NCBI RefSeq assembly: GCF_010501075.1
Contig: NZ_QVMN01000002.1
Span: 310,001-374,000 of the forward strand
Origin: Dysgonomonas sp. 25
GTDB lineage: Bacteria; Bacteroidota; Bacteroidia; Bacteroidales; Dysgonomonadaceae
Direction: 5' to 3'
DNA: 64,000 nucleotides
The number at the start of each line of letters is the position of its first letter. The first letter of the stretch is position 1. Positions 1 through 64,000 of the stretch are shown in pieces. A program made the translations under genes and the position numbers. The notes below the pieces were generated by a model that saw nothing but the letters and a program-made list of their open reading frames with translations, was not told the DNA's origin and ran no database searches.

Positions 1-188
1 GTACACTGACGTTGGATTTATCATTCTTAGGAGAAGGTAATTTCAAAGCAGAAGTATTTAAGGACGGAATAAATGCGAATAAAGCTGCACGTGATTACAA
101 AAAAGAAACTATAATAATTCCTGACAATAGACAATTACCAATTTCGATGGCTCAGGGGGGCGGTTTTGTAATGAAGATACACCGATAA
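1..188 (+). CDS. GH97-type glycoside hydrolase, C-terminal end (partial)
   Basis: The open frame enters from the left edge (codons in phase from base 3) and ends at TAA 186-188, giving 61 residues. It reads TLDLSFLGEG, then FKDGINANKAARDYKKE and ends GGGFVMKIHR. This matches my memory of the C-terminal beta-sandwich of GH97 enzymes of the SusB alpha-glucosidase type, which are periplasmic and act on starch-like or alpha-linked oligosaccharides. The catalytic domain lies outside the window, so substrate and completeness cannot be judged. An AraC regulator begins 15 bp downstream on the same strand. Confidence 0.75.
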   Translation, partial: TLTLDLSFLGEGNFKAEVFKDGINANKAARDYKKETIIIPDNRQLPISMAQGGGFVMKIHR

Positions 189-203
189 TCTTTATAATCA
201 GTT

Positions 204-1064
204 ATGTATAATCAAAGGAACGAAATCTTACCGAATGAGGATTGTTTCTATATAGAAGACCGCTATATTGATAAATTTGATGTTCCTATTCGTAGGTACT
301 TTGACTATGAACTGAATCTTGTAGTCAATGCACCCGGCGCGAACCGGATTGTAGGCTGTTCTGTCGAGGCAATCGGAGATTACGACTTAGTGTTGATTAC
401 AAATAGAGATTTGGAATATAATTTGGAGCAATACAATAATAATCGGCATATACGCAGAATATCGATACAATTTTCTCCTGATATATTCGGGAACTTATTA
501 TGCCGAAACGCATTTAGTCCCATACCCAAGATGTTCGACAAAGCTTGCAAAGGGCTTTGTTTCCCTATGAATGCAATCCTGAAAACATATCATCAAATTG
601 ATTCTTTGACAAAAAAAGAGAAAGATTTTTATTTTGTTATCAATCTCTTTGCTGTTTTGTACGACCTTTCATCTTTCGTTGGGGAAACACAGGAATTATC
701 GTCATCCGTTAATCTTTCCAAGATAGACAATATTCATTTAAGAAATAGCAGGATACAAAAAATACAGGAATACCTCAGAATATATTATAAAGACAATATA
801 CGCTTAGAGTATCTGGCAAGTTTAGTTAAAATGACACCTGTTTCGTTAAGCCGGTTTTATAAGCAAAAAACAGGAATAAATATATCAGACTATCTGATAG
901 ATATCCGGTTAACTCATGCATCACATTTATTGAAAGAGTCTGAACTACCCATACACATTATATGCCGTGATGCAGGATTTAATAATATATCCAATTTTAA
1001 TCGCATATTCAAAAGGAGAATAAATTTATCGCCTAAAGCATTTCGTATGAAATTTCAGGAATAA
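204..1064 (+). CDS. AraC family transcriptional regulator
   Basis: A 286-residue protein. The last 100 residues (about 187-286) form the AraC double helix-turn-helix: the first helix pair is around YLASLVKMTPVSLSRFYKQ and the second around ICRDAGFNNISNFNRIFKR, ending in the usual SPKAFR motif. The N-terminal 180 residues look like the variable sensor domain (cupin-like) but no ligand is suggested. The gene sits between a GH97 end and a FUSC-like membrane protein gene on the same strand. A promoter-like element and a 9-bp inverted repeat follow its stop codon, so it may control that next gene (inference). Confidence 0.88.
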   Translation: MYNQRNEILPNEDCFYIEDRYIDKFDVPIRRYFDYELNLVVNAPGANRIVGCSVEAIGDYDLVLITNRDLEYNLEQYNNNRHIRRISIQFSPDIFGNLLCRNAFSPIPKMFDKACKGLCFPMNAILKTYHQIDSLTKKEKDFYFVINLFAVLYDLSSFVGETQELSSSVNLSKIDNIHLRNSRIQKIQEYLRIYYKDNIRLEYLASLVKMTPVSLSRFYKQKTGINISDYLIDIRLTHASHLLKESELPIHIICRDAGFNNISNFNRIFKRRINLSPKAFRMKFQE

Positions 1065-1089
1065 AATTACTCAAATTTTCAGTAATTTT
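1065..1089. repeat. 9-bp perfect inverted repeat overlapping a promoter
   Basis: AAAATTACT at 1065-1073 is repeated inverted as AGTAATTTT at 1081-1089 with a 7-base spacer. The right arm overlaps the -7 element TAATTTTG (1083-1090) of the next gene, so it could be an operator or the stem of a weak terminator for the araC-type gene; no T-tract follows, which favours an operator. Confidence 0.4.
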
Positions 1090-1090
1090 G
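1083..1090 (+). promoter_or_regulatory. Bacteroidetes -7 promoter element for the FUSC gene
   Basis: TAATTTTG fits the TAnnTTTG consensus and lies 13 bp upstream of ATG 1103. No clear -33 TTTG is visible. Confidence 0.5.
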
Positions 1091-1111
1091 CATTCTAAAA
1101 AAATGAGTTAA

Positions 1112-2152
1112 TTGAAAACAAGAAAAAACTTAAAAAAAGATATAGCCAGCATATTTGCTTTCCGCAAATCAGAAAGACACTGGCATATCCCAATTTTAGC
1201 AGGAATCTCGGTGGGGATTCCTCTTTTTGCAGGCTATTTATTCGATAACCTACCCAATGGAATCTTGGCCAGTACATCCGGATTATTGATTCTGTATATC
1301 CGTTATACGGCTATCGTAAATAGAATGATAACATTAATGACATGTTCTTTTATATTCATTCTATCTTATTTTATTGGAGCTATCGGGGCTTTTAACGTTT
1401 GGACTGCTCCATTGGTGCTTTCTGTATATGTATTCTTTCTTAATCTTATCATCCGGTACTTTAAAGTTAGACCTCCCGGCAATTTCTTCTTTATTTTGAT
1501 ATTTTCTTTAGCCATATGCCAAAAGTTCGACCTGTCATCGTTGCCGGAGAGGGTTGGAATAATAACATTGGGAACAATCTCTACATGCGCATTAGCTTTC
1601 ATATATAGTATTTTTACGATTAAGAACTATTCACTGTCAGATGAAGCAATTTTATTTGAAAAAGCAAAACGGATAGATGTTGGAGAGTCTGCCATCTTTG
1701 CTATAACCATAGGAATAGCTTTGTTAGCAGCAACTGTCCTGAAATTGGAGAATCCGTATTGGGTTCCTGTTTCCTGTGCAGCTGTTATGCAGGGTGGCAC
1801 ACGCAGGCATATCTGGGAGAGAGGGATAAACCGGGTTATAGGTACATTTGTAGGAGCCGGATTCGCATGGTTTTTGCTTGGCTTACAAATTTCGGGATTA
1901 GCAATTTGTATTGTAATAATATTGCTCCAGTTTATTGTAGAAGTATTAGTGGTCAGGCAATACGCCATGGCTGTGATTTTCATTACAGCTTTAACTATCT
2001 TTTTAGCTGAAGGGGGACAGGCTAATCATTCGGAGGAACAATCTATTTATATCCGTTTCTTCGATATTGTATTGGGATGCCTTATTGGTGCGGTTGGTGG
2101 GTATATCCTCCATAGCAATAAGATAAGATGTAAGTTGGGACAATCCTCCTGA
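1112..2152 (+). CDS. FUSC-type membrane protein (aromatic acid/efflux-like), start codon disrupted
   Basis: A 346-residue hydrophobic protein with two sets of transmembrane segments (roughly residues 25-165 and 195-335) separated by a soluble stretch, the arrangement of FUSC/YccS-like inner-membrane transporters. The second half has the PYWVPVSCAAVMQG motif seen in the family. The frame upstream reads ATG AGT TAA TTG AAA ACA: ATG at 1103, an in-frame stop at 1109-1111 and then TTG at 1112. The protein can start only at this TTG, or the gene carries a nonsense mutation at codon 3 of an original start at 1103. Translation by restart at TTG is possible, so function may be reduced rather than lost. 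Confidence 0.75.
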   Translation: MKTRKNLKKDIASIFAFRKSERHWHIPILAGISVGIPLFAGYLFDNLPNGILASTSGLLILYIRYTAIVNRMITLMTCSFIFILSYFIGAIGAFNVWTAPLVLSVYVFFLNLIIRYFKVRPPGNFFFILIFSLAICQKFDLSSLPERVGIITLGTISTCALAFIYSIFTIKNYSLSDEAILFEKAKRIDVGESAIFAITIGIALLAATVLKLENPYWVPVSCAAVMQGGTRRHIWERGINRVIGTFVGAGFAWFLLGLQISGLAICIVIILLQFIVEVLVVRQYAMAVIFITALTIFLAEGGQANHSEEQSIYIRFFDIVLGCLIGAVGGYILHSNKIRCKLGQSS

Positions 2153-2162
2153 TAGAAATGAA

Positions 2163-2356
2163 ATGCCTGCGACGAACAACTACACAAGCCATGCTGCTAA
2201 GCTGGAAAGAGATTATTCGGCGGAATCACTTTATTCGGAATAATTGTTCTTTTGGGCATTCTGTTTACCTCTTATATGAAGCCAACATTCCATCAATTGC
2301 CCAAACTAAAGAATATATGGAAATATATGTGGGGAAAAGCATATAATAAATCCTGA
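2163..2356 (+). pseudogene. Possible frameshifted small membrane protein
   Basis: ATG 2163 opens a frame of 26 residues (MPATNNYTSHAAKLERDY...) that stops at 2241-2243. In another frame, a continuous stretch from 2201 to TGA 2354-2356 reads GGITLFGIIVLLGILFTSYM and then KPTFHQLPKLKNIW, a convincing membrane helix followed by a basic tail, but it has no start codon of its own. One indel between about 2200 and 2240 would join the two into a protein of about 64 residues. A third frame from 2158 is also open for 62 codons but looks less protein-like. It follows the FUSC gene by 10 bp. I do not recognise the family; it may be a real small gene in decay. Confidence 0.3.
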
Positions 2357-2391
2357 CCTAAAAAGAATAGCAAATTAAGGATATTAATATT

Positions 2392-2406
2392 GGTTTGAAA
2401 TTCTTA
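2392..2406 (+). promoter_or_regulatory. Putative AraC binding half-site (copy 1)
   Basis: GGTTTGAAATTCTTA lies 11-25 bp upstream of the AraC-type gene at 2417. A near-identical 15-mer occurs at 3283-3297 before the acetyltransferase gene (one mismatch), suggesting autoregulation plus control of the downstream operon. Confidence 0.4.
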
Positions 2407-2416
2407 TATTTACAGG

Positions 2417-3289
2417 ATGAAAACAGAACGTTCAATCTCTGAGTTCAATAACGAACTTAAACTAAAAGGCTTCAAGGCATTTCAGATCGACGATGACTGT
2501 AACGAGACACGTACATACAGTCGCAAAGATTTCTATAAGATTTGTCTTACCACCGGCAAAAGTATTATCAACTATGCCAATAGAAGTTTTGAGCAGGAAG
2601 GAACAATTCTGTTTTTCGGCAATCCGCATATCCCTTATTCATGGGAAACCATATCGACTACTTACAAAGGTTATACCTGTCTTTTCTCAGAAGATTTCCT
2701 GAAACAATCAGACCGTTCAGAGAGTCTGCTTCAATCGCCATTCTTCAAAATCGACGGAACGCCTGTTTTGGAAATATCAGAGGAACAAAGACTATTTTTA
2801 AACTCTCTCTTCCAAAAGATGATTGAAGAACAAGAGAATGACTATACTTTTAAAGATGAGCTTATCCGCAACTATATCAGCCTGATTATTCATGAGGCAT
2901 TAAAGCTGCAACCCTCAGAACATTACCATCAAGCTAAAAAAGCCACAGCCCGGATTACCTCCGTATTCCTTGAATTACTGGAAAGACAATTCCCTATTGA
3001 GACATTCGACAGTCCATTGCAACTGCGGACAGCTCAGGACTACGCTAACTACCTGAATGTACACACCAATTATCTGAACCGTGCGGTAAAAGAAATCACA
3101 GGTAAGTCAACCACTGCACATATTACCGAACGGATTATTGCAGAAGCAAAAGCCTTGTTGCAGCATACTGACTGGAATATCTCGGAAGTTGCTTATGCCC
3201 TCGGTTTTGAATATCCGACTTACTTCAACAACTTCTTCAAGAAACAAACGGGTACAAACCCGAAATCACTTCGGGAAGCAATGGTTTGA
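2417..3289 (+). CDS. AraC family transcriptional regulator
   Basis: A 290-residue protein with a cupin-like N-terminal part (residues about 20-160) and a C-terminal AraC double helix-turn-helix (about 190-288): DYANYLNVHTNYLNRAVKE, then ISEVAYALGFEYPTYFNNFFKK, ending TNPKSLRE. It precedes an acetyltransferase, an SDR, a hydrolase, a CMD-cupin and a flavodoxin on the same strand; regulators of this type commonly sit next to such redox/detoxification gene sets in Bacteroidales. Motif repeats upstream of this gene and of the next (2392, 3283, 3304) suggest it regulates both. Confidence 0.88.
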   Translation: MKTERSISEFNNELKLKGFKAFQIDDDCNETRTYSRKDFYKICLTTGKSIINYANRSFEQEGTILFFGNPHIPYSWETISTTYKGYTCLFSEDFLKQSDRSESLLQSPFFKIDGTPVLEISEEQRLFLNSLFQKMIEEQENDYTFKDELIRNYISLIIHEALKLQPSEHYHQAKKATARITSVFLELLERQFPIETFDSPLQLRTAQDYANYLNVHTNYLNRAVKEITGKSTTAHITERIIAEAKALLQHTDWNISEVAYALGFEYPTYFNNFFKKQTGTNPKSLREAMV

Positions 3290-3319
3290 ATTTCTTAATT
3301 ATCAGTTTGAATATCGTTA
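3283..3319 (+). promoter_or_regulatory. Direct repeats spaced 21 bp: putative AraC operator
   Basis: GGTTTGAATTTCTTA (3283-3297) and AGTTTGAATATCGTTA (3304-3319) begin 21 bp apart, two DNA turns, the spacing typical of AraC/XylS direct-repeat sites. The first also overlaps the stop codon of the regulator gene. The same motif lies at 2392-2406. Confidence 0.45.
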
Positions 3320-3342
3320 ACCGATAAGCCTCATTAGTCCCG

Positions 3343-3368
3343 ATCTTTGCACTAAATAATGCAAAGAT
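3343..3368. repeat. 9-bp palindrome across the acetyltransferase start codon
   Basis: ATCTTTGCA (3343-3351) and TGCAAAGAT (3360-3368) are perfect inverted arms with an 8-base spacer. The left arm resembles a -7 element (ATCTTTG) and the right arm includes the first bases of ATG 3367. It could be a repressor site or an RNA hairpin masking the start. Confidence 0.4.
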
Positions 3369-3927
3369 GGATAAGATGGATATTTTCGAGCGGCTAAGAA
3401 ATGGAGAAACCATTCCTGCTAATGACCCTCAAGGGTATAGAATGCGGGAAGCTTCATACAGTACGAAAACACTGTTGATGAAGATGAATAACTCAGCCGA
3501 CCCGGCAGAAATCAGAAGTTTATTAAGCCAGATAACGGATAGTGTTATCGATGAGAGCGTAGCGGTATTTACTCCCCTGTATATCAATTACGGGAAGCAT
3601 ACCAAGATCGGCAAAAACGTATTTATCAATTTCAACTGTACCTTTTTAGATTTAGGCGGTATCACCATTGATGACAATGTGTTGATAGCTCCTAATGTCA
3701 GTCTATTATCCGAAGGTCATCCACTTTCGCCCGAAAACAGGCACTCACTTATTCCAAAGCACATTCACATCAAAAGGAACGCATGGATTGGTGCGGGAGC
3801 AACTATCCTGCAAGGAGTAACGGTTGGAGAAAATGCCGTTGTAGCCGCAGGAGCAGTCGTATCAAAAGACGTTCCCGACAATACCATAGTCGGTGGTATT
3901 CCTGCGAAAGTCATTAAAGCAATCTAA
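3367..3927 (+). CDS. Sugar O-acetyltransferase (maltose/galactoside acetyltransferase type)
   Basis: A 186-residue left-handed beta-helix protein. It has the N-terminal MAC region (residues 5-55), hexapeptide repeats (about 60-183, for example IGKNVFINFN, VTVGENAVVAAGAVV) and the catalytic histidine in the EGHPL loop at His118. Length and layout match Maa/LacA/NodL enzymes, which transfer acetyl from acetyl-CoA to sugar hydroxyls in the cytoplasm. ATG 3367 gives the expected MDKMDIFERLRNGE start. It is followed by an SDR gene 47 bp downstream. The true acceptor sugar is not predictable. Confidence 0.9.
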   Translation: MDKMDIFERLRNGETIPANDPQGYRMREASYSTKTLLMKMNNSADPAEIRSLLSQITDSVIDESVAVFTPLYINYGKHTKIGKNVFINFNCTFLDLGGITIDDNVLIAPNVSLLSEGHPLSPENRHSLIPKHIHIKRNAWIGAGATILQGVTVGENAVVAAGAVVSKDVPDNTIVGGIPAKVIKAI

Positions 3928-3974
3928 AAATAGAAGTTATAGAAGAAGAAAACAGATAAAAACATCATAGAAAA

Positions 3975-4718
3975 ATGGAAAAGAAAATTGTTATGGTCAC
4001 AGGTTCGGCAATGGGTATCGGGCTTGCCTGTGCAGAAGCATTTGCTCATGCGGGTGCAACCGTTGTAATGGCTGATATCCAAAAACCGGATGAACAGGCT
4101 CAAAAACTGGTTGATGCCGGATACAAAGCTGTTGCTTATCAATGTGACGTTTCGGATGTTCAGGCTGTCAAGGAAATGATAGATTGGATTGTTTCAACTT
4201 ACGGACGTTTAGATGCAGCACTTAATAATGCAGGTATCCAGACTCCGCAACGTCCGATGGCAGAAATTACGAATGATGAATTTGACCGCACAGTCGCTGT
4301 CGACCTTAAAGGAGTATGGAATTGTATGAAATTCGAAATTGAGCAAATGCTGAAACAAGGCGGTGGAGCCATTGTTAATACATCTTCACAGGGTGGAGTA
4401 ACCGCTTTTGCCGGACAGGCTGCCTATATTGCCTGTAAACATGGTGTAATTGGTATGACACGTACGGCAGCTATGGATTATGCGGCAAAAGGGATTCGCG
4501 TAAATGCTGTTTGTCCGGGTGTAATACTTACTCCGATGGCAGAAGATTTGATACGCAGGAATCCGAAATTGGAGGAAGAACTTGTCCGTGATATTCCGGC
4601 TGGTCGTTTGGGTAAACCCGAAGAAATAGCTGATGCCGTATTGTGGCTTTGCAGTCCACAGGCAAGTTTTGTTCATGGTCATGCTTTACTGGTAGACGGA
4701 GGATTTACCATACATTAA
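3975..4718 (+). CDS. SDR family NAD(P)-dependent oxidoreductase
   Basis: A 247-residue classical short-chain dehydrogenase. The cofactor-binding TGSAMGIG is at residues 9-16, NNAG at 84-87, the catalytic serine in NTSSQGG (about 137-138), and YxxxK at Tyr151/Lys155. It ends in LLVDGGFTIH, typical of glucose-1-dehydrogenase/3-oxoacyl-reductase-like members. Asp34 after the second strand (MADIQ) suggests an NAD(H) preference. It lies in the AraC-linked gene run, 21 bp before a lipoprotein hydrolase, so it may act on the same small-molecule substrate, which is unknown. Confidence 0.9.
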   Translation: MEKKIVMVTGSAMGIGLACAEAFAHAGATVVMADIQKPDEQAQKLVDAGYKAVAYQCDVSDVQAVKEMIDWIVSTYGRLDAALNNAGIQTPQRPMAEITNDEFDRTVAVDLKGVWNCMKFEIEQMLKQGGGAIVNTSSQGGVTAFAGQAAYIACKHGVIGMTRTAAMDYAAKGIRVNAVCPGVILTPMAEDLIRRNPKLEEELVRDIPAGRLGKPEEIADAVLWLCSPQASFVHGHALLVDGGFTIH

Positions 4719-4739
4719 ATTTGAACAAAAATATAGCAT

Positions 4740-5807
4740 ATGAAAAAAGTAGCAGTAATGGCTTTGCTTGTGAGCGGAATGTTCACGGCATGCGTAAACA
4801 ATAAGACGACCGACAATAGTCAAACAAATGATAAGAATATGGAAAAGTTAGAGCTAACAACAGCATGGGATAAAGTATTCCCCAAAAGCGATAAAGTCAA
4901 TCACAGTAAGGTAACCTTCCGCAACCGTTACGGCATTACACTCGCCGCCGATATGTATGTGCCAAAGAATGCCAGCGGTAAGTTGGCAGCTATTGCCGTA
5001 AGCGGGCCATTCGGCGCAGTGAAAGAACAGCTTTCCGGCCTATACGCACAAACAATGGCCGAACAAGGTTTCCTGACTATTGCTTTCGACCCATCCTATA
5101 CAGGAGAAAGTGGTGGTGAGCCTCGCTATGTGGCTTCGCCCGATATCAATACGGAAGATTTCTGTGCAGCCGTAGATTTTCTTACTACATTGGATAACGT
5201 AGACCCGGAGCGTATCGGGATTATCGGTATTTGTGGCTGGGGTGGTTTGGGCATCAACGCCGCTGCTATGGATACCCGTATCAAGGCGACGGTGGCTTCT
5301 ACTATGTACGATATGAGCCGCGTCAGCGCCAACGGCTATTTTGATTCAATGGATGCGGATGCCCGCTATAAACTTCGCGAGCAACTCAATGCCCAGCGTA
5401 CAGCCGATGCCAAAAACGGCACGTATGCGTTGGCTGGTGGTGTGATTGATCCACTGCCGGAGGATGCACCGCAATTTGTGAAAGACTATCACAGCTACTA
5501 TAAAACAGAACGTGGTTATCACAAACGTTCGCTCGGCTCAAACAATGGTTGGAATATAACATCATCTCTTTCTTTTATCAATATGCCGCAGCTTTCCTAC
5601 GCCGGAGAAATCCGCAATGCTGTATTGATTATACATGGAGAGAAAGCCCATTCACGTTATTTCAGTGAAGATGCTTTCAAAATGCTCAAAGGAGATAACA
5701 AAGAACTAATGATAATCCCGGGCGCCAGTCATGTGGACTTATACGACCGCACCGACATTATTCCATTTGATAAGTTGGAGTCTTTCTTTAAAGAGTACTT
5801 GAAATGA
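4740..5807 (+). CDS. Lipoprotein alpha/beta hydrolase with cysteine nucleophile (dienelactone hydrolase-like)
   Basis: A 355-residue protein. The N-terminal signal ends in a lipobox with Cys18 (GMFTAC), so it should be anchored in the envelope. The alpha/beta-hydrolase fold covers about residues 55-350. The nucleophile elbow is GICGWGG with Cys165 in place of the usual serine, as in dienelactone hydrolases; the acid/base end is PGASHVDLYDR near the C-terminus, with the likely catalytic His. It overlaps the next gene by 4 bp (ATGA), so the two are translationally coupled. Substrate unknown; an esterase or lactonase role is inferred from the family. Confidence 0.82.
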   Translation: MKKVAVMALLVSGMFTACVNNKTTDNSQTNDKNMEKLELTTAWDKVFPKSDKVNHSKVTFRNRYGITLAADMYVPKNASGKLAAIAVSGPFGAVKEQLSGLYAQTMAEQGFLTIAFDPSYTGESGGEPRYVASPDINTEDFCAAVDFLTTLDNVDPERIGIIGICGWGGLGINAAAMDTRIKATVASTMYDMSRVSANGYFDSMDADARYKLREQLNAQRTADAKNGTYALAGGVIDPLPEDAPQFVKDYHSYYKTERGYHKRSLGSNNGWNITSSLSFINMPQLSYAGEIRNAVLIIHGEKAHSRYFSEDAFKMLKGDNKELMIIPGASHVDLYDRTDIIPFDKLESFFKEYLK

Positions 5808-6631
5808 AATCTCTATTTTGCTTATTACTAATCGTAACGATTTCAACAACAACGATTATGGCACAGACTAAAGTAAAACAAACAGCGGGGAGGGAGCAGT
5901 TGGGCGATTTCGCACCCAAGTTTGCTGAATTGAACGATGATGTTCTTTTTGGCGAAGTATGGAACCGTACAGATAAACTCGGTTTACGCGACCGAAGTAT
6001 GATTACCGTAACCGCCCTTGTCAGCATGGGTATTACCGATACATCGCTAAAATATCATCTCCAGTCGGCTAAGAACAATGGGATTACACGTACAGAGATT
6101 GCTGAAGCATTAACTCATATCGGCTTTTATGCCGGATGGCCGAAAGCGTGGGCAGCATTCCGTTTGGCGAAAGAAGTCTGGACAGACAATACAGATGCTG
6201 CCGATGCAAAAGCCGCATTTGAGCAGGAGATGCTGTTTCCCATCGGCAACCCTAACGATGCCTTTGCACAGTATTTCATCGGTCAAAGTTATCTTGCTCC
6301 GTTATCGCAGGAGCAGGTCGGTATTTATAACGTAACCTTCGAACCTCGCTGTCGCAATAATTGGCATATACACCACGCCACCAAAGGCGGTGGACAGATA
6401 CTTGTCTGCGTAGCCGGAGAGGGTTGGTATCAAGAGTGGGGCAAACCCGCGCAATTACTTAAACCCGGCGATGTGGTCAACATACCGCAAGGTGTAAAGC
6501 ATTGGCACGGAGCGACAGCCGACAGTTGGTTTGCCCATCTGGCTATCGAAGTGCCGGGCGAGAAGGGAAATAACGAATGGCTGGAAGCCGTAAGTGATGA
6601 GGAATATGATAAATTAACAAGCAATGAATAA
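5804..6631 (+). CDS. Carboxymuconolactone decarboxylase-cupin fusion, exported
   Basis: A 275-residue protein with an N-terminal signal peptide (about residues 1-20, ending IMAQ), a CMD/AhpD-like helical domain (about 30-120, including [13 protein letters not shown] and [12 protein letters not shown]) and a C-terminal cupin (about 170-262) with metal ligands visible in NWHIHH and in PQGVKHWHG. The fused arrangement is known in Bacteroidetes clusters next to flavodoxin and hydrolase genes. It overlaps the hydrolase by 4 bp and the flavodoxin by 8 bp, indicating one operon. CMD domains may act in thiol-based peroxide or aromatic-compound chemistry; the exact reaction is unknown. Confidence 0.88.
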
Positions 6632-7064
6632 TATGAAGAATATTTTAGTAGCCTACTTCTCTTGTAGCGGGACAACAAAGAGGGCAGCAAATAAATTGGC
6701 GACGGATATGGATGCCGACCTTTACGAAATAGTACCCGAAATACCCTATTCGGCAGCAGACCTGAACTGGAACGACCGGGCGAGCCGCAGTTCCGTAGAG
6801 ATGCGCGACCCGTCATCACGTCCGGCCATAGCGGGAAGACTTGACAATGTAGAGCAATACGATACAATTTATATCGGATTTCCTGTATGGTGGTACATTG
6901 CGCCGACCATTATCAATACGTTTATTGAGAGCTACGACCTTTCGGGCAAGACTCTTATACCCTTTGCTACTTCCGGAGGCAGCGGAATTGAGAACTGCGA
7001 GAAGAATCTTCGCAAAGCCTATCCCCAGCTCGGCTGGACAGCAGGCAAACTCCTGAATGGATAA
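6624..7064 (+). CDS. Flavodoxin family protein, C-terminally short
   Basis: A 146-residue flavodoxin. The FMN phosphate loop is [11 protein letters not shown] near the N-terminus; [10 protein letters not shown] and FATSGGSGI are the later FMN-binding loops. Homologues I know start [10 protein letters not shown], so ATG 6633 (143 residues) may be the true start. The protein stops right after GKLLNG, where family members continue for about 15 more residues forming the last helix. No matching continuation is visible in any frame after the stop, so the gene looks truncated. Last gene of the AraC-linked run. Confidence 0.8.
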
Positions 7065-7207
7065 CTGTTTTTTACGCGAATGTAACCTCTGGTAGAACAA
7101 TATATGTATTACCTTTTCCCTAAGCTTTTCCGTTTATAAGTAAAACTTTCATCGTTGTTTTGGTTGATCTTTATTTACGAAGATATTCAATGTTGCGAAA
7201 ACAAGTT

Positions 7208-7215
7208 TATCTTTG
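7208..7215 (+). promoter_or_regulatory. -7 promoter element of the histone-like gene
   Basis: TATCTTTG matches TAnnTTTG and lies 28 bp upstream of ATG 7244. No good -33 element is at the expected distance. Confidence 0.5.
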
Positions 7216-7243
7216 TGCTTCAATTTTAAAACAGAAAAACGAT

Positions 7244-7420
7244 ATGAAAAATTTAGTAGAAAACTTGAATCAATTATTTGCAGAATTCGCAAAAGATGCA
7301 ACAGCACAAGTAGAAAATGGAAACAAAGCAGCAGGGACAAGAGCGAGAAAAACATCTCTGGCTATCGAGAAAGCTTTGAAAGAATTCAGAAAAGTGTCTA
7401 TCGAGGATTCTAAGAAATAA
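7244..7420 (+). CDS. Histone H1-like protein Hc1
   Basis: A 58-residue lysine-rich protein beginning MKNLVENLNQLFAEFAKDA and containing GNKAAGTRARKTSL, the signature of the small Bacteroidetes histone H1-like family, proposed to bind and compact DNA. Longer upstream starts exist in frame (7160) but would place the start before the -7 element at 7208, so ATG 7244 is chosen. It is monocistronic: its own promoter lies upstream and a strong hairpin terminator begins immediately after the stop. Confidence 0.85.
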   Translation: MKNLVENLNQLFAEFAKDATAQVENGNKAAGTRARKTSLAIEKALKEFRKVSIEDSKK

Positions 7421-7446
7421 AAAAAGGTGCATTTGCACCTTTTTTA
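7421..7446 (+). terminator. Rho-independent terminator
   Basis: AAAAAAGGTGCA pairs with TGCACCTTTTTT around a short loop, directly after the histone-like gene, with a T-tract. The symmetry allows action in both directions. Confidence 0.8.
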
Positions 7447-7530
7447 TTTAGCCCACTTTCAGATTTATCCTTTTCGATAAGTCCTCCATGTCTTTACTTA
7501 TATCCCGCTTCCTTAGGGAAATAGGACAAT

Positions 7531-7568
7531 AAAAAAGTCTTCTAAACTAATGCTTAGAAGACTTTTTT
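7531..7568. terminator. Bidirectional hairpin terminator
   Basis: A perfect 15-bp stem, AAAAAAGTCTTCTAA at 7531-7545 against TTAGAAGACTTTTTT at 7554-7568, with an 8-base loop. It lies downstream of the minus-strand tRNA gene and so probably ends that transcript. Confidence 0.75.
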
Positions 7569-7611
7569 GTGTCTTTGGCGTCGAACTGTCATTTTAGTTC
7601 TGTTCCTCAAG

Positions 7612-7685
<74 letters not shown>

Positions 7686-7690
7686 TCACC

Positions 7691-7719
7691 ATCTTTGCAA
7701 AATTGCGAATGCAAAGATA
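7691..7719 (-). promoter_or_regulatory. tRNA promoter with inverted repeat
   Basis: On the minus strand TATCTTTG (7719-7712) fits the -7 consensus for tRNA-Arg. ATCTTTGCA (7691-7699) and TGCAAAGAT (7710-7718) form a 9-bp inverted repeat, the same arms as at 3343-3368 though with a 10-base spacer. From here to dnaE at 7878 I see no other feature. Confidence 0.5.
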
Positions 7720-7877
7720 ATAGTTTTTTTAGAATATGAAAAACTATGATTGTAAAACTTTGCAAGAAGAATAATAGCGCCGTTAAAAACTTTTAATGTT
7801 GAAAACTTTAAAAGGGAAGATTTCAGCGACTGGCTATAAAGCTTTAACTTTAAACTCTCAAAAATGTATTTTCTGAT

Positions 7878-10800
7878 ATGGCAAACTTTGTTCATTTACA
7901 CGTTCACTCCCAATATTCATTACTCGATGGTCAGGCCAGTATACAAAAACTTGTAGACAAGGCACACGATGATGGTATGCGGGCCTTGGCCCTCACCGAT
8001 CATGGGGCGATGTTCGGGGTGAAAGAATTCTATAACTACGTAAAAAAGAAGAATTCGAAAGTCGAAGGAGCAATCAAAGAACTGAAAGCAGAGCTTAAAA
8101 AACTCGATGCTTCTGCTGCTGCTGATAAGGATGCCCAGATAGATGCTTTGAAGCTGAAAATCATTGAGCAGGAAACGAATCGTTTCAAGCCTATTATAGG
8201 GTGCGAATGCTACGTTGCCCGCCGTGCTCGGAAACTGAAAGAAGGCAAGCCCGATATGAGTGGCTGGCACTTGGTGGTACTGGCTAAGAATAAACAAGGG
8301 TATAAGAACCTGATTAAAATGGTTTCTGTCAGCTGGACGGAAGGCTATTATATGCGTCCGCGTATCGATAAGGAACTGCTGGAAAAATACCACGAAGGAC
8401 TAATTGTCAGTTCGGCATGCTTGGGAGGAGAAATTCCGAAAAAGATACAAGCAGGCGATACCGAAGAGGTAGATAAGGCTATCGAATGGTTTAAGAACCT
8501 TTTCGGGGATGATTTCTATCTCGAACTGCAGCGCCACGAGACCACCCGTCCCGATTCCAATCTCGAAGCTTATCCGTTGCAGCAGAAGGTGAATGCCGAG
8601 CTTATCCGTTTGGCAGAGAAGCACAATGTGAAACTGATAGCGACCAACGACGTCCATTTCGTGAACGAAGAAGATGCCGATGCGCATGACCGGCTGATTT
8701 GCCTCAGTACAGGTAAGGATTTGGATGATCCCAAGCGTATGCGCTATACGAAACAGGAATGGCTGAAAACTACGGCCGAAATGAACCGCATCTTCGCTGA
8801 TGTTCCTCAAGCTTTGGCAAATACGTTGGAAATAGCCGATAAAGTGGAATATTACTCTATCGATTCCGATGCGTTGATGCCATTCTTTACGATCGACGAA
8901 TCGTTCGGCACAGAAGCACAATATAAAGAGAAGTTCGCTGAAGCAGATTTAATACAGGAATTTGGCGAACAGGCCTATAACCGCCTTGGTGGATACGATA
9001 AGGTAATCCGTATCAAGCTCGAAGCCGATTATTTACGTTATCTGACGGAAATTGGGGCTAATAAACGATACGGCGCAGAGCGTGACGAGGAGCTGACCGA
9101 ACGCATCGAATTCGAGTTGGAAACCATGAAAACAATGGGTTTTCCGGGATACTTCCTCATTGTGCAGGATTTCATTGCTGCAGCCCGCGAAATGGGTGTT
9201 TCCGTAGGGCCGGGACGTGGTTCGGCTGCCGGTTCGGTAGTTGCCTATTGCCTCGGTATTACCGATATAGATCCGATAAAATATGATTTGCTGTTCGAGC
9301 GTTTCCTGAATCCCGATCGTATATCCATGCCCGATATCGATATCGACTTCGATGATGACGGGCGCGGGAAGGTACTGGACTGGGTGACGCAAAAGTATGG
9401 TAAAGAGCGTGTAGCTCACATTATAACATACGGAACGATGGCGACAAAGTCGGCTATTAAGGACGTGGCACGCGTGCAAAAGCTCCCGTTAGCCGAGTCG
9501 AACAGGCTTGCCAAGTACGTTCCCGATCGTATACCGGATAAGAAAAAAGTGACTTTGAAAGATGCTATCGAGTATGTTCCCGAACTGAAAGAAGCGGCCG
9601 TAGGTCACGATCCTATTGCACGCGATACGTTGAAGTATGCCCAGATGCTCGAGGGGAATGTGCGCAACACGGGAGTACATGCCTGCGGCATTATTATCGG
9701 GCAACAGGATATTTCGGACGTAGTGCCTGTAAGTACGGCGGAAGATAAAGAAACCGGCGAAACAATGCTGGTTACACAATACGAGGGTTCGGTAATCGAA
9801 GAAACCGGCCTTATCAAGATGGACTTTCTGGGATTGAAAACCCTATCCATCATCAAAGAAGCTATTGATAATATCAAAGATACAACAGGTGAGGCGATAG
9901 ACATCGATAATATTTCGCTCGAAGATCCCAAAACGTATGAGCTTTATAGCCAAGGGAAAACGACCGGAACGTTCCAGTTCGAGTCCGCCGGTATGCAGAA
10001 ATACCTGAAAGAGCTTCAACCGACTAAGTTTGAAGACCTGATTGCCATGAATGCCTTATACCGTCCGGGGCCGATGGACTATATCCCATCGTTTATTGCC
10101 CGTAAGCATGGACGCGAAGAAATCACCTACGATATCCCCATTATGGAGCGCTATCTGGAAGATACCTATGGCATTACGGTCTATCAGGAGCAGGTCATGC
10201 TTCTATCGCGCCTGCTTGCTAATTTTACGCGCGGCCAGTCTGACGAGTTGCGTAAAGCAATGGGTAAGAAGCTTATAGATAAGATGAATGCCTTGAAAGA
10301 GAAGTTCCTCGCAGGGGGAGCGGCTAACGGGCACGACAAAAAGGTGCTGGAAAAAATCTGGGCAGACTGGGAAAAATTTGCATCCTATGCCTTCAACAAA
10401 TCGCATGCGACTTGTTATTCGTGGGTGGCCTACCAAACGGCTTGGCTCAAAGCGAATTATCCGTCCGAATATATGGCTGCTACTCTCTCGCGCAACTTAT
10501 CCAATATCACGGAAATCACCAAATTTATGGATGAGTGTAAGGCGATGGATATCAATGTTCTCGGGCCGGATGTGAACGAGTCGGTGCTCAAATTCTCCGT
10601 CAACAAGGAAGGACATATCCGCTTCGGTATGGCTGCCATAAAAGGAGTAGGAGAGGGCGCTGTGGCCAGTATCATTGCCGAGCGCACTCAAAATGGCCCG
10701 TTCAAAAGTATTTTCGATTTTGTAGAGCGTGTCAGCCTGAGTTCGTGCAACAAGAAGAATATAGAATCGTTGGCATTGGCGGGAGCTTTCGACAACTTCG

Positions 10801-11627
10801 CCGAAATTACCAGGGAGCAATTCTTCGGTTTGAATAGCAAAGGCGAAACTTTTATCGATCAGCTTATCCGTTATGGAAATAAATTCCAGACAGACAGGGA
10901 TCAGGCACAAAACTCCTTGTTCGGGGGAAATGAATCGGTCGAGATAGCCCATCCTGAAATCCCTAAGGTAGAGAGATGGTCAGACCTCGAACGTCTTGGA
11001 AAAGAGCGCGATTTGATAGGTATCTACCTTTCGGCACATCCGCTGGATGAATATTCGATCGTCCTCAATTATGTGTGCAACATGAAAATGTCGGAACTGG
11101 AGGATAAAGATGCTTTCAAAAATAAGGAGGTAAAACTCGGCGGTCTGGTGACAGGCATGCGCGAAGGGTTCACCAAGAACGGAAAGCCGTTTATGATTAT
11201 CAAGGTGGAGGACTTTACCGGTAGCGGCGAATTGCCTCTCTTTGGCGACGACTACGTCAATTTCGGCAAATACGGACGTCCGGGATTATACCTTTTTATT
11301 CGCGGGCGTGTGCAGCCAAGGCGTTATAATGAGAATGAATTCGAGCTGAAAATAAATACGATCGATTTGCTTCCGAATGTGAAAGATAAACTGATAGAGA
11401 AGATAACGATACAATTGCCTCTGCATGAGATGAACAAGCAAATAGTAGAGGAATTATCGTTGCTGACCAAAAACAATCCAGGTAATTCGTTGTTATATTT
11501 TGAAGTGATAGATGGCGAAAGAAATATGAAAGTAGACTTGTTTTCGCGTTCTATCAAAGTGGATGTAAAGAAGGAATTGATAGACTATATAACCGATAGC
11601 GAAAATCTATTGTTTAAAATAAATTAA
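7878..11627 (+). CDS. dnaE: DNA polymerase III subunit alpha
   Basis: A 1249-residue replicative polymerase. The N-terminal PHP domain has HVHSQYSLLDG (residues 6-16); the polymerase active-site motif PDIDIDFDDDGR is near residue 484; GPGRGSAAGSVV (about 444) and YQEQVM follow family expectations; helix-hairpin-helix and an OB-fold (about 1085-1140, EVKLGGLVTG) occupy the C-terminal region. Length fits Bacteroidetes DnaE. It synthesises the chromosome in the pol III holoenzyme in the cytoplasm. trxA follows 79 bp later with its own promoter, so dnaE is probably monocistronic. Confidence 0.97.
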   Translation: MANFVHLHVHSQYSLLDGQASIQKLVDKAHDDGMRALALTDHGAMFGVKEFYNYVKKKNSKVEGAIKELKAELKKLDASAAADKDAQIDALKLKIIEQETNRFKPIIGCECYVARRARKLKEGKPDMSGWHLVVLAKNKQGYKNLIKMVSVSWTEGYYMRPRIDKELLEKYHEGLIVSSACLGGEIPKKIQAGDTEEVDKAIEWFKNLFGDDFYLELQRHETTRPDSNLEAYPLQQKVNAELIRLAEKHNVKLIATNDVHFVNEEDADAHDRLICLSTGKDLDDPKRMRYTKQEWLKTTAEMNRIFADVPQALANTLEIADKVEYYSIDSDALMPFFTIDESFGTEAQYKEKFAEADLIQEFGEQAYNRLGGYDKVIRIKLEADYLRYLTEIGANKRYGAERDEELTERIEFELETMKTMGFPGYFLIVQDFIAAAREMGVSVGPGRGSAAGSVVAYCLGITDIDPIKYDLLFERFLNPDRISMPDIDIDFDDDGRGKVLDWVTQKYGKERVAHIITYGTMATKSAIKDVARVQKLPLAESNRLAKYVPDRIPDKKKVTLKDAIEYVPELKEAAVGHDPIARDTLKYAQMLEGNVRNTGVHACGIIIGQQDISDVVPVSTAEDKETGETMLVTQYEGSVIEETGLIKMDFLGLKTLSIIKEAIDNIKDTTGEAIDIDNISLEDPKTYELYSQGKTTGTFQFESAGMQKYLKELQPTKFEDLIAMNALYRPGPMDYIPSFIARKHGREEITYDIPIMERYLEDTYGITVYQEQVMLLSRLLANFTRGQSDELRKAMGKKLIDKMNALKEKFLAGGAANGHDKKVLEKIWADWEKFASYAFNKSHATCYSWVAYQTAWLKANYPSEYMAATLSRNLSNITEITKFMDECKAMDINVLGPDVNESVLKFSVNKEGHIRFGMAAIKGVGEGAVASIIAERTQNGPFKSIFDFVERVSLSSCNKKNIESLALAGAFDNFAEITREQFFGLNSKGETFIDQLIRYGNKFQTDRDQAQNSLFGGNESVEIAHPEIPKVERWSDLERLGKERDLIGIYLSAHPLDEYSIVLNYVCNMKMSELEDKDAFKNKEVKLGGLVTGMREGFTKNGKPFMIIKVEDFTGSGELPLFGDDYVNFGKYGRPGLYLFIRGRVQPRRYNENEFELKINTIDLLPNVKDKLIEKITIQLPLHEMNKQIVEELSLLTKNNPGNSLLYFEVIDGERNMKVDLFSRSIKVDVKKELIDYITDSENLLFKIN

Positions 11628-11653
11628 TCCTTTATTATCCGAAACCATTTTTG

Positions 11654-11661
11654 TACTTTTG
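11654..11661 (+). promoter_or_regulatory. -7 promoter element of trxA
   Basis: TACTTTTG fits TAnnTTTG, 45 bp upstream of ATG 11707; no clear -33. Confidence 0.5.
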
Positions 11662-11706
11662 CGCACAGAAAAGATAGAAATATTAACTAACTAAAATATA
11701 TTTATT

Positions 11707-12024
11707 ATGGCACTTGCAGTAACAGATGCAACAATAGAAGAAGTATTGAATTCGGGAAAACCTGTTGTTCTCGATTTCTGGGCAGAGTGGTGTGGTCCAT
11801 GCCGGATGATAGGCCCTATCGTCGATGAGTTGGCTACCGAGTACGAAGGAAAAGTAATCATCGGTAAAGTAGATGTTGACAACAACGATGATGTGACTTC
11901 AAAATATGGCATCCGCAATATCCCTACTATCCTTTTTATCAAAAATGGTGAAGTAGTGGACAAACAAGTAGGCGCTGCACAAAAGGCAGCATTAGTGGAA
12001 AAAGTAGAGAATTTGCTGAAATAA
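11707..12024 (+). CDS. trxA: Thioredoxin
   Basis: A 105-residue thioredoxin with the redox motif WCGPC at about residues 28-32 (preceded by DFWAEW) and the cis-proline loop in IRNIPTILF. No signal peptide, so cytoplasmic. It reduces disulfides in client proteins with electrons from thioredoxin reductase. Between dnaE and convergent mfd, with a strong terminator just downstream. Confidence 0.96.
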   Translation: MALAVTDATIEEVLNSGKPVVLDFWAEWCGPCRMIGPIVDELATEYEGKVIIGKVDVDNNDDVTSKYGIRNIPTILFIKNGEVVDKQVGAAQKAALVEKVENLLK

Positions 12025-12046
12025 AATTTCTCCAGATAAATGATGG

Positions 12047-12083
12047 AAATAGCTTTCTTTTCGAAGAAAGCTATTTTTTTGAT
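12047..12083. terminator. Bidirectional terminator between trxA and mfd
   Basis: AAATAGCTTTCTT (12047-12059) pairs perfectly with AAGAAAGCTATTT (12064-12076) across a TTCG loop, a stable tetraloop, followed by T residues. It serves trxA and, in reverse, mfd. Confidence 0.85.
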
Positions 12084-12093
12084 CGCCGGTAAA

Positions 12094-15000
12094 TTATTCT
12101 TTTTCTGTCTTTTCTCTAGCTATCTCTTCCAACACAGCGCAGGCAGCCTCGACTGTTTCTACATGCAGAATGGTGACCGAACGCTTGCCGTTTTTCTCTT
12201 TCAGCTCGCAATTGCGCGGATACTGCTGGATATAATTAAGCAGTTTGTCGAACGCTTTGGATTGATAATAAGGCGATTCGGGGTTGGAGACAAGGAAAAG
12301 GTTCATCCGCTTGTTTTTGAGCGTTACCTTTTCTATTCCTAATGCGCGGGCAAGCATCCGCAGGCGGACTACGCGAATCAGTTCGCGGCCTTCGGGCGGA
12401 ATCTTACCAAAACGGTCTTCCAGACGCATTACAAACTGTTGAATATCCAATTCGCGCGTCATATTGTCCAACTCGCGATATAGCGTGATACGCTCCGAAT
12501 CGTTCGGAATATACGTTGCCGGGAATAGTAACTCGAGGTCGCTCTCTATCTGTACATCGTCAACGAAGTTGTCGCCTTCGATTTTCTCGCCTTCCTCGGC
12601 TGTATGGTAAACGTCGGCAAACTCTTCATTTTTGAGTTCGGCAACTGCTTCGGTGAGGATTTTCTGATACACTTCATATCCCAAGTCGGCTATAAATCCG
12701 CTTTGTTCCGCTCCCAGCATATTTCCTGCCCCGCGGATATCGAGGTCTTGCATAGCGATGTGGATACCATGTCCCAAATCCGAAAAATTCTCGATCGCCT
12801 GCAAACGACGGCGTGCTTCGGGTGTAAGGCTACTCAACGGAGGGGCAAGCAGGTAGGCAAAAGCTTTCTTATTGCTGCGCCCAACGCGTCCGCGGAGTTG
12901 GTGCAAGTCGCTCAATCCGAAATTTTGAGCATTGTTTACGATGATAGTATTGGCATTTGGGATGTCTATTCCCGATTCGATGATAGAAGTCGCCACCAAT
13001 ACATCATATTCGTGATTGATGAAGTCTACGATGATTTGTTCCAGCTTGGCAGGTTCCATTTGTCCGTGACCGACCACTACGCGGGCATCAGGAACTTCGC
13101 GTCGAATCAGTTCGGTTAATTCTTCGATATTCTTAATGCGGTTGTTGATGACGAATACTTGTCCGTTGCGGCTCATTTCGAATTCGATAGCCTCGCGGAT
13201 AACATTCGGGTCGAAGGTGTGTACCTCCGTCTGTATCGGGTACCGGTTGGGTGGGGGAGTGGTGATGGACGAAAGGTCGCGCGCTCCCATCAGTGAGAAT
13301 TGAAGCGTTCGCGGTATCGGGGTGGCAGTCATCGTGAGCGTGTCTACGTTGGTTTTCACCTGTTTCAGCTTCTCTTTGACGGCTACTCCCAGCTTTTGCT
13401 CCTCGTCGACGATGAGTAGTCCTAAATCTTTAAATTCTACGTCCTTGCCCACAATGCGGTGTGTGCCGATAAGCACATCGATTTTGCCTTCTTTCAGGTT
13501 GAGCAGGATGTCTTTGATTTGCTTATTGGTACGGGCACGGCTGATATAATCGACCCGGCAAGGGAAATCCTTCAACCGCTCTTTGAATGTCTGGAAGTGC
13601 TGATATGCCAGTACGGTTGTCGGCACCAATACAGCAACTTGTTTATTGTCTGTTACCGCTTTGAAGGCGGCACGGATAGCCACTTCCGTTTTTCCGAAGC
13701 CTACATCGCCGCAGATAAGCCTGTCCATCGGCTTGATGCTTTCCATATCCTGCTTCACGTCGGCGGTAGCCTTCATCTGATCGGGAGTGTCCTCGTAGAT
13801 GAAAGAGGCTTCCAGTTCGTTTTGCAGGAAAGAGTCGGGAGAGAATTTGTACCCCTCTTCGTGTTGCCTTTCGGCATATAGTTTGATAAGGTCGCGGGCG
13901 ATATCCTTGACCTTCGATTTAGTCTTTTCCTTGATGCGTTCCCATGCGCCTGTCCCGAGCTTGTTGATACGCGGTGTTTCGCCTTCCTTGCCTTTGTATT
14001 TGGATATTTTGTGCAGGGAGTGAAGCGAGACGAAGATGATATCGTTGTTCTGGTAAATGAGCTTGATAAGCTCCTGCATCTTGCCATTCATATCGGAACG
14101 GACAAGCCCGCCGAATTGCCCGATACCGTGATCGATGTGGACGATATAGTCCCCGATCTGGAACTGTTGCAATTCTTTGAGAGACAGGGCAAATTTACCT
14201 GAACGCACGTGGTCGGATTTCAGGTTGTATTTGTGGAAACGGTCGAATATCTGGTGGTCGGTAAAACAGCATATCTTCAGGCTTTCTTCGTAAAAGCCTT
14301 CGGATAAGGTACGGTCTATCGGCGTGAAGGAAATATCGTCCTCTCTGTCCTCGAAGATAGCTTTGAGGCGCGACTGCTGTTTAGCGCTGTCGCTCAGGAT
14401 GAATATCCGGTATTGCTTGTCTAAGAAGTCGCGGAATGTTTCACTTATCAGGTCGAAGTTCTTATGAAATTCGGGCTGCAATCCGGTCGAAAATTCAAGT
14501 GTAGCCTCGGGTGTACCGTATGCTTTTGCACCGAAATGGATTTGCCGGAATGAGGCTATCTTGTCCAAGAATTGTTGCTTATCTATCAGTTTTTGTTGGA
14601 AATCGGCGAGGTATTCGGGATTGTCGAGTATCGGCGTATCGGTGTAAATGGCATCGATTCGCTCTGCTACCCAAGTCAAATCCTTGAACCCAGTCAGCGT
14701 GTTTTCGGGTAATAAAGACAGAAGCGATTCCCTGTCCATATCCATGCGCTGCATGTCAGGTATTATCTGGATGTTTTCCAATTTCTCTTTCGAAAGTTGG
14801 GTGTCGACCTCGAAGGTACGGATGGTGCTTATCTCGTCTCCGAAAAAGTCGATGCGGTAAGGGTATTCGCTCGAAAAGGAAAAGACGTCGATAATGCTTC
14901 CGCGTATGGCATATTGCCCCGGCTCGTATACATAGTCGACATATTCGAACTGGAAAGACAACAATACTTCGTCGATAAACTGGCGGTCGATTTCCTGTCC

Positions 15001-15438
15001 TGCATACAACTGCAGGGTGTTTTTCTCCAGCGATTCCTGCGAAGCTACCTTTTCGGCAAGGGCATCGGGATGCGTGACGATGATGAAGTGTTTATTTTCG
15101 GTTTGCAGCTTACTTAATACTTCGGTGCGCAGTATCTCAAGGGCGCTGTCTATCTGTCCGTATTTGATAGCCCGTTTGTATGCCGAGGGGAAGAAGAAGA
15201 CATTCGTATTGCCCAGTATCTGGCTGAGGTCGTGGTAGAAATAGCCGGCACTTTCGGCATCGTTCAATACATACAGGAAGCTTCCCTTGATTTTATTAAA
15301 CAAGGAGGCGGCAAACATGGCGTCGGATGAGCCTTGTAGGCCTTTGATATAAATATTTCGAAACTTGGATAGAATATCTGCTGCAGCAGGGATATTCTTG
15401 TGGTTGTCAAAAAGTTGTTGTAATTCGGATAGTTTCAA
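12094..15438 (-). CDS. mfd: Transcription-repair coupling factor
   Basis: A 1114-residue Mfd. Domains in order: UvrB-homology region (about 1-330), RNA polymerase interaction domain (about 390-480, with GDYIVHIDHGIGQFGGL), superfamily 2 helicase with Walker A GDVGFGKTEVA (about 570) and VDEEQKLGV box (about 677), the second helicase lobe with HQLRGRVGRS, and the C-terminal TRCF domain. It strips stalled RNA polymerase from damaged DNA and recruits UvrA. The only plausible start is TTG 15438 (no in-frame ATG or GTG before the upstream stop at 15469-15471). Confidence 0.96.
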   Translation of the reverse strand: MKLSELQQLFDNHKNIPAAADILSKFRNIYIKGLQGSSDAMFAASLFNKIKGSFLYVLNDAESAGYFYHDLSQILGNTNVFFFPSAYKRAIKYGQIDSALEILRTEVLSKLQTENKHFIIVTHPDALAEKVASQESLEKNTLQLYAGQEIDRQFIDEVLLSFQFEYVDYVYEPGQYAIRGSIIDVFSFSSEYPYRIDFFGDEISTIRTFEVDTQLSKEKLENIQIIPDMQRMDMDRESLLSLLPENTLTGFKDLTWVAERIDAIYTDTPILDNPEYLADFQQKLIDKQQFLDKIASFRQIHFGAKAYGTPEATLEFSTGLQPEFHKNFDLISETFRDFLDKQYRIFILSDSAKQQSRLKAIFEDREDDISFTPIDRTLSEGFYEESLKICCFTDHQIFDRFHKYNLKSDHVRSGKFALSLKELQQFQIGDYIVHIDHGIGQFGGLVRSDMNGKMQELIKLIYQNNDIIFVSLHSLHKISKYKGKEGETPRINKLGTGAWERIKEKTKSKVKDIARDLIKLYAERQHEEGYKFSPDSFLQNELEASFIYEDTPDQMKATADVKQDMESIKPMDRLICGDVGFGKTEVAIRAAFKAVTDNKQVAVLVPTTVLAYQHFQTFKERLKDFPCRVDYISRARTNKQIKDILLNLKEGKIDVLIGTHRIVGKDVEFKDLGLLIVDEEQKLGVAVKEKLKQVKTNVDTLTMTATPIPRTLQFSLMGARDLSSITTPPPNRYPIQTEVHTFDPNVIREAIEFEMSRNGQVFVINNRIKNIEELTELIRREVPDARVVVGHGQMEPAKLEQIIVDFINHEYDVLVATSIIESGIDIPNANTIIVNNAQNFGLSDLHQLRGRVGRSNKKAFAYLLAPPLSSLTPEARRRLQAIENFSDLGHGIHIAMQDLDIRGAGNMLGAEQSGFIADLGYEVYQKILTEAVAELKNEEFADVYHTAEEGEKIEGDNFVDDVQIESDLELLFPATYIPNDSERITLYRELDNMTRELDIQQFVMRLEDRFGKIPPEGRELIRVVRLRMLARALGIEKVTLKNKRMNLFLVSNPESPYYQSKAFDKLLNYIQQYPRNCELKEKNGKRSVTILHVETVEAACAVLEEIAREKTEKE

Positions 15439-15442
15439 TGTC

Positions 15443-15471
15443 GTAGCCTTATTTTTTAGGCTACAAAATTA
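15443..15471 (-). promoter_or_regulatory. mfd promoter with inverted repeat
   Basis: On the minus strand TAATTTTG (15471-15464) fits the -7 consensus. Immediately downstream the inverted repeat GTAGCCT/AGGCTAC (15443-15449 and 15458-15464) covers the expected transcription start, so it could be an operator. Confidence 0.4.
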
Positions 15472-15540
15472 ATAAAAATACAGCGATAATAATCATTAAA
15501 ATTACTGAATAGTTACGAAGGGAATTATCTATGTTTATTT

Positions 15541-15550
15541 AGGGGGGGGG
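15541..15550. repeat. G9 homopolymer
   Basis: A run of nine G at 15542-15550, preceded by A, lies at the outer edge of the repeat block upstream of mfd. It is likely to slip in replication, but no reading frame crosses it. Confidence 0.8.
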
Positions 15551-15592
15551 CAAGTTTATTAGTTACGAGTTTACAAGAAATAAGTATACTTG

Positions 15593-15749
15593 TGTTACTT
15601 TTTTGTCATGTCGACGATAGGAGGCATCTCTTCCCGATATACAAGGAAGAAAGAGGTAAACACTGAGTTTCACAGAGGAGGCACTGAGGTACACGGAGAA
15701 AAGTAACTCTACAAAAATGCTCAAAATGAATATACCTTTGTTACTTTTT
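15593..15749 (+). repeat. 157-bp core, perfect inverted copy of 29604-29760
   Basis: Base-by-base reading of this stretch against the reverse complement of 29604-29760 gave no mismatch. Within it are TGTCAT...GGCATCTC (15605-15630), AAAAGTAACTC, and TATACCTTTGTTAC whose TACCTTTG is a -7-like element. The flanks diverge at once on both sides. Confidence 0.92.
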
Positions 15750-15753
15750 AGTT

Positions 15754-15832
15754 GTCACTTCGAACGGATGTGAGAAGTCTCTTTTCAATTGTGCGATGAG
15801 ATGTTTCGTTTCACTCAACATGACAAGAGAAC
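15754..15832. repeat. Pair of facing TGTCAT...TCTC elements
   Basis: TGTCACTTCGAACGGATG continuing to GAAGTCTC (from 15754) faces, on the opposite strand, TGTCATGTTGAGTGAAACG continuing to AACATCTC (right end about 15826). They form a large imperfect palindrome of REP/BIME character. Related elements are at 15605 and 29550. Confidence 0.55.
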
Positions 15833-16020
15833 AGCTAAATACAAAAAAGTAACTCAATGAAAAAATGTCGTTTCTTTGTACCGGTTTTAAAAATTCAAAG
15901 CGTTGACAGTCAGGTGAATGAGATTTTAAAGGCGCTAAAAAAAGTAACAAAAAGTAATACAAAAAAGCGACACATTTGTGTATTATCTGTTACGCGGATT
16001 AGGATGTACTGATTATTTTA

Positions 16021-16028
16021 TACCTTTG
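16021..16028 (+). promoter_or_regulatory. -7 promoter element of panB
   Basis: TACCTTTG fits TAnnTTTG and lies 29 bp upstream of ATG 16058, just outside the repeat block. Confidence 0.55.
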
Positions 16029-16057
16029 TCCGTCTATAACTTCAAACAAAAAAGAAT

Positions 16058-16876
16058 ATGTCTACTTATAACGAAAATATACGCAAAGTCACTACACTTC
16101 ACCTGCGTGAGATGAAGCAAACCGGAGAGAAAATATCTATGCTCACCGCTTACGACTATTCGATGGCGAAAATTATCGACGAAGCGGGAATGGATGTGAT
16201 CCTTGTCGGTGATTCGGCCGCTAATGTTATGGCAGGATATACAACAACTCTTCCCATGACTATCGAACAAATGATTTATCATGCGCAATCGGTTGTGCGA
16301 GCGACCAAAAGAGCTATGGTGTTGGCGGATATGCCTTTCGGTACATGCTCGGGAAATCCCGAAAAATCGCTCGAGTATGCTATCTGCATCATGAAAGAAA
16401 CAGGTGTGGATGGATTAAAGATAGAAGGTGGAGAGGAAATTATCGCCGATATCAGAAAGATAGTGGATGCCGGTATACCTGTGATGGGGCATCTTGGGCT
16501 GATGCCTCAATCTATCAACAAATACGGTTCGTATGGTATTCGCGCGAAAGGCAATGAGGAAGCGGCTAAATTACTGAAAGATGCGCAGTTGCTCGAAGAG
16601 GCAGGTTGTATAGGAGTGGTGTTAGAGAAGATTCCGGCGCAATTAGCCAAGGAAGTGACTGAAAAAATCTCTGTCCCGACTATCGGTATCGGGGCGGGCG
16701 CTCATACCGACGGACAGGTATTGGTGATGCAGGATATGCTGGGAATCAATAAAGATTTTGCACCCAAATTCCTTCGTCGCTATGCCGATTTGCATACCGT
16801 CATTACGGAAGCGGTCGGAAACTATATTAAAGATGTAAAAGAGAATACTTTTCCGAACGAAAAGGAAAGTTATTAG
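16058..16876 (+). CDS. panB: 3-methyl-2-oxobutanoate hydroxymethyltransferase (ketopantoate hydroxymethyltransferase)
   Basis: A 272-residue PanB, a typical length. Recognisable segments are [17 protein letters not shown], the metal site [34 protein letters not shown] and the catalytic glutamate region in [11 protein letters not shown]. It converts 3-methyl-2-oxobutanoate and methylene-THF to 2-dehydropantoate in the pantothenate/CoA pathway. A hypothetical secreted protein gene starts 5 bp after its stop, suggesting one transcript with it and trmD. Confidence 0.97.
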
Positions 16877-16881
16877 ATTCT

Positions 16882-17481
16882 ATGAAAAAGTTTCTTTTCC
16901 TGTCATTCTTATTTGCCTATACACTTTATGCAACTGCTCAGGATAAGGATCTTTTCTATGCCATTGACGGAAGTGAATGGTTGACTGAAGGATTGCGCGA
17001 TGATAGAGAGAATACGCTGTGGGAAGAACTGCATCTGAATATCCGCTATCTTCGTGTTGCGGATAAAGAAACTGATATACAGGTTGATAAAGAGTCTCTC
17101 GCGGCCTCACTTCAAGAGCTTGCTGTAGTGGTGGAGGAGGCAATAAGATATTCGCGCCAACAAGATCAGACGTTGAATGAATTATTGACGCCGGAAGTGC
17201 GGAAATATCTGGAAGAGAAAGATATACATTTTGTCACGTCTGCGGCAGCCAATAAAGAACGCTTTATTATGAAGGAGTTATGTGAGCTGTATAATATATA
17301 CCTGGAAGGATTTGATTATCTATATAAGAAAATAGCATTTATCGCCGACCCTTTGTCTGAAAAGTTTTATTTCACTGTTTTAGGCGATGGCTGGCTGAAT
17401 ACTTTTGTCAGTGAGATAAATACGAGGACAAAGAATTTTAAGGATAAAGCTTATTTCATTCGGGAAACAACAATAGAATAA
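16882..17481 (+). CDS. Hypothetical exported protein
   Basis: A 199-residue protein with a clear signal peptide (residues 1-19, cleavage after ATAQ) and no other hydrophobic segment, so probably periplasmic. The mature part is mostly helical and acidic, with aromatic patches ([16 protein letters not shown]). I recognise no family. Start ATG 16882 is 5 bp after panB, and trmD starts 4 bp after its stop, so it is embedded in a core-gene operon. Confidence 0.75.
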
Positions 17482-17485
17482 AACT

Positions 17486-18166
17486 ATGCGCATAGATATT
17501 ATAACCGTATTGCCGCAGATGCTTACAGGACCTTTGGACTGTTCCATCCTCAAACGGGCACAGGATAAAGGGCTGGCTGAAATTGTCGTCCATAATCTGC
17601 GTGATTATACGACCAACAAACATAAGCGGGTAGACGATTACCCTTTCGGCGGAGAGGCGGGAATGGTTATTCAGATAGAGCCCGTTGATAATGCTATTGC
17701 TGCATTGAAACAGCAACGCGAATATGACGAGGTGATTTTTACTTCGCCCGACGGAGAATTATTCGACCAGCCCATGGCAAACCAGATGTCTACCTTGCAG
17801 AATATTATTATCCTCTGCGGGCACTACAAAGGGATCGATTACCGCATACGCGAACATCTGATAACCAAAGAAATATCCATAGGCGATTATGTATTGACAG
17901 GCGGCGAGATGGCTGCAGCTATCATTGCCGATGCCGTAGTGCGCCTTATACCCGGAGCTATCGGTGATGAACAGTCGGCGCTTTCAGATTCTTTTCAGGA
18001 CAATCTACTGGCTCCTCCCGTATATACCCGTCCGGCAGAATATAAAGGCTGGAAAGTACCCGATATACTACTGTCGGGGCATCAGGCAAAAATAGATGAA
18101 TGGAAGTTGCAGCAGGCTATGGAACGCACCAAAGCGTTGCGCCCCGACCTCCTGAAAGAAGATTAA
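17486..18166 (+). CDS. trmD: tRNA (guanine-N1)-methyltransferase
   Basis: A 226-residue TrmD. It has the [12 protein letters not shown] segment, [11 protein letters not shown], the SAM-binding trefoil-knot parts [10 protein letters not shown] and [10 protein letters not shown], and GHQAKIDEW near the end. It methylates G37 at N1 next to the anticodon of tRNAs with G36, preventing frameshifting. Starts [12 protein letters not shown], typical of the family. Converges on the anti-sigma-like gene with only 8 bp between. Confidence 0.97.
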
Positions 18167-18174
18167 CAGCCTTA

Positions 18175-18828
18175 TTATTTACTTTTGGATTGATAACGTT
18201 CGAAATCCTTTTCGGGAACGTAAATAGATATAACAGCAGTAGAATCCTCGGTTGAGGTAATCAGTTCTGTTGTGAAGTTATCCTTTTCTATATCAGCTTT
18301 GTGCTGCTCATAGACCATATCGGGGATGTAAATGGTCATGACCGATTTCTTCTCGTCCGAAAGAATTTCGCGTTCGCCCGGTGTAATGGTTGCGCTAACC
18401 TTTTCGTCAATCCTGAACGGCTCGATATAAGCTTTCAATACACTCTTGGTCTCGGCGTTCTTTTCGGCGATAATAGCACTGTTTTCCACATAGAATTCCT
18501 CCGGAACGTAAATGTCGATCAACAGGATTGGCGTTTCCTGCGCCACCAATTGCGAACGTTTTTCGTCCACGAACAAATATCCTCCCAGCCCGAAAACAAG
18601 CAGGAGAATGGCAGCAGCGGCTTTCCATGCAGGATGCATTCCGCCCGAACGTTTCGATTTAGACTGGATCTGTTTCTGCAGGCGGAGTATGTTCTGCACA
18701 TGATTGTCTTCTATGCTATCGTATCCTTCGATAGCATCAGCAAGAAAAGGATCGCTAAGGGCTTCCCGCTCCGTGCGGTGGGCGTCCTTTCCTTTCCGGT
18801 TACCTTTTATATAGTCAATCAAGCTCAT
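18175..18828 (-). CDS. Anti-sigma-like single-span membrane protein with three internal repeats
   Basis: A 217-residue protein with a cytoplasmic N-terminal part (1-65), one membrane helix (about 68-87) and a C-terminal periplasmic part. The latter has three copies of an IYVP motif: IDIYVPEEFY (104-113), MTIYIPDMVY (164-173) and ISIYVPEKDF (200-209). The start overlaps the stop of the ECF sigma gene by 4 bp. Position, topology and an N-terminal DAIEGYD motif common in Bacteroidetes sigma partners suggest it is the membrane anti-sigma factor, but no named anti-sigma domain is obvious. Confidence 0.7.
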   Translation of the reverse strand: MSLIDYIKGNRKGKDAHRTEREALSDPFLADAIEGYDSIEDNHVQNILRLQKQIQSKSKRSGGMHPAWKAAAAILLLVFGLGGYLFVDEKRSQLVAQETPILLIDIYVPEEFYVENSAIIAEKNAETKSVLKAYIEPFRIDEKVSATITPGEREILSDEKKSVMTIYIPDMVYEQHKADIEKDNFTTELITSTEDSTAVISIYVPEKDFERYQSKSK

Positions 18829-19412
18829 AAGTTCAGTTTTTTCTCAACACAAATCTTTAAATTACGCTTCCCGTTCTGCAGGAAGCTCTTTACACTTTTC
18901 AGGTTGAACCCCGTGTCATCTGCGATATCGGCATACGACTTTTCTTCGTAGAAGAACATGCGTATCGTTGTTCGCTGCGGATCAGGAAGGCGGTTCAAGC
19001 ATTCACGCAAAGCCGCTTCTTTATCCTTGTCAGGAGTTTCTTCACTGAATAGATCCAAAACAGTGTCGGATTCCATAATCTGCGAATCGAAATCTACAAC
19101 AATTTCTTTTTTGTTCTCTCGCAGGATATGAAAACAATGGTTCTTGGCTACGCTGTATATCCAGTTTTTAAAGACTTTTATCTCGTATGTGGTAATCTTC
19201 GGCGATAATGTTTCGAAGATGTCTATAACGGCATCCTGAGCCTTTTCGGTATCTTGCAGGTATTTCAGGCAAAGCCCGTAGACGAGCGGTATATATCGTT
19301 CATACAATTCGTTGAAATGGCTGACATCGCCAGTCTCCCTGAGTAGTGAGAGCAACTGGTCGTCATCCAGATTCTTTACATTGCTTTTCCTATTTAAACT
19401 AAAAAATGCCAA
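18825..19412 (-). CDS. ECF RNA polymerase sigma factor (sigma-70 family)
   Basis: A 195-residue ECF sigma factor. Region 2 (about 25-95) includes YLQDTEKAQDAVIDIFE and FKNWIYSVAKNHC; region 4 (about 130-185) has LPDPQRTTIRMFFYEEKSYADIADDTG and a DNA-recognition helix around NLKSVKSFLQNGKRNLK. It is co-transcribed with the downstream anti-sigma-like gene (4-bp overlap). Such pairs control envelope or stress genes in Bacteroidetes; the stimulus is unknown. Confidence 0.92.
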   Translation of the reverse strand: MAFFSLNRKSNVKNLDDDQLLSLLRETGDVSHFNELYERYIPLVYGLCLKYLQDTEKAQDAVIDIFETLSPKITTYEIKVFKNWIYSVAKNHCFHILRENKKEIVVDFDSQIMESDTVLDLFSEETPDKDKEAALRECLNRLPDPQRTTIRMFFYEEKSYADIADDTGFNLKSVKSFLQNGKRNLKICVEKKLNL

Positions 19413-19715
19413 ACGATATATTTTTCTGCAAATCTAACTGATTTTTGCCCACCTCACAATGAAAAGGCTAAACAAATCGCATATTAATACATTAAAAGCA
19501 GGAATAAGAAACCATACAAGATATCGAAAAAATGTTTGTGTATTTTGCTGTGGAAACAAAATATGTCTTACATTAGTGTTTTGTTTTTAAGTTAAAAAAT
19601 ATCAAAAAATAATGTATTGTTACAGCCAAATGTCATTCTAATCGCGCTCTTTGGCAGAATATGATTATTTTTGCATGATGGATAGACTAACATTATTTAA
19701 AAATTTTGACTCATT
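19413..19715. other. Divergent intergenic region
   Basis: This 303-bp AT-rich region separates the sigma gene (minus) from the winged-helix gene (plus). Apart from the -7 element at 19666 I see no gene or repeat. Confidence 0.6.
19666..19673 (+). promoter_or_regulatory. -7 promoter element of the winged-helix gene
   Basis: TATTTTTG fits TAnnTTTG, 42 bp upstream of ATG 19716. Confidence 0.5.
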
Positions 19716-19913
19716 ATGAAAGAAAAAATTGGAACAAACGCCGGAGCTATCTGGGCTTATCTGGATGCTAACGGAAAGAAAGGATTAAAAGAGATTAAGA
19801 AAGCATGTAAACTGACAGAGAAAGATATGTATGCTGCTCTGGGCTGGTTGGCTCGCGAAGGAAAAATCGCTTTCAACGAATTGAAAGACGATGTTGAAGT
19901 GGCTTTGATTTAA
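19716..19913 (+). CDS. Winged helix-turn-helix protein (DUF2582 type)
   Basis: A 65-residue protein that is one compact winged-helix domain: IGTNAGAIWAYLDANG, LKEIKKACKLTEKDMYAALGWL, then the wing REGKIAFNEL. It matches the small Bacteroidetes DUF2582/wHTH family whose members are abundant but functionally uncharacterised. DNA binding is inferred. It has its own promoter and terminator and is monocistronic. Confidence 0.88.
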   Translation: MKEKIGTNAGAIWAYLDANGKKGLKEIKKACKLTEKDMYAALGWLAREGKIAFNELKDDVEVALI

Positions 19914-19935
19914 AGGCTACTCGAAAGAAATTGAG

Positions 19936-19965
19936 AAAGAGGTATGTTTTTTACATGCCTCTTTT
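19936..19965 (+). terminator. Rho-independent terminator
   Basis: AAAGAGGTATG (19936-19946) pairs with CATGCCTCTTT (19954-19964, one G-U) around a T-rich loop and is followed by T residues. Confidence 0.75.
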
Positions 19966-19970
19966 CGCTT

Positions 19971-20600
19971 TTAGTCCGATAGATGAATTACCCCATCTTT
20001 GTAATAATAAATAATAGGGAAGCGATCACTCCATGCAGGAGGTGCTGCCGGCTGAATTCCTCCATCATATATCATGCGCGGATATTGGATATACTCGATA
20101 TATCTTTCCGAAAATTCAGGGAGTTTTATCCTTGTCAAAATATCCTCTCCTGCTTCCTCCTTTTCTTGTTCCGTGCATTTAACCTTAGGTGAGATGAAAT
20201 CCCAGATGAATGACAAGTGATTACCGTTGGATGAAGTATTGCTTTCTGCCAAAAATATCACATCTCTCCCGTCTTTCTTGCTACAGCCCAACACCCGATA
20301 ATTGTGCTCCATAAATATGTAGCTCGAAATACTGTTCGCCCAACCTCCGTAGCAATTCAGGTATATACTATCCTTTTCTTTTCTGAAAAGTACGGTGAGT
20401 ACGGTTTCTCTGGGTTCTTCCCCGCGTTGCTGCAGTTGAGAGTCATAGTTGTTTAAGCTTTGAGTGAAAATGTTTAGCAACGAATCGAGCTGTGTATCTT
20501 TGATTTCAAACTCCTGTAAATAAAGCCCGTCTTTATCTTCCGAACAAGAGAAGAAAAAGGAAATGATAAGTAAGAGGAGTAAATATAATCTGTTATGCAT
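19971..20600 (-). CDS. Hypothetical lipoprotein
   Basis: A 209-residue protein with a lipoprotein signal peptide (LLLLIISFFFSC, lipid-modified Cys19) followed by acidic SEDKDG, a form that often directs surface exposure in Bacteroidetes. The mature domain begins QEFEIKDTQLDSLLNIF and contains SYIFMEHNYRVLGC. No family recognised. It converges on the winged-helix gene, and its 3' end lies just past that gene's terminator. Confidence 0.72.
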   Translation of the reverse strand: MHNRLYLLLLLIISFFFSCSEDKDGLYLQEFEIKDTQLDSLLNIFTQSLNNYDSQLQQRGEEPRETVLTVLFRKEKDSIYLNCYGGWANSISSYIFMEHNYRVLGCSKKDGRDVIFLAESNTSSNGNHLSFIWDFISPKVKCTEQEKEEAGEDILTRIKLPEFSERYIEYIQYPRMIYDGGIQPAAPPAWSDRFPIIYYYKDGVIHLSD

Positions 20601-20716
20601 AGAAGATAAAATTATCTATATATTATAATGAGCTACTAATATTGCAAATTCCATAAAAAGATAATTAGCAGATGATAAAATAATTTGTAAACAGGCAGAA
20701 ATAGCCGTTTAATAAT

Positions 20717-20747
20717 TTTGTTAATTCGGCATCTCTCGCTATATTTG
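20717..20747 (+). promoter_or_regulatory. Promoter of the zapB-like/zapA operon
   Basis: TTTG at 20717-20720 and TATATTTG at 20740-20747 are separated by 19 bp, an exact match to the Bacteroidetes sigma-ABfr consensus. It places the transcription start near 20754, which favours ATG 20765 over TTG 20759 for the first gene. Confidence 0.75.
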
Positions 20748-20764
20748 TAACAATTTAGTTGTTT

Positions 20765-21061
20765 ATGACAGAGAACGGTAAAAAACTTCTGGCTGAGTTC
20801 GAAATAAGGATGAAGCAACTAATGTATTTATGCGATACGCTTCGCGATGAAAATCGCCAACTTAGAGAGGAATTGTCGCAGAAGAATATACAGTTAGAAG
20901 ACTTATCGGGACAAGTAGAGCAACTGAAAGCAAAATATGACAACCTGAAATTTGCCAAAACGCTCTCGTCGCAAGATAAAGAAGCGGCGCAGGAAACCAA
21001 ACGACGGTTGTCAAAATTAGTGCGGGATGTAGATAAATGCATCACCATGTTGAAAGGTTAA
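20765..21061 (+). CDS. Coiled-coil protein next to zapA (ZapB-like by position)
   Basis: A 98-residue protein that is nearly all coiled coil (residues 5-70; LMYLCDTLRDENRQLREEL, then QLEDLSGQVEQLKAKYDNL). It starts 19 bp ahead of zapA and shares its promoter. Small coiled-coil proteins beside ZapA suggest a division-ring role, but sequence alone does not prove homology to ZapB. Confidence 0.7.
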   Translation: MTENGKKLLAEFEIRMKQLMYLCDTLRDENRQLREELSQKNIQLEDLSGQVEQLKAKYDNLKFAKTLSSQDKEAAQETKRRLSKLVRDVDKCITMLKG

Positions 21062-21080
21062 TTAGAAAAGAATTTCGGTA

Positions 21081-21380
21081 ATGGATGAGCATTTAATCAT
21101 AAATCTTCCGGTAGCGAATACGAAATATCCTCTGCGTGTCAAAAGAGACGACGAAGCTATATTCCGTAACGCCGCCAAGGAAATAAATTATAAACTGAGT
21201 CGATATAAAGAACATTTTACCGGCACCTCAGATTCTCCGTTGCAAGACACCGATTATATGGCCATGACAGCCATACAGGCGGTAGCAGAGAAAGAAGAGC
21301 AGAAGGAAAGAGCAGATATGTTCGAAGAGAAAATCAACCAATTCGTAACTGAGTTGGATGATTACCTTAGAAAGAGATAA
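21081..21380 (+). CDS. zapA: Cell division protein ZapA
   Basis: A 99-residue ZapA. The N-terminal half forms the beta/alpha head (LIINLPVANTKYPLRVKRDDEA) and the C-terminal half a coiled coil (YMAMTAIQAVAEKEEQKE). It bundles FtsZ protofilaments at midcell. It follows the coiled-coil gene and precedes rny, with a terminator between. Confidence 0.9.
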   Translation: MDEHLIINLPVANTKYPLRVKRDDEAIFRNAAKEINYKLSRYKEHFTGTSDSPLQDTDYMAMTAIQAVAEKEEQKERADMFEEKINQFVTELDDYLRKR

Positions 21381-21435
21381 CTTTCCGAAAAGGAAAAGCA
21401 GAAATCGAATATCAGATTTAATAAATACTATTTCG

Positions 21436-21486
21436 GCACTAATTTTGAATAAGTTTATTATTCAGGATTGGTGTTTTTTTTTGTTT
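21436..21486 (+). terminator. Rho-independent terminator after zapA
   Basis: CACTAATTTTGAATAA pairs throughout with TTATTCAGGATTGGTG (several G-U pairs, so the RNA is from the plus strand), followed by a run of T. The 55 bp between zapA and this stem could hold a short RNA leader, but I see nothing that shows it. Confidence 0.75.
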
Positions 21487-21548
21487 TTAACTGATTGATA
21501 AAGAGGCTTAAACGCAATTGTAATAACAACAATAACAAAATGTAAATT

Positions 21549-23078
21549 ATGGATATATTATTTTATGTCATACCCTTTCTGGCCGGGGTTTTGCTTACGT
21601 GGGTCATCCTGACGCTCGTAGCGAAAGCCAAGGTTAAAAGGCAAATGGAAGAGGCTGCTAAAGAAGCAGATGTGATAAAGAAAAATAAGTTGCTCGAAGT
21701 AAAAGAGAAAGAATTGCATATGAAAGCCGAGTTCGAGAAAGAAGTATCGGCTCGCAATGCGAAACTGCAATCGGCTGAAGCTAAGATGAAACAACGCGAA
21801 ATGACCATCAATCAACGGATGGAAGAGATTCAGCGTAAGAAATCGGAAGCGGATGCCGTGAAAGCAAACTTAGAGACGCAGCTGGAAGTAGTAGAGCGCA
21901 GGCAACAAGATTTAGAGAAGCTTCATAAACAAGAAGTTGAACGCTTGGAAGCCCTCTCGGGACTATCTGCTGACGAGGTGAAAGAGAAATTGGTGGAGGC
22001 GTTGAAAGACGAAGCTCAAACAAATGCTCAATCCTACATCAACGAGATGATGGAAGAAGCGAAGATGACAGCCAATAAGGAAGCGAAGAAAATCGTTATC
22101 CAGTCTATTCAGCGAGTAGCTACCGAAACAGCTATCGAAAATGCAATTACCGTATTCCACATCGAATCGGATGAAATAAAAGGACGCATCATCGGTCGCG
22201 AAGGACGTAATATCCGCGCGCTGGAAGCGGCAACAGGTGTTGAAATCGTGGTTGACGATACGCCGGAAGCGATTGTCCTTTCGGGCTTCGACCCGGTACG
22301 CCGCGAGGTTGCCCGTATGGCGCTTCACCAGTTGGTATCGGACGGACGTATTCACCCTGCCCGCATCGAAGAGGTAGTAGCCAAAGTGCGTAAGCAAATC
22401 GAAGAGGAAATCATCGAAACAGGTAAACGTACGACTATCGACCTCGGTATTCATGGATTGCATCCTGAATTGATTCGTCTGGTCGGAAAAATGAAATACC
22501 GTTCATCATATGGTCAGAACCTTTTGCAGCATGCCCGCGAAACAGCCAACCTTTGTGCTATTATGGCAGCTGAATTGGGACTGAACGTGAAAAAGGCAAA
22601 ACGTGCCGGATTGCTTCACGATATAGGTAAAGTGCCTGATGATGAGCCGGAATTGCCTCACGCATTGCTCGGTATGAAACTGGCCGAGAAGTATAAAGAA
22701 AAGCCGGATATCTGCAACGCTATCGGGGCTCACCACGATGAGGTGGAAATGACTACCTTGCTTGCACCTATCGTGCAGGTATGTGATGCTATCTCGGGAG
22801 CACGTCCGGGAGCACGTCGCGAGATTGTCGAGGCATATATCAAACGTTTGAACGACCTCGAGCAATTGGCCGCTTCGTATCCGGGTGTATTGAAAACCTA
22901 TGCGATACAGGCCGGCCGCGAGTTGCGCGTTATTGTAGGAGCAGATAAAGTGAACGATGTAGAAACTGAAAAGCTCTCTACGGATATTGCCCGCAAAATT
23001 CAGGATGAGATGACTTATCCGGGACAAGTGAAGATTACGGTAATCCGTGAGACGCGCTCTGTCAGCTTCGCTAAATAG
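21549..23078 (+). CDS. rny: Ribonuclease Y
   Basis: A 509-residue RNase Y. Order: N-terminal membrane helix (residues 3-22), long coiled coil (about 25-175), KH domain (about 205-270, with [16 protein letters not shown]), HD domain (about 325-420, with AGLLHDIGK and HHDEVE) and the conserved C-terminal domain ending [10 protein letters not shown]. It is a membrane-anchored endoribonuclease that starts mRNA decay. Confidence 0.97.
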
Positions 23079-23103
23079 CAGGTTACACTAAATCGAGAAT
23101 ACA

Positions 23104-23144
23104 AGAGAGACACTTCGGTTTTTTATCCGGCAGGTCTCTCTTTC
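23104..23144 (+). terminator. Rho-independent terminator after rny
   Basis: AGAGAGAC (23104-23111) pairs with GTCTCTCT (23134-23141), enclosing a second stem-like CTTCGG...CCGG segment, followed by T residues. Confidence 0.65.
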
Positions 23145-23173
23145 TGCTTACAGGTCAGAAAAGGGTTGGAATG

Positions 23174-23205
23174 TTTGATGCAACATTTATTTTTAACTAA
23201 ATTTG
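23174..23205 (+). promoter_or_regulatory. Promoter of the 2-hydroxyacid dehydrogenase gene
   Basis: TTTG at 23174-23177 and TAAATTTG at 23198-23205 are separated by 20 bp, close to the Bacteroidetes consensus; ATG is 45 bp downstream. Confidence 0.65.
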
Positions 23206-23249
23206 TAGCGTGAATTAATTGATTGAGTTATCTATAAATAGAATTAATT

Positions 23250-24254
23250 ATGGCAAAAAGGCTCGCAGTATTCGATTCGAAACCTTACGACATTAAAATG
23301 TTCGAAGAGGTGAATAAAAGTTATGGTTACGAACTTGTCTTTTTCAAAGAACACTTAGACAAGCATAATGTGATACTTGCATCGGGATTCGATGCTGTGT
23401 GTATTTTTGTGAATGCGGTGGTAGATAAAACCGTTATCGACAGCCTGCAATCGTATGGCGTTAAGTTGATAGCGTTGCGCTGTGCCGGATTCAATAACGT
23501 CGATATTGCTTATGCCAAAGATAAAATAACCGTCGTTCGTGTTCCCGACTATTCGCCGCATGCCATTGCCGAGCATACGCTGGCGTTGATGCTTACGTTG
23601 AACCGACGGATACATCGGGCTTTCAACCGTACACGCGAAGGAAATTTCTCGTTGAACGGATTGCAAGGATTCGATATGTACGAAAAGACTGTCGGAGTAA
23701 TTGGTACGGGACGCATCGGGAAGGTCGTTATCGGACTGATGAAAGGCTTAGGGATGAACGTATTGGCGTACGATGTATATCCCGATGAGAAAGCTGCCGA
23801 GACGATGGGTTATACCTATGCTTCGCTGGACGAAATATATGCCAAATCGGATATAATTACCTTACATTGTCCTTTGACCAAAGAAACCGAGCATCTTATA
23901 AATGAGAACTCGATAGCCAAGATGAAAGACGGAGTGATGATTATCAATACGGGTAGAGGAAAGCTTATTAATTCCAAGCATCTGATAGACGGTTTGGTTT
24001 GCTGTAAGGTTGGCTTTGCCGGGCTCGATGTTTACGAAGAAGAAGGCAACTATTTCTACGAAGACTATTCGGATACGGTGATGACGGACGAAGTGCTTGC
24101 CCGCTTGTTGTCTTTCAACAATGTTATCATTACATCTCATCAAGCCTTCTTTACGCATGAGGCATTTTCGAATATTGCGCATACAACATTCAACAATATA
24201 TCGGACTTCTTTGCCGGAAAAAAGCTTGCGAACGAGGTCGTGTATAATGGATAA
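23250..24254 (+). CDS. D-2-hydroxyacid dehydrogenase (D-lactate dehydrogenase type)
   Basis: A 334-residue NAD-dependent D-isomer-specific dehydrogenase. NAD site GVIGTGRIGKVV (about 148-159); catalytic Arg in LIALRCAGFNNVD region and NTGRGKLIN, Glu in GLDVYEEEGNYFYED, and His in ITSHQAFFT. The YEEE...FYEDYS segment is typical of fermentative LdhA, which reduces pyruvate to D-lactate. The next gene starts 3 bp after its stop, so it heads a short operon with an amidase and an MCE protein. Confidence 0.92.
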   Translation: MAKRLAVFDSKPYDIKMFEEVNKSYGYELVFFKEHLDKHNVILASGFDAVCIFVNAVVDKTVIDSLQSYGVKLIALRCAGFNNVDIAYAKDKITVVRVPDYSPHAIAEHTLALMLTLNRRIHRAFNRTREGNFSLNGLQGFDMYEKTVGVIGTGRIGKVVIGLMKGLGMNVLAYDVYPDEKAAETMGYTYASLDEIYAKSDIITLHCPLTKETEHLINENSIAKMKDGVMIINTGRGKLINSKHLIDGLVCCKVGFAGLDVYEEEGNYFYEDYSDTVMTDEVLARLLSFNNVIITSHQAFFTHEAFSNIAHTTFNNISDFFAGKKLANEVVYNG

Positions 24255-24257
24255 TAT

Positions 24258-25340
24258 ATGAAAAGAGCATTTTTATTACTATGTAGCATCTTGTTTTTGT
24301 ACGGGTTTGTATATCCGGACAATTCGAAGTTTGTGGTAGTGATAGATGCCGGTCACGGAGGACGCGACCCGGGTGCTGTACGCGGAAAGGTAAAGGAGAA
24401 AGATATTAATCTGGCTGTTGCATTGGAGTTGGGCAACCTGATAAAGAGGAACATGAGCGATGTGAAGGTTGTGTATACGCGGGACAAAGATGTCTTTGTG
24501 GAACTTGCCGACAGAGCAAAGAAAGCGAATAAAGAAAAGGCCAACCTTTTTATCTCGGTCCATACTAACTCTACCGATGCGAAAAAGACTACGGCCAGCG
24601 GTGCCGATACCTATATTCTGGGGTTAGCTCGCAGTGCAGAGAACTTAGCTGTAGCCAAGCGCGAGAATGCGGTAATCTTATTGGAAGAAGATTATTCGGT
24701 CAAGTATGAGAGTTTCGACCCCAATTCGACGGAGTCTTATATCATATTCGAGTTCATGACCAATAAATATATGGAGCAGAGCTTGAATGTCGCTACTCAT
24801 ATACAAGATAAATTCAGGACAAAAGCTAAGCGTGCGGACAGAGGTGTTCGTCAGGCCGGGTTCCTCGTTTTGCGCAATACGAGTATGCCGAGTATTTTGA
24901 TTGAATTAGGCTTTATCAATAATGCTACAGAAGCGACTTATCTCGCTTCCAAAAACGGACAGAAGGTTATGGCCGAATCTATTTACGAAGGATTCAAGAA
25001 ATATAAGGAAGACTTCGATAAGCGTGATTCGAAATCCAAGCCGGTAGAAGTTCCGGCAATATCGGTTTCCGAACCGGTGGCGGTCGTAGACGTCCTTCCT
25101 GCAATAGCCGACCAAGTGGAGTACCGTATACAATTTATGTATTCGCCAAAGAAGTTGCCCGGTAATTCATCCGAATTCAAAGGCTTGTCGCCTGTAGACT
25201 CATATTACGAAAATGGCTATAAATATACATATGGCTCTACAACAAATTATGACGAAATTCAGAAACAATTAAAAGAAGTAAAAACCAAATTTAAAGATGC
25301 TTTTGTTATCCGCTTTAAGGATGGTAAACGCGTAAAATAA
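24258..25340 (+). CDS. N-acetylmuramoyl-L-alanine amidase (Amidase_3) with SPOR-like tail
   Basis: A 360-residue exported amidase: signal peptide (1-20), Amidase_3 catalytic domain (about 24-240) with zinc ligands in DAGHGGRDPGA, the HTNS motif and ELGFINN, and a C-terminal SPOR-like domain (about 290-358) that should bind denuded glycan strands. It cleaves the amide bond between muramic acid and stem peptide during cell separation. Starts 3 bp after the dehydrogenase and is followed by an MCE gene 15 bp downstream. Confidence 0.93.
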   Translation: MKRAFLLLCSILFLYGFVYPDNSKFVVVIDAGHGGRDPGAVRGKVKEKDINLAVALELGNLIKRNMSDVKVVYTRDKDVFVELADRAKKANKEKANLFISVHTNSTDAKKTTASGADTYILGLARSAENLAVAKRENAVILLEEDYSVKYESFDPNSTESYIIFEFMTNKYMEQSLNVATHIQDKFRTKAKRADRGVRQAGFLVLRNTSMPSILIELGFINNATEATYLASKNGQKVMAESIYEGFKKYKEDFDKRDSKSKPVEVPAISVSEPVAVVDVLPAIADQVEYRIQFMYSPKKLPGNSSEFKGLSPVDSYYENGYKYTYGSTTNYDEIQKQLKEVKTKFKDAFVIRFKDGKRVK

Positions 25341-25355
25341 CTACATGATAATATT

Positions 25356-26222
25356 ATGGAAAAAGGGTCAAAAGAAATAAAAATAGGAATCGCTTTTATA
25401 CTTTCGATATTTTTACTCTATTTCGGAATCAGCTTTCTGAAAGGGATTAATATATTCTCGCCATCCCATTCGTATATCCTTGTCTTCGACGATGTATCCG
25501 GACTTACCAAATCGGCACCCGTGACGTTGAACGGTCTTCAGGTGGGACAGGTTTATGCCATCAAGATGGATCCTAACAATCCGAAGCGTGCGGTGGTTGT
25601 CATCAATATGAATGATGAAATCAATATCCCTGTGGGAAGCAAGTTCGAAATGGACAATCCTATGCTGGGAAGTACTTATATCGCGTTAGACCTTAACTTG
25701 TCCGAAAGCCGCTATATCGAAGCTACCGATACAATAGTCGGTCTTCGCCAGAAAGGGACAATGGCCTCGGCAAATGAGATGATTCCTCAATTCTCGTCGT
25801 TGATACCTAAACTCGATTCGATTTTGACAGGATTGCAATACCTGACCAACCATCCGGGATTGGATAATTCTATATCGAATGTGAATGAAATAACGTCAAG
25901 TCTGAATAAATCAACGAAAGACCTTAACGATTTGTTGGAAGCATTAGGCAAGGATGTGCCTGTCATAACAAATAACCTGGCATCAGTATCGAACGATATG
26001 AAATCGATGGATATCAAATCTACCTATCAGTCTATCGATTCTACGGTGAAAAATATTCAATATCTGACTGACCGCCTGAACAGTAAGGATGGTACGGTTG
26101 GTTTATTATTGAATGATCGCCAACTATATGATAGCCTAAATACAACGCTTAATAATGCGTCTTTACTACTCAAAGATGTGAAAGAAAATCCATCCCGTTA
26201 TATCAATGTAAAGGTATTCTAA
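25356..26222 (+). CDS. MlaD family (MCE domain) lipid transport protein
   Basis: A 288-residue protein with an N-terminal membrane anchor (about 8-28), an MCE domain (about 35-120, with KSAPVTLNGLQVGQVYAI) and a long C-terminal helical region rich in polar residues. Homologues are the periplasmic substrate-binding subunits of MCE phospholipid transport systems. The ATPase and permease partners are not in this window. Confidence 0.9.
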   Translation: MEKGSKEIKIGIAFILSIFLLYFGISFLKGINIFSPSHSYILVFDDVSGLTKSAPVTLNGLQVGQVYAIKMDPNNPKRAVVVINMNDEINIPVGSKFEMDNPMLGSTYIALDLNLSESRYIEATDTIVGLRQKGTMASANEMIPQFSSLIPKLDSILTGLQYLTNHPGLDNSISNVNEITSSLNKSTKDLNDLLEALGKDVPVITNNLASVSNDMKSMDIKSTYQSIDSTVKNIQYLTDRLNSKDGTVGLLLNDRQLYDSLNTTLNNASLLLKDVKENPSRYINVKVF

Positions 26223-26574
26223 AAATCGTCTTATTTAGAATTGTTCTAAAAATCGAAAAAAGTTTATTTTTACCCGAAGTTGCCGAGTATTAGGTTGTTT
26301 GGAGGCGCAAAAAAGTACTCCGGGCGATTTCAGAAATTTAGGATTGTCGTGCAAAATCGTGGTTACCCGTGGTTTGTCGGGATATAAAAAAGAGGACAAA
26401 GGCAAACTTTAATAATCGGCTGGCTTCTAAAAGGATATAACATTAAATGAAAAAACAAATTATAGGCCGTTTTTTTTTATAAAAATATATTCCCAATTTT
26501 GTAATAAGGAAATAGGGATTGATGAGATCCTACATTCACACTTTAGGACAAAAGAATAACCTCTTAATAATTTA
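26223..26574. other. Region upstream of dnaA
   Basis: 352 bp without a credible gene. I looked for DnaA boxes (TTATCCACA-like) and found none that I would support. A frame from 26239 to TAA near 26409 is open for about 57 codons but has no start codon. A -7-like AATTTTG (26496) near the dnaA start lacks the TA. A leader RNA cannot be excluded. Confidence 0.5.
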
Positions 26575-27975
26575 ATGAACTCAGATATTCGACATTTATG
26601 GAGCAACTGTTTGAACGTAGTCAAGGATAATATCCCTGATTCGGCTTTCAAAACATGGTTCTTGCCTATCGTACCGCTCTCATATGAGAATAAGGTGCTT
26701 ACGATACAAGTGCCCAGCCAGTTCTTCTATGAATATCTGGAGGAGAAATTTGTCGATTTACTTCGTTTTACCCTTCACCGCGAAATAGGTCCCGATACGG
26801 TATTGCAATATCGCATTCTGATGGAGAACACTACTAATACGGTGGTAAACTATCGGGGGGAGACGAAATCCCAAACAGCCGAAAAGCTTGTTCAGCATAA
26901 TGCTCACAAAATCCCAAGCCCGTTTGCCAAGGTGGTGAATGACGACTTGGATTCGCAGCTGAACAGGAAATATACCTTCGATAATTTCTACGAAGATGTG
27001 AGCAACAAGCTTGCCCGTACTGCCGGAGAGACAATATCCAACAACCCGGGAAAGACAGCTTTCAATCCGTTGTTTGTACATGGAGCGTCGGGTGTAGGAA
27101 AAACGCATCTGTGCCATGCAATAGGCAATAAGATAAAAGAGTTGCATCCTGAGAAACGTGTGTTGTATGTTTCGGCGCACCTCTTCAAAGTGCAATATGC
27201 CGAAGCCGGACGAAACAATACGACTAACGATTTCATCAACTTCTATCAGGGGATAGACGTCCTTTTGATTGATGATATTCACGAGTTAGCAGGCATCGAA
27301 AAGACACAGAATACCCTCTTCCATATCTTCAATCATCTGCATCAGAATAACAAGCAATTGATTCTGACATGCGACAAAGCTCCTTCCGAACTGAAAGGTG
27401 TAGAAGAACGCTTACTAACCCGCTTCCGCTGGGGATTGACTACTAAGGTAGAGCATCCGAGCAAAGCTTTACGTCTTAAAATCTTACAGAATAAGATATT
27501 GCAGGACGGACTTTCTATACCGGAAGATGTGGTAGACTATATTGCCGAGAATGTGACGGAGAATGCCCGCGACCTCGAAGGGGTAATCGTTTCCATTATG
27601 GCTCACTCGTTGGTGTACGACCGCGAGATTGACATGGCGCTTGCTCGCAGGGTTATCGACCAGGCAATAAAGAAGATAGAGAAAAAGAAAATAACTGTTG
27701 ATACTATACAAGATACTGTTTGTGAATACTATAACCTGAAACCTGAATTGATTCATACAGCTTCGCGGAAGCGGCAGATAGTTCAGGCGAGACAGATAAC
27801 CATGTACCTCTCCAAGCAATATACCGAGATGTCATTGGCTCAAATAGGTTCACTGATAGGCAAAAAGAACCATGCGACCGTATTGCACGCGTGCCGGATG
27901 GTCAAGGAACAAATGGAAGTGGATAAGTTGTTCAGAGATGAAATTAGTGAGATAGAGAAGAAGCTGAAACTTTAA
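26575..27975 (+). CDS. dnaA: Chromosomal replication initiator protein DnaA
   Basis: A 466-residue DnaA. Domain I (1-90, with PDSAFKTWF), variable domain II (about 90-125), AAA+ domain III with Walker A HGASGVGKTHL (about 169-179) and Walker B VLLIDDIHELAG (about 228-239), and domain IV DNA-binding helix-turn-helix with KKNHATVLHACR (about 432-443). It melts oriC to start replication. Convergent with the GT-C gene, overlapping its 3' end by 4 bp. Confidence 0.97.
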   Translation: MNSDIRHLWSNCLNVVKDNIPDSAFKTWFLPIVPLSYENKVLTIQVPSQFFYEYLEEKFVDLLRFTLHREIGPDTVLQYRILMENTTNTVVNYRGETKSQTAEKLVQHNAHKIPSPFAKVVNDDLDSQLNRKYTFDNFYEDVSNKLARTAGETISNNPGKTAFNPLFVHGASGVGKTHLCHAIGNKIKELHPEKRVLYVSAHLFKVQYAEAGRNNTTNDFINFYQGIDVLLIDDIHELAGIEKTQNTLFHIFNHLHQNNKQLILTCDKAPSELKGVEERLLTRFRWGLTTKVEHPSKALRLKILQNKILQDGLSIPEDVVDYIAENVTENARDLEGVIVSIMAHSLVYDREIDMALARRVIDQAIKKIEKKKITVDTIQDTVCEYYNLKPELIHTASRKRQIVQARQITMYLSKQYTEMSLAQIGSLIGKKNHATVLHACRMVKEQMEVDKLFRDEISEIEKKLKL

Positions 27976-29279
27976 CGGGTTTCAGTTTTTTCTTTTCTAT
28001 GCCTCTTGTATTGCAGATAATCCACAATGACCGATACAACTATCAGTATTTCGAACGGAAAGCTAAACCGCGAATTGGTTCCGTAAGTGACTATCGCCTG
28101 TAGGACCGAAGCAGCCAATACAACCAAACTGATAACCAATTGCGGAGACAATTCCCGCCTTCTTATATAGCGGACGATGTGTAACGGTATAATCAGCACA
28201 AATACGAACTTGATTAATTGCAGTATAATACGTTCGGCGTAGCAAAGATATTGCATCTCTGTAGCCCCTCGAACCTTATCGGATTCCCAATACAGGGACG
28301 TTTTCCAGAAATCCCTCCACGAGATAAAGACTTGCTTGGCATAAGCTGCCGGATTCTTTTGGATGGTAGCTATGCTATAATCGTACATCCGTTCGGATAA
28401 GTCCGGAAAAGACAGCCCTGTCTGTTCCTTCAACTCGGGATATGCTTCCCAGACGGTCATAGCCAGCTCGTAGCGGCTGGTGTCGTTTGCATCCCTGTAT
28501 TTGGCGTAGATGTTCCCTATCTTCTGGTATTCGGGAGTTGTTTTCTCGGCAAAGGAGACACAATTCTGGGCTAAGTTGAAACCGTAATAGGTGGTCGACA
28601 CGAAGTGCCCTGTATTCAGCTTATTGACATAAGACCAACCAAAGAAAACCAGTAACGGAAATAGAGCCAACCACATAGAGTGCTTTATAGGCATCTTCCT
28701 GATGAGCAGAGCCCCGGACAGTATCAATGGCAGGAATATATAGAACGGCTTTATCAGGACAAGGAAAGACACTAAAAGAGCGAGTAATATATACTTACCG
28801 ATAGGGTTGTTTTCACCTTTGAACAGCCGAAAGAAGAGATAGAAACTCAAGACTATCACAAACAACGTGAGGCTTTCGGTTAGTATAGTCAATTCGAAGA
28901 AGATAGTCGGCAGGTATGCTGCAACAACAATAGTTGATAGTAACGCTATACCCTCCCTTACATCCAAGAGTACCAATGTCTTATGCAGATAGATGAGTGT
29001 CAGTATGCCTAAGAGCATCTGTATGACGACTGTGGCTATTGTCGATATGTTGCATATGGCAAGCAGCAACGGATAGCCGGGCGAGCGTTGCCCTTCGTAA
29101 CCCGAAAGGTCGAAGGCTAACAATCTCGCTGATAAGTCGATATATCCTTCGCTGTCGGGGTATATGGTGATATGCTGATAGATGAATACTACCAGTAGCC
29201 GGAAGAATACTCCTGTCAGGATGATTGTCGGGATAGGGTATTTCTTCGCCAAAGACCAGATATGGGTTTCTTTGCTCAA
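27972..29279 (-). CDS. GT-C fold glycosyltransferase family membrane protein (PMT/ArnT-like)
   Basis: A 435-residue polytopic membrane protein with about 9-11 membrane segments. The first periplasmic loop carries the acidic motif YPDSEGYIDLS (about residues 40-50) and further on GQRSPGYPLLLA, hallmarks of GT-C glycosyltransferases that use polyprenyl-phosphate sugars. It likely glycosylates a lipid or protein on the outer face of the inner membrane. Acceptor and donor are unknown. Its -7 element (TATCTTTG on the minus strand) is at 29303-29296. Confidence 0.82.
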   Translation of the reverse strand: MSKETHIWSLAKKYPIPTIILTGVFFRLLVVFIYQHITIYPDSEGYIDLSARLLAFDLSGYEGQRSPGYPLLLAICNISTIATVVIQMLLGILTLIYLHKTLVLLDVREGIALLSTIVVAAYLPTIFFELTILTESLTLFVIVLSFYLFFRLFKGENNPIGKYILLALLVSFLVLIKPFYIFLPLILSGALLIRKMPIKHSMWLALFPLLVFFGWSYVNKLNTGHFVSTTYYGFNLAQNCVSFAEKTTPEYQKIGNIYAKYRDANDTSRYELAMTVWEAYPELKEQTGLSFPDLSERMYDYSIATIQKNPAAYAKQVFISWRDFWKTSLYWESDKVRGATEMQYLCYAERIILQLIKFVFVLIIPLHIVRYIRRRELSPQLVISLVVLAASVLQAIVTYGTNSRFSFPFEILIVVSVIVDYLQYKRHRKEKTETR

Positions 29280-29295
29280 GGCACGATATTTTAGT

Positions 29296-29303
29296 CAAAG
29301 ATA
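29296..29303 (-). promoter_or_regulatory. -7 promoter element of the GT-C gene
   Basis: Minus strand TATCTTTG fits TAnnTTTG, 17 bp upstream of the start codon. Confidence 0.5.
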
Positions 29304-29466
29304 GTTATTTAGCAAATCAATAGCTCCTTTCATATGCCTAAAAAGTGACAATTGAAAATCAAGGAACAGATAATACACAAATGTGTTACTTTCTTGTCAC
29401 CCTATTGTTACTTTTATGTAGGTTTTTCTTTGTTCATTATGAGGGAGTTAATGTGTTTTTATGCAG

Positions 29467-29509
29467 AAAAGTATATATTCATTGTTGTATTTTTTATTGA
29501 GTTACTTTT
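29467..29509 (+). repeat. AAAAGTA...GAGTTACTTTT unit, diverged copy
   Basis: AAAAGTATATATTCATTG, then TATTTTTTATTGAGTTACTTTT resembles the unit at 29604-29654. Other copies are at 29749-29802, 33023-33076 and, inverted, 15699-15749 and 15842-15888. Confidence 0.6.
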
Positions 29510-29518
29510 AGCCCCTCC

Positions 29519-29534
29519 AACCTCCCCAAGGGGA
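29519..29534. repeat. CCTCCCC-AA-GGGGAGG hairpin
   Basis: A tight GC-rich palindrome in an otherwise AT-rich block; it may act as a terminator or a structural end for the repeat, but no T-tract follows. Confidence 0.5.
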
Positions 29535-29550
29535 GGCTTATTCTTCCCTG

Positions 29551-29579
29551 TCATACCGAGTGAATACGAGGTATCTCGA
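29551..29579 (+). repeat. TGTCAT...GGTATCTC element
   Basis: TGTCATACCGAGTGAATACG followed by AGGTATCTC; belongs with the elements at 15605, 15754 and 15799-15826 that share TGTCAT at one end and ATCTC about 20 bases on. Confidence 0.6.
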
Positions 29580-29603
29580 CACATTATTGAGAAAGCTTGA
29601 CAG

Positions 29604-29760
29604 AAAAAGTAACAAAGGTATATTCATTTTGAGCATTTTTGTAGAGTTACTTTTCTCCGTGTACCTCAGTGCCTCCTCTGTGAAACTCAGTGTTTACCTC
29701 TTTCTTCCTTGTATATCGGGAAGAGATGCCTCCTATCGTCGACATGACAAAAAAGTAACA
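29604..29760 (-). repeat. 157-bp core, perfect inverted copy of 15593-15749
   Basis: See 15593-15749. The two copies are 13,854 bp apart and opposite in orientation, so recombination between them would invert the panB-dnaA-GT-C segment. Confidence 0.92.
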
Positions 29761-29802
29761 AAACTCTACTTATTTTCGATATTTTCTATCAAGTCACTTT
29801 TT
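29749..29802 (+). repeat. AAAAAGTAAC...CACTTTTT unit, diverged copy
   Basis: Together with the following CTTGTAACTTG and GCCCGTAGGGC sequence it matches 33023-33110 at roughly three bases in four by eye. Confidence 0.6.
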
Positions 29803-29985
29803 CTTGTAACTTGTAACTGCCCGTAGGGCAAAGTAACTCGTAACTAATAAACTTGTCTACTTGTTTACTTGTTAACTATTTCAATATAGATAAACTTGCA
29901 ATGAAATAATAGCCACCAATTCACATTATTACAGGTTAATCTTCATAATTATCCGGATTAACCTTATTTTTAGGGGATTTTGTTA

Positions 29986-29993
29986 TAATTTTG
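29986..29993 (+). promoter_or_regulatory. -7 promoter element of the GT2 gene
   Basis: TAATTTTG fits TAnnTTTG. It overlaps the potential TTG start at 29991, which is therefore unlikely to be used. Confidence 0.6.
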
Positions 29994-30017
29994 CTTTCTC
30001 AAAACCAGATGCATAAG

Positions 30018-30944
30018 ATGAATATTGTTGTTATTATTGTTACCTATAACGGAATGAAATGGTATCAGCGCTGTTTCGATAGCTTGCGGGCATCTTCCGT
30101 GCCGGTTAAGGCTGTCGTTATAGATAACCTTTCGAGTGACGGCACGCGGGAATATATCAAAGAAAATTATCCCGAAATTCATCTTATCGAGAGCGAAAGC
30201 AATCTCGGTTTTGGCAAGGCTAACAATATCGGGTTCAAGTACGCTATAGAGCAGCATGCCGACTATGTTTTCCTGCTTAATCAGGATGCGTGGGTAATGC
30301 CCGACACATTTGAAATCCTTTGCCGGCAATTGCAAAAGAACCCCGAATACGGCATTCTTAGCCCGATTCATCTTAATGGTACGGGGAAAGAGTTGGATTT
30401 CAATTTCTCCTACTATGTCATCGACGAATGGTGTCCTGACCTTGTTTCAGACTTCGTACTGAAAGGGAAAGCCGAAGACCGTATATATCCCGTGAAGTTC
30501 ATCAATGCCGCTCTGTGGATGATGTCGCGCGAATGTGTCGACAAGATTGGCGGCTTTGACCCGCTATTCCCGCATTACGGAGAAGATGTCAACTATATTG
30601 AACGCCTGCAGTTTCACGGCTATAAATTGGGGATATATCCTCATACTTTCGGGGTACACGACCGCGTGAGAGGCGCAGGTAAGACACCCACTACCAAACA
30701 AATAAAGAGCCGCGAGATAGCATCGCTGATGACGCACTTGACCAATCCGTTTGCTTCTTTTTGGCCGAATACTATACGGACATTGATTAATTACAGCCTC
30801 CAATCGGGAGTAAACAATCTTTTACGGCTGTCTTTCAGAGGATTGTGGATAAATACCTGTGTTACATTCAAAGTATTGGCATTACTTTCTAAAGTAAAGA
30901 GAAACAGGGATATAGCAAAGCAGAAAGGGCAATCTTTCCTCTAA
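30018..30944 (+). CDS. Family 2 glycosyltransferase
   Basis: A 308-residue cytoplasmic GT-A glycosyltransferase when started at ATG 30018 (MNIVVIIVTYNG); ATG 30009 is a near alternative. The nucleotide-binding VTYNG is at the N-terminus, the metal-binding DxD equivalent is NQDAW (about residue 91), and GGFDPLFPHYGEDVNY is the acceptor-side motif with the catalytic acid. This subfamily includes rhamnosyltransferase-like enzymes of polysaccharide synthesis. It stands alone, convergent with topB with no gap. Confidence 0.9.
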   Translation: MNIVVIIVTYNGMKWYQRCFDSLRASSVPVKAVVIDNLSSDGTREYIKENYPEIHLIESESNLGFGKANNIGFKYAIEQHADYVFLLNQDAWVMPDTFEILCRQLQKNPEYGILSPIHLNGTGKELDFNFSYYVIDEWCPDLVSDFVLKGKAEDRIYPVKFINAALWMMSRECVDKIGGFDPLFPHYGEDVNYIERLQFHGYKLGIYPHTFGVHDRVRGAGKTPTTKQIKSREIASLMTHLTNPFASFWPNTIRTLINYSLQSGVNNLLRLSFRGLWINTCVTFKVLALLSKVKRNRDIAKQKGQSFL

Positions 30945-32999
30945 TTATTGCTTCTCCAATATTGCTTGAAGTTCTTCATCCGTCAGCTTGTCACCTACTT
31001 CGTCAAAAGAGAGGCGGAATGCGCATCCGGCTTTCCAGTTGGAACAACCGTATGCCGTTTTACCTCGTAATATCTTGCCTTCCTTACATGCTGGGCAGAT
31101 TAATTCAGGAGTCTTTTTCTCTATGGCTTTCTCCTTGGGCGCTTTAGGTTTTGGTTCTCGCTTTTTCTTAGCTGCTTTTTCCTTTTCTACTGTAACCTGC
31201 TCGGCAAGGCTGATAGAGCCTTCGCGGTCTTGTTTCACATTCACCACTATCTGGTTGAGCATCTCCTTCAACTCGTCGATAAACTGGCGAGGTTCGTATT
31301 CGTTACGCTCTATCTGGCGAAGCTTCTTCTCCCAAAGTCCGGTCAATTCAGCTGATTTCAGCAATTCCTCATTAATTGTCTGAATGAGTTGCACGCCTGT
31401 CGGAGTAGCATACAGGCTTTTTCGCTCCTTACGGATATAGTTCCGTTTAAACAGCGTTTCGATAATCGCCGCCCGCGTAGAAGGTCGCCCGATGCCATTT
31501 TCTTTCAAAGCATCGCGCAATTCGTCATCCTCTACAAGCTTACCCGCAGTTTCCATAGCGCGTAGAAGGGTTGCTTCGGTGTAGTATTTAGGAGGCTGCG
31601 TCCATTTCTCGTTCAATGTCGGTTCATGGGGGCCTCTCTCTCCCTTTTCGAAAGCAGGAAGAATGTTTTCTTCGTCTGCATTCTCTTTGCTGTCCTCGTC
31701 CTGCGTATTGGTCTGTTTATCAAAGACAACCCGCCAACCCGGATGCAGAATTTGTTTTCCGGTAGCTTTGAAGCCTATTTTGTTGACATCGCCCAAAACA
31801 GTAGTCGTGGAAATCTGGCAGTTCGGATAAAAGACGGCGATAAAGCGTCTGGTTACTAGGTCATAAACCCTGCGTTCCGCTTCCGAGATATTGTTTGCCC
31901 GCACGCCGGTAGGGATAATGGCATGGTGGTCGGTGACTTTGCTATTGTCGAAAACTTTCTTCGATTTCTTTATCTTCTCGGCCAGAACAGGCTTCGTCAG
32001 TTCCTCATATCCGGCCAAACCTCGCAATATAGAAGGTACTTTCGGGAAAATATCGTCGCTCAGAAAAGTAGTATCCACACGCGGATAAGTCGTCAGTTTC
32101 TTTTCGTAGAGCGATTGTATTGTTTTCAATGTGTCTTCAGCCGAAAGAGAGAATTTTTTGTTACATTCCACCTGCAAAGCCGTGAGGTCGAACAAACGCG
32201 GTGGCGCTTCTTCCCCTTTTTTGGTCGTGACATCTGTTATTTCGAAGTCGGATTCCTTTATCTCCTCCAGAAATTTCTCGCCTTCCTCTTGTGTCGAAAA
32301 GCGTCCTTTAGTTGCCGAAAAGGTGGTATTCCGATATATCGTTTTCAGTTCCCAATAAGGTTCGGGAACAAAGTTTTCTATCTCTAATTGCCGGTTGACA
32401 ATGAGGGCGAGGGTAGGGGTTTGCACGCGCCCGATGGACAATACCGACCTGTTTTGCCCGTATTTGACAGTATAGAGGCGGGTAGCATTCATGCCGAGAA
32501 GCCAGTCGCCTATTGCACGCGACAAGCCAGCTTCGTATAGCTTGTTGAACTCATTTTGGTCACGTAGCTTTTCGAATCCTTCGCGGATAGATTCTTCTGT
32601 AAGTGAGGAAATCCAAAGCCGCTTGACCGGGCATTTGCATTGGGCTTTTTGCATTACCCAGCGCTGAATCAGTTCCCCTTCTTGTCCGGCATCACCGCAG
32701 TTTATTACTTCGTCGGCTTTTGCTATGAGTTGTTCGATAACGGCAAACTGCCTCTTAACGCCGTCGTTCTCAATCAATTTGATGCCAAAGCGCATAGGTA
32801 TCATCGGCAGTACATTCAACGACCAGCGCTTCCAATCGGGAGTATATTCGTGAGGTTCTTTAAGTGTGCAGAAATGGCCGAATGTCCATGTCACCTGATA
32901 GCCATTTCCTTCGAAATAGCCATCGTGGCGCGATGTTGCCCCTAATACAGTGGCAATTTCGCGGGCGACGCTTGGTTTTTCGGCTATGCAAACTTTCAT
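30945..32999 (-). CDS. topB: DNA topoisomerase III
   Basis: A 684-residue type IA topoisomerase. TOPRIM domain at the N-terminus (KPSVAREIATVLGA; acidic NCGDAGQEGELIQR), catalytic tyrosine in TYPRVDTTFLSDD (about 305), and a C-terminal zinc-finger-like segment with CPACKEGKI and YGCSNWKAGCAF. It relaxes or decatenates negatively supercoiled DNA and resolves recombination intermediates. The only visible -7 element upstream lies in a repeat unit (33023-33076). Confidence 0.96.
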   Translation of the reverse strand: MKVCIAEKPSVAREIATVLGATSRHDGYFEGNGYQVTWTFGHFCTLKEPHEYTPDWKRWSLNVLPMIPMRFGIKLIENDGVKRQFAVIEQLIAKADEVINCGDAGQEGELIQRWVMQKAQCKCPVKRLWISSLTEESIREGFEKLRDQNEFNKLYEAGLSRAIGDWLLGMNATRLYTVKYGQNRSVLSIGRVQTPTLALIVNRQLEIENFVPEPYWELKTIYRNTTFSATKGRFSTQEEGEKFLEEIKESDFEITDVTTKKGEEAPPRLFDLTALQVECNKKFSLSAEDTLKTIQSLYEKKLTTYPRVDTTFLSDDIFPKVPSILRGLAGYEELTKPVLAEKIKKSKKVFDNSKVTDHHAIIPTGVRANNISEAERRVYDLVTRRFIAVFYPNCQISTTTVLGDVNKIGFKATGKQILHPGWRVVFDKQTNTQDEDSKENADEENILPAFEKGERGPHEPTLNEKWTQPPKYYTEATLLRAMETAGKLVEDDELRDALKENGIGRPSTRAAIIETLFKRNYIRKERKSLYATPTGVQLIQTINEELLKSAELTGLWEKKLRQIERNEYEPRQFIDELKEMLNQIVVNVKQDREGSISLAEQVTVEKEKAAKKKREPKPKAPKEKAIEKKTPELICPACKEGKILRGKTAYGCSNWKAGCAFRLSFDEVGDKLTDEELQAILEKQ

Positions 33000-33022
33000 C
33001 TGATTTTCAATTCTGTTTTAGC

Positions 33023-33120
33023 AAAAAAGTAACAAAAGTATACTGATTCTCGACGTTTTTTGCTGGGTTACTTTTTCTCGTAACTTGTGATTGCCCGTAG
33101 GGCGTAGTAACTTGTAGCTA
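33023..33120 (+). repeat. Partial third copy of the mosaic repeat, carrying the likely topB promoter
   Basis: AAAAAAGTAACAAAAGTATAC through GGTTACTTTTTCTCGTAACTTG and GCCCGTAGGGC resembles 29748-29850. On the minus strand TACTTTTG (33040-33033) fits the -7 consensus and lies 34 bp before the topB start. Confidence 0.65.
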
Positions 33121-33143
33121 ACAATAGAAATATAGCAGAGGAA

Positions 33144-34019
33144 TCAGGCGAATAAGATTGTCTTGTTCTTATATACCAACACGCGCCTGTCGATATGCGA
33201 TTCGATGGCATGCGAAAGGACAATCTTTTCCAGATCCTGCCCCTTGCGAACCAAATCGCTGATAGTATCGCGGTGCGAGATGCGGGTGATATCCTGCTCG
33301 ATAATGGGGCCGGCATCCAGTTCGGCTGTAACATAATGACTGGTAGCTCCGATAATCTTCACTCCACGCTCGAAAGCTGCATGATAGGGTTTTGCCCCTA
33401 CAAAAGCAGGCAAAAATGAGTGATGGATATTGATGATCTTATTCGGATAGGCCTCGATAAAGTTATCCGTAAGAATTTGCATATAGCGGGCAAGAACCAC
33501 AAAGTCTATCTTTTTTTCTTCGAGTAATGCCATTTGTCTGGCCTCTATTTCGTCTTTGTTGTCCTTCTCTTTTTCTATTCGCAGTACGTGGTATTCAATC
33601 CCGAATTTATCGGCTACCCAGCGCAAATCTTCGTGATTGCTGACGATGACAGGTATTTCCACATTCCATTCTCCGGCTGTGTAGCGCGCCAGAATGTCGA
33701 ACAGGCAATGAGACATCTTCGACACGAAAACAGCCATGCGTGGCGTATAGTCATTGAAATACAATTTGAAAGTCATATTGTATTTCTGTGCATACATTGT
33801 TTCGAAATAATCCTGAATCTTTGTCTTAGGGATGCGGAAAGTTGTCAAATCCCACTCGATGCGCATGAAAAAGATATTCTCCTGACGATCGACATGCTGT
33901 TCGAGATTGATAATATTTCCGCCATTCTCATTGATGAAATCCGTTACTGCCGCAACTAATCCGGGCTGATCGGGCGAATAGATGAGAATGATGGCCGTAT
34001 CTATATCTTTTTTCTTCAT
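33144..34019 (-). CDS. purU: Formyltetrahydrofolate deformylase
   Basis: A 291-residue PurU: N-terminal ACT domain (about 8-90, starting IILIYSPDQPGLVAAVTDF) and a C-terminal formyltransferase-fold domain (about 95-290) with the catalytic Asn/His in INIHHSFLPAF and Asp in ELDAGPIIEQD. It hydrolyses 10-formyl-THF to THF and formate. Its start lies 4 bp after the stop of parE, so the two are probably one transcript. Confidence 0.95.
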   Translation of the reverse strand: MKKKDIDTAIILIYSPDQPGLVAAVTDFINENGGNIINLEQHVDRQENIFFMRIEWDLTTFRIPKTKIQDYFETMYAQKYNMTFKLYFNDYTPRMAVFVSKMSHCLFDILARYTAGEWNVEIPVIVSNHEDLRWVADKFGIEYHVLRIEKEKDNKDEIEARQMALLEEKKIDFVVLARYMQILTDNFIEAYPNKIINIHHSFLPAFVGAKPYHAAFERGVKIIGATSHYVTAELDAGPIIEQDITRISHRDTISDLVRKGQDLEKIVLSHAIESHIDRRVLVYKNKTILFA

Positions 34020-34023
34020 TAAT

Positions 34024-35883
34024 TTATTCGTCTATTTCGACAACGAGGTTTTCGATAATAAACTCCTGTCTTTCAGGGGTGTTTTTACCCATATAGAAAT
34101 TCAGCATTTCTTTTACGAGGTCTTCTTTCTTCATCGTAACAGGGTCGAGGCGTATATCTTTTCCTATAAAATGCACAAATTCATCCGGCGAGATTTCTCC
34201 CAACCCTTTGAAGCGGGTTATCTCGGGATTTGTACCCAGTTTCTTTATCGCATTGATTCGCTCTTCCTCCGTATAACAGTATATCGTTTCCTTCTTGTTA
34301 CGCACACGGAAAAGCGGCGTTTGCAGGATATATACGTGGCGTTTCTTAATCAAATCGGGGAAGAATTGCAGGAAAAATGTCAATATCAGCAAACGGATAT
34401 GCATCCCGTCGGTATCGGCATCGGTGGCTATGATAATCTTGTTATAGCGCAACCCTTCGAGGCCATCTTCGATGTTCAAAGCTGCCTGCAAGAGATTAAA
34501 CTCTTCGTTCTCGTACACGATTTTCTTCGTCAGCCCAAAGCTATTCAACGGTTTCCCACGCAAGCTGAAAACAGCTTGTAGATTCGGATTTCGGCTCTTG
34601 GTGATAGAACCGCTCGCCGAGTCACCCTCGGTGATGAAAATAGATGTTTCGTCGCGGCTATCGCCTTTTGAATCATTGTAATGCAGACGGCAATCGCGCA
34701 ACTTTTTATTGTGTAAGTTCGCTTTCTTTGCACGCTCGCGAGCCAGCTTCGTGACGCCGGCTATGGCTTTGCGCTCTTTTTCGGAATCCTGTATTTTCTT
34801 TAAAAGGATATCGGATGTCTCTGAATTTTTGTGCAGATAATTATCCAGTTCCTTTTTAAGGAAATCTCCGATAAACTTCTGGACAGTAGGCCCGTTAGGC
34901 CCCATATCCCTCGAGCCGAGCTTTGTTTTCGTTTGCGATTCGAAAACCGGCTCTTCTACCTTTATACTGATGGCTGCCACCAATCCGTTACGGATATCGG
35001 CATAGTCGAAATTTTTGTTGTAATACTCTTTGATGACGCGCGAAACAGCTTCGCGGAAAGCAGACTGGTGCGTACCTCCCTGCGTGGTATGCTGCCCGTT
35101 TACGAAAGAGTAGTAATCTTCACCATATTCGTTGGTGTGCGTGATGACAACCTCTATATCGGTATCGGTGAAATGAATAACCGGATACAACGGTTCGGAA
35201 GTCATATTTTCGTTTAACAAGTCTGCCAGACCGTTTTTCGAAATAAACTTCTTACCGTTATAGTTGATTGTCAGTCCTGTATTGAGATAAGTGTAGTTGC
35301 GCAATAAGGCTTCTACATATTCGTCTTTGAAGTAATAATTGGTGAAAATCGAAGCGTCGGGAATAAATTCGATAAATGTCCCGTTGGCCTCGGTGGTAGA
35401 TTCTTTTTTGCTTTCGGCAACAACGATTGCCTTGCTGTACTCTACCGATACCGTTTCCCCATCGCGGAAACTCTGCATATAAAAATAGGTGGAAAGGGCA
35501 TTGACGGCTTTGATACCGACACCATTCAACCCGACTGATTTCTTAAATGCTTTGGAGTCGTATTTGGCTCCTGTATTCATTTTGGAAGATACATCCTTTA
35601 CTTTCCCGAGCGGAACGCCGCGTCCGTGGTCGCGGACTGTGACTTTTCCTTCCTCTATCGTAACTTCGATAGATTTACCGAAGCCCATCATATATTCGTC
35701 GATGGAGTTGTCGAGTACCTCTTTCAGCAGCACATAAATACCATCGTCCGAAGACGTACCGTCTCCGAGCTTACCGATATACATCCCCGGACGGCGACGG
35801 ATATGCTCCTGCCAGTCTAAGGTCTTGATATCATCGTCCGAATAATTCGCTTCGGGTATATTATCTAAAATCTCCTCACTCAT
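34024..35883 (-). CDS. parE: DNA topoisomerase IV subunit B (type IIA, ParE)
   Basis: A 619-residue type IIA topoisomerase ATPase subunit. GHKL ATPase domain with [10 protein letters not shown] and DHGRGVPLG near the N-terminus, transducer domain, TOPRIM with TEGDSASGS (about 420) and [10 protein letters not shown] (about 490), and the C-terminal [13 protein letters not shown]. Length and lack of a long insertion fit ParE rather than GyrB, though the two are hard to separate by eye. The ParC partner is not adjacent; purU is downstream instead. Confidence 0.9.
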
Positions 35884-35916
35884 AATTCGTTATCTCCCTC
35901 CTGAAATATTATCAGC

Positions 35917-37062
35917 TTATTGTATTTTTTTCGAGTATGCCCGCCTTGTTTTGTGGTGTTCGGCTTCGAATCCGTCCCAGAGAGAAACCATTTTGTTGTT
36001 TTGTTCCAACTCGGGATTCGTTTCGACGAAACGGAATCCGTTCCGGTAGGCTGATGGTATGAAGTCGTTGAATATCATGGCATTCACACCCTTTCCCTGA
36101 TATTCGGGCGCAATACCTATCAGCATGAGGTCGGCTATTTTGTTCGACTTGCCTTTCATGTCTTTGAGCAGAGAAGTCCATCCGAACGGAAGAAGTTTTC
36201 CGCGGGACTTAATCAACGCTTTCGACAGGTTAGGCACTGATATGCCGAAGCCCACAGCCTCGTTTGTATCTTCTTTTATGACCATCGATACCAAGTCCCA
36301 GCGCAAAAGCGGTACATACATATCTATGTAATAATCGATCTGACGGGTCGTAAGCGGCGAAAAACCGAATAATGGCTTATAGGCTTTGTTCAACAATTCG
36401 AAAAGGTTATGTGCATTGGTACTGCCCATTTCTTTGTAATTCTTGAATTTCAACATTTTCAGCCCATATCTTTCGGCCACCATCTTCGAAATCCGTTTAT
36501 GTCTTTCCGGTGTATCCTCCGGAACAGGTATGTAAAATTCTTTCCAGTCGACTTCTTTTTCGAATCCAAGTCTTTCGATATGTTCTTTGTAGTATGGATA
36601 GCTATAGGTGGTCGACATGGTAGATACACGGTCGTAGCCGTGGATAAGCAACCCTTCGTGGTCGAGGTCGCAAAAACCCAATGGCCCCATAATCCTGTCC
36701 ATACCTTTCTCTTTGAGCCATTTTTCGGCAGTGGCAAAGAGTGTGTCGGCTACTTCTGCGTCATCGATGAAATCGACAAAACCGAAGCGACCGTTTTTCT
36801 GACCCCAGGTTCTGTTTACATTGTGATTGATTATAGCAGCTATACGTCCGACAATTTTATTGTCCCGATATGCCAGGAATATTTGCATTTCGCAGAAATC
36901 GAAAGCCGGATTTTTCTTCGGATTCAATGTCCCTAATGCATCTATTGTCAATGACGGCACATAGTATGGGCAATCTTTATATAGCGTATCGACAGGAAAT
37001 CGCACAAAATCCTTCATCAAGGCTTTATTGTCCGGATTTACTTCTTTTATGGTTATAGCCAT
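35917..37062 (-). CDS. GNAT-like N-acetyltransferase family protein (uncharacterised)
   Basis: A 381-residue soluble protein conserved in Bacteroidetes as I recall it, usually named only N-acetyltransferase-like. The first 170 residues include YRDNKIVGRIAAI and the last third has DLMLIGIAPEYQGKGVNAM, the acetyl-CoA binding R/Q-x-x-G-x-G/A type motif (QGKGV). Substrate unknown. It lies 33 bp before parE on the same strand and may share its transcript. Confidence 0.72.
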   Translation of the reverse strand: MAITIKEVNPDNKALMKDFVRFPVDTLYKDCPYYVPSLTIDALGTLNPKKNPAFDFCEMQIFLAYRDNKIVGRIAAIINHNVNRTWGQKNGRFGFVDFIDDAEVADTLFATAEKWLKEKGMDRIMGPLGFCDLDHEGLLIHGYDRVSTMSTTYSYPYYKEHIERLGFEKEVDWKEFYIPVPEDTPERHKRISKMVAERYGLKMLKFKNYKEMGSTNAHNLFELLNKAYKPLFGFSPLTTRQIDYYIDMYVPLLRWDLVSMVIKEDTNEAVGFGISVPNLSKALIKSRGKLLPFGWTSLLKDMKGKSNKIADLMLIGIAPEYQGKGVNAMIFNDFIPSAYRNGFRFVETNPELEQNNKMVSLWDGFEAEHHKTRRAYSKKIQ

Positions 37063-37203
37063 ATTTTCATATAATCTTTTAAGCTCGGTAATCAGCTAAT
37101 ATTGTATGCGATATCAAAGTAAAGACGTCTCCTTCATAACTTTTGAATGCAATATTAGTCTTGTTACTTCTCTTATCTTTTCCTCTGTTATTTTTTCAAC
37201 TGA

Positions 37204-37211
37204 CAAAGATA
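37204..37211 (-). promoter_or_regulatory. -7-like element upstream of the GNAT-like gene
   Basis: Minus strand TATCTTTG fits the consensus; the leader would be about 135 nt. Confidence 0.3.
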
Positions 37212-37242
37212 CGTCTTTTTCTTTTTAAATCTTTCAAATTCT

Positions 37243-37800
37243 TCATCCTATTATCCCTTTTTCGGTAATAATATAATTCATCTTAACGTCCCATGCGGAA
37301 TTCGGTATGGAATCAAATAATTGAAAGCCAAAACATAATCCTACTTTCGGAGCTGTTGTTTCCGGCAGAAAACGATCGTAATATCCTTTTCCGTATCCTA
37401 AACGATTCATTTTTTTATCGAAAGCTACTCCCGGGACGATAATCAAATCTATGCCCGAAATATCAGATATGTTTTCCCCTTCGGGCTCCCAGATACCATA
37501 GGCCGATTTCGTCATAACGCTATCGGATGTATATTTCCGCAGGAACATGGTGTTTTTGTCTGTTACAGGCAGGTAAAATTCTTTTTTATCGATCCACTTT
37601 TTAATGAAACCGGACGTTGCTACTTCCTTAGGCATATTATTATATATAAATATCCGGGAGGCGCTTACAAAAGGTTCGAATACCTCGAGACGGGAAATAA
37701 TGTTTCCCGATAATTCCAACAGGCAAGCATCGGTATAGCCTTCTTTCAGTTTCGATATTTTTTTCCTTAATTGTTGCTTTTCAGCGGCTATGTTTTCCAT
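37243..37800 (-). CDS. 5-formyltetrahydrofolate cyclo-ligase
   Basis: A 185-residue protein with the family features KKEFYLPVTD, IDLIIVPGVAFDKKMNRLGYG and the ATP-binding GKGYYDRFL (about 136-144), near the usual 180-200 residues. It converts 5-formyl-THF to methenyl-THF using ATP. Same strand as the S41 protease and deaminase genes upstream, 52 bp after the protease gene. Confidence 0.94.
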   Translation of the reverse strand: MENIAAEKQQLRKKISKLKEGYTDACLLELSGNIISRLEVFEPFVSASRIFIYNNMPKEVATSGFIKKWIDKKEFYLPVTDKNTMFLRKYTSDSVMTKSAYGIWEPEGENISDISGIDLIIVPGVAFDKKMNRLGYGKGYYDRFLPETTAPKVGLCFGFQLFDSIPNSAWDVKMNYIITEKGIIG

Positions 37801-37852
37801 TATAAAAGACGAAAACGCTACGATGATATCATCATAACGTTTTTAATATATT

Positions 37853-39493
37853 TTATTTATAACTGCTGTTTCTGATACTTTCGGTTGTCGCTTTTCCCTC
37901 CTTTATCAGGTTCAATGCCTTATTGATTAAAACATCGTCGCGCTGGAAGACAGGATAAAAAGCCTTTTCGCCATATGTATTTCGCAGGATAAGGGCTTCG
38001 ATCTGTGTCTGAAGCAAAACCTTCGATTCGGCTATTAACTTAGGACGGCGGTATATCCCCTTTTCGTGTGCATAATCAGCCAGCTCGGCGGCCAACGGTT
38101 GCGTCGCTAAGAAGCCGGCAGCTTCCTGCCACGTTTTGAATGTTTTCATTTTCTCGCGATTTTTTTCGCAATAGATGAATGTAAATTCCCGCAATACGCC
38201 CGAATTGACGATTTTTATATAATAAGAGTTTTGCCCGGTTGTATCCCTCGGTACAAAAACATCGGGCATGATGCCTTCGTCACCGTAAACAGGACGATTG
38301 CCATATACGGTATGGAATAGCGGAAGGTTATCTATCTTGATGCTATCCTGGCTATCGAACTCGCCACGCATGAAGCGGTTTATCAAATCCTGATTGTATG
38401 CATCGTTGTTGCCTATCTCATAATTCTTCTGCACGCATCGCCCCGAAGGAGTGTGGTAGCGGGCTATCGTAAGGCGCATTTCCGACCCATCCTTGAAGCG
38501 GAATGGCTGCTGTACTAATCCTTTGCCGAACGATCGGCGGCCGACAATCAACGCGCGGTCGTTGTCCTGCATCGCTCCCGAAAAGACTTCGCTGGCCGAG
38601 GCACTGGCTTCGTCCAATAAAACAACCAACTGATCACCTTTGCATGTTCCGCGTCCGTCAGCATATACATCCTTTCGCTTATATGCGCGTCCTTCGGTGT
38701 AATATATCAGTTCGTCAGCACTCAGAAATTCGTTGGCTAACTGGCGCGGAGCGTCCAGATAACCGCCTCCGTTTTGTTGCAGGTCGATAATAAATGCCTT
38801 GCATCCTTGCATTTTAAGCTCGGCAGCAGCATTTATAAATTCGTTATAGGTCGTACTGCCAAATTGACTAATCTTGATATAGGCCACATTGTCAGCCAAC
38901 TTGTAAGCGGCATTTACACTTTCCACCGGAACATCAGCCCGCGTGACATTCACCGAGAATTCCTGACCGTCCCGTTTCAGGCCTAACTTAACAGTACTGC
39001 CTGTCACCCCGCGAAGGGTTTTGAGGACGCGCTGGTTTGTTAGCTTCGTTCCGGCAAAGAGCGAATCGTTGACCGTCACGATGCGGTCGCCCGGAAGGAT
39101 TCCTACCGCTTCCGACGGGCCGTTTGGAATGATGCGTATGACAGCTACGGTGTCTTCGTAAATAATAAATTCGACGCCGATACCGCTGAAATGCCCGTTG
39201 AGCATATCGCCTGAACGCTGTATTTCTTCGGCTGTGATGTAGGATGAATGGGGGTCGAGACCCGAAAGGATAGTCGGGATAGCCCGTTCTATCAATCCGT
39301 CAACGTTTACCGTATCAACATATGCCTTGTCTATATAATGGAATATTTCGTCTATCTTGTTTTCTTCGCCTAACAGTTGACTCTTTGGCTTAGTAGTCCT
39401 CAATAGCATAGGGGCAAAAATGTATCCGATGAATATGCCTGCTGCTATGCCCAACGCTATCCAAAGTGGTAACCAAAGATTTGTTTTTTTCAT
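37853..39493 (-). CDS. S41 family carboxyl-terminal protease
   Basis: A 546-residue protein with an N-terminal membrane anchor or signal (about 7-27), an N-terminal helical region, a PDZ domain (about 90-175, GILPGDRIVTVNDS) and an S41 peptidase domain (about 190-370). The Ser/Lys dyad is visible as Ser in DEASASASE (about 297) and Lys in FGKGLVQ (about 321). A roughly 150-residue C-terminal helical tail follows. It degrades or matures envelope proteins. Confidence 0.93.
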   Translation of the reverse strand: MKKTNLWLPLWIALGIAAGIFIGYIFAPMLLRTTKPKSQLLGEENKIDEIFHYIDKAYVDTVNVDGLIERAIPTILSGLDPHSSYITAEEIQRSGDMLNGHFSGIGVEFIIYEDTVAVIRIIPNGPSEAVGILPGDRIVTVNDSLFAGTKLTNQRVLKTLRGVTGSTVKLGLKRDGQEFSVNVTRADVPVESVNAAYKLADNVAYIKISQFGSTTYNEFINAAAELKMQGCKAFIIDLQQNGGGYLDAPRQLANEFLSADELIYYTEGRAYKRKDVYADGRGTCKGDQLVVLLDEASASASEVFSGAMQDNDRALIVGRRSFGKGLVQQPFRFKDGSEMRLTIARYHTPSGRCVQKNYEIGNNDAYNQDLINRFMRGEFDSQDSIKIDNLPLFHTVYGNRPVYGDEGIMPDVFVPRDTTGQNSYYIKIVNSGVLREFTFIYCEKNREKMKTFKTWQEAAGFLATQPLAAELADYAHEKGIYRRPKLIAESKVLLQTQIEALILRNTYGEKAFYPVFQRDDVLINKALNLIKEGKATTESIRNSSYK

Positions 39494-39516
39494 ATTGTGA
39501 TGTTTTCAGGCGAATA

Positions 39517-39951
39517 TTATTCGTCCTTATCTAAGTTTAAAAATACGGTTTCGATTCCTGCTTTTTCGAGGAGGTTGCACCCGTCTGTCCGGCGATATAG
39601 CTGATTATATACAACCCGTTTGATGCCTGCCTGAATAATCAGTTTGGCACATTCGATGCAAGGCGATGCCGTCACATATAGTGTTGCCCCCATGCTGCTG
39701 TTGTGCGAGCAGGCAACCTTGGTTATAGCATTTGCTTCGGCATGTAGTACGTATGGTTTCGTCTCGCCCTCTTCGTTTTCGCAATTATTTTCGAAGCCCG
39801 ACGGCGTACCATTGTACCCGTCCGATATTATCATTTTATCTTTAACAATCAAAGCCCCTACCTGACGTCTTTTGCAATAGGAATTTTCGGCCCATATAAG
39901 TGCCATTCTCATATAACGCTCGTCGAGTAGTCGTTGTTTTTCTTTCTTCAT
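39517..39951 (-). CDS. dCMP deaminase family protein (ComEB-like)
   Basis: A 144-residue cytidine/deoxycytidylate deaminase fold protein. Zinc ligands and proton shuttle: HAEANAI and SPCIECAK. The frame is open to 39996, but a -7 element (TACATTTG, minus strand 39991-39984) lies inside that extension, so MKKEKQRLLDERYM at 39951 is the likely start. It deaminates dCMP to dUMP for thymidylate synthesis in related enzymes. It precedes the S41 protease gene by 23 bp. Confidence 0.9.
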   Translation of the reverse strand: MKKEKQRLLDERYMRMALIWAENSYCKRRQVGALIVKDKMIISDGYNGTPSGFENNCENEEGETKPYVLHAEANAITKVACSHNSSMGATLYVTASPCIECAKLIIQAGIKRVVYNQLYRRTDGCNLLEKAGIETVFLNLDKDE

Positions 39952-39983
39952 ACTTTTATCAATGAGTTCAGTAACAAATATCA

Positions 39984-39991
39984 CAAATGTA
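39984..39991 (-). promoter_or_regulatory. -7 promoter element of the dCMP deaminase gene
   Basis: Minus strand TACATTTG fits TAnnTTTG and decides the start codon of that gene. Confidence 0.5.
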
Positions 39992-40030
39992 CGCAAAAAA
40001 CAGTAAACCGCAAGGCATATATTGTTTCGT

Positions 40031-40067
40031 AAAAAAAGAAACAGCCTCTGAGTGTAAACAGAGACTG
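40031..40067 (-). terminator. Rho-independent terminator of pfkA
   Basis: On the minus strand CAGTCTCTG pairs with CAGAGGCTG (arms 40059-40067 and 40042-40050) and is followed by TTTCTTTTTTT. Confidence 0.8.
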
Positions 40068-40099
40068 CCTTAGATTTTAATATTACAATATATCACTTT

Positions 40100-41080
40100 C
40101 TAAATAGATAGTATTTTCAATACATTCAGCAGTTCGTCAGATATTTGCTTGTTCTTCTTGATAGCTTTCGAGAATGGCACATAGACGATTTTATCGTCCT
40201 GAACGCCAATCATAACATTCCGTTGGTCATCTTTCAACGCTTCTATGGCTGCTGCCCCCATGCGGCTGGCAAGAATCCTGTCGCTTGCCGTAGGCGATCC
40301 TCCGCGTTGCACGTGCCCTAAGATGGATACACGGCAATCGTATTCGGGGAAGTCGCGCTTGATGCGGTCGGCAATGCCCATAGCTCCGCCCGTGATGTCG
40401 CCTTCGGTGACGAGTACGAGGCTACTGTTTTTGCTTTTGCGGAAGCCGTTCGAAATTAATTCGCCCAATTGGTCTTCTTCCTCTATCCGTTCGGGGATGA
40501 TTGCCGCTTCTGCTCCCGATGCGATAGCACCATTGAGGCAAAGGAATCCGCATTCGCGTCCCATAACCTCGATAATGAACAGGCGTTCGTGCGAACTGGC
40601 TGTGTCGCGGATTTTGTCTACTGCCTCCATAATGGTGTTGAGGGCAGTATCGTAACCGATGGTGAAATCCGTTCCCATCAGGTCGTTATCGATTGTTCCC
40701 GGCAATCCTACTATAGGGAAATTATATTCTTGAGCAAAGATACGCGCTCCCGTAAGCGAACCATCTCCACCGATAACGATTAATGCCTCGATGCCTTCGC
40801 GTTGAAGGGCTTCGTATGCTATTTTTCGTCCTTCTACGGTGGTGAATTCCTTACAGCGTGCTGTTTTGAGGATAGTACCCCCTTGCTGGATAATGTTACT
40901 TACCGAGTTCGATTTAAACGGAATTATTTCGTCGAAGATAAGTCCCCGATAGCCCCGCAAAATACCTTTTACTTCTATTCCGTTGAATATAGCTGCACGG
41001 GTTACGGCTCTGATAGCCGCATTCATGCCCGGAGCATCGCCCCCCGATGTCAATATACCAATACACTTAATTCGCGACAT
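40100..41080 (-). CDS. pfkA: ATP-dependent 6-phosphofructokinase
   Basis: A 326-residue PfkA. Motifs: [15 protein letters not shown] near the N-terminus, GGDGSLTGA, the catalytic GTIDND with Asp, MGRECGFL, and [15 protein letters not shown] with Gly (not Asp) after GGD favours ATP over pyrophosphate as the phosphoryl donor. It catalyses the committed step of glycolysis. Own promoter (41119-41126) and terminator. Confidence 0.96.
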
Positions 41081-41118
41081 AATCTATAGCTTAGTTAAAT
41101 CCTTATTTAATACCACTG

Positions 41119-41126
41119 CAAAGGTA
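41119..41126 (-). promoter_or_regulatory. -7 promoter element of pfkA
   Basis: Minus strand TACCTTTG fits TAnnTTTG, 38 bp before the start codon. Confidence 0.55.
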
Positions 41127-41317
41127 AAAAATAAAATGACAATAATCGGATGAATGAAATTACAAAATTCTTTAAAAAGAAGTTGGTTAATTGACTTTTA
41201 TTCTCGTATCGGTTGCCGATGATGGTAGGTTGTGCAATGAGAAAGATTAGATAACTAAAACTATTGAAAAATACGATTGTTTTATATATGTTTGTTGATT
41301 ATAAAATATAGCTAATT

Positions 41318-42811
41318 ATGTACGATAGCGAAAAGCGAGCATTTATTGCGATAAATTCAGAAAAAGAAGTGTGTCTTATCCCCAAAATGGCGAACCGTCA
41401 TGGACTGATAACGGGGGCTACGGGAACGGGAAAAACCGTTACTTTGCAGAATCTGGCAGAAACATTCAGCGCGATGGGCGTGCCTGTATTCGCTGCCGAT
41501 GTCAAAGGCGACTTGTCGGGTGTGGCTGCGATAGGAGGAAATAAGGAGAGTGTAACAAAGCGTGTCGATTCTTATCAACTGAAAGACAAAGGCTTCGCCT
41601 TTCAGGCTTTTCCTGTGCAATTCTGGGATGTGTATGGCGAGCAGGGAGCTCCTGTGCGGGCTACCATATCGGATATGGGGCCGCTGCTGTTGAGCCGCTT
41701 GTTGCTGCTGAATGATACGCAGACAGCCGTTTTGACGATTATCTTCAAGATGGCAGCCGATAATGGCTGGGACTTGATAGATATAAAAGATTTGAAAAAG
41801 ATAGTCGAATATGTATCGAGGAATACGAAGCAGTTTATCTCGACGTATGGCAATGTATCCACAGCCAGCTTAGGCGCTATTCAGCGCGGACTGGTGGGTA
41901 TGGAACATGACGGTGTAGACTTGTTCTTTGGCGAACCCGATTTGAATATCGACGACCTGATACAGACAAATGGTGAAAAGGGAGTGATTAATATTCTGGC
42001 AGCCGATAAGCTGATGAATAATCCGCGTGTGTATGCGACTTTCCTCCTTTGGCTGATGAATAAACTATATACTACCCTGCCCGAAGTGGGCGATATGGAT
42101 AAACCGAAACTGGTTTTCTTTTTCGACGAAGCTCACTTGCTATTCAACGATGCGCCCAAAGTATTGTTGGAGAAAGTAGAGCAGGTTATCCGCCTGATAC
42201 GCTCCAAGGGAGTAGGTATTTATTTTATATCACAATCGCCCGCCGATATCCCCGATTCCGTTTTGGGGCAATTGGGTAACCGTATTCAGCACGCTTTGCG
42301 CGCCTATACGCCCAAAGACCAGAAAGCGGTGAAGGTGGCAGCCCAGTCGTTCCGTGCCAATCCTGACTTCGATACGGAGAAAGTAATATCCGAACTGGCT
42401 ACGGGTGAGGCTTTGGTTTCGTTCCTTGACGAAAAAGGCGCTCCGCAGGTAGTGGAAAGGGCATTCATTCTTCCGCCCGAAGGTCAAATCGGGCCATTGG
42501 ATGCGGATGTGCGTAAGAAGATGGTGGAGGGTTCTTTATTATATCGCCATTATGCCGAACTTCAGGATAGGCAGTCGGCATACGAAATATTGGACGAGAA
42601 GATGCAAAATACCCCCTCCGATAAGGAATTGAAAGAAAAGGCCAAAGAAGACGCCAAAGCTCAGAAGGAACAGCAAAAAGCTGCTGCCGCACAGGAAAAA
42701 GAACGGAAGAAAGAGGCTAAAGAGCAGCGTAAATTCTGGCGCGACGTAACGAAGAACGTTATCAGCCCGTTGGCGCGGAATGTGATAAATGCCTTGTTCA
42801 AGAAGAAATAA
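41318..42811 (+). CDS. HerA-like ATPase (DUF853 type)
   Basis: A 497-residue P-loop ATPase. Walker A is [13 protein letters not shown] (about 32-44) and Walker [14 protein letters not shown] (about 263-275); [15 protein letters not shown] is a sensor-like segment. The C-terminal 70 residues are a charged [19 protein letters not shown] coiled tail. It belongs to the HerA/FtsK superfamily group annotated as DUF853; its role, perhaps DNA translocation or an unknown transport, is not established. Single gene, plus strand, before an RlmI-like methyltransferase. Confidence 0.88.
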
Positions 42812-42825
42812 AACAATTTGTTTCG

Positions 42826-42853
42826 TTTGGTTGAGGAATATAGGTTAAATTTG
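42826..42853 (+). promoter_or_regulatory. Promoter of the methyltransferase gene
   Basis: TTTG at 42826-42829 and TAAATTTG at 42846-42853, 16 bp apart. The element covers a GTG at 42853, which argues for ATG 42880 as the start. Confidence 0.6.
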
Positions 42854-42879
42854 TGCCGAAAATAAACCGACAGAAATAT

Positions 42880-43776
42880 ATGCAACTCCTCCATCCTACC
42901 CATTTCTCCGATTACGAACTGATTGATTCGGGCGAATACGAAAAACTCGAACGTTTTGGTAAATATATCCTTCGCCGTCCCGAACCGCAGGCCGTTTGGC
43001 GCAAATTCTTATCCGAACAGGAATGGGAAAAGCTGGCCGATGCTTCTTTTATCCGAGCCAAAGGGAAAACGTCGCAGGATGGCAACGACAGGGGAGAGTG
43101 GACGCAAAAGAAAGGGATGCCCGACCAATGGTTTGTCCGTTACGAATATAAAGGTATGAAGCTGCAATTCCGCCTCGGGCTGACCTCATTCAAGCATGTA
43201 GGCATATTCCCCGAGCAGGCAGCTAATTGGAATTTTATATATGACACCTTATCGGAATTGAAGGTCGAAGAGCCGAAGGTGTTGAATCTCTTTGCCTATA
43301 CGGGTGGCGCTTCGCTGGCTGCCAAAAGTGCCGGAGCGGATGTGACGCATGTCGATTCGGTGAAGCAGGTAATAACATGGTCGCGCGAGAATATGGAAGC
43401 TTCGGGGTTGGATAATATCCGCTGGATTGTGGAGGATGCCCTCAAATTCTGCCGTCGCGAGGTGAAACGCGGAAAGAAATATAACGGTATCATTCTCGAC
43501 CCTCCTGCCTATGGACGCGGGCCTGACGGCGAAAAATGGATATTGGAAGAAAACATTGCCGAAATCATGCAATTATGCAGCGACCTGTTGGAGGATAATA
43601 ATGCATTTCTTATTCTGAACCTGTATTCTATGGGCTTCTCGGCTGTTATAGCCAACAACCTGATAAAAGATTATTTCCCTGACGTGCGAAACGGCGAGTT
43701 CGGCGAACTGGTTATCCCGGAAAAATCGGGAAAAGAGCTGCCGCTCAGTATATTTGCCCGTTTTGTCAGAAAATAA
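42880..43776 (+). CDS. Class I SAM-dependent methyltransferase (RlmI/RlmK-like)
   Basis: A 298-residue protein when started at ATG 42880 (MQLLHPTHFSDYEL). It has a small N-terminal domain and a Rossmann methyltransferase domain (about 110-298) with LNLFAYTGGASLAA as motif I, THVDSVKQV as motif II and DPPAYGRGPDGEKW (about 207-220) as motif IV. This DPPAYG form is typical of the RlmI/RlmL group that methylates 23S rRNA cytosine or guanine. The exact target base cannot be named. Confidence 0.87.
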   Translation: MQLLHPTHFSDYELIDSGEYEKLERFGKYILRRPEPQAVWRKFLSEQEWEKLADASFIRAKGKTSQDGNDRGEWTQKKGMPDQWFVRYEYKGMKLQFRLGLTSFKHVGIFPEQAANWNFIYDTLSELKVEEPKVLNLFAYTGGASLAAKSAGADVTHVDSVKQVITWSRENMEASGLDNIRWIVEDALKFCRREVKRGKKYNGIILDPPAYGRGPDGEKWILEENIAEIMQLCSDLLEDNNAFLILNLYSMGFSAVIANNLIKDYFPDVRNGEFGELVIPEKSGKELPLSIFARFVRK

Positions 43777-43812
43777 GCCGGATGCTCTTAACCTCTTTAG
43801 AGACACCCGGCT
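43776..43812. terminator. Hairpin between convergent genes
   Basis: AGCCGG (43776-43781) and CCGGCT (43807-43812) with partial pairing inside form a stem between the methyltransferase and head GIN genes; no T-tract is present, so termination is uncertain. Confidence 0.35.
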
Positions 43813-43837
43813 CACCGAAACGCGGTATGAAAACTTC

Positions 43838-44569
43838 TTAACTCTTAACTCTAAAAATAGTTCCGGAGCCTGCTATTCTTTTATTAATCTCAGGACTACC
43901 TTTGTATTCAACTTTTCCGCTTCCGGCTATTTTTACTTCTAACGATTTCTCGGCATGTACTTTTATGTCTCCGCTTCCGGCTGTGGAACATCTGGCCTCG
44001 TCCGATTTCAATTTAATCATATTTACGCAGCCATTTCCGTTGCTGTTGCACGATATTTTTTTCGTTTCGCCGCCCAAGGCTATCTTGCACGAACCGGCAG
44101 TGTGCACTAAAATAGATTCGTATGTCAGATTGTCTCCGTTGAGAGTGGTTGTTCCGGCCGTTTTTATAGTGAGAGTGTTTGCCACCGACTTCCCTTTTAT
44201 CGTATAATTGACCGAGCCTGACAAATCCAACAATGACAAAGACGAGGAATTCGTATAGATAACATATTTGGTAGGCGCGATATTCTTGCCCGATATTTTC
44301 AACTTGCCGTTTTGCGATTCTACCTCCAGCAACGGAAAAATATTCTCATCTATTTCTATTCGCAGGTAAGGATTAGCATCCTCCTTTTGCTCGTAAACGA
44401 TTGTTGCGCTTCCGCCGAACGAAAATTCCTGATAATCTTTAATCCTGATTTCTTTCTTTACGATATTCCCGTTTCCTTTTGTATTTCCCAGATCGAAAGG
44501 GTTTGCTGCCGATGCTATAGTTGCAAAAGATATTGCCATAGCGAAGATGATGGATGTTAAACGTTTCAT
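43838..44569 (-). CDS. Head GIN domain-containing exported protein (DUF2807)
   Basis: A 243-residue protein with a signal peptide (about 1-21, ending ASAA) and a beta-helical DUF2807 domain built of short strands, for example TIVYEQKEDANPYLRIEID, ELKLKISGKN-like segments and GSGDIKVHAEKSLEVKIAGSG. In Bacteroidetes such proteins are often linked to membrane-stress genes; the function is unknown. Single gene on the minus strand, divergent from the TPR-sigma operon. Confidence 0.88.
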   Translation of the reverse strand: MKRLTSIIFAMAISFATIASAANPFDLGNTKGNGNIVKKEIRIKDYQEFSFGGSATIVYEQKEDANPYLRIEIDENIFPLLEVESQNGKLKISGKNIAPTKYVIYTNSSSLSLLDLSGSVNYTIKGKSVANTLTIKTAGTTTLNGDNLTYESILVHTAGSCKIALGGETKKISCNSNGNGCVNMIKLKSDEARCSTAGSGDIKVHAEKSLEVKIAGSGKVEYKGSPEINKRIAGSGTIFRVKS

Positions 44570-44748
44570 AATTCTAATATTTAAAAGTTATTATTTATCT
44601 TTAATCTCTTCTTCTATAATCTTTGACGAAGACAAAAAGTAAATAGTTACAAAAAAGAATGGTTATTTTGGAAATATTTTAAACCAAGGGCTTGAAACTT
44701 TATCTAAATGGTGTGGAGGTAAAGCGTATATAATTGAAAGTATTTTTA

Positions 44749-44756
44749 TACTTTTG
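44749..44756 (+). promoter_or_regulatory. -7 promoter element of the TPR-sigma operon
   Basis: TACTTTTG fits TAnnTTTG, 32 bp upstream of ATG 44789. Confidence 0.5.
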
Positions 44757-44788
44757 TTGCAGAAAGATTAATCTTATCAAGAATCTGA

Positions 44789-45829
44789 ATGAAGAAAATT
44801 ATATTAAGCTGTCTACTTATATTCATATATTCAGCCACTATATATGCACAGGCTACTTCCGAGAAATTGATTCGCGAAGGGGCGAGTTTGCACGACAGAG
44901 GGAGATATTCGGAAGCCATAGAACGCTATCAGGAAGCGCTCAAGATGAATCCCGAATCCAAATCCGCCCTCTACGAGATGTCGTTGTCATATCTGGGGTT
45001 GAAAAACTACCCGAAAGCAATAGAATACAGTTCGAAGGTGATAGATGTGAATTTCGAGCCATTGCTGCCCGATGCTTACATCGTGAAGAGTACGGCTTTG
45101 GCCCAAACAAATAAGATGGACGAATCCATTCAATTGCTGAACGAGGCATTGGAAAAATGCGGCGATACCTACTTGTTACATTTTAACCTTGGCTTGAGTT
45201 ACTTCAATAAGCGGGACAATAAAATGGCCATCGACCACCTGCAAAAAGCCATTGAAATAGATGCTACCCATGCGAGCGCTTTCCTGATGTATGCCTATGC
45301 CTTGAGCGATTCGGATAAATGGATAAAGAGTATCTATGCCTTTCATTTTTTTCTCCTGCTCGAACCGAATACAGAACGCTCGAAAGAGGCATTTGCCGAG
45401 ATGTACGATTTGCTTTCGGCCGATATCCCAGCCGATTCGCCTAAGATGCAGCCGGAAGACGGTGTCAACCGGCAGTTGATATATCAAAATATCCGGGCTA
45501 AAAGACCTGATGCGGATGATGCCGTAGCGCAATATAAATTTTTCGAAGAAGCTTCCAACCTGATATTTTTCACGGTGGGGCAGTTGCAGAACGACAAGAA
45601 AAGCGGATTGCTTTGGAACTTTTTTGTACCGGTGTATGATGAAATCCTCGAATCGGGCTACTTTGATGTCTACTGCCGCTATGTAAGTGTGGCGCACTTC
45701 CCTGAGTCGCTCCTGTGGTGGGAGAACAACAAGGACAAAGTAGATAATTTTATCGAGTGGTTCGAGAAAGGGCAGGGTGCTTCGGAATCGGAACTTGAAC
45801 TCGGAGAAGAAGAGATTGACGCGGAATAA
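44789..45829 (+). CDS. Exported tetratricopeptide repeat protein
   Basis: A 346-residue protein with a signal peptide (1-20, ending IYAQ) and about four TPR motifs (residues 25-165; for example GRYSEAIERYQEALKMNPES and KMAIDHLQKAIEIDATHASA). The C-terminal 150 residues are not obviously TPR and contain conserved-looking aromatic segments. It precedes an ECF sigma gene by 11 bp, so it probably belongs to the same regulatory operon and may sense or scaffold in the periplasm (inference). Confidence 0.85.
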   Translation: MKKIILSCLLIFIYSATIYAQATSEKLIREGASLHDRGRYSEAIERYQEALKMNPESKSALYEMSLSYLGLKNYPKAIEYSSKVIDVNFEPLLPDAYIVKSTALAQTNKMDESIQLLNEALEKCGDTYLLHFNLGLSYFNKRDNKMAIDHLQKAIEIDATHASAFLMYAYALSDSDKWIKSIYAFHFFLLLEPNTERSKEAFAEMYDLLSADIPADSPKMQPEDGVNRQLIYQNIRAKRPDADDAVAQYKFFEEASNLIFFTVGQLQNDKKSGLLWNFFVPVYDEILESGYFDVYCRYVSVAHFPESLLWWENNKDKVDNFIEWFEKGQGASESELELGEEEIDAE

Positions 45830-45840
45830 ATGAATTATTG

Positions 45841-46395
45841 ATGTCGAAAGAAGAAGACGAAGATAAATTGATAAAGGAACTATTGGATGAGAAAACGCAA
45901 CGGAACGCTTTCTCGCGATTGGTTTCTCAATATAGCGAACCGCTTTATTGGCAGATACGTAAAATTGTACTCGAGCACGAAGATGCCAACGATGTACTAC
46001 AAAATACGTTTCTGAAAATATGGGGGGGATTGAATACATTCAGGGGAGAATCGAAGCTTTCGACGTGGCTTTATCGCATAGCGATAAACGAAGCTATTGC
46101 TTTCTTGAATAAGCAGCGGGCGCAGCATAATGTCTCTATCGACGATGCCGATACCTTTTTGCTGGCAAAACTCGAAGGAGATACGTATTTCGACGGAGAC
46201 GAGGCACAGCTGAAATTGCAAAAGGCTATCCTGCTATTGCCCGAAAAACAACGCTTGGTTTTCAATATGAAATATTTCGACGAAATGAAGTATGAAGAAA
46301 TGTCGGATATTTTAGAAACCTCGGTTGGCGCTCTGAAAGCCTCTTACCACCATGCTGTAAAAAAAATTGAAGAATTTTTGTCACAGGAGCATTAA
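45841..46395 (+). CDS. ECF RNA polymerase sigma factor
   Basis: A 184-residue sigma-70 family ECF factor from ATG 45841 (a TTG lies 3 bp earlier). Region 2 has HEDANDVLQNTFLKIW and STWLYRIAINEAI; region 4 has LPEKQRLVFNMKYFDEMKYEEMSDI and the recognition helix around VGALKASYHHAVKK. Next gene encodes a single-span anti-sigma-like protein, followed by a Spy-like protein. The target regulon is unknown. Confidence 0.93.
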   Translation: MSKEEDEDKLIKELLDEKTQRNAFSRLVSQYSEPLYWQIRKIVLEHEDANDVLQNTFLKIWGGLNTFRGESKLSTWLYRIAINEAIAFLNKQRAQHNVSIDDADTFLLAKLEGDTYFDGDEAQLKLQKAILLLPEKQRLVFNMKYFDEMKYEEMSDILETSVGALKASYHHAVKKIEEFLSQEH

Positions 46396-46474
46396 ACCTT
46401 TTACCTTTATTTTAGTCTATAGATATAAGAATAGGAATGTGCTATTTGACGGTTTTCTTAAAAAAATAAACAAA

Positions 46475-46834
46475 ATGTTAGAAAAGTTTGACAAAAATGC
46501 AAATCCATTTAAAGTTCCTGAAAATTATTTCGCGGACTTTAATAAGAGCATAATGGAGCAATTGCCCTCGCCCCAACAGGAGAAGGCAAAAAAGGTTCCG
46601 TTATGGAAAAAGTATGTACCGTGGACGGCTGTCGCAGCGGCACTGATTGGAGCTGTATTTTATATAGGCTTTATTTTTGATAAAGCAGATAATGGAGCTA
46701 CCTCCGGTTCTGTGCAGCAAACTAACTATGCGGCAACAACCTTTACAGAAGACGAGATGGTCGATTATATGGAGGAGGAAGTCATTGCCTCGGCCTATAA
46801 CGACATGCTCTATTATGATAGTATGTATAAATGA
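46475..46834 (+). CDS. Anti-sigma-like single-span membrane protein
   Basis: A 119-residue protein: N-terminal cytoplasmic segment with NPFKVPENYFADFNKSIM, a motif found in proteins encoded next to Bacteroidetes ECF sigma genes, one membrane helix (about 50-69) and an acidic C-terminal periplasmic tail ending YDSMYK. A longer frame from 46367 overlaps the sigma gene but would begin with unlikely sequence, so ATG 46475 is chosen. Anti-sigma function is inferred from position and topology. Confidence 0.78.
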   Translation: MLEKFDKNANPFKVPENYFADFNKSIMEQLPSPQQEKAKKVPLWKKYVPWTAVAAALIGAVFYIGFIFDKADNGATSGSVQQTNYAATTFTEDEMVDYMEEEVIASAYNDMLYYDSMYK

Positions 46835-46857
46835 AATAAATAGAAGCAGGCAATAAG

Positions 46858-47313
46858 ATGAAAAATATATTAATATTAGCAATTCTGTTACTCGGTACGG
46901 TTTCGATGAATGCCCAACAAAAGGGAGGCGGACGCGGCAATTTTGATTTGGATGCATTCAAGGCCGAACGAATGACTTACTTTACGAAAGAGTTGAAACT
47001 GACGGATGCTCAAGCTAAAACGTTTGCGCCGATATTCAACGAGTTTATGTCGAAAAAGTTCCAGGCGAATAAAGAAGCCCGTACAAAAGCGAGAGATATA
47101 CACCATAACGGGGCAAAAAGCGAAGCCAGCTATCGCGGAGCTACTCAGGCTTTTCTCGATGCCAAAGTAGAGGAAGCTAAAATTCAGAAGGAATACTATA
47201 AGAAATTGGAATCGGTATTGACTGCCGAACAGCTCTATAATTTCTCGAAGGTCGAAATGGATTTTATGAAGAACTGGATTGAGAAAAATAATAGAAATCA
47301 CCATCATTATTAA
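46858..47313 (+). CDS. Spy/LTXXQ-like periplasmic protein
   Basis: A 151-residue exported protein with a signal peptide (about 1-20, cleavage near MNAQ). The mature part is helical and charged, with KELKLTDAQAKTFAPIF and KLESVLTAEQLYNFSK, both resembling the LTxxQ motifs of Spy/CpxP-type chaperones, and a histidine-rich end NRNHHHY. It is the last gene of the TPR-sigma-anti-sigma group and could be a stress-induced chaperone or metal binder. Confidence 0.78.
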   Translation: MKNILILAILLLGTVSMNAQQKGGGRGNFDLDAFKAERMTYFTKELKLTDAQAKTFAPIFNEFMSKKFQANKEARTKARDIHHNGAKSEASYRGATQAFLDAKVEEAKIQKEYYKKLESVLTAEQLYNFSKVEMDFMKNWIEKNNRNHHHY

Positions 47314-47330
47314 AAAAAGATGACTTATTG

Positions 47331-47361
47331 TTTGGATTTTTAATATAAAGCTGTATTTTTG
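47331..47361 (+). promoter_or_regulatory. his operon promoter
   Basis: TTTG at 47331-47334 and TATTTTTG at 47354-47361 are exactly 19 bp apart, the Bacteroidetes consensus. The expected start is near 47368, just before the leader peptide. Confidence 0.8.
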
Positions 47362-47381
47362 TACAGAATAATAATTGAAAT

Positions 47382-47432
47382 ATGAATAAAAGATTACATA
47401 ACCATCATAAACTAATTACTACCCCAAGGTAA
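47382..47432 (+). CDS. hisL: Histidine operon leader peptide
   Basis: ATG 47382 opens a 16-codon frame reading MNKRLHNHHKLITTPR, with three histidines in four codons (His6, His8, His9), and ends at TAA 47430-47432. The stop overlaps the GGTAAG that can pair with the downstream terminator arm. This is a textbook attenuator leader: ribosome stalling at His codons when His-tRNA is scarce would expose GGTAAG. Confidence 0.8.
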   Translation: MNKRLHNHHKLITTPR

Positions 47433-47505
47433 GTGATAAGGGAATGATTTTGTTGTAATCTGAAAAATATACCGGAGCTTACCATAGATGTGGTAAGCTC
47501 TTTTT
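47391..47505 (+). promoter_or_regulatory. Histidine transcription attenuator
   Basis: Four elements are readable. AGATTACA (47391-47398, over the His codons) can pair with TGTAATCT (47454-47461). GGTAAG (47428-47433, at the leader stop codon) can pair with CTTACC (47478-47483) as antiterminator. GAGCTTACCA (47475-47484) pairs perfectly with TGGTAAGCTC (47491-47500), followed by TTTTT (47501-47505), as terminator. A ribosome at the leader stop would mask GGTAAG and favour termination; a ribosome stalled at His codons would leave it free. Confidence 0.8.
47475..47505 (+). terminator. his attenuator terminator
   Basis: A perfect 10-bp stem with a 6-base loop (TAGATG) followed by T5, 26 bp before hisG. 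Confidence 0.85.
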
Positions 47506-47530
47506 GTATAACCCCCAACAATAAGTTGCT

Positions 47531-48385
47531 ATGATATTGAGAATTGCAGTACAATCGAAAGGACGCCTTTTCGAAGAAACGATGGAACTTCTGGAGGAAG
47601 CCGGAATCAAACTAAACAACAAAAAGCGGACATTGCTTGTCCCCGCCAAGGGTTTCCCGATAGAAGTCCTTTTCCTTCGCGACGATGACATTCCGCAGGC
47701 TGTGGCTACAGGCGTTGCCGATATAGGGATTGTAGGAGAAAACGAATTTGTAGAAAAGAACGAAGATGCTACCATCGTTAAACGCTTAGGGTTCAGTACC
47801 TGTCGTCTTTCGCTGGCTATCCCCAAAGATGAGGATTATCAGAACCTCGGATGGTTCGAAGGCAAAAAGATAGCCACCTCTTATCCGCATATCCTCAAGC
47901 AATATCTGCAACAATCGAATATCAATTCCGAAATACATGTCATTACCGGCTCGGTCGAAATCTCGCCCAGCATTGGTCTGGCAGATGCTATTTTCGACAT
48001 TGTCAGTTCGGGCGGGACATTGGTCAGCAACCGCCTGAAAGAAGTGGAAATCGTGATGCAATCCGAAGCCTTGTTAATAGCAACGAATCATTTGCCCGGA
48101 GAAAAACAAGCAATCCTCGACGAATTGATATTCCGTATCGAAGCTGTACAAACGGCCACAGATAAGAAATATATCATGCTCAATGCGCCCGAAGAAAAAC
48201 TGGATGAGATAATCGGCGTTTTGCCCGGTATGAAAAGTCCCACTGTGACGCCTCTGGCGACAAAAGGCTGGTGTTCGGTGCAGTCGGTTATCGACGACGA
48301 ATCGTTCTGGGCTGTGATTAGTAGCCTGAAATCGCTTGGCGCAGAGGGTATTATTGTTTTACCTATAGAAAAAATGATTTTATGA
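47531..48385 (+). CDS. hisG: ATP phosphoribosyltransferase (long form)
   Basis: A 284-residue HisG of the long type: catalytic domain (1-210; MILRIAVQSKGRLFEETMELL, VATGVADIGIVGENE, DIVSSGGTLVSNRL) and a C-terminal regulatory ACT-like domain (about 212-284) that normally binds histidine for feedback inhibition, so no HisZ is needed. It condenses ATP and PRPP in the first step of histidine synthesis. Stop overlaps the next start by 4 bp. Confidence 0.97.
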   Translation: MILRIAVQSKGRLFEETMELLEEAGIKLNNKKRTLLVPAKGFPIEVLFLRDDDIPQAVATGVADIGIVGENEFVEKNEDATIVKRLGFSTCRLSLAIPKDEDYQNLGWFEGKKIATSYPHILKQYLQQSNINSEIHVITGSVEISPSIGLADAIFDIVSSGGTLVSNRLKEVEIVMQSEALLIATNHLPGEKQAILDELIFRIEAVQTATDKKYIMLNAPEEKLDEIIGVLPGMKSPTVTPLATKGWCSVQSVIDDESFWAVISSLKSLGAEGIIVLPIEKMIL

Positions 48386-48909
48386 TACCGGTTTCGGATG
48401 ACATACTATTGCAACCCTTGTCGCAGGAGCATAGCCCTTTGATATTCAATGCAATTGATAGTCAGCGGGAGTATATGCGCACATGGTTGCCCTTTGTCGA
48501 TTCTACGCACGAAGTAGGCGATACGCAAAAAGCCTTGGAAGGCTTGATTGACGGGATTAATGAGCAGTTTGTTATTTACTACAAACATGAATTTGTAGGG
48601 TTAGTCGGATTCAAGGATACTGATGCCGGCAACAAACGAACGGAAATTGGTTACTGGTTGTCGCAATGTGCACAAGGAAAGGGTATTATGACCAAATCCG
48701 TTCTGCGCTTATTATCCTATGCTTTCGAAGAAAAAGAACTGAATCGGGTGCAAATAAAAGTAGCCGTGAAAAATAAAAAAAGCCGTGCAATACCCGAACG
48801 GATTGGTTTTCAGCAGGAAGGGATTGAGCGCGACGGCGAATTACTGGTAGATAACCAATTTACCGATATTGTTGTATACAGTTTACTGAAAAGAGAATTT
48901 AAACGCTGA
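48382..48909 (+). CDS. GNAT N-acetyltransferase (RimL-like)
   Basis: A 175-residue GNAT protein: LQPLSQEHSPLIFNAID, IGYWLSQCAQGKGIMTKSVLRL with the acetyl-CoA pyrophosphate loop QGKGI, and LNRVQIKVAVKNKKSRAI, all as in RimJ/RimL-type ribosomal protein N-acetyltransferases. It overlaps hisG by 4 bp and lies 4 bp before hisD, so it is fully inside the his operon. No known link to histidine synthesis; function within the operon unknown. Confidence 0.88.
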   Translation: MIPVSDDILLQPLSQEHSPLIFNAIDSQREYMRTWLPFVDSTHEVGDTQKALEGLIDGINEQFVIYYKHEFVGLVGFKDTDAGNKRTEIGYWLSQCAQGKGIMTKSVLRLLSYAFEEKELNRVQIKVAVKNKKSRAIPERIGFQQEGIERDGELLVDNQFTDIVVYSLLKREFKR

Positions 48910-48913
48910 TAAC

Positions 48914-50191
48914 ATGCAGATAATCAAATATCCGGTGCGTGATACATGGGCAGACCTCTTGAAGCGTCCGCATTTCGATACATCTTCGTTGCAATCGACA
49001 GTCAATGCGGTGTTGAATGATGTCCGCGAGCGGGGAGATGAAGCCCTTTTCTATTATGCCGAAAAGTTCGATAAGGTAAGGCTGTCTTCCCTCTTGGTGT
49101 CGAAAGAGGAAATCAATGCATCCGAATCGCTCGTTTCGTCCGAACTGAAAACTGCTATCCGTCAGGCGAAACGAAACATAGAGATATTTCATCGTAGTCA
49201 GGTTTTCGAGACGAAGAAAATAGAAACCTCACCGGGTGTCACTTGTTGGCAAAAAGCTGTTGCAATCGAGAAGGTCGGATTGTATATCCCGGGTGGAACA
49301 GCGCCTTTGTTTTCGACGGTTCTGATGCTTGCCATTCCCGCTAAAATAGCAGGCTCGAAAGAGATTATCCTTTGCACCCCCCCCGATAAGGACGGAAAAG
49401 TGCATCCGGCTATCCTCTTTGCAGCCAAGGAAGCGGGCGTAGATAAAATATTCAAAGCCGGAGGGGCACAGGCAATCTCTGCGATGGCCTACGGAACGGA
49501 ATCGGTGCCGAAAGTGTATAAGATATTCGGCCCCGGAAACCAGTATGTGATGGCGGCCAAACAGCTTGTCAGCCTGACGGATGTGGCGATAGACATGCCT
49601 GCCGGTCCTTCGGAAGTGCAGGTGATTGCCGACCGTATGGCTAATCCTGTTTTTATAGCGGCAGACTTGCTCTCGCAGGCTGAGCATGGAGGGGATAGCC
49701 AGGTTATTCTGACAACGACCGACGAAGTTTTGTTGCTGGAGGTTGAGAAAGAGGTTAATCGTCAATTGGCCATGCTTCCTCGTTGCGAGATTGCCACAAA
49801 AGCACTCGATAACAGTAAGTTGATATTGCTGCATACCGATGAAGAAATTATTGAAATGACCAATGAATATGCGCCCGAGCACCTGATTATAGAGACGGAA
49901 AACTATTTGCAGTTAGCTGATAGGGTAGTGAATGCCGGTTCGGTTTTTCTGGGGAATTATACACCCGAAAGTGCAGGCGATTATGCTTCGGGTACGAATC
50001 ATACCTTGCCGACAAGCGGCTATGCAAAAGCATATAGTGGTGTCAATCTGGATAGCTTTGTAAAGAAAATAACTTTTCAGGAGATAACCCGCGAAGGTAT
50101 TCGCCATTTGGGCGGTACAATCGAGGTAATGGCTGAAAATGAGCAACTTTACGCGCATAAAAATGCTGTAACGGTAAGGATGAAAGAATGA
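48914..50191 (+). CDS. hisD: Histidinol dehydrogenase
   Basis: A 425-residue HisD. Recognisable are KVGLYIPGGTAPLFSTVLM, GGAQAISAMAYGTESVPKV, IFGPGNQYVMAAKQ, DMPAGPSEVQVIAD, the zinc/catalytic LLSQAEHGGDSQ and NEYAPEHLI. It oxidises histidinol to histidine in two NAD-dependent steps. Its stop overlaps the next start by 4 bp. Confidence 0.97.
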   Translation: MQIIKYPVRDTWADLLKRPHFDTSSLQSTVNAVLNDVRERGDEALFYYAEKFDKVRLSSLLVSKEEINASESLVSSELKTAIRQAKRNIEIFHRSQVFETKKIETSPGVTCWQKAVAIEKVGLYIPGGTAPLFSTVLMLAIPAKIAGSKEIILCTPPDKDGKVHPAILFAAKEAGVDKIFKAGGAQAISAMAYGTESVPKVYKIFGPGNQYVMAAKQLVSLTDVAIDMPAGPSEVQVIADRMANPVFIAADLLSQAEHGGDSQVILTTTDEVLLLEVEKEVNRQLAMLPRCEIATKALDNSKLILLHTDEEIIEMTNEYAPEHLIIETENYLQLADRVVNAGSVFLGNYTPESAGDYASGTNHTLPTSGYAKAYSGVNLDSFVKKITFQEITREGIRHLGGTIEVMAENEQLYAHKNAVTVRMKE

Positions 50192-50631
50192 TTTACGAGA
50201 AGGAAATAATATATGGTACATCGGAGCATCAAGAGATGATTGCGCTTCGGAACAGGATATTGCGCGAACCGTGGGGACTTTCTTTCTCGGACGAAGATTT
50301 GAAAAAAGAAAGAAATGATTTTTTGCTTTGCTGCTGCAATGTAAAAGATGATAAAATTGTAGGATGTTGCGTCCTCACACCTTTGAATGATAATACGTTA
50401 CAATTGAGACAGATGGCTGTTGAATCATTTCGCCAAGGGAAAGGTATTGGTTCTAAGATATTGTTCTTCGCAGAAGAAATAGCTAAGAAAAATCAATATA
50501 AATATATATACCTTCATGCACGCAAAGAAGCTGTTGCCTTTTACAAAAAAAATGGATATGATGTAGAAGGCGAAGAGTTTATCGAAGTGGGTATGCCTCA
50601 CTATGAGATGTTGAAAAAAATACTATTATAG
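50188..50631 (+). CDS. GNAT N-acetyltransferase
   Basis: A 147-residue GNAT domain protein of the ElaA/YitI kind: [34 protein letters not shown] (acetyl-CoA loop QGKGIG) and [23 protein letters not shown]. It lies between hisD (4-bp overlap) and hisC (2 bp ahead), so it is translated with them. Not related closely to the other GNAT of the operon. Substrate unknown. Confidence 0.88.
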
Positions 50632-50633
50632 AT

Positions 50634-51668
50634 ATGAAAGATTTACAACAACTGGTTCGTCCGAATATCTGGAGCCTGAAACCTTATTCTTCGGCTCGCG
50701 ACGAATTTAAAGGGGAAGCGTCTGTTTATTTAGATGCTAATGAAAATCCCTTGCGCGACAATTATAACCGCTATCCCGACCCTTTGCAATGGACATTGAA
50801 AGCTAAAATAGCCGAAGTAAAAGGCGTGGCGGCGGAATCTATTTTTCTGGGGAATGGAAGCGACGAGCCTATCGACTTGGTTTTTCGTATCTTTTGCGAG
50901 CCGGCTGTCGATAATGTCGTAGCCATGAATCCTACTTATGGTATGTATCAGGTGTGCGCCGATATTAATCATGTGGAATACAGGAAAGTGGCGTTGAATA
51001 AAGATTTTTCGTTGAATGCAGACCGAATCCTTAGAGCTACGGATGCGAATACGAAAATCATATTTCTTTGCTCACCTAATAACCCGACAGGTAATTTGCT
51101 GGATAAGAAAGAAGTAGAAAAAATAATAACTTCTTTCGATGGGATTGTCGTTGTCGATGAGGCGTATATCGACTTTGCTTCGGAAGGAACTCTTATGGCA
51201 GAATTGGATAACTACCCGAATCTCATTATCTTGCAAACGTTTTCCAAGGCATGGGGATTGGCAGCCGTGCGTTTGGGTATGGCTTTTGCCTCGCCGGAGA
51301 TTATTGGCCTGTTCAATAAGGTGAAATATCCGTATAACGTGAATGCACTTACGCAGGAGTTTGTTTCGAAAGCGTTGGATAATACGGCGCAGACAAAAGC
51401 GTGGATTGATACGATTCTCAAAGGACGGTCGTATCTTGTAGGTGAATTGTCGAAAAATAAGTTGGTGGAAAAGATATATCCGACGGATGCCAATTTTGTC
51501 TTGGTAAAAGTTGCCGATGCCGTAGGGATATATAATAAATTGGCCGAAAAAGGGATTATTGTCCGCAACCGTAATTCTGTTGCTATGTGTGGCGGGTGCC
51601 TGCGGATAACGGTGGGTACGGAGGAGGAGAACCGGAGTTTGATAACAGCATTACAACATTTACAATGA
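50634..51668 (+). CDS. hisC: Histidinol-phosphate aminotransferase
   Basis: A 344-residue class I/II PLP aminotransferase. [49 protein letters not shown] and the PLP lysine in [14 protein letters not shown] (about 203-216) match HisC. It transaminates imidazole-acetol phosphate to histidinol phosphate. Its stop overlaps the start of the next gene (ATGA). Confidence 0.96.
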
Positions 51669-52312
51669 AACGATTCTTTGCGTTTGTCTTTTTGCTCATT
51701 TGGGCTTCTCTGATTTTTACCTGTTCTTCGGCAGGAAATGACACTATTTATATAGATAAGAAAACTATATCAGCGTTGCTGCCTAAAATAAAAGACTGGC
51801 TCGATTATTATAATTTGGATATAAGAAAGTTCAAACCGGATGGAAGTTCGGGGATTTATATACCGCAGGAATACGAAGAATCTATTTTTTGCGCACAGCT
51901 ACCCGCTTCCGATTTGATGTACAAACCCAAGTTGCGGGAATATTCGCCTGATAAGAATTATTGTATACCATTGTATGAGTTTATTGCTCAGTATGATGAG
52001 GAAACAGGTCTCTATTACGGAGGATGGGACGATAGTCAGAGTGTGTGGCTGTATGATAAGTCAAAGAAGTTAGGCTCTGTTATTCAGTTCAATGGCGTGG
52101 GGAGCATCACCGAAGCTGCTTATTGGTTAGATAATAATACCTTTGTCTTGCTTGGGTATGAATGTGTTGATAATTATAAATTTACATTGCGTCTGTGTAA
52201 TTTGCAAACGGAGGATGCTGTCCATTATTCATTAGAGAAGGAACAGCCCGAAGAAGGAAAATCTTATTATACATTTGTATTGGCAAAACGGGGGATAGAG
52301 ATAATCGAGTAG
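51665..52312 (+). CDS. Hypothetical lipoprotein, paralogue 1
   Basis: A 215-residue protein from ATG 51665 (a longer frame from 51587 would run into hisC). The signal peptide ends in a lipobox-like FTC (Cys20), so it is probably a lipoprotein. The mature domain has [30 protein letters not shown] and [14 protein letters not shown]. The following gene encodes a clear paralogue sharing KP.LREYSP.K, DDSQ..WLY and AYWLD.NT. No family recognised. Starts by a 4-bp overlap with hisC, in the his operon. Confidence 0.78.
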
Positions 52313-52330
52313 TCGATAAACAAGTGAAAT

Positions 52331-52993
52331 ATGAAAAAGAGAGCTGGTTTTATTCTTCTATTGTGCTTGGTTGGGTTGGTAATGCCGTGTAGGGCATCGC
52401 AGCCTCCGATAGATACCGCTCTGGTAGCTAAGATTCAACCATTGCTGTTGGGTTGGGCTAACTTTTATGGAGTAGCTGTAAAAGACTTTGAAAGATTATC
52501 TTCCAATCATAGCTTTATGCCCGAGCATATTGCATCGATAGACGGAAAGACGGACGAAACATTTTTTGTCGTGAAATTATCCGATGCAGAGTTGAAATAT
52601 AAACCACTTTTGCGCGAATATTCTCCGAATAAGCGATATTATGTTCCTTTATATGAGCATATTGTTTTTTATGATGACGAAAATAAGCAATATTATACCG
52701 GATTGGACGACAGCCAGAACATTTGGTTGTACAATACCAAGACGGCTCTGGGCTATATGATACAGTTTGTCGGTTCGTCATCTATTGCCGAAGGGGCTTA
52801 TTGGTTGGACGATAATACGCTGATTTTGTTGGGAAAAGAATACGATCGCGAGACGCATCTTTTCTTTATCATATTCGATTTCGGAACGATGAAAAGCAGT
52901 TATTTTTATGATAATAGAGGAGGCGATTACGAGAAATCCTCTTTTTACCGCTATGTTTTGAAGAAAAGAGGATTGAATATCAATGACGATTAG
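52331..52993 (+). CDS. Hypothetical exported protein, paralogue 2
   Basis: A 220-residue protein with a signal peptide (about 1-23, ending PCRAS). It aligns over most of its length with the previous protein: KPLLREYSPNKRYYVPLYE, LDDSQNIWLYN, GAYWLDDNTLILLG. The pair is therefore a tandem duplication. It lies 18 bp after paralogue 1 and 15 bp before hisB. Function unknown. Confidence 0.8.
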   Translation: MKKRAGFILLLCLVGLVMPCRASQPPIDTALVAKIQPLLLGWANFYGVAVKDFERLSSNHSFMPEHIASIDGKTDETFFVVKLSDAELKYKPLLREYSPNKRYYVPLYEHIVFYDDENKQYYTGLDDSQNIWLYNTKTALGYMIQFVGSSSIAEGAYWLDDNTLILLGKEYDRETHLFFIIFDFGTMKSSYFYDNRGGDYEKSSFYRYVLKKRGLNINDD

Positions 52994-53008
52994 AAATACT
53001 ATATATAC

Positions 53009-54124
53009 ATGAAAAAGAGAGCATTATTCATCGATAGGGACGGTACATTAGTGATAGAGCCACCGGTTGATTATCAGTTAGATAGTTTTGAGAAACTGGA
53101 GTTTTACCCGAAAGTTATCCGAAACCTGTATTTTATCCGTCAACAACTGGATTTTGAGTTTGTGATGGTAACCAATCAGGACGGCTTGGGTACAGCTTCT
53201 TTTCCCGAACAGACTTTCTGGGGCGTGCATAACCTGATGATGCAGACCTTCAAAGGGGAGGGGATAACCTTCGATGATGTGCTGATTGACCGCAGTTTCC
53301 CTGATGACCACTTGCCGACTCGAAAACCGGGCATCGGTATGCTGGGCAAGTATACGGGCGGCGACTACGATATGGAACACTCTTTCGTTATCGGCGACCG
53401 TCTGACGGATGTCGAACTGGCAAAGAATCTGGGATGTAAAGCTATTTTTATGCGCGATGATATGGACATACCCGCAGAACTGCTTCCGTATTGTGTGTTG
53501 CAAACGACAGACTGGGACAAAATTACCGAGTTCCTGTTTGCAGGGGAACGAAAAGCCGAAGTGAAGCGCGCAACGGCCGAAACGGACATATATATAGCCC
53601 TCAATCTGGATGGAAATGGAAAGTGCGATATTTCGACCGGATTGGGATTTTTCGACCACATGCTGGAACAAATTGGGAAGCATGGCGGGTTGGATTTGAC
53701 CATACAGGTGAAAGGCGACTTGAATGTAGATGAGCATCATACGATCGAGGATACGGGAATTGCTTTGGGCGAGGTTCTATACAAGGCTTTGGGCGACAAA
53801 CGGGGTATCGAGCGATATGGCTATTGCCTGCCGATGGATGATTGTCTTTGTCAGGTGGCACTGGATTTTGGCGGCCGTCCGTGGCTGGTCTGGGATGCTG
53901 AATTCAAGCGCGAAAGGGTAGGGGATATGCCTACCGAAATGTTTTTGCATTTCTTCAAGTCGTTGAGCGATAGCGCCAAAATGAATCTGAACATCAAAGC
54001 CGAGGGAGAAAACGAGCATCATAAAATCGAGGGTATTTTCAAAGCCTTTGCACGGGCACTGAAGATGGCGAAGAAACGCGATATATTCAATTATGAACTG
54101 CCTTCCACCAAGGGTGTGCTATGA
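53009..54124 (+). CDS. hisB: Bifunctional histidinol-phosphatase / imidazoleglycerol-phosphate dehydratase
   Basis: A 371-residue fusion. The N-terminal HAD phosphatase (about 1-165) has [12 protein letters not shown] with the nucleophile aspartates and [14 protein letters not shown]; the C-terminal dehydratase (about 178-371) has two Mn-binding histidine motifs, [15 protein letters not shown] and [17 protein letters not shown]. It catalyses steps 6 and 8 of histidine synthesis. The last his gene in the window; hisA, hisF, hisH and hisIE are not here. Confidence 0.97.
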
Positions 54125-54209
54125 TAATTGCAGGCAATAAAATAGAAGTATTTATAGTTATTTAAGCAGATTCTTTAAAAAACATTGATTTTGGATTGCT
54201 CTTTTTTTG

Positions 54210-54217
54210 TAAGTTTG
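54210..54217 (+). promoter_or_regulatory. -7 promoter element of the porin gene
   Basis: TAAGTTTG fits TAnnTTTG and lies 5 bp before ATG 54223, so the leader is very short or a nearby alternative is used; it rules out the in-frame start at 54196. Confidence 0.5.
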
Positions 54218-54222
54218 CAGCG

Positions 54223-56388
54223 ATGAAAAGAAGTCTGAGCATAATACTTTTATTATCCATTGTATTTATGAGCCTTCCGGCTCAAAACAGACCTTCGCGG
54301 GGGAGGCCGGAATCGTCTCCGCTGAACCGATCTACGCCGACGTCTTCATCCCGGACTACAACCGGAAGAAATACCCATTCGAAACCTCAGTTGCTTACCG
54401 ATAGTATATCGAAAGATACAGTACCACAAGTAGTAGAAGTCCCTAAAATATATGCATGGAAAGTAACGCCTAATCTGGGCGAAATAATTCCTGTCGAGCG
54501 GGATACGAGTTTTCTCAACTTCCATCGCACGACATTGGTCGAAGGCAAAGATATTGCGGTGGGATATCTGAGTAACCTCGGAGCGCCGGCTCAATCGAAG
54601 ATATTCTTTAACCGTCCCGAGGCTTCCCGTTTTATATTCCTCGATGGCATGAGTTATTGGTATAAAAAGCCGGAGGACAATCTCTTTCTGAATACAAAAG
54701 TGCCGTATTCCAATATCTTTTATCAAACGGCAGGAGGCGATGAGGATGGCGAAGAACGCCTGGTTGCGGAGATATCGTCGAACTTTGGAAAAAGGCTGAA
54801 TGTCGGGGTCAATTTCGATTATCTTTATTCCCACGGCTACTATGAATACTTGTACAACAAGCAATTCACATATGATATCTATGCCAGCTACACCGGCGAT
54901 AAATATAAGATGCATGCCTTTTTCAATAACAACTATTTCAATAATTCCGAGAATGGCGGGTTAGCTGATTATATAGATCGTGATACAAAGCGAGTGATAA
55001 CCCCTTGGTACGATTACATTCTCAATCCTGACGAAGCAAAGAAAGATGGTAGTGGCTTCAAAGGCGAATCGAAAGAAATACCTGCCCGCATGGAGAAGGT
55101 GTGGAACCGTTTGCAGGGACGCCATCTGTTTGTTACCAATCGTTACGATTTAGGCGACGATATGGAAGTGGTGCAAGTGAATGATTCAACCCAGCGTACC
55201 CGCCGGAAGAAAGATTATATCGCGCCCGCCAGCATTATATATACCTTTAATTATACCGACCAACGGCGCTTGATGAAATCATCGGCAGATGACTTGCAGC
55301 AAAATTCTTTTTTTAATAAATATAATAGCGAAGATGGCGGCGAAGTCGATTATCTTCGTTATACAGGAGCGCAAAAAGACCATATGTCTTACTATTCCTT
55401 GAAGAATACGGTCGGGTTTGCGATGAATGAAGGTTTCAGAAGCTGGACAAAGTTCGGCCTGACTGTTTATGGAGAGGTGGATTTGCGTAAATATTCGCTT
55501 CCGTCATATCCTCAACTGAAAGGTAACAATCCGAGTGCATATCGGCACGAGAGTGAGAATGCCTATACAATAGGTGCAGAACTTACTAAGTCGAAAGGGA
55601 AGTATCTTCAATATAAGGCTGTTGCCGAAAAAAGATTGAATGGGGATGACCTCAAGTTGCAAGGCGAAGTAAAGACGATGCTTTATTTCAAGGACAAGCA
55701 GATTTCGGCAAAGGCAAATGCTTACATCAAAACAGTAAGCCCAAGTATGTTTCAGGAGAAGTTTTATAGTAAATATATTAGCTGGAACGAATCCTTTAAC
55801 TCTACTAAGCGGGCTTTTATCGGTGGAGAAATAGACGTGCCCTTCCTGAATCTTAGAATAAAAGGTGGTGTAGAAAATATTAAAGAGTATATCTATTACG
55901 ATACGATGACCGTTGCCCAGCAAAAGAGCGGAAACGTTCAGGTTATGGGGCTTCAACTCCAACATAGGCTCGACTTTGGTGCTTTTCATTGGGAGAATCA
56001 GATAGCCTGGCAGAAATCGACCGATGACGATGTTATTCCGTTGCCTCAATGGAGTTTCTATACCAATCTTTATTTACAGACTAAAATTGCAAAAGTGCTC
56101 GACCTACAGCTTGGAGTCGATGCGCATTTCCATACCAAATATCATGCTCCGGGTTATGATCCGCTGACGATGCAGTTCTATAATCAGGACAAGATGGAAT
56201 TGGGTGGTGCTCCGCTGACTACACTCTATCTGAACCTGAACCTAAAGCGTACCCGTTTCTTTGTGATGTATTACAATGCAACCGATGGTATGTTCGAATC
56301 TAAATCGGCTAATACATTCCCGCTCTATCGCTATTCGGTTAATCCGGCAAGTATTAAATTCGGGCTTTCCTGGAAATTCAATAATTAA
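54223..56388 (+). CDS. Putative porin (Porin_10-like outer-membrane beta-barrel)
   Basis: A 721-residue exported protein starting MKRSLSIILLL (signal peptide, about 1-20, ending LPAQ), followed by a Ser/Thr/Arg-rich linker (about 22-60) and a long beta-barrel region with alternating hydrophobic strands, for example FNRPEASRFIFLDGMSYWY, FGKRLNVGVNFDYLYSHGYY and ending FGLSWKFNN with a C-terminal aromatic-rich strand. It resembles the putative porins of Bacteroidetes. The cargo is unknown. The solute-binding protein gene starts 13 bp downstream. Confidence 0.82.
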   Translation: MKRSLSIILLLSIVFMSLPAQNRPSRGRPESSPLNRSTPTSSSRTTTGRNTHSKPQLLTDSISKDTVPQVVEVPKIYAWKVTPNLGEIIPVERDTSFLNFHRTTLVEGKDIAVGYLSNLGAPAQSKIFFNRPEASRFIFLDGMSYWYKKPEDNLFLNTKVPYSNIFYQTAGGDEDGEERLVAEISSNFGKRLNVGVNFDYLYSHGYYEYLYNKQFTYDIYASYTGDKYKMHAFFNNNYFNNSENGGLADYIDRDTKRVITPWYDYILNPDEAKKDGSGFKGESKEIPARMEKVWNRLQGRHLFVTNRYDLGDDMEVVQVNDSTQRTRRKKDYIAPASIIYTFNYTDQRRLMKSSADDLQQNSFFNKYNSEDGGEVDYLRYTGAQKDHMSYYSLKNTVGFAMNEGFRSWTKFGLTVYGEVDLRKYSLPSYPQLKGNNPSAYRHESENAYTIGAELTKSKGKYLQYKAVAEKRLNGDDLKLQGEVKTMLYFKDKQISAKANAYIKTVSPSMFQEKFYSKYISWNESFNSTKRAFIGGEIDVPFLNLRIKGGVENIKEYIYYDTMTVAQQKSGNVQVMGLQLQHRLDFGAFHWENQIAWQKSTDDDVIPLPQWSFYTNLYLQTKIAKVLDLQLGVDAHFHTKYHAPGYDPLTMQFYNQDKMELGGAPLTTLYLNLNLKRTRFFVMYYNATDGMFESKSANTFPLYRYSVNPASIKFGLSWKFNN

Positions 56389-56401
56389 TCTACCTTACCT
56401 C

Positions 56402-57226
56402 ATGCTTAAAAGCAGGAAATATATAGCTGTTTTTCTTGTCATTTCCATTCTGATTGCCGTCGGTGTATTTATCTATTGCTTTATTTTCTCGAAAGATGCT
56501 CCGGCGCCGAGAGATTATGCGCAGATAAAAGAAGAAGGAGTGTTGCGCGTGGTGACAAGCTACGATCCTGTAGGATATTATGTAGATAAAGATACCGTTT
56601 CGGGTTTCAATCATGACCTTATATCCCTGTTGCAGACCTACACGGATATCAAAATAGAGATATCCCTCGAATCGAGTCTGGATGAGAGTATCGCTTTATT
56701 AAGGCACGAAAAGTATGACCTTATAGCCCGCAATATTCCGGTGACAACCCGCCTGAAAGACTCGCTGAATATGACCGAGCCTGTTGCGCTGAATAAGTTT
56801 GTATTGATACAACGCTCCAAAGATTATAACGAGGGGCAGGAACCTATCCGCAGCCACCTCGACCTTGCAGGCAAAACGCTGCATATTCATAAGAACTCGC
56901 CGGCCATATTGCGTATCGAGAACCTTGCCCGCGAAATAGGCGATAGTATACATTATGTCGAAGATTCGCTGTACGAGAGCGAACAACTGGCTATGATGGT
57001 CGCTGCCGGAGATATAGATTTCTCGGTATTGGACGAACGGACAGCCGAAAAGTTAGCCAAATCCCTCCCCGAAATAGACTATGCTACATCTCTCGATTTT
57101 ACCCACTTCGAAGCATGGGCAGTTCGGAACCATTCGCCGGTGCTACTCGATAGCCTCAACAACTGGATTCGTCAGATGAAAGAGACTGATGCCTACAAAG
57201 CTATCTACAAGAAATATTACGAATAA
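56402..57226 (+). CDS. Extracellular solute-binding protein family 3 (MltF N-terminal-like)
   Basis: A 274-residue protein with an N-terminal membrane segment (about 8-26) and a family 3 solute-binding domain (about 45-270): EGVLRVVTSYDPVGYYVDKDTVSGFNHDLISLL, then GKTLHIHKNSPAILRI and the C-terminal DSLNNWIRQMKET. No lysozyme-like domain follows, unlike MltF. It may be a sensor or ligand-binding protein anchored in the inner membrane. The frame from 56276 is open upstream but overlaps the porin; ATG 56402 is chosen. Confidence 0.83.
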   Translation: MLKSRKYIAVFLVISILIAVGVFIYCFIFSKDAPAPRDYAQIKEEGVLRVVTSYDPVGYYVDKDTVSGFNHDLISLLQTYTDIKIEISLESSLDESIALLRHEKYDLIARNIPVTTRLKDSLNMTEPVALNKFVLIQRSKDYNEGQEPIRSHLDLAGKTLHIHKNSPAILRIENLAREIGDSIHYVEDSLYESEQLAMMVAAGDIDFSVLDERTAEKLAKSLPEIDYATSLDFTHFEAWAVRNHSPVLLDSLNNWIRQMKETDAYKAIYKKYYE

Positions 57227-57329
57227 TTTTTTCGTTCTCTCAATCCCTTATTAGAAGCCAAATTTGATTTTTTTTTCAATTTTTCTTAAAAAAAAGTTGG
57301 AAAATATTTTTTTGTGTAAATTAATCACC

Positions 57330-57337
57330 TATATTTG
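57330..57337 (+). promoter_or_regulatory. -7 promoter element of the ABC/GntR operon
   Basis: TATATTTG fits TAnnTTTG, directly abutting the palindromic operator at 57338. Confidence 0.65.
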
Positions 57338-57363
57338 TAGTGTACTATTAAACTAATACACTA
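57338..57363. promoter_or_regulatory. Palindromic operator of YtrA type
   Basis: TAGTGTACTA (57338-57347) and TAATACACTA (57354-57363) are inverted with one mismatch and a 6-base spacer. AGTGTA...TACACT is the kind of site bound by GntR/YtrA regulators. It sits on the expected transcription start of the operon that encodes such a regulator, so autorepression is likely. Confidence 0.7.
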
Positions 57364-57375
57364 AAACTATATGAC

Positions 57376-58203
57376 ATGATAACGATTAAGGACTTTACTT
57401 TTTATTACAACAAAAAGCGCCCTATCTTCGATAACGTATCATTCACGATGAAAAGCGGAATATACGGACTGTTAGGTGAGAACGGCGTAGGTAAGACCAC
57501 TCTGTTGCATTGCATCAGTGGCTTGCGTTTCCCGAGAGAGGGCAGTTGTAAAGTCGACGATTACGAAGCTTGCTATCGCAACCCGAATATGTTGCAGCAG
57601 CTATTCTTCTTACCAGAGGAATTTCAGGGACCGGCTATTTCTATCGATACCTTTGCAAAAGTAAATGCTTCTTTCTATCCTAATTTCAGCGACGAGCAAT
57701 TCCGCCAATATTTGAACGAATTTCATGTCGAAAGCGACCGCAAGATGTCGGAACTTTCATTTGGTCAAAAGAAAAAAGCATTGATTTCATATGCTTTGGC
57801 ACTCAATACACCTATTACACTGTTGGATGAGCCGACAAACGGATTGGATATTCCATCTAAGGCGCAGTTCCGGAAGATTATTTCGGCAGCCTTCTCCGAT
57901 GAAAAGATTATTCTTATTTCGACGCATCAGGTACGCGATTTGGAAAGCCTGATAGACCCTATCATCATCCTCGACCGTAATCAGGTATTGCTGAACAATT
58001 CGGTGCAGGAAATCACCGATAAACTACTCTTTAGTATCACTCCTACCGTGCCCGAGGGTGCTTTCTATTGGGAGCATACGATGCAGGGATTTGTGGCCGT
58101 TTCGCCGAATCATAACAAGGAAGAAAGCACGATGAATATCGAAGCCCTCTTCAATGCTGTAGTGAGCAACAAAGCCACATTCAAAAATTTGTTCAACGCT
58201 TAA
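57376..58203 (+). CDS. ABC transporter ATP-binding protein
   Basis: A 275-residue ABC ATPase. Walker A GENGVGKTTLLHC (about 35-47), signature LSFGQKKKALISYALAL (about 131-147), Walker B TLLDEPTNGLD (about 151-161) and the H-loop ISTHQVRD. The C-terminal 70 residues are not typical and include FAWE-like FYWEHTMQGFVAVSP. It should power the adjacent membrane protein. First gene of an operon with a permease, a GntR regulator and a small membrane protein. Confidence 0.92.
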   Translation: MITIKDFTFYYNKKRPIFDNVSFTMKSGIYGLLGENGVGKTTLLHCISGLRFPREGSCKVDDYEACYRNPNMLQQLFFLPEEFQGPAISIDTFAKVNASFYPNFSDEQFRQYLNEFHVESDRKMSELSFGQKKKALISYALALNTPITLLDEPTNGLDIPSKAQFRKIISAAFSDEKIILISTHQVRDLESLIDPIIILDRNQVLLNNSVQEITDKLLFSITPTVPEGAFYWEHTMQGFVAVSPNHNKEESTMNIEALFNAVVSNKATFKNLFNA

Positions 58204-58215
58204 ATATTGATATCT

Positions 58216-58980
58216 ATGAACGCAGTATTCGACATAAAACGCTTCATTAGTCTTGAAAAACGTAATTTATTAACTCATAAAAACCAATTTGCATATGCTA
58301 GTCTTATTATTATCGGGTATTTTGTTTTTTCTGTATTGCTGTCTTTTCTCATAGCCTCTGTTGGACAGATCTTTCTTATGGGGATTTATCCCGTTTGCTA
58401 TATCGTAATAGCGTGTGCTCCCGGATTCTTCGAAAAAGGGATGCAGAAAAACAACAGTGTATTTGACTTTATTCTACCGGGCTCTACAGTAGAGAAGTAC
58501 CTTGTTATGCTTGTCAATTATGTAGTGCTACTCCCTCTGTTATGTTTTGCTATAGTATTTCTTTTGGTGCAGTTGCTTTCTGTTATACCTATGGATGTAT
58601 TCAATAATATAGGCGATAGCCTGTTGTTCATAGATAAAGTAACATGGGGCGGCTACCTTAAAATGCTGGCATTCCAGTCTTTTTTTCTGACCGGGTATAT
58701 GTATTTCAAGCGTTATTCTTTCCTGAAGACTTTGCTGATAATAGTAGGAGTGTTTATATTCTTTCAGGCATTGTCTATGATAGCAGGAATGATTGTATTC
58801 GGAAATATGGAAGATTTTAGCCAAGCTTCTCAATATTCGATGTTTATGGAGATGGAAAGGCTCGATTCATTTCAGCGGATGGAATCATTTACAGAGGTTC
58901 TACCGCTAATATTAGCTATTTGTTTCCCATTCGGACTATGGGTCGTTAGTTTCTTCAAACTAAGAGAAAAGGAGATATAA
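58216..58980 (+). CDS. ABC transporter permease-like membrane protein
   Basis: A 254-residue polytopic protein with about six membrane helices (around residues 30-52, 60-80, 100-125, 150-165, 175-200 and 225-245) and no conserved soluble domain. ATG 58216 (MNAVFDIKRFISLEKRN) is preferred over TTG 58207. It follows the ATPase by 12 bp and its stop TAA overlaps the GntR start by one base (TAATG). Substrate unknown; ABC systems next to YtrA regulators often deal with cell-envelope stress or antibiotics. Confidence 0.85.
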   Translation: MNAVFDIKRFISLEKRNLLTHKNQFAYASLIIIGYFVFSVLLSFLIASVGQIFLMGIYPVCYIVIACAPGFFEKGMQKNNSVFDFILPGSTVEKYLVMLVNYVVLLPLLCFAIVFLLVQLLSVIPMDVFNNIGDSLLFIDKVTWGGYLKMLAFQSFFLTGYMYFKRYSFLKTLLIIVGVFIFFQALSMIAGMIVFGNMEDFSQASQYSMFMEMERLDSFQRMESFTEVLPLILAICFPFGLWVVSFFKLREKEI

Positions 58981-59342
58981 TGGATTTTAAATCGAATAAA
59001 CCTATTTATTTGCAGATTGTTGATTTCTGTTTTACCCAAATCCTTTCAGGAAAATGGACAGGGGATGAACGAATTCCTTCCGTCAGAGACTTAGGTGTGC
59101 AGTTACAAGTCAATCCTAACACCGTGATGCGAGCATTCGAATATATGCAGGCTGAGGAGGTGATATATCCGAAACGGGGAATGGGATACTTTGTACAAAC
59201 CGGTGCAGCAAGACAGATAAAAAAGGTGCAAAAAAAGGATTTTTTTGAAGAGGTACTACCCGGGACATTCGAAACAATGCGCCTGTTGGACATCAGTATC
59301 GACGAAATAGTAGAAGTTTATAATAAACGATATAAAGATTAA
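58980..59342 (+). CDS. GntR family regulator, YtrA subfamily
   Basis: A 120-residue protein: N-terminal winged helix of GntR type (residues 1-75; KPIYLQIVDFCFTQIL, IPSVRDLGVQLQVNPNTVMRAFEYM, YPKRGMGYFV) and a short C-terminal dimerisation helix pair instead of an effector domain, which is the hallmark of the YtrA subfamily. It should repress its own operon through the palindrome at 57338-57363. Translationally coupled to the permease. Confidence 0.92.
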   Translation: MDFKSNKPIYLQIVDFCFTQILSGKWTGDERIPSVRDLGVQLQVNPNTVMRAFEYMQAEEVIYPKRGMGYFVQTGAARQIKKVQKKDFFEEVLPGTFETMRLLDISIDEIVEVYNKRYKD

Positions 59343-59347
59343 GAATT

Positions 59348-59467
59348 ATGAAAAAAATTGCAGACAAAATATTAATTGGTGTACTTTCTGTAGGAATTGG
59401 AAGTTTTATAGTTCTGATTATAATGGTTATTTCTATGCTAAAAGAATACATTGCTCAATTGAATTAA
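59348..59467 (+). CDS. Small single-span membrane protein (39 residues)
   Basis: ATG 59348 starts 5 bp after the GntR stop. The frame encodes 39 residues: a basic MKKIADK start, one hydrophobic helix (ILIGVLSVGIGSFIVLIIMV) and the tail SMLKEYIAQLN, ending at TAA 59465-59467, followed by a terminator. Position suggests it belongs to the ABC/GntR operon, perhaps as a small accessory subunit of the transporter. Expression unproven. Confidence 0.6.
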   Translation: MKKIADKILIGVLSVGIGSFIVLIIMVISMLKEYIAQLN

Positions 59468-59498
59468 AGTAGAATAATATATATCTATAGTGATAAAG

Positions 59499-59540
59499 AA
59501 CTTCTGCAGAGATACTCTGACAGAAGTTTTTTATTTTATC
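59499..59540 (+). terminator. Rho-independent terminator of the ABC/GntR operon
   Basis: AACTTCTG (59499-59506) pairs with CAGAAGTT (59521-59528), enclosing CAGAGATACTCTGA that folds further, followed by TTTTATTTTA. Confidence 0.8.
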
Positions 59541-59857
59541 TATAGATGTTGGGATACAGTGTGATTATTGGCAATATAATTCACATAATAAGTATTATTC
59601 TCAAATTCAAAAAACACATACCATGATGTGTTTTTATTACGGCGGTAAGTTACATATTTTAGATTTTTTCCGTATTTGGAAAATTGTTTAGGGGCTGGTT
59701 TTTTGAGTTTCTTATGTAGATTGGTTACGATATCATCAATCAACTTGTCTACATATTCGATGGCGGATTCTTCAAAACCAAAGTATTCTTTTGTGTATAA
59801 TATTCCCACTAATTCAGAAAGATAGTCCTCGACATCTTTGTGAAAAATTATGTTCAT
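59540..59857 (-). CDS. RelE/ParE-type toxin (predicted)
   Basis: A 105-residue protein with the size and pattern of RelE/ParE toxins: MNIIFHKDVEDYLSEL, AIEYVDKLIDDIVTNLHKKLKKPAP, and a C-terminal beta-sheet with VTYRRNKNTSWYVFFEFENN and YVNYIANNHT. Its start overlaps the stop of the small upstream gene by 4 bp, as in toxin-antitoxin pairs. Toxin activity and target (ribosome-bound mRNA or gyrase) are inferred, not visible. Confidence 0.72.
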   Translation of the reverse strand: MNIIFHKDVEDYLSELVGILYTKEYFGFEESAIEYVDKLIDDIVTNLHKKLKKPAPKQFSKYGKNLKYVTYRRNKNTSWYVFFEFENNTYYVNYIANNHTVSQHL

Positions 59858-60009
59858 TTGTTATTTTTGAAAATAGCTTTTATACGGGATTTCATTCTCC
59901 TTTTGAGTTCTTCGGGTGTAATATAATCTTCCTCAGAGCGGTTACTCTGTGTTATTTGCCTTTGATTATATGTTTGTCCCTTAGGCGGGATTAATTTTAC
60001 AGTATCCAT
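59854..60009 (-). CDS. Predicted antitoxin
   Basis: A 51-residue protein (MDTVKLIPPKGQTYNQRQIT..., ending KSRIKAIFKNNK) just ahead of the toxin gene, overlapping it by 4 bp. It has a polar N-terminal half and a basic helical C-terminal half (TPEELKRRMKSRIKA). An in-frame extension to 60057 would include the promoter, so ATG at 60009 is chosen. No known antitoxin family is obvious, but size, order and the operator palindrome upstream fit. Confidence 0.6.
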   Translation of the reverse strand: MDTVKLIPPKGQTYNQRQITQSNRSEEDYITPEELKRRMKSRIKAIFKNNK

Positions 60010-60016
60010 AACATAG

Positions 60017-60040
60017 TTTGTAATCTTATTTACAAAAATA
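60017..60040 (-). promoter_or_regulatory. Toxin-antitoxin promoter with palindromic operator
   Basis: On the minus strand TATTTTTG (60040-60033) fits the -7 consensus. TTTGTAA (60017-60023) and TTACAAA (60030-60036) are perfect 7-bp inverted arms with a 6-base spacer, overlapping the -7 element, as expected for autorepression by an antitoxin. Confidence 0.55.
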
Positions 60041-60294
60041 GAGAAAGCCGGATGCAATCAAGCTTGCTTGAGGTTGCCGAGGCACATCCTATATTCTACA
60101 AATATAGTGAAAAGAAAAGTATAGCAAAACTTAATTATGATAAAATTATTTTATCTATAACAAAGTCGATATCCGTAATAGTTTATCAGAAAAAAACAGA
60201 AAAGTGAAAAAAAATGGTATAGGTGTAATTTTTAAGTTACCTCTCCATTTTGTGATAACAGCCTGCGATTGGCTGCTAAGTAAAAATATATCCT

Positions 60295-60302
60295 TACATT
60301 TG
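60295..60302 (+). promoter_or_regulatory. -7 promoter element of the TonB-dependent receptor gene
   Basis: TACATTTG fits TAnnTTTG, 27 bp before ATG 60330. Confidence 0.5.
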
Positions 60303-60329
60303 TTCTATCTAATAATTGGATAAAGCCGG

Positions 60330-62720
60330 ATGATAAGAAAGAGCCTATTGATCGCCCTATTAGCTGTTTTCTCATGCACTGTATTTGCCCAACAGGTGAA
60401 AATATCAGGGGTAGTGGTGAACGAGAAAAACAAACCTTTGGAAGATGTTGCTGTCGGTCAGTTATATACTCCCAACGGGACAGCCACAACCCATCAGGGA
60501 GAATATACATTGCAAGCTACAGCAGGAGACTCGGTAAAGATTCTCTTCTCGTTGGTGGGCTATCAGCCTATGCAGGTTATTGTGGCAAAACTATCAGGCG
60601 ACTACCGGCTGAATGTTGTTCTTCGCGAGAATGATAACGAGCTGGGTACAATCATTATCGATGGTCGCAGGAAGCAGACAGATACGTTTCTTCGCTTATC
60701 CAAAACCGATACCGACTTACTACCTTCCTCATCAGGAGGAAGTATCGAGACCCTCGTAGCTACCCTCGCAGGTGTGAGTTCGACAAGCGAGTTGAGTTCG
60801 CAATATGCTGTTCGTGGAGGAAACTTCGACGAAAATATGGTCTATATCAATGGAATAGAGATTTTTCGCCCCTTGCTTGTTCGCACGGGACAGCAGGAAG
60901 GACTAAGCTTTATCAATCCCGATATGGTAGAGGCCGTAGGCTTTTCCACAGGAGGATATGGTGCCGAATACAGCGATAAATCATCTTCAGTATTGGATAT
61001 TCGCTATAAACGCCCCAAAGAGTTCGAAGCGACTGTGGGAGCGAGTTTGCTCGGAGGAAATGTGTCGATAGGCAATTCAACAAAGCGTTTCTCCCAGATT
61101 ACAGGTATTCGCTACAAGACGAACGAGCATATTGTGAAGAAAAGCGATACCGATGCCGAATATAACCCTGCCTACTGGGACGGGCAAACGTATATGACCT
61201 ACAAACTCACTTCCGATTGGGAGGTCTCTTTTTTGGGACATTATGCTTATAACTCCTATAAATTCAGACCGAAAAGCCGTGAAACCAAATTCGGGACACT
61301 GTCTGATACGCGCCACTTCAAAGTGTATTTCAATGGTTGGGAGCGGGATAAGTTTGTCAATTACCAAGGCGCGTTGACGTTGAACGGACGTGTGAGTGAC
61401 CATGTGACGATTGGTTTCACTGGGGGGCTGTTTTCCTCCGACGAACGCGAACGCTACGATATACAGGGTAATTATCGTCTGACGGCATTGGATGACGAAA
61501 CAGGCGAAATGCTCGGGGTAGGCTCTTACATGGAGCATGCCCGCAACAAGCTGATTACTGATGTCTACAATGCATCTCATTTCGGGACTTTCGCTTCCGG
61601 AAATCATCTGTTGAAGTGGGGTATTACCTACCAGAAAGAGCAGGTAAGCGACAAGATAAAAGAGTGGGAGATGCGCGACTCGACGGGCTATTCGCTTCCG
61701 CACAACGAGGGGATTGTAAGTGTATACCGCAACCTCAAATCGAATAATAAATTGAATTCTTCCCGCTATTCGGGCTACTTGCAGGACAATTTCGTGGTAG
61801 ATGCTTCTATCGGCCGCTTCATTCTGAATGCAGGCGTACGGGCTTCTTATTGGGATTTTAATAAGGAGTTCCTGTTTAGTCCGAGGGCTTCCGTCTCTTT
61901 CATCCCCGAAGCTACCGACAGGTTTATAGCGCGTTTCGCGACGGGCATCTATTACCAGTCATCTTTCTATAAAGAGGTGCAACAGATTGTGAACATGAGC
62001 GGTACGAATACAGTCGTGCTGAACGAAGATATCAAGTCACCGCGTTCTATCCATTTTGTTTTGGGTGGCGACTATTATTTCAAGGCACAAGGACGTTCTT
62101 TCAAATTTACTGCGGAGGCTTATTATAAGCACCTTTCGCGTCTCATCCCTTATACAGTAAACAATGTGAAGATAGTATACGAGGGCGCGAATGTGGGCGA
62201 TGGCTATACCGTGGGCTTAGATACCCGCTTGTATGGCGAATTTATTCCCGGGACGGATAGCTGGATAAGCTTCTCTTTGATGAAAAGCGAACAGGATATA
62301 CGGGGCAGGAAAGTCCCTTTGCCGACCGACCAGCGTTATAACCTTTCTGTCTTTTTTCAGGACTATATGCCCGGGTACGAACGCTTGCGCATGTCGGTAT
62401 TAGGCTTCTTCTCCGACGGATTGCCCGTCACTGCTCCATACAAAGGATTAGACAGCGGATATTTCCGTTCGTCGGCTTACAAGCGTGTCGATATAGGGCT
62501 ATCGTGGCTACTTTTGGGCGAGGACTTTCCTGTGCGGAAGAAATCGAGTGTGGCAGGGGCTTTTAAAAACGTTTGGATAGGGCTGGATGTGTTCAACATT
62601 TTCGATATGAAGAATGTTAATACATACTACTGGATAACCGATGTGTATAATTATCAATATGGTATACCCAATTATATGACAGGAAGGCAGTTGAATGTCA
62701 AGTTGAGGGCTGAATTTTAA
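60330..62720 (+). CDS. TonB-dependent receptor
   Basis: A 796-residue outer-membrane receptor. Signal peptide (about 1-20, ending VFAQ), a carboxypeptidase regulatory-like beta-sandwich (about 22-105, VKISGVVVNEKNKPLEDV), a plug domain (about 115-225, with QYAVRGGNFDENMVYINGIE) and a beta-barrel ending LNVKLRAEF with a terminal phenylalanine. It lacks the SusC-specific length (about 1000) and has no SusD neighbour, so a metal, cofactor or small-molecule ligand is likelier than a glycan. Energy comes from TonB-ExbBD. Confidence 0.93.
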   Translation: MIRKSLLIALLAVFSCTVFAQQVKISGVVVNEKNKPLEDVAVGQLYTPNGTATTHQGEYTLQATAGDSVKILFSLVGYQPMQVIVAKLSGDYRLNVVLRENDNELGTIIIDGRRKQTDTFLRLSKTDTDLLPSSSGGSIETLVATLAGVSSTSELSSQYAVRGGNFDENMVYINGIEIFRPLLVRTGQQEGLSFINPDMVEAVGFSTGGYGAEYSDKSSSVLDIRYKRPKEFEATVGASLLGGNVSIGNSTKRFSQITGIRYKTNEHIVKKSDTDAEYNPAYWDGQTYMTYKLTSDWEVSFLGHYAYNSYKFRPKSRETKFGTLSDTRHFKVYFNGWERDKFVNYQGALTLNGRVSDHVTIGFTGGLFSSDERERYDIQGNYRLTALDDETGEMLGVGSYMEHARNKLITDVYNASHFGTFASGNHLLKWGITYQKEQVSDKIKEWEMRDSTGYSLPHNEGIVSVYRNLKSNNKLNSSRYSGYLQDNFVVDASIGRFILNAGVRASYWDFNKEFLFSPRASVSFIPEATDRFIARFATGIYYQSSFYKEVQQIVNMSGTNTVVLNEDIKSPRSIHFVLGGDYYFKAQGRSFKFTAEAYYKHLSRLIPYTVNNVKIVYEGANVGDGYTVGLDTRLYGEFIPGTDSWISFSLMKSEQDIRGRKVPLPTDQRYNLSVFFQDYMPGYERLRMSVLGFFSDGLPVTAPYKGLDSGYFRSSAYKRVDIGLSWLLLGEDFPVRKKSSVAGAFKNVWIGLDVFNIFDMKNVNTYYWITDVYNYQYGIPNYMTGRQLNVKLRAEF

Positions 62721-62743
62721 ACTAATAATTAAACAAGGTATTT

Positions 62744-63901
62744 ATGAAGAATTTTTCATTCTATAATCCCGTGAAGATTATATTCGGGAAAGATACGATA
62801 AAGGATATTGCCGCAGAGATCCCTGCCAAGAGTAAAGTGCTTGTCGTATACGGCGGCGGCAGTATCAAGAAGAACGGTGTTTACGATCAGGTTACAAAAG
62901 CCCTAAGCAGCTTCGAATGGCACGAGTTTTCGGGCATCGAGCCGAACCCTCATTACGAAACGTGTATGAAGGCTGTCGCATTGATTAAGGATAAGAAGAT
63001 AGACTTTATTCTGGCTGTCGGCGGCGGTTCGGTGGTAGACGCTACCAAGTTTATTGTTGCAGCCGCTTGCTTCGAAGATGGAGATCCGTGGAAAATATTG
63101 TCCGAAGGACGTGCTATCAAGAAAGCTCTTCCGTATGGAACGGTGCTGACGCTTTCGGCTACAGGTTCGGAGATGAATGACGGTGCTGTTATCACAAGAG
63201 CCGAAACACAGGACAAACTGGCATTCTCTAACCCGTTGGTATATCCTAAGTTCTCGGTACTCGATCCCGAGGTAACCTTCTCGCTTCCTCCTAAGCAGAT
63301 AGCAAATGGTATTGTCGATTCGTTTGTACATGTTATCGAGCAATATCTTGTTTATAGCGAAGAAGATACGCTGATGCAGGATCTTTGGGCTGAATCGTTG
63401 TTGAAACTATTGACGATAGAAGGACCTAAAGCATTGCGCAACCCTGACGACTATAACGTGCGCGCTAACCTGATGTGGGCTTCATCGTGGGCGCTCAACG
63501 GTTGGGTTGGTCGTGGTGTCGATCAGGATTGGGCTACGCATATGATAGGACACGAAATTACGGCGTTCTATGGCTTAGACCATGCCGTGACGTTGTCTAT
63601 CGTTTTGCCGGGATTGATGACCGTATTGAAAGACCAGAAAGCAAAGAAGATTGTCCGTTTAGGCAAGAAAGTCTTTGGTATCGAAGGCGCCTCCGACAAT
63701 GAAATAATAGACCGTACTGTAAAAGCTGTTGAAGGCTTCTTCGAAGGATTGGGTGTAAAAACACGTCTCTCCGACTACGGCTTGGGTGGCGATGCCATAG
63801 AGGTTATCCGTAAAAGGCTTAACGAAAGAGGTTGGAAATTAGGCGAATGCCATAATATAACAGGCGATGTTGCCGCCGAAATACTCGATTTGAGAAGATA
63901 A
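62744..63901 (+). CDS. Iron-containing alcohol dehydrogenase (BdhA/YqhD type)
   Basis: A 385-residue group III alcohol dehydrogenase. NAD(P) loop region VYGGGSIKKNGVYDQV and AVGGGSVVDATKFIA-like segment (GGGSVVDATK), then metal ligands in NGIVDSFVHVIEQY and HMIGHEITAFYGLDHAVTLS. Homologues reduce aldehydes such as butyraldehyde using NADH or NADPH. It follows the receptor gene by 23 bp but the functional link is unclear. Confidence 0.94.
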   Translation: MKNFSFYNPVKIIFGKDTIKDIAAEIPAKSKVLVVYGGGSIKKNGVYDQVTKALSSFEWHEFSGIEPNPHYETCMKAVALIKDKKIDFILAVGGGSVVDATKFIVAAACFEDGDPWKILSEGRAIKKALPYGTVLTLSATGSEMNDGAVITRAETQDKLAFSNPLVYPKFSVLDPEVTFSLPPKQIANGIVDSFVHVIEQYLVYSEEDTLMQDLWAESLLKLLTIEGPKALRNPDDYNVRANLMWASSWALNGWVGRGVDQDWATHMIGHEITAFYGLDHAVTLSIVLPGLMTVLKDQKAKKIVRLGKKVFGIEGASDNEIIDRTVKAVEGFFEGLGVKTRLSDYGLGGDAIEVIRKRLNERGWKLGECHNITGDVAAEILDLRR

Positions 63902-63922
63902 GGAAAACAGGAGGTCTGTGGA

Positions 63923-64000
63923 TTAGTAAACGTTTTGTTTGCGGTTTACAGACCTTACTCCTTTTATCTTGGCTATTTCACTACAGAGCTTCTTCAGGTC
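63923..64000 (-). CDS. Probable (p)ppGpp synthetase/hydrolase (RelA/SpoT), C-terminal end (partial)
   Basis: A minus-strand frame enters from the right edge and ends at TAA (63925-63923). Its 25 residues read DLKKLCSEIAKIKGVRSVNR then KQNVY, which looks like the last helix and strand of an ACT domain as found at the end of RelA/SpoT proteins. Only this tail is visible, so another ACT-domain protein is possible. Confidence 0.5.
   Translation of the reverse strand, partial: DLKKLCSEIAKIKGVRSVNRKQNVY

Follow-up and report, generated by a model that had tools for sequence, protein, structure and literature searches.

The his locus and its leader region

The window, meaning the whole 64-kb stretch of DNA analysed here, belongs to a genome of 3,740,605 bases in 58 contigs and carries hisG on the forward strand at 47531-48385 (TIGR00070, E 1.2e-59). 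Its nearest HisG in the named collection is that of an uncultured Dysgonomonas (86%), and the next-ranked matches are mostly from Dysgonomonas as well, with some under a Prevotella label. On the same strand follow hisD (48914-50191; TIGR00069, E 4.7e-161), hisC (50634-51668; TIGR01141, E 8.9e-107), and a bifunctional hisB (53009-54124; NF003937, E 4.4e-164), which, judging from strand and spacing, probably form an operon with hisG. Two GNAT acetyltransferase-like genes, with matches all under the curated cut-offs, lie between hisG, hisD, and hisC (48382-48909 and 50188-50631). Two genes between hisC and hisB (51587-52993) encode mutually similar proteins with apparent signal sequences, as judged by eye. 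The gene upstream of hisG (46858-47313) has a weak likeness to Spy/CpxP, under the family cut-offs. Its tail (47257-47313) terminates in RNHHHY, and tail His residues are also found in some relatives; this tail was considered as part of the leader and excluded, since no terminator directly follows that gene.

Between the upstream gene and hisG, a promoter, a short open reading frame (ORF), and an intrinsic terminator can be read on the forward strand. The promoter consists of a -33 element TTTG (47331-47334) and a -7 element TATTTTTG (47354-47361) separated by 19 bases, and the latter is of the TAnnTTTG type, the Bacteroidota-type promoter consensus. The consensus promoter asserted in the preliminary description is located, and its motif recurs in relatives (see below). 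A sigma-70 consensus scan returned 26 sites, compared to 23.2 in shuffles, and was uninformative for this region. Transcription would start near 47367, approximately 15 nt ahead of the ATG of the leader ORF MNKRLHNHHKLITTPR (47382-47432). This ORF, whose start codon is at 47382 and whose TAA stop is at 47430-47432, has 16 codons and encodes His6, His8, and His9. The three CAT codons (47397-47399, 47403-47405, and 47406-47408) form, together with the AAC (Asn) of codon 7, the regulatory block CAT AAC CAT CAT (47397-47408). The leader of 16 residues, its His codons, and its stop had been placed correctly from the start, base for base.

The leader RNA contains two alternative pairings and the terminator, all of which the preliminary description had proposed and all of which are present where it put them. 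Segment 1, AGATTACA (47391-47398), would be hidden by a ribosome at the His codons and pairs with segment 1', TGTAATCT (47454-47461); both are supported by sequence, folding, and covariation. Nested inside this 1:1' stem is a predicted inner hairpin (47415-47437; arms 47415-47423 and 47428-47437), which also hides segment 2. Segment 2, GGTAAG (47428-47433), overlaps the stop codon, copies part of the 3' arm of the terminator, and covaries with its partner, segment 3 (CTTACC, 47478-47483), in the 5' arm of the terminator. The terminator itself (47474-47505) has a 12-bp stem (47474-47485/47490-47501) with a loop of 4, followed by a T run, and hisG, 29 nt away, is the first gene past it. The RNA of 139 nt folds at -39.0 kcal/mol (z -5.77), a value equaled by 0 of 200 dinucleotide shuffles. 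On both strands of the window, four short ORFs that start with ATG carry 3 His in a span of 5 codons, and the hisG leader alone among them has a terminator after it; 20 block shuffles of the window gave a mean of 1.75 such ORFs, none with a terminator.

Conservation and covariation among relatives

Conservation was assessed at 93 distinct hisG loci, comprising 66 from a HisG search, the window, 6 further loci, and 20 from the family's other genera. The 6 further loci were drawn from a set of 30, of which 23 repeats and the window itself were set aside; in one listing, 50 of 87 hisG places were examined. A His leader followed by a terminator is present at 83 of the 93 loci, namely 61, plus 3 lying more than 330 nt from hisG (L009, L047, and L061), plus 19 of the 20 from other genera. 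The combination was not found as searched at 10 of the 93 (L020, L030, L038, L041, L044, L045, L048, L049, L062, and L103). One of these, L020 (Dysgonomonas sp. 520), keeps a terminator ahead of hisG, but a search over 1.5 kb found no ORF with both an ATG start and clustered His; perhaps it represents a natural loss of the His leader.

The number of His residues varies across the 83 leaders, with 2 in two, 3 in eight, 4 in thirty-eight, 5 in twenty-three, 6 in eleven, and 7 in one. The earlier remark that only three His suffice is the less well supported part of the preliminary description: the window leader does have three, but three are not unusual, given a range of 2-7 and 10 of 83 leaders with three or fewer. 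Most of 27 aligned Dysgonomonas-like leaders carry CAT CAT CAT CAT as the block, compared to CAT AAC CAT CAT in the window. Leaders from other genera encode, in 18 of 19 cases, a peptide of the type MKxNxLHHHHFHTCxQAS/R. By eye, the segment over the end of this peptide, for example TCAGGCGAG, lies opposite CGTCTGA or a close variant of it within the terminator, and both sides of the segment 2:3 pairing are replaced relative to the window.

The promoter is shared as well. TAnnTTTG precedes the leader at 77 of the 83 loci (shuffled mean 6.0) and ends 17-26 nt ahead of the leader ATG in 68 of those 77, and the full motif TTTG-N17-22-TAnnTTTG is found at 50 of 83 (shuffled mean 0.15). Shine-Dalgarno-like tetramers (GGAG, AGGA, GAGG, AGGG, or GGGG) are absent 4-16 nt before the ATG in all 83 leaders. 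The short, near-constant 5' stretch makes immediate ribosome loading plausible.

Pairing between segments was evaluated with a swap test, in which each leader's own segments were compared to segments exchanged between leaders over 10,000 permutations. In the 83 leaders, the 1:1' pairing has a native mean of -14.59 kcal/mol vs. -11.58 kcal/mol when permuted (z -11.1), and the pairing of segment 2 with the 5' arm of the terminator has -10.71 vs. -8.92 kcal/mol (z -8.1); in neither case does any of the 10,000 permutations do as well as the native set. The same was true of each pairing in 29 mutually dissimilar leaders (z -7.9 for 1:1' and z -5.1 for segment 2:3; 0/10,000 each). The terminator stem, which served as a positive control, gave z -15.7 in the 83 leaders, and five decoy pairings (the pre-ATG region vs. 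either partner, the post-terminator region, and two reversed segments) gave no signal in either leader set (z -1.1 to +0.6). Within the 27 Dysgonomonas-like leaders alone, 1:1' stands out (1 of 5,000 permutations reaches the native value), whereas segment 2:3 is indistinguishable from swaps (577/5,000), because this pairing hardly varies there. An RNAalifold consensus of the same 27 aligned leaders contains the terminator, with 11 consensus pairs of which 4 are changed on both sides, and neither alternative pairing; in our reading, 1:1' is missed because its register shifts between species. The preliminary description had staked its interpretation on conserved His codons and pairings in relatives, and this is what was found: 83 of 93 loci keep leader and terminator, and both pairings covary.

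The leaders extend beyond the family. In a phylum sample of 118 genomes (own included), HisG was found in 103. The upstream regions analyzed came from every one of the 59 other genomes whose HisG identity is at least 40% and from 20 of the 43 below that identity. His leader and terminator were detected together in 30 of the 59, the detector failing in 29, and in 0 of the 20 divergent-HisG genomes. The same detector set to any other residue gave no more than 3 positives among the 79 regions, and a few of the matches in this sample (e.g., L141, L148, and L180) may be due to chance. Regardless of a terminator, an ATG-started His-rich short ORF was found in 41 of 59 and 0 of 20 regions, compared to 0.6% of shuffled regions.

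Folding states, ribosome position, and alternative readings

To follow the pairings through successive states, the window RNA was folded with different parts masked by a ribosome footprint. When only the 5' arm of the terminator has emerged in the nascent RNA and no ribosome is present, the 1:1' stem has a probability of 0.98 and the antiterminator 0.00, with segment 2 additionally sequestered in the inner hairpin of the model. With the A site of the ribosome at His6, His8, or His9, the antiterminator rises to 0.67, 0.997, and 0.999, respectively. With the ribosome at the stop, it returns to 0.00, and 1:1' is also not formed. Once the full terminator has emerged, it wins at equilibrium in every state (probability 0.997); therefore, the switch would have to be kinetic and set by the order of synthesis. 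Such kinetic dependence is usual for switches of this type. Folding and covariation both indicate that the antiterminator and the terminator have one arm in common and are mutually exclusive, and the footprint model combined with folding predicts that the ribosome frees segment 2 at the regulatory codons and masks it at the stop.

The positions of these elements were also counted in 80 of the 83 leaders, those whose duplex is as strong as -7 kcal/mol or stronger (the weaker L025, L040, and L050 were left out). Because the search region partly bounds the positions, the counts are supportive only: segment 2 is covered, in whole or in part, by a ribosome at the stop in 80 of 80 leaders and wholly in 69, it lies wholly downstream of a ribosome at the last His codon in 67, and in the other 13 it starts 11-13 nt past that codon, where partial cover is expected.

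Taken with the sequence, the pairings, the covariation, the geometry, and the predicted thermodynamics, the device is very probably one of ribosome-mediated transcription attenuation that senses charged tRNA-His. Under this reading, a ribosome would follow at once behind the polymerase that starts some 15 nt ahead of the leader ATG. When histidine is short, the ribosome would wait with its A site at a His codon and cover segment 1, leaving GGTAAG free to pair with CTTACC on its emergence; the terminator would then come too late, and hisG and the genes beyond it would be transcribed. With ample histidine, the ribosome would reach the stop inside segment 2 and cover it, so that the terminator forms. 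With no ribosome, 1:1' would pair and the inner hairpin would hide segment 2, making termination the default. The start of transcription, the translation of the leader, the waiting of the ribosome, and the regulatory response are all presumed in this scheme, and a rise in expression upon limitation of charged tRNA-His belongs to the proposed reading. The attenuation that the preliminary description saw in this Bacteroidetes his operon is, at the level of sequence and model, supported by conserved leaders, covariation, and folding.

Other readings of the same elements account for less of this evidence. It is extremely unlikely that the hairpin merely terminates the upstream gene and that the short ORF arose by chance. 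The terminator does lie 160 nt past that gene, and L020 keeps a terminator without an ATG-started His leader; however, a promoter motif and a His leader intervene and recur across loci, leader and covarying pairings accompany hisG in other genera and families, and the frequency of His-rich short ORFs in shuffled upstream regions (0.6%) is far from that in real ones (41/59). A His leader with a different read-out, be it translational control of hisG, Rho-dependent termination, or a peptide acting in trans, is very unlikely here. In some Bacteroidota His leaders, the detector found no intrinsic terminator, which would suit such a read-out, but this locus has a 12-bp terminator with a T run whose 5' arm covaries with segment 2, and the predicted folds leave the start of hisG downstream of the terminator.

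The probability that the element is a metabolite riboswitch, a T-box, or a small RNA rather than a ribosome sensor is negligible. The sole weak Rfam match in its favor is the small RNA GibS (23.2 bits, E 0.27, gathering score 115), which was rejected as chance. At the gathering score, the window matches a single Rfam family, one tRNA at 7612-7685, and the hisG loci of six relatives match none; moreover, the conserved element is an ORF that codes for His.

Related leaders and known attenuators

Leaders of similar design precede other amino-acid genes of the same genome. Seven stretches upstream of such genes were located via five Pfam families, and four leaders there share the promoter type (TAnnTTTG box) and a terminator. 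These are a Trp leader (WWW), MQFQLVNIYWWWRLRNKKS, before a trpB-like gene assigned by eye (L117, from base 672); a Phe/Tyr-rich leader, MLGNSYTYFGFYFYFFRK, before a prephenate dehydratase gene (L118, from base 913); an Ile/Leu/Val-rich leader, MTNCILHVLVLDILVLWQNK, before ilvD (L119, reverse complement, from base 887); and a Leu/Ile-rich leader, MQLYTNLISLIILLWRNSGVRLAV, before an HMGL-family gene (L121, from base 904). No leader was seen before a homoserine dehydrogenase gene, a second HMGL-like gene, and a second chorismate-binding gene. Antiterminator candidates beat shuffles for phe (1/200 reach) and ilv (0/200). For trp, 5 of 200 shuffles reach the candidate, whose duplex lies 28 nt before the stop and atop the Trp codons; a ribosome waiting on those codons would cover it, and the duplex is not established as a proper antiterminator. 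For the leu-like leader, GAGTGAGA stands opposite TCTCACTC by eye, and 106 of 200 shuffles reach the native value in an antiterminator test with a shortened arm. Across the genus, the ilvD leader is found at 24 of 25 ilvD-family loci (own included) and in all 24 members with ilvD, and the one locus without it is a second copy in G016, which is divergent. The Phe/Tyr leader is found genus-wide at 9 of 22 under a strict promoter and ATG rule.

A different arrangement is seen in a family of the phylum sample, f22 (L153, L156, L158-L161, L163, L164, L167, L169, L172-L174, and L176), in which 0 of 14 loci passed the test for an intrinsic terminator. Once GTG starts are allowed, a His-rich ORF precedes hisG in all 14 (11 GTG, 3 ATG), with 9-11 His in 13 of them and 4 in L159. 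The 87-113 nt from leader stop to hisG contain 20-29 C vs. 6-12 G. A TAnnTTTG box was found in 7 of 14 and ends 4-5 nt ahead of the start codon; therefore, reading of these leaders perhaps begins almost at the very 5' end of the transcript. His ORFs before hisG with no detected terminator also occur at L126, L128, L151, L152, and L155.

Among characterized systems, the enterobacterial his attenuator (hisL of E. coli and Salmonella) has seven His codons and consecutive hairpins, whereas the window leader has three His codons and a nested pair of outer and inner hairpins, no Rfam match, a TAnnTTTG promoter, and, like all 83 leaders, no Shine-Dalgarno-like tetramer. RF00514, the Rfam histidine leader family, has no match in the window at the gathering score, nor up to E 5 in 47300-47560. 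No claim to a first report is made, because the abstract of Vitreschak 2004 reportedly names Bacteroidetes/Chlorobi. Literature searches covering few subscription journals turned up no report of a Bacteroidota his attenuator other than those cited here. The device almost certainly belongs to a classic, well-known type, and its sequences match no Rfam family where tested.

The window device and hisL have in common, partly as generally understood, a leader with His codons, mutually exclusive hairpins, an intrinsic terminator, and the his operon downstream (PMC9413887). The his attenuators of Firmicutes, whose leaders have three to five His codons and whose attenuator, terminator, and antiterminator were predicted by comparison, resemble it by description in leader and predicted elements and belong to a different phylum (PMC9413887). 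In Flavobacterium psychrophilum, clues to leader-peptide attenuation at amino-acid operons and, separately, a structured 5' element before hisG with no Rfam hit have been described (PMC9723704); by this description, the element shares with the window the phylum, the gene, the lack of an Rfam hit, and the mechanism suggested for amino-acid operons. B. thetaiotaomicron has short ORFs that resemble attenuation leaders within long 5' regions (PMC7366714), and leader genes close to start codons, a separate topic, are treated elsewhere (PMC4833913). The Bacteroid-trp motif (RF01692), like the window device, is a Bacteroidetes cis-regulatory RNA, and its name points to trp genes (PMC2864571). RF01692 has no match in the window at the gathering score, nor up to E 5 in 47300-47560, and none in the own genome at E 0.001 among the 150 scored of 424 first-look candidates, despite the Trp-rich leader there. 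According to two sources, the amino-acid attenuators in Rfam are mainly gamma-proteobacterial and perhaps originated there, with very few transfers (PMC3766115), and none based on amino-acid leaders were known outside Proteobacteria and Actinobacteria before that study's own Firmicutes case (PMC2965389).

Against the view of attenuators as mainly proteobacterial, a his attenuator appears in about half of the phylum sample with similar HisG (30/59). Whether the pattern is more general is a question on which the evidence seems to us evenly poised: leader-peptide attenuation may be a standing control of amino-acid operons in Bacteroidota (in one genome for His, Phe/Tyr, and Ile/Leu/Val, and perhaps for Trp and Leu), with near-fixed spacing from promoter to ATG and no Shine-Dalgarno sequence, while f22 may have dropped the intrinsic terminator and may read a very His-rich leader, in places almost without 5' untranslated RNA, in another way that is perhaps Rho-dependent. 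If this is true, ribosomes must track the polymerase closely at these starts, which would imply coupling of transcription and translation in the phylum. An attenuator of this kind before the his genes would mean that histidine synthesis in gut and environmental Bacteroidota is under a control open to testing, and it would help to tell whether transcription is coupled to translation in these bacteria.
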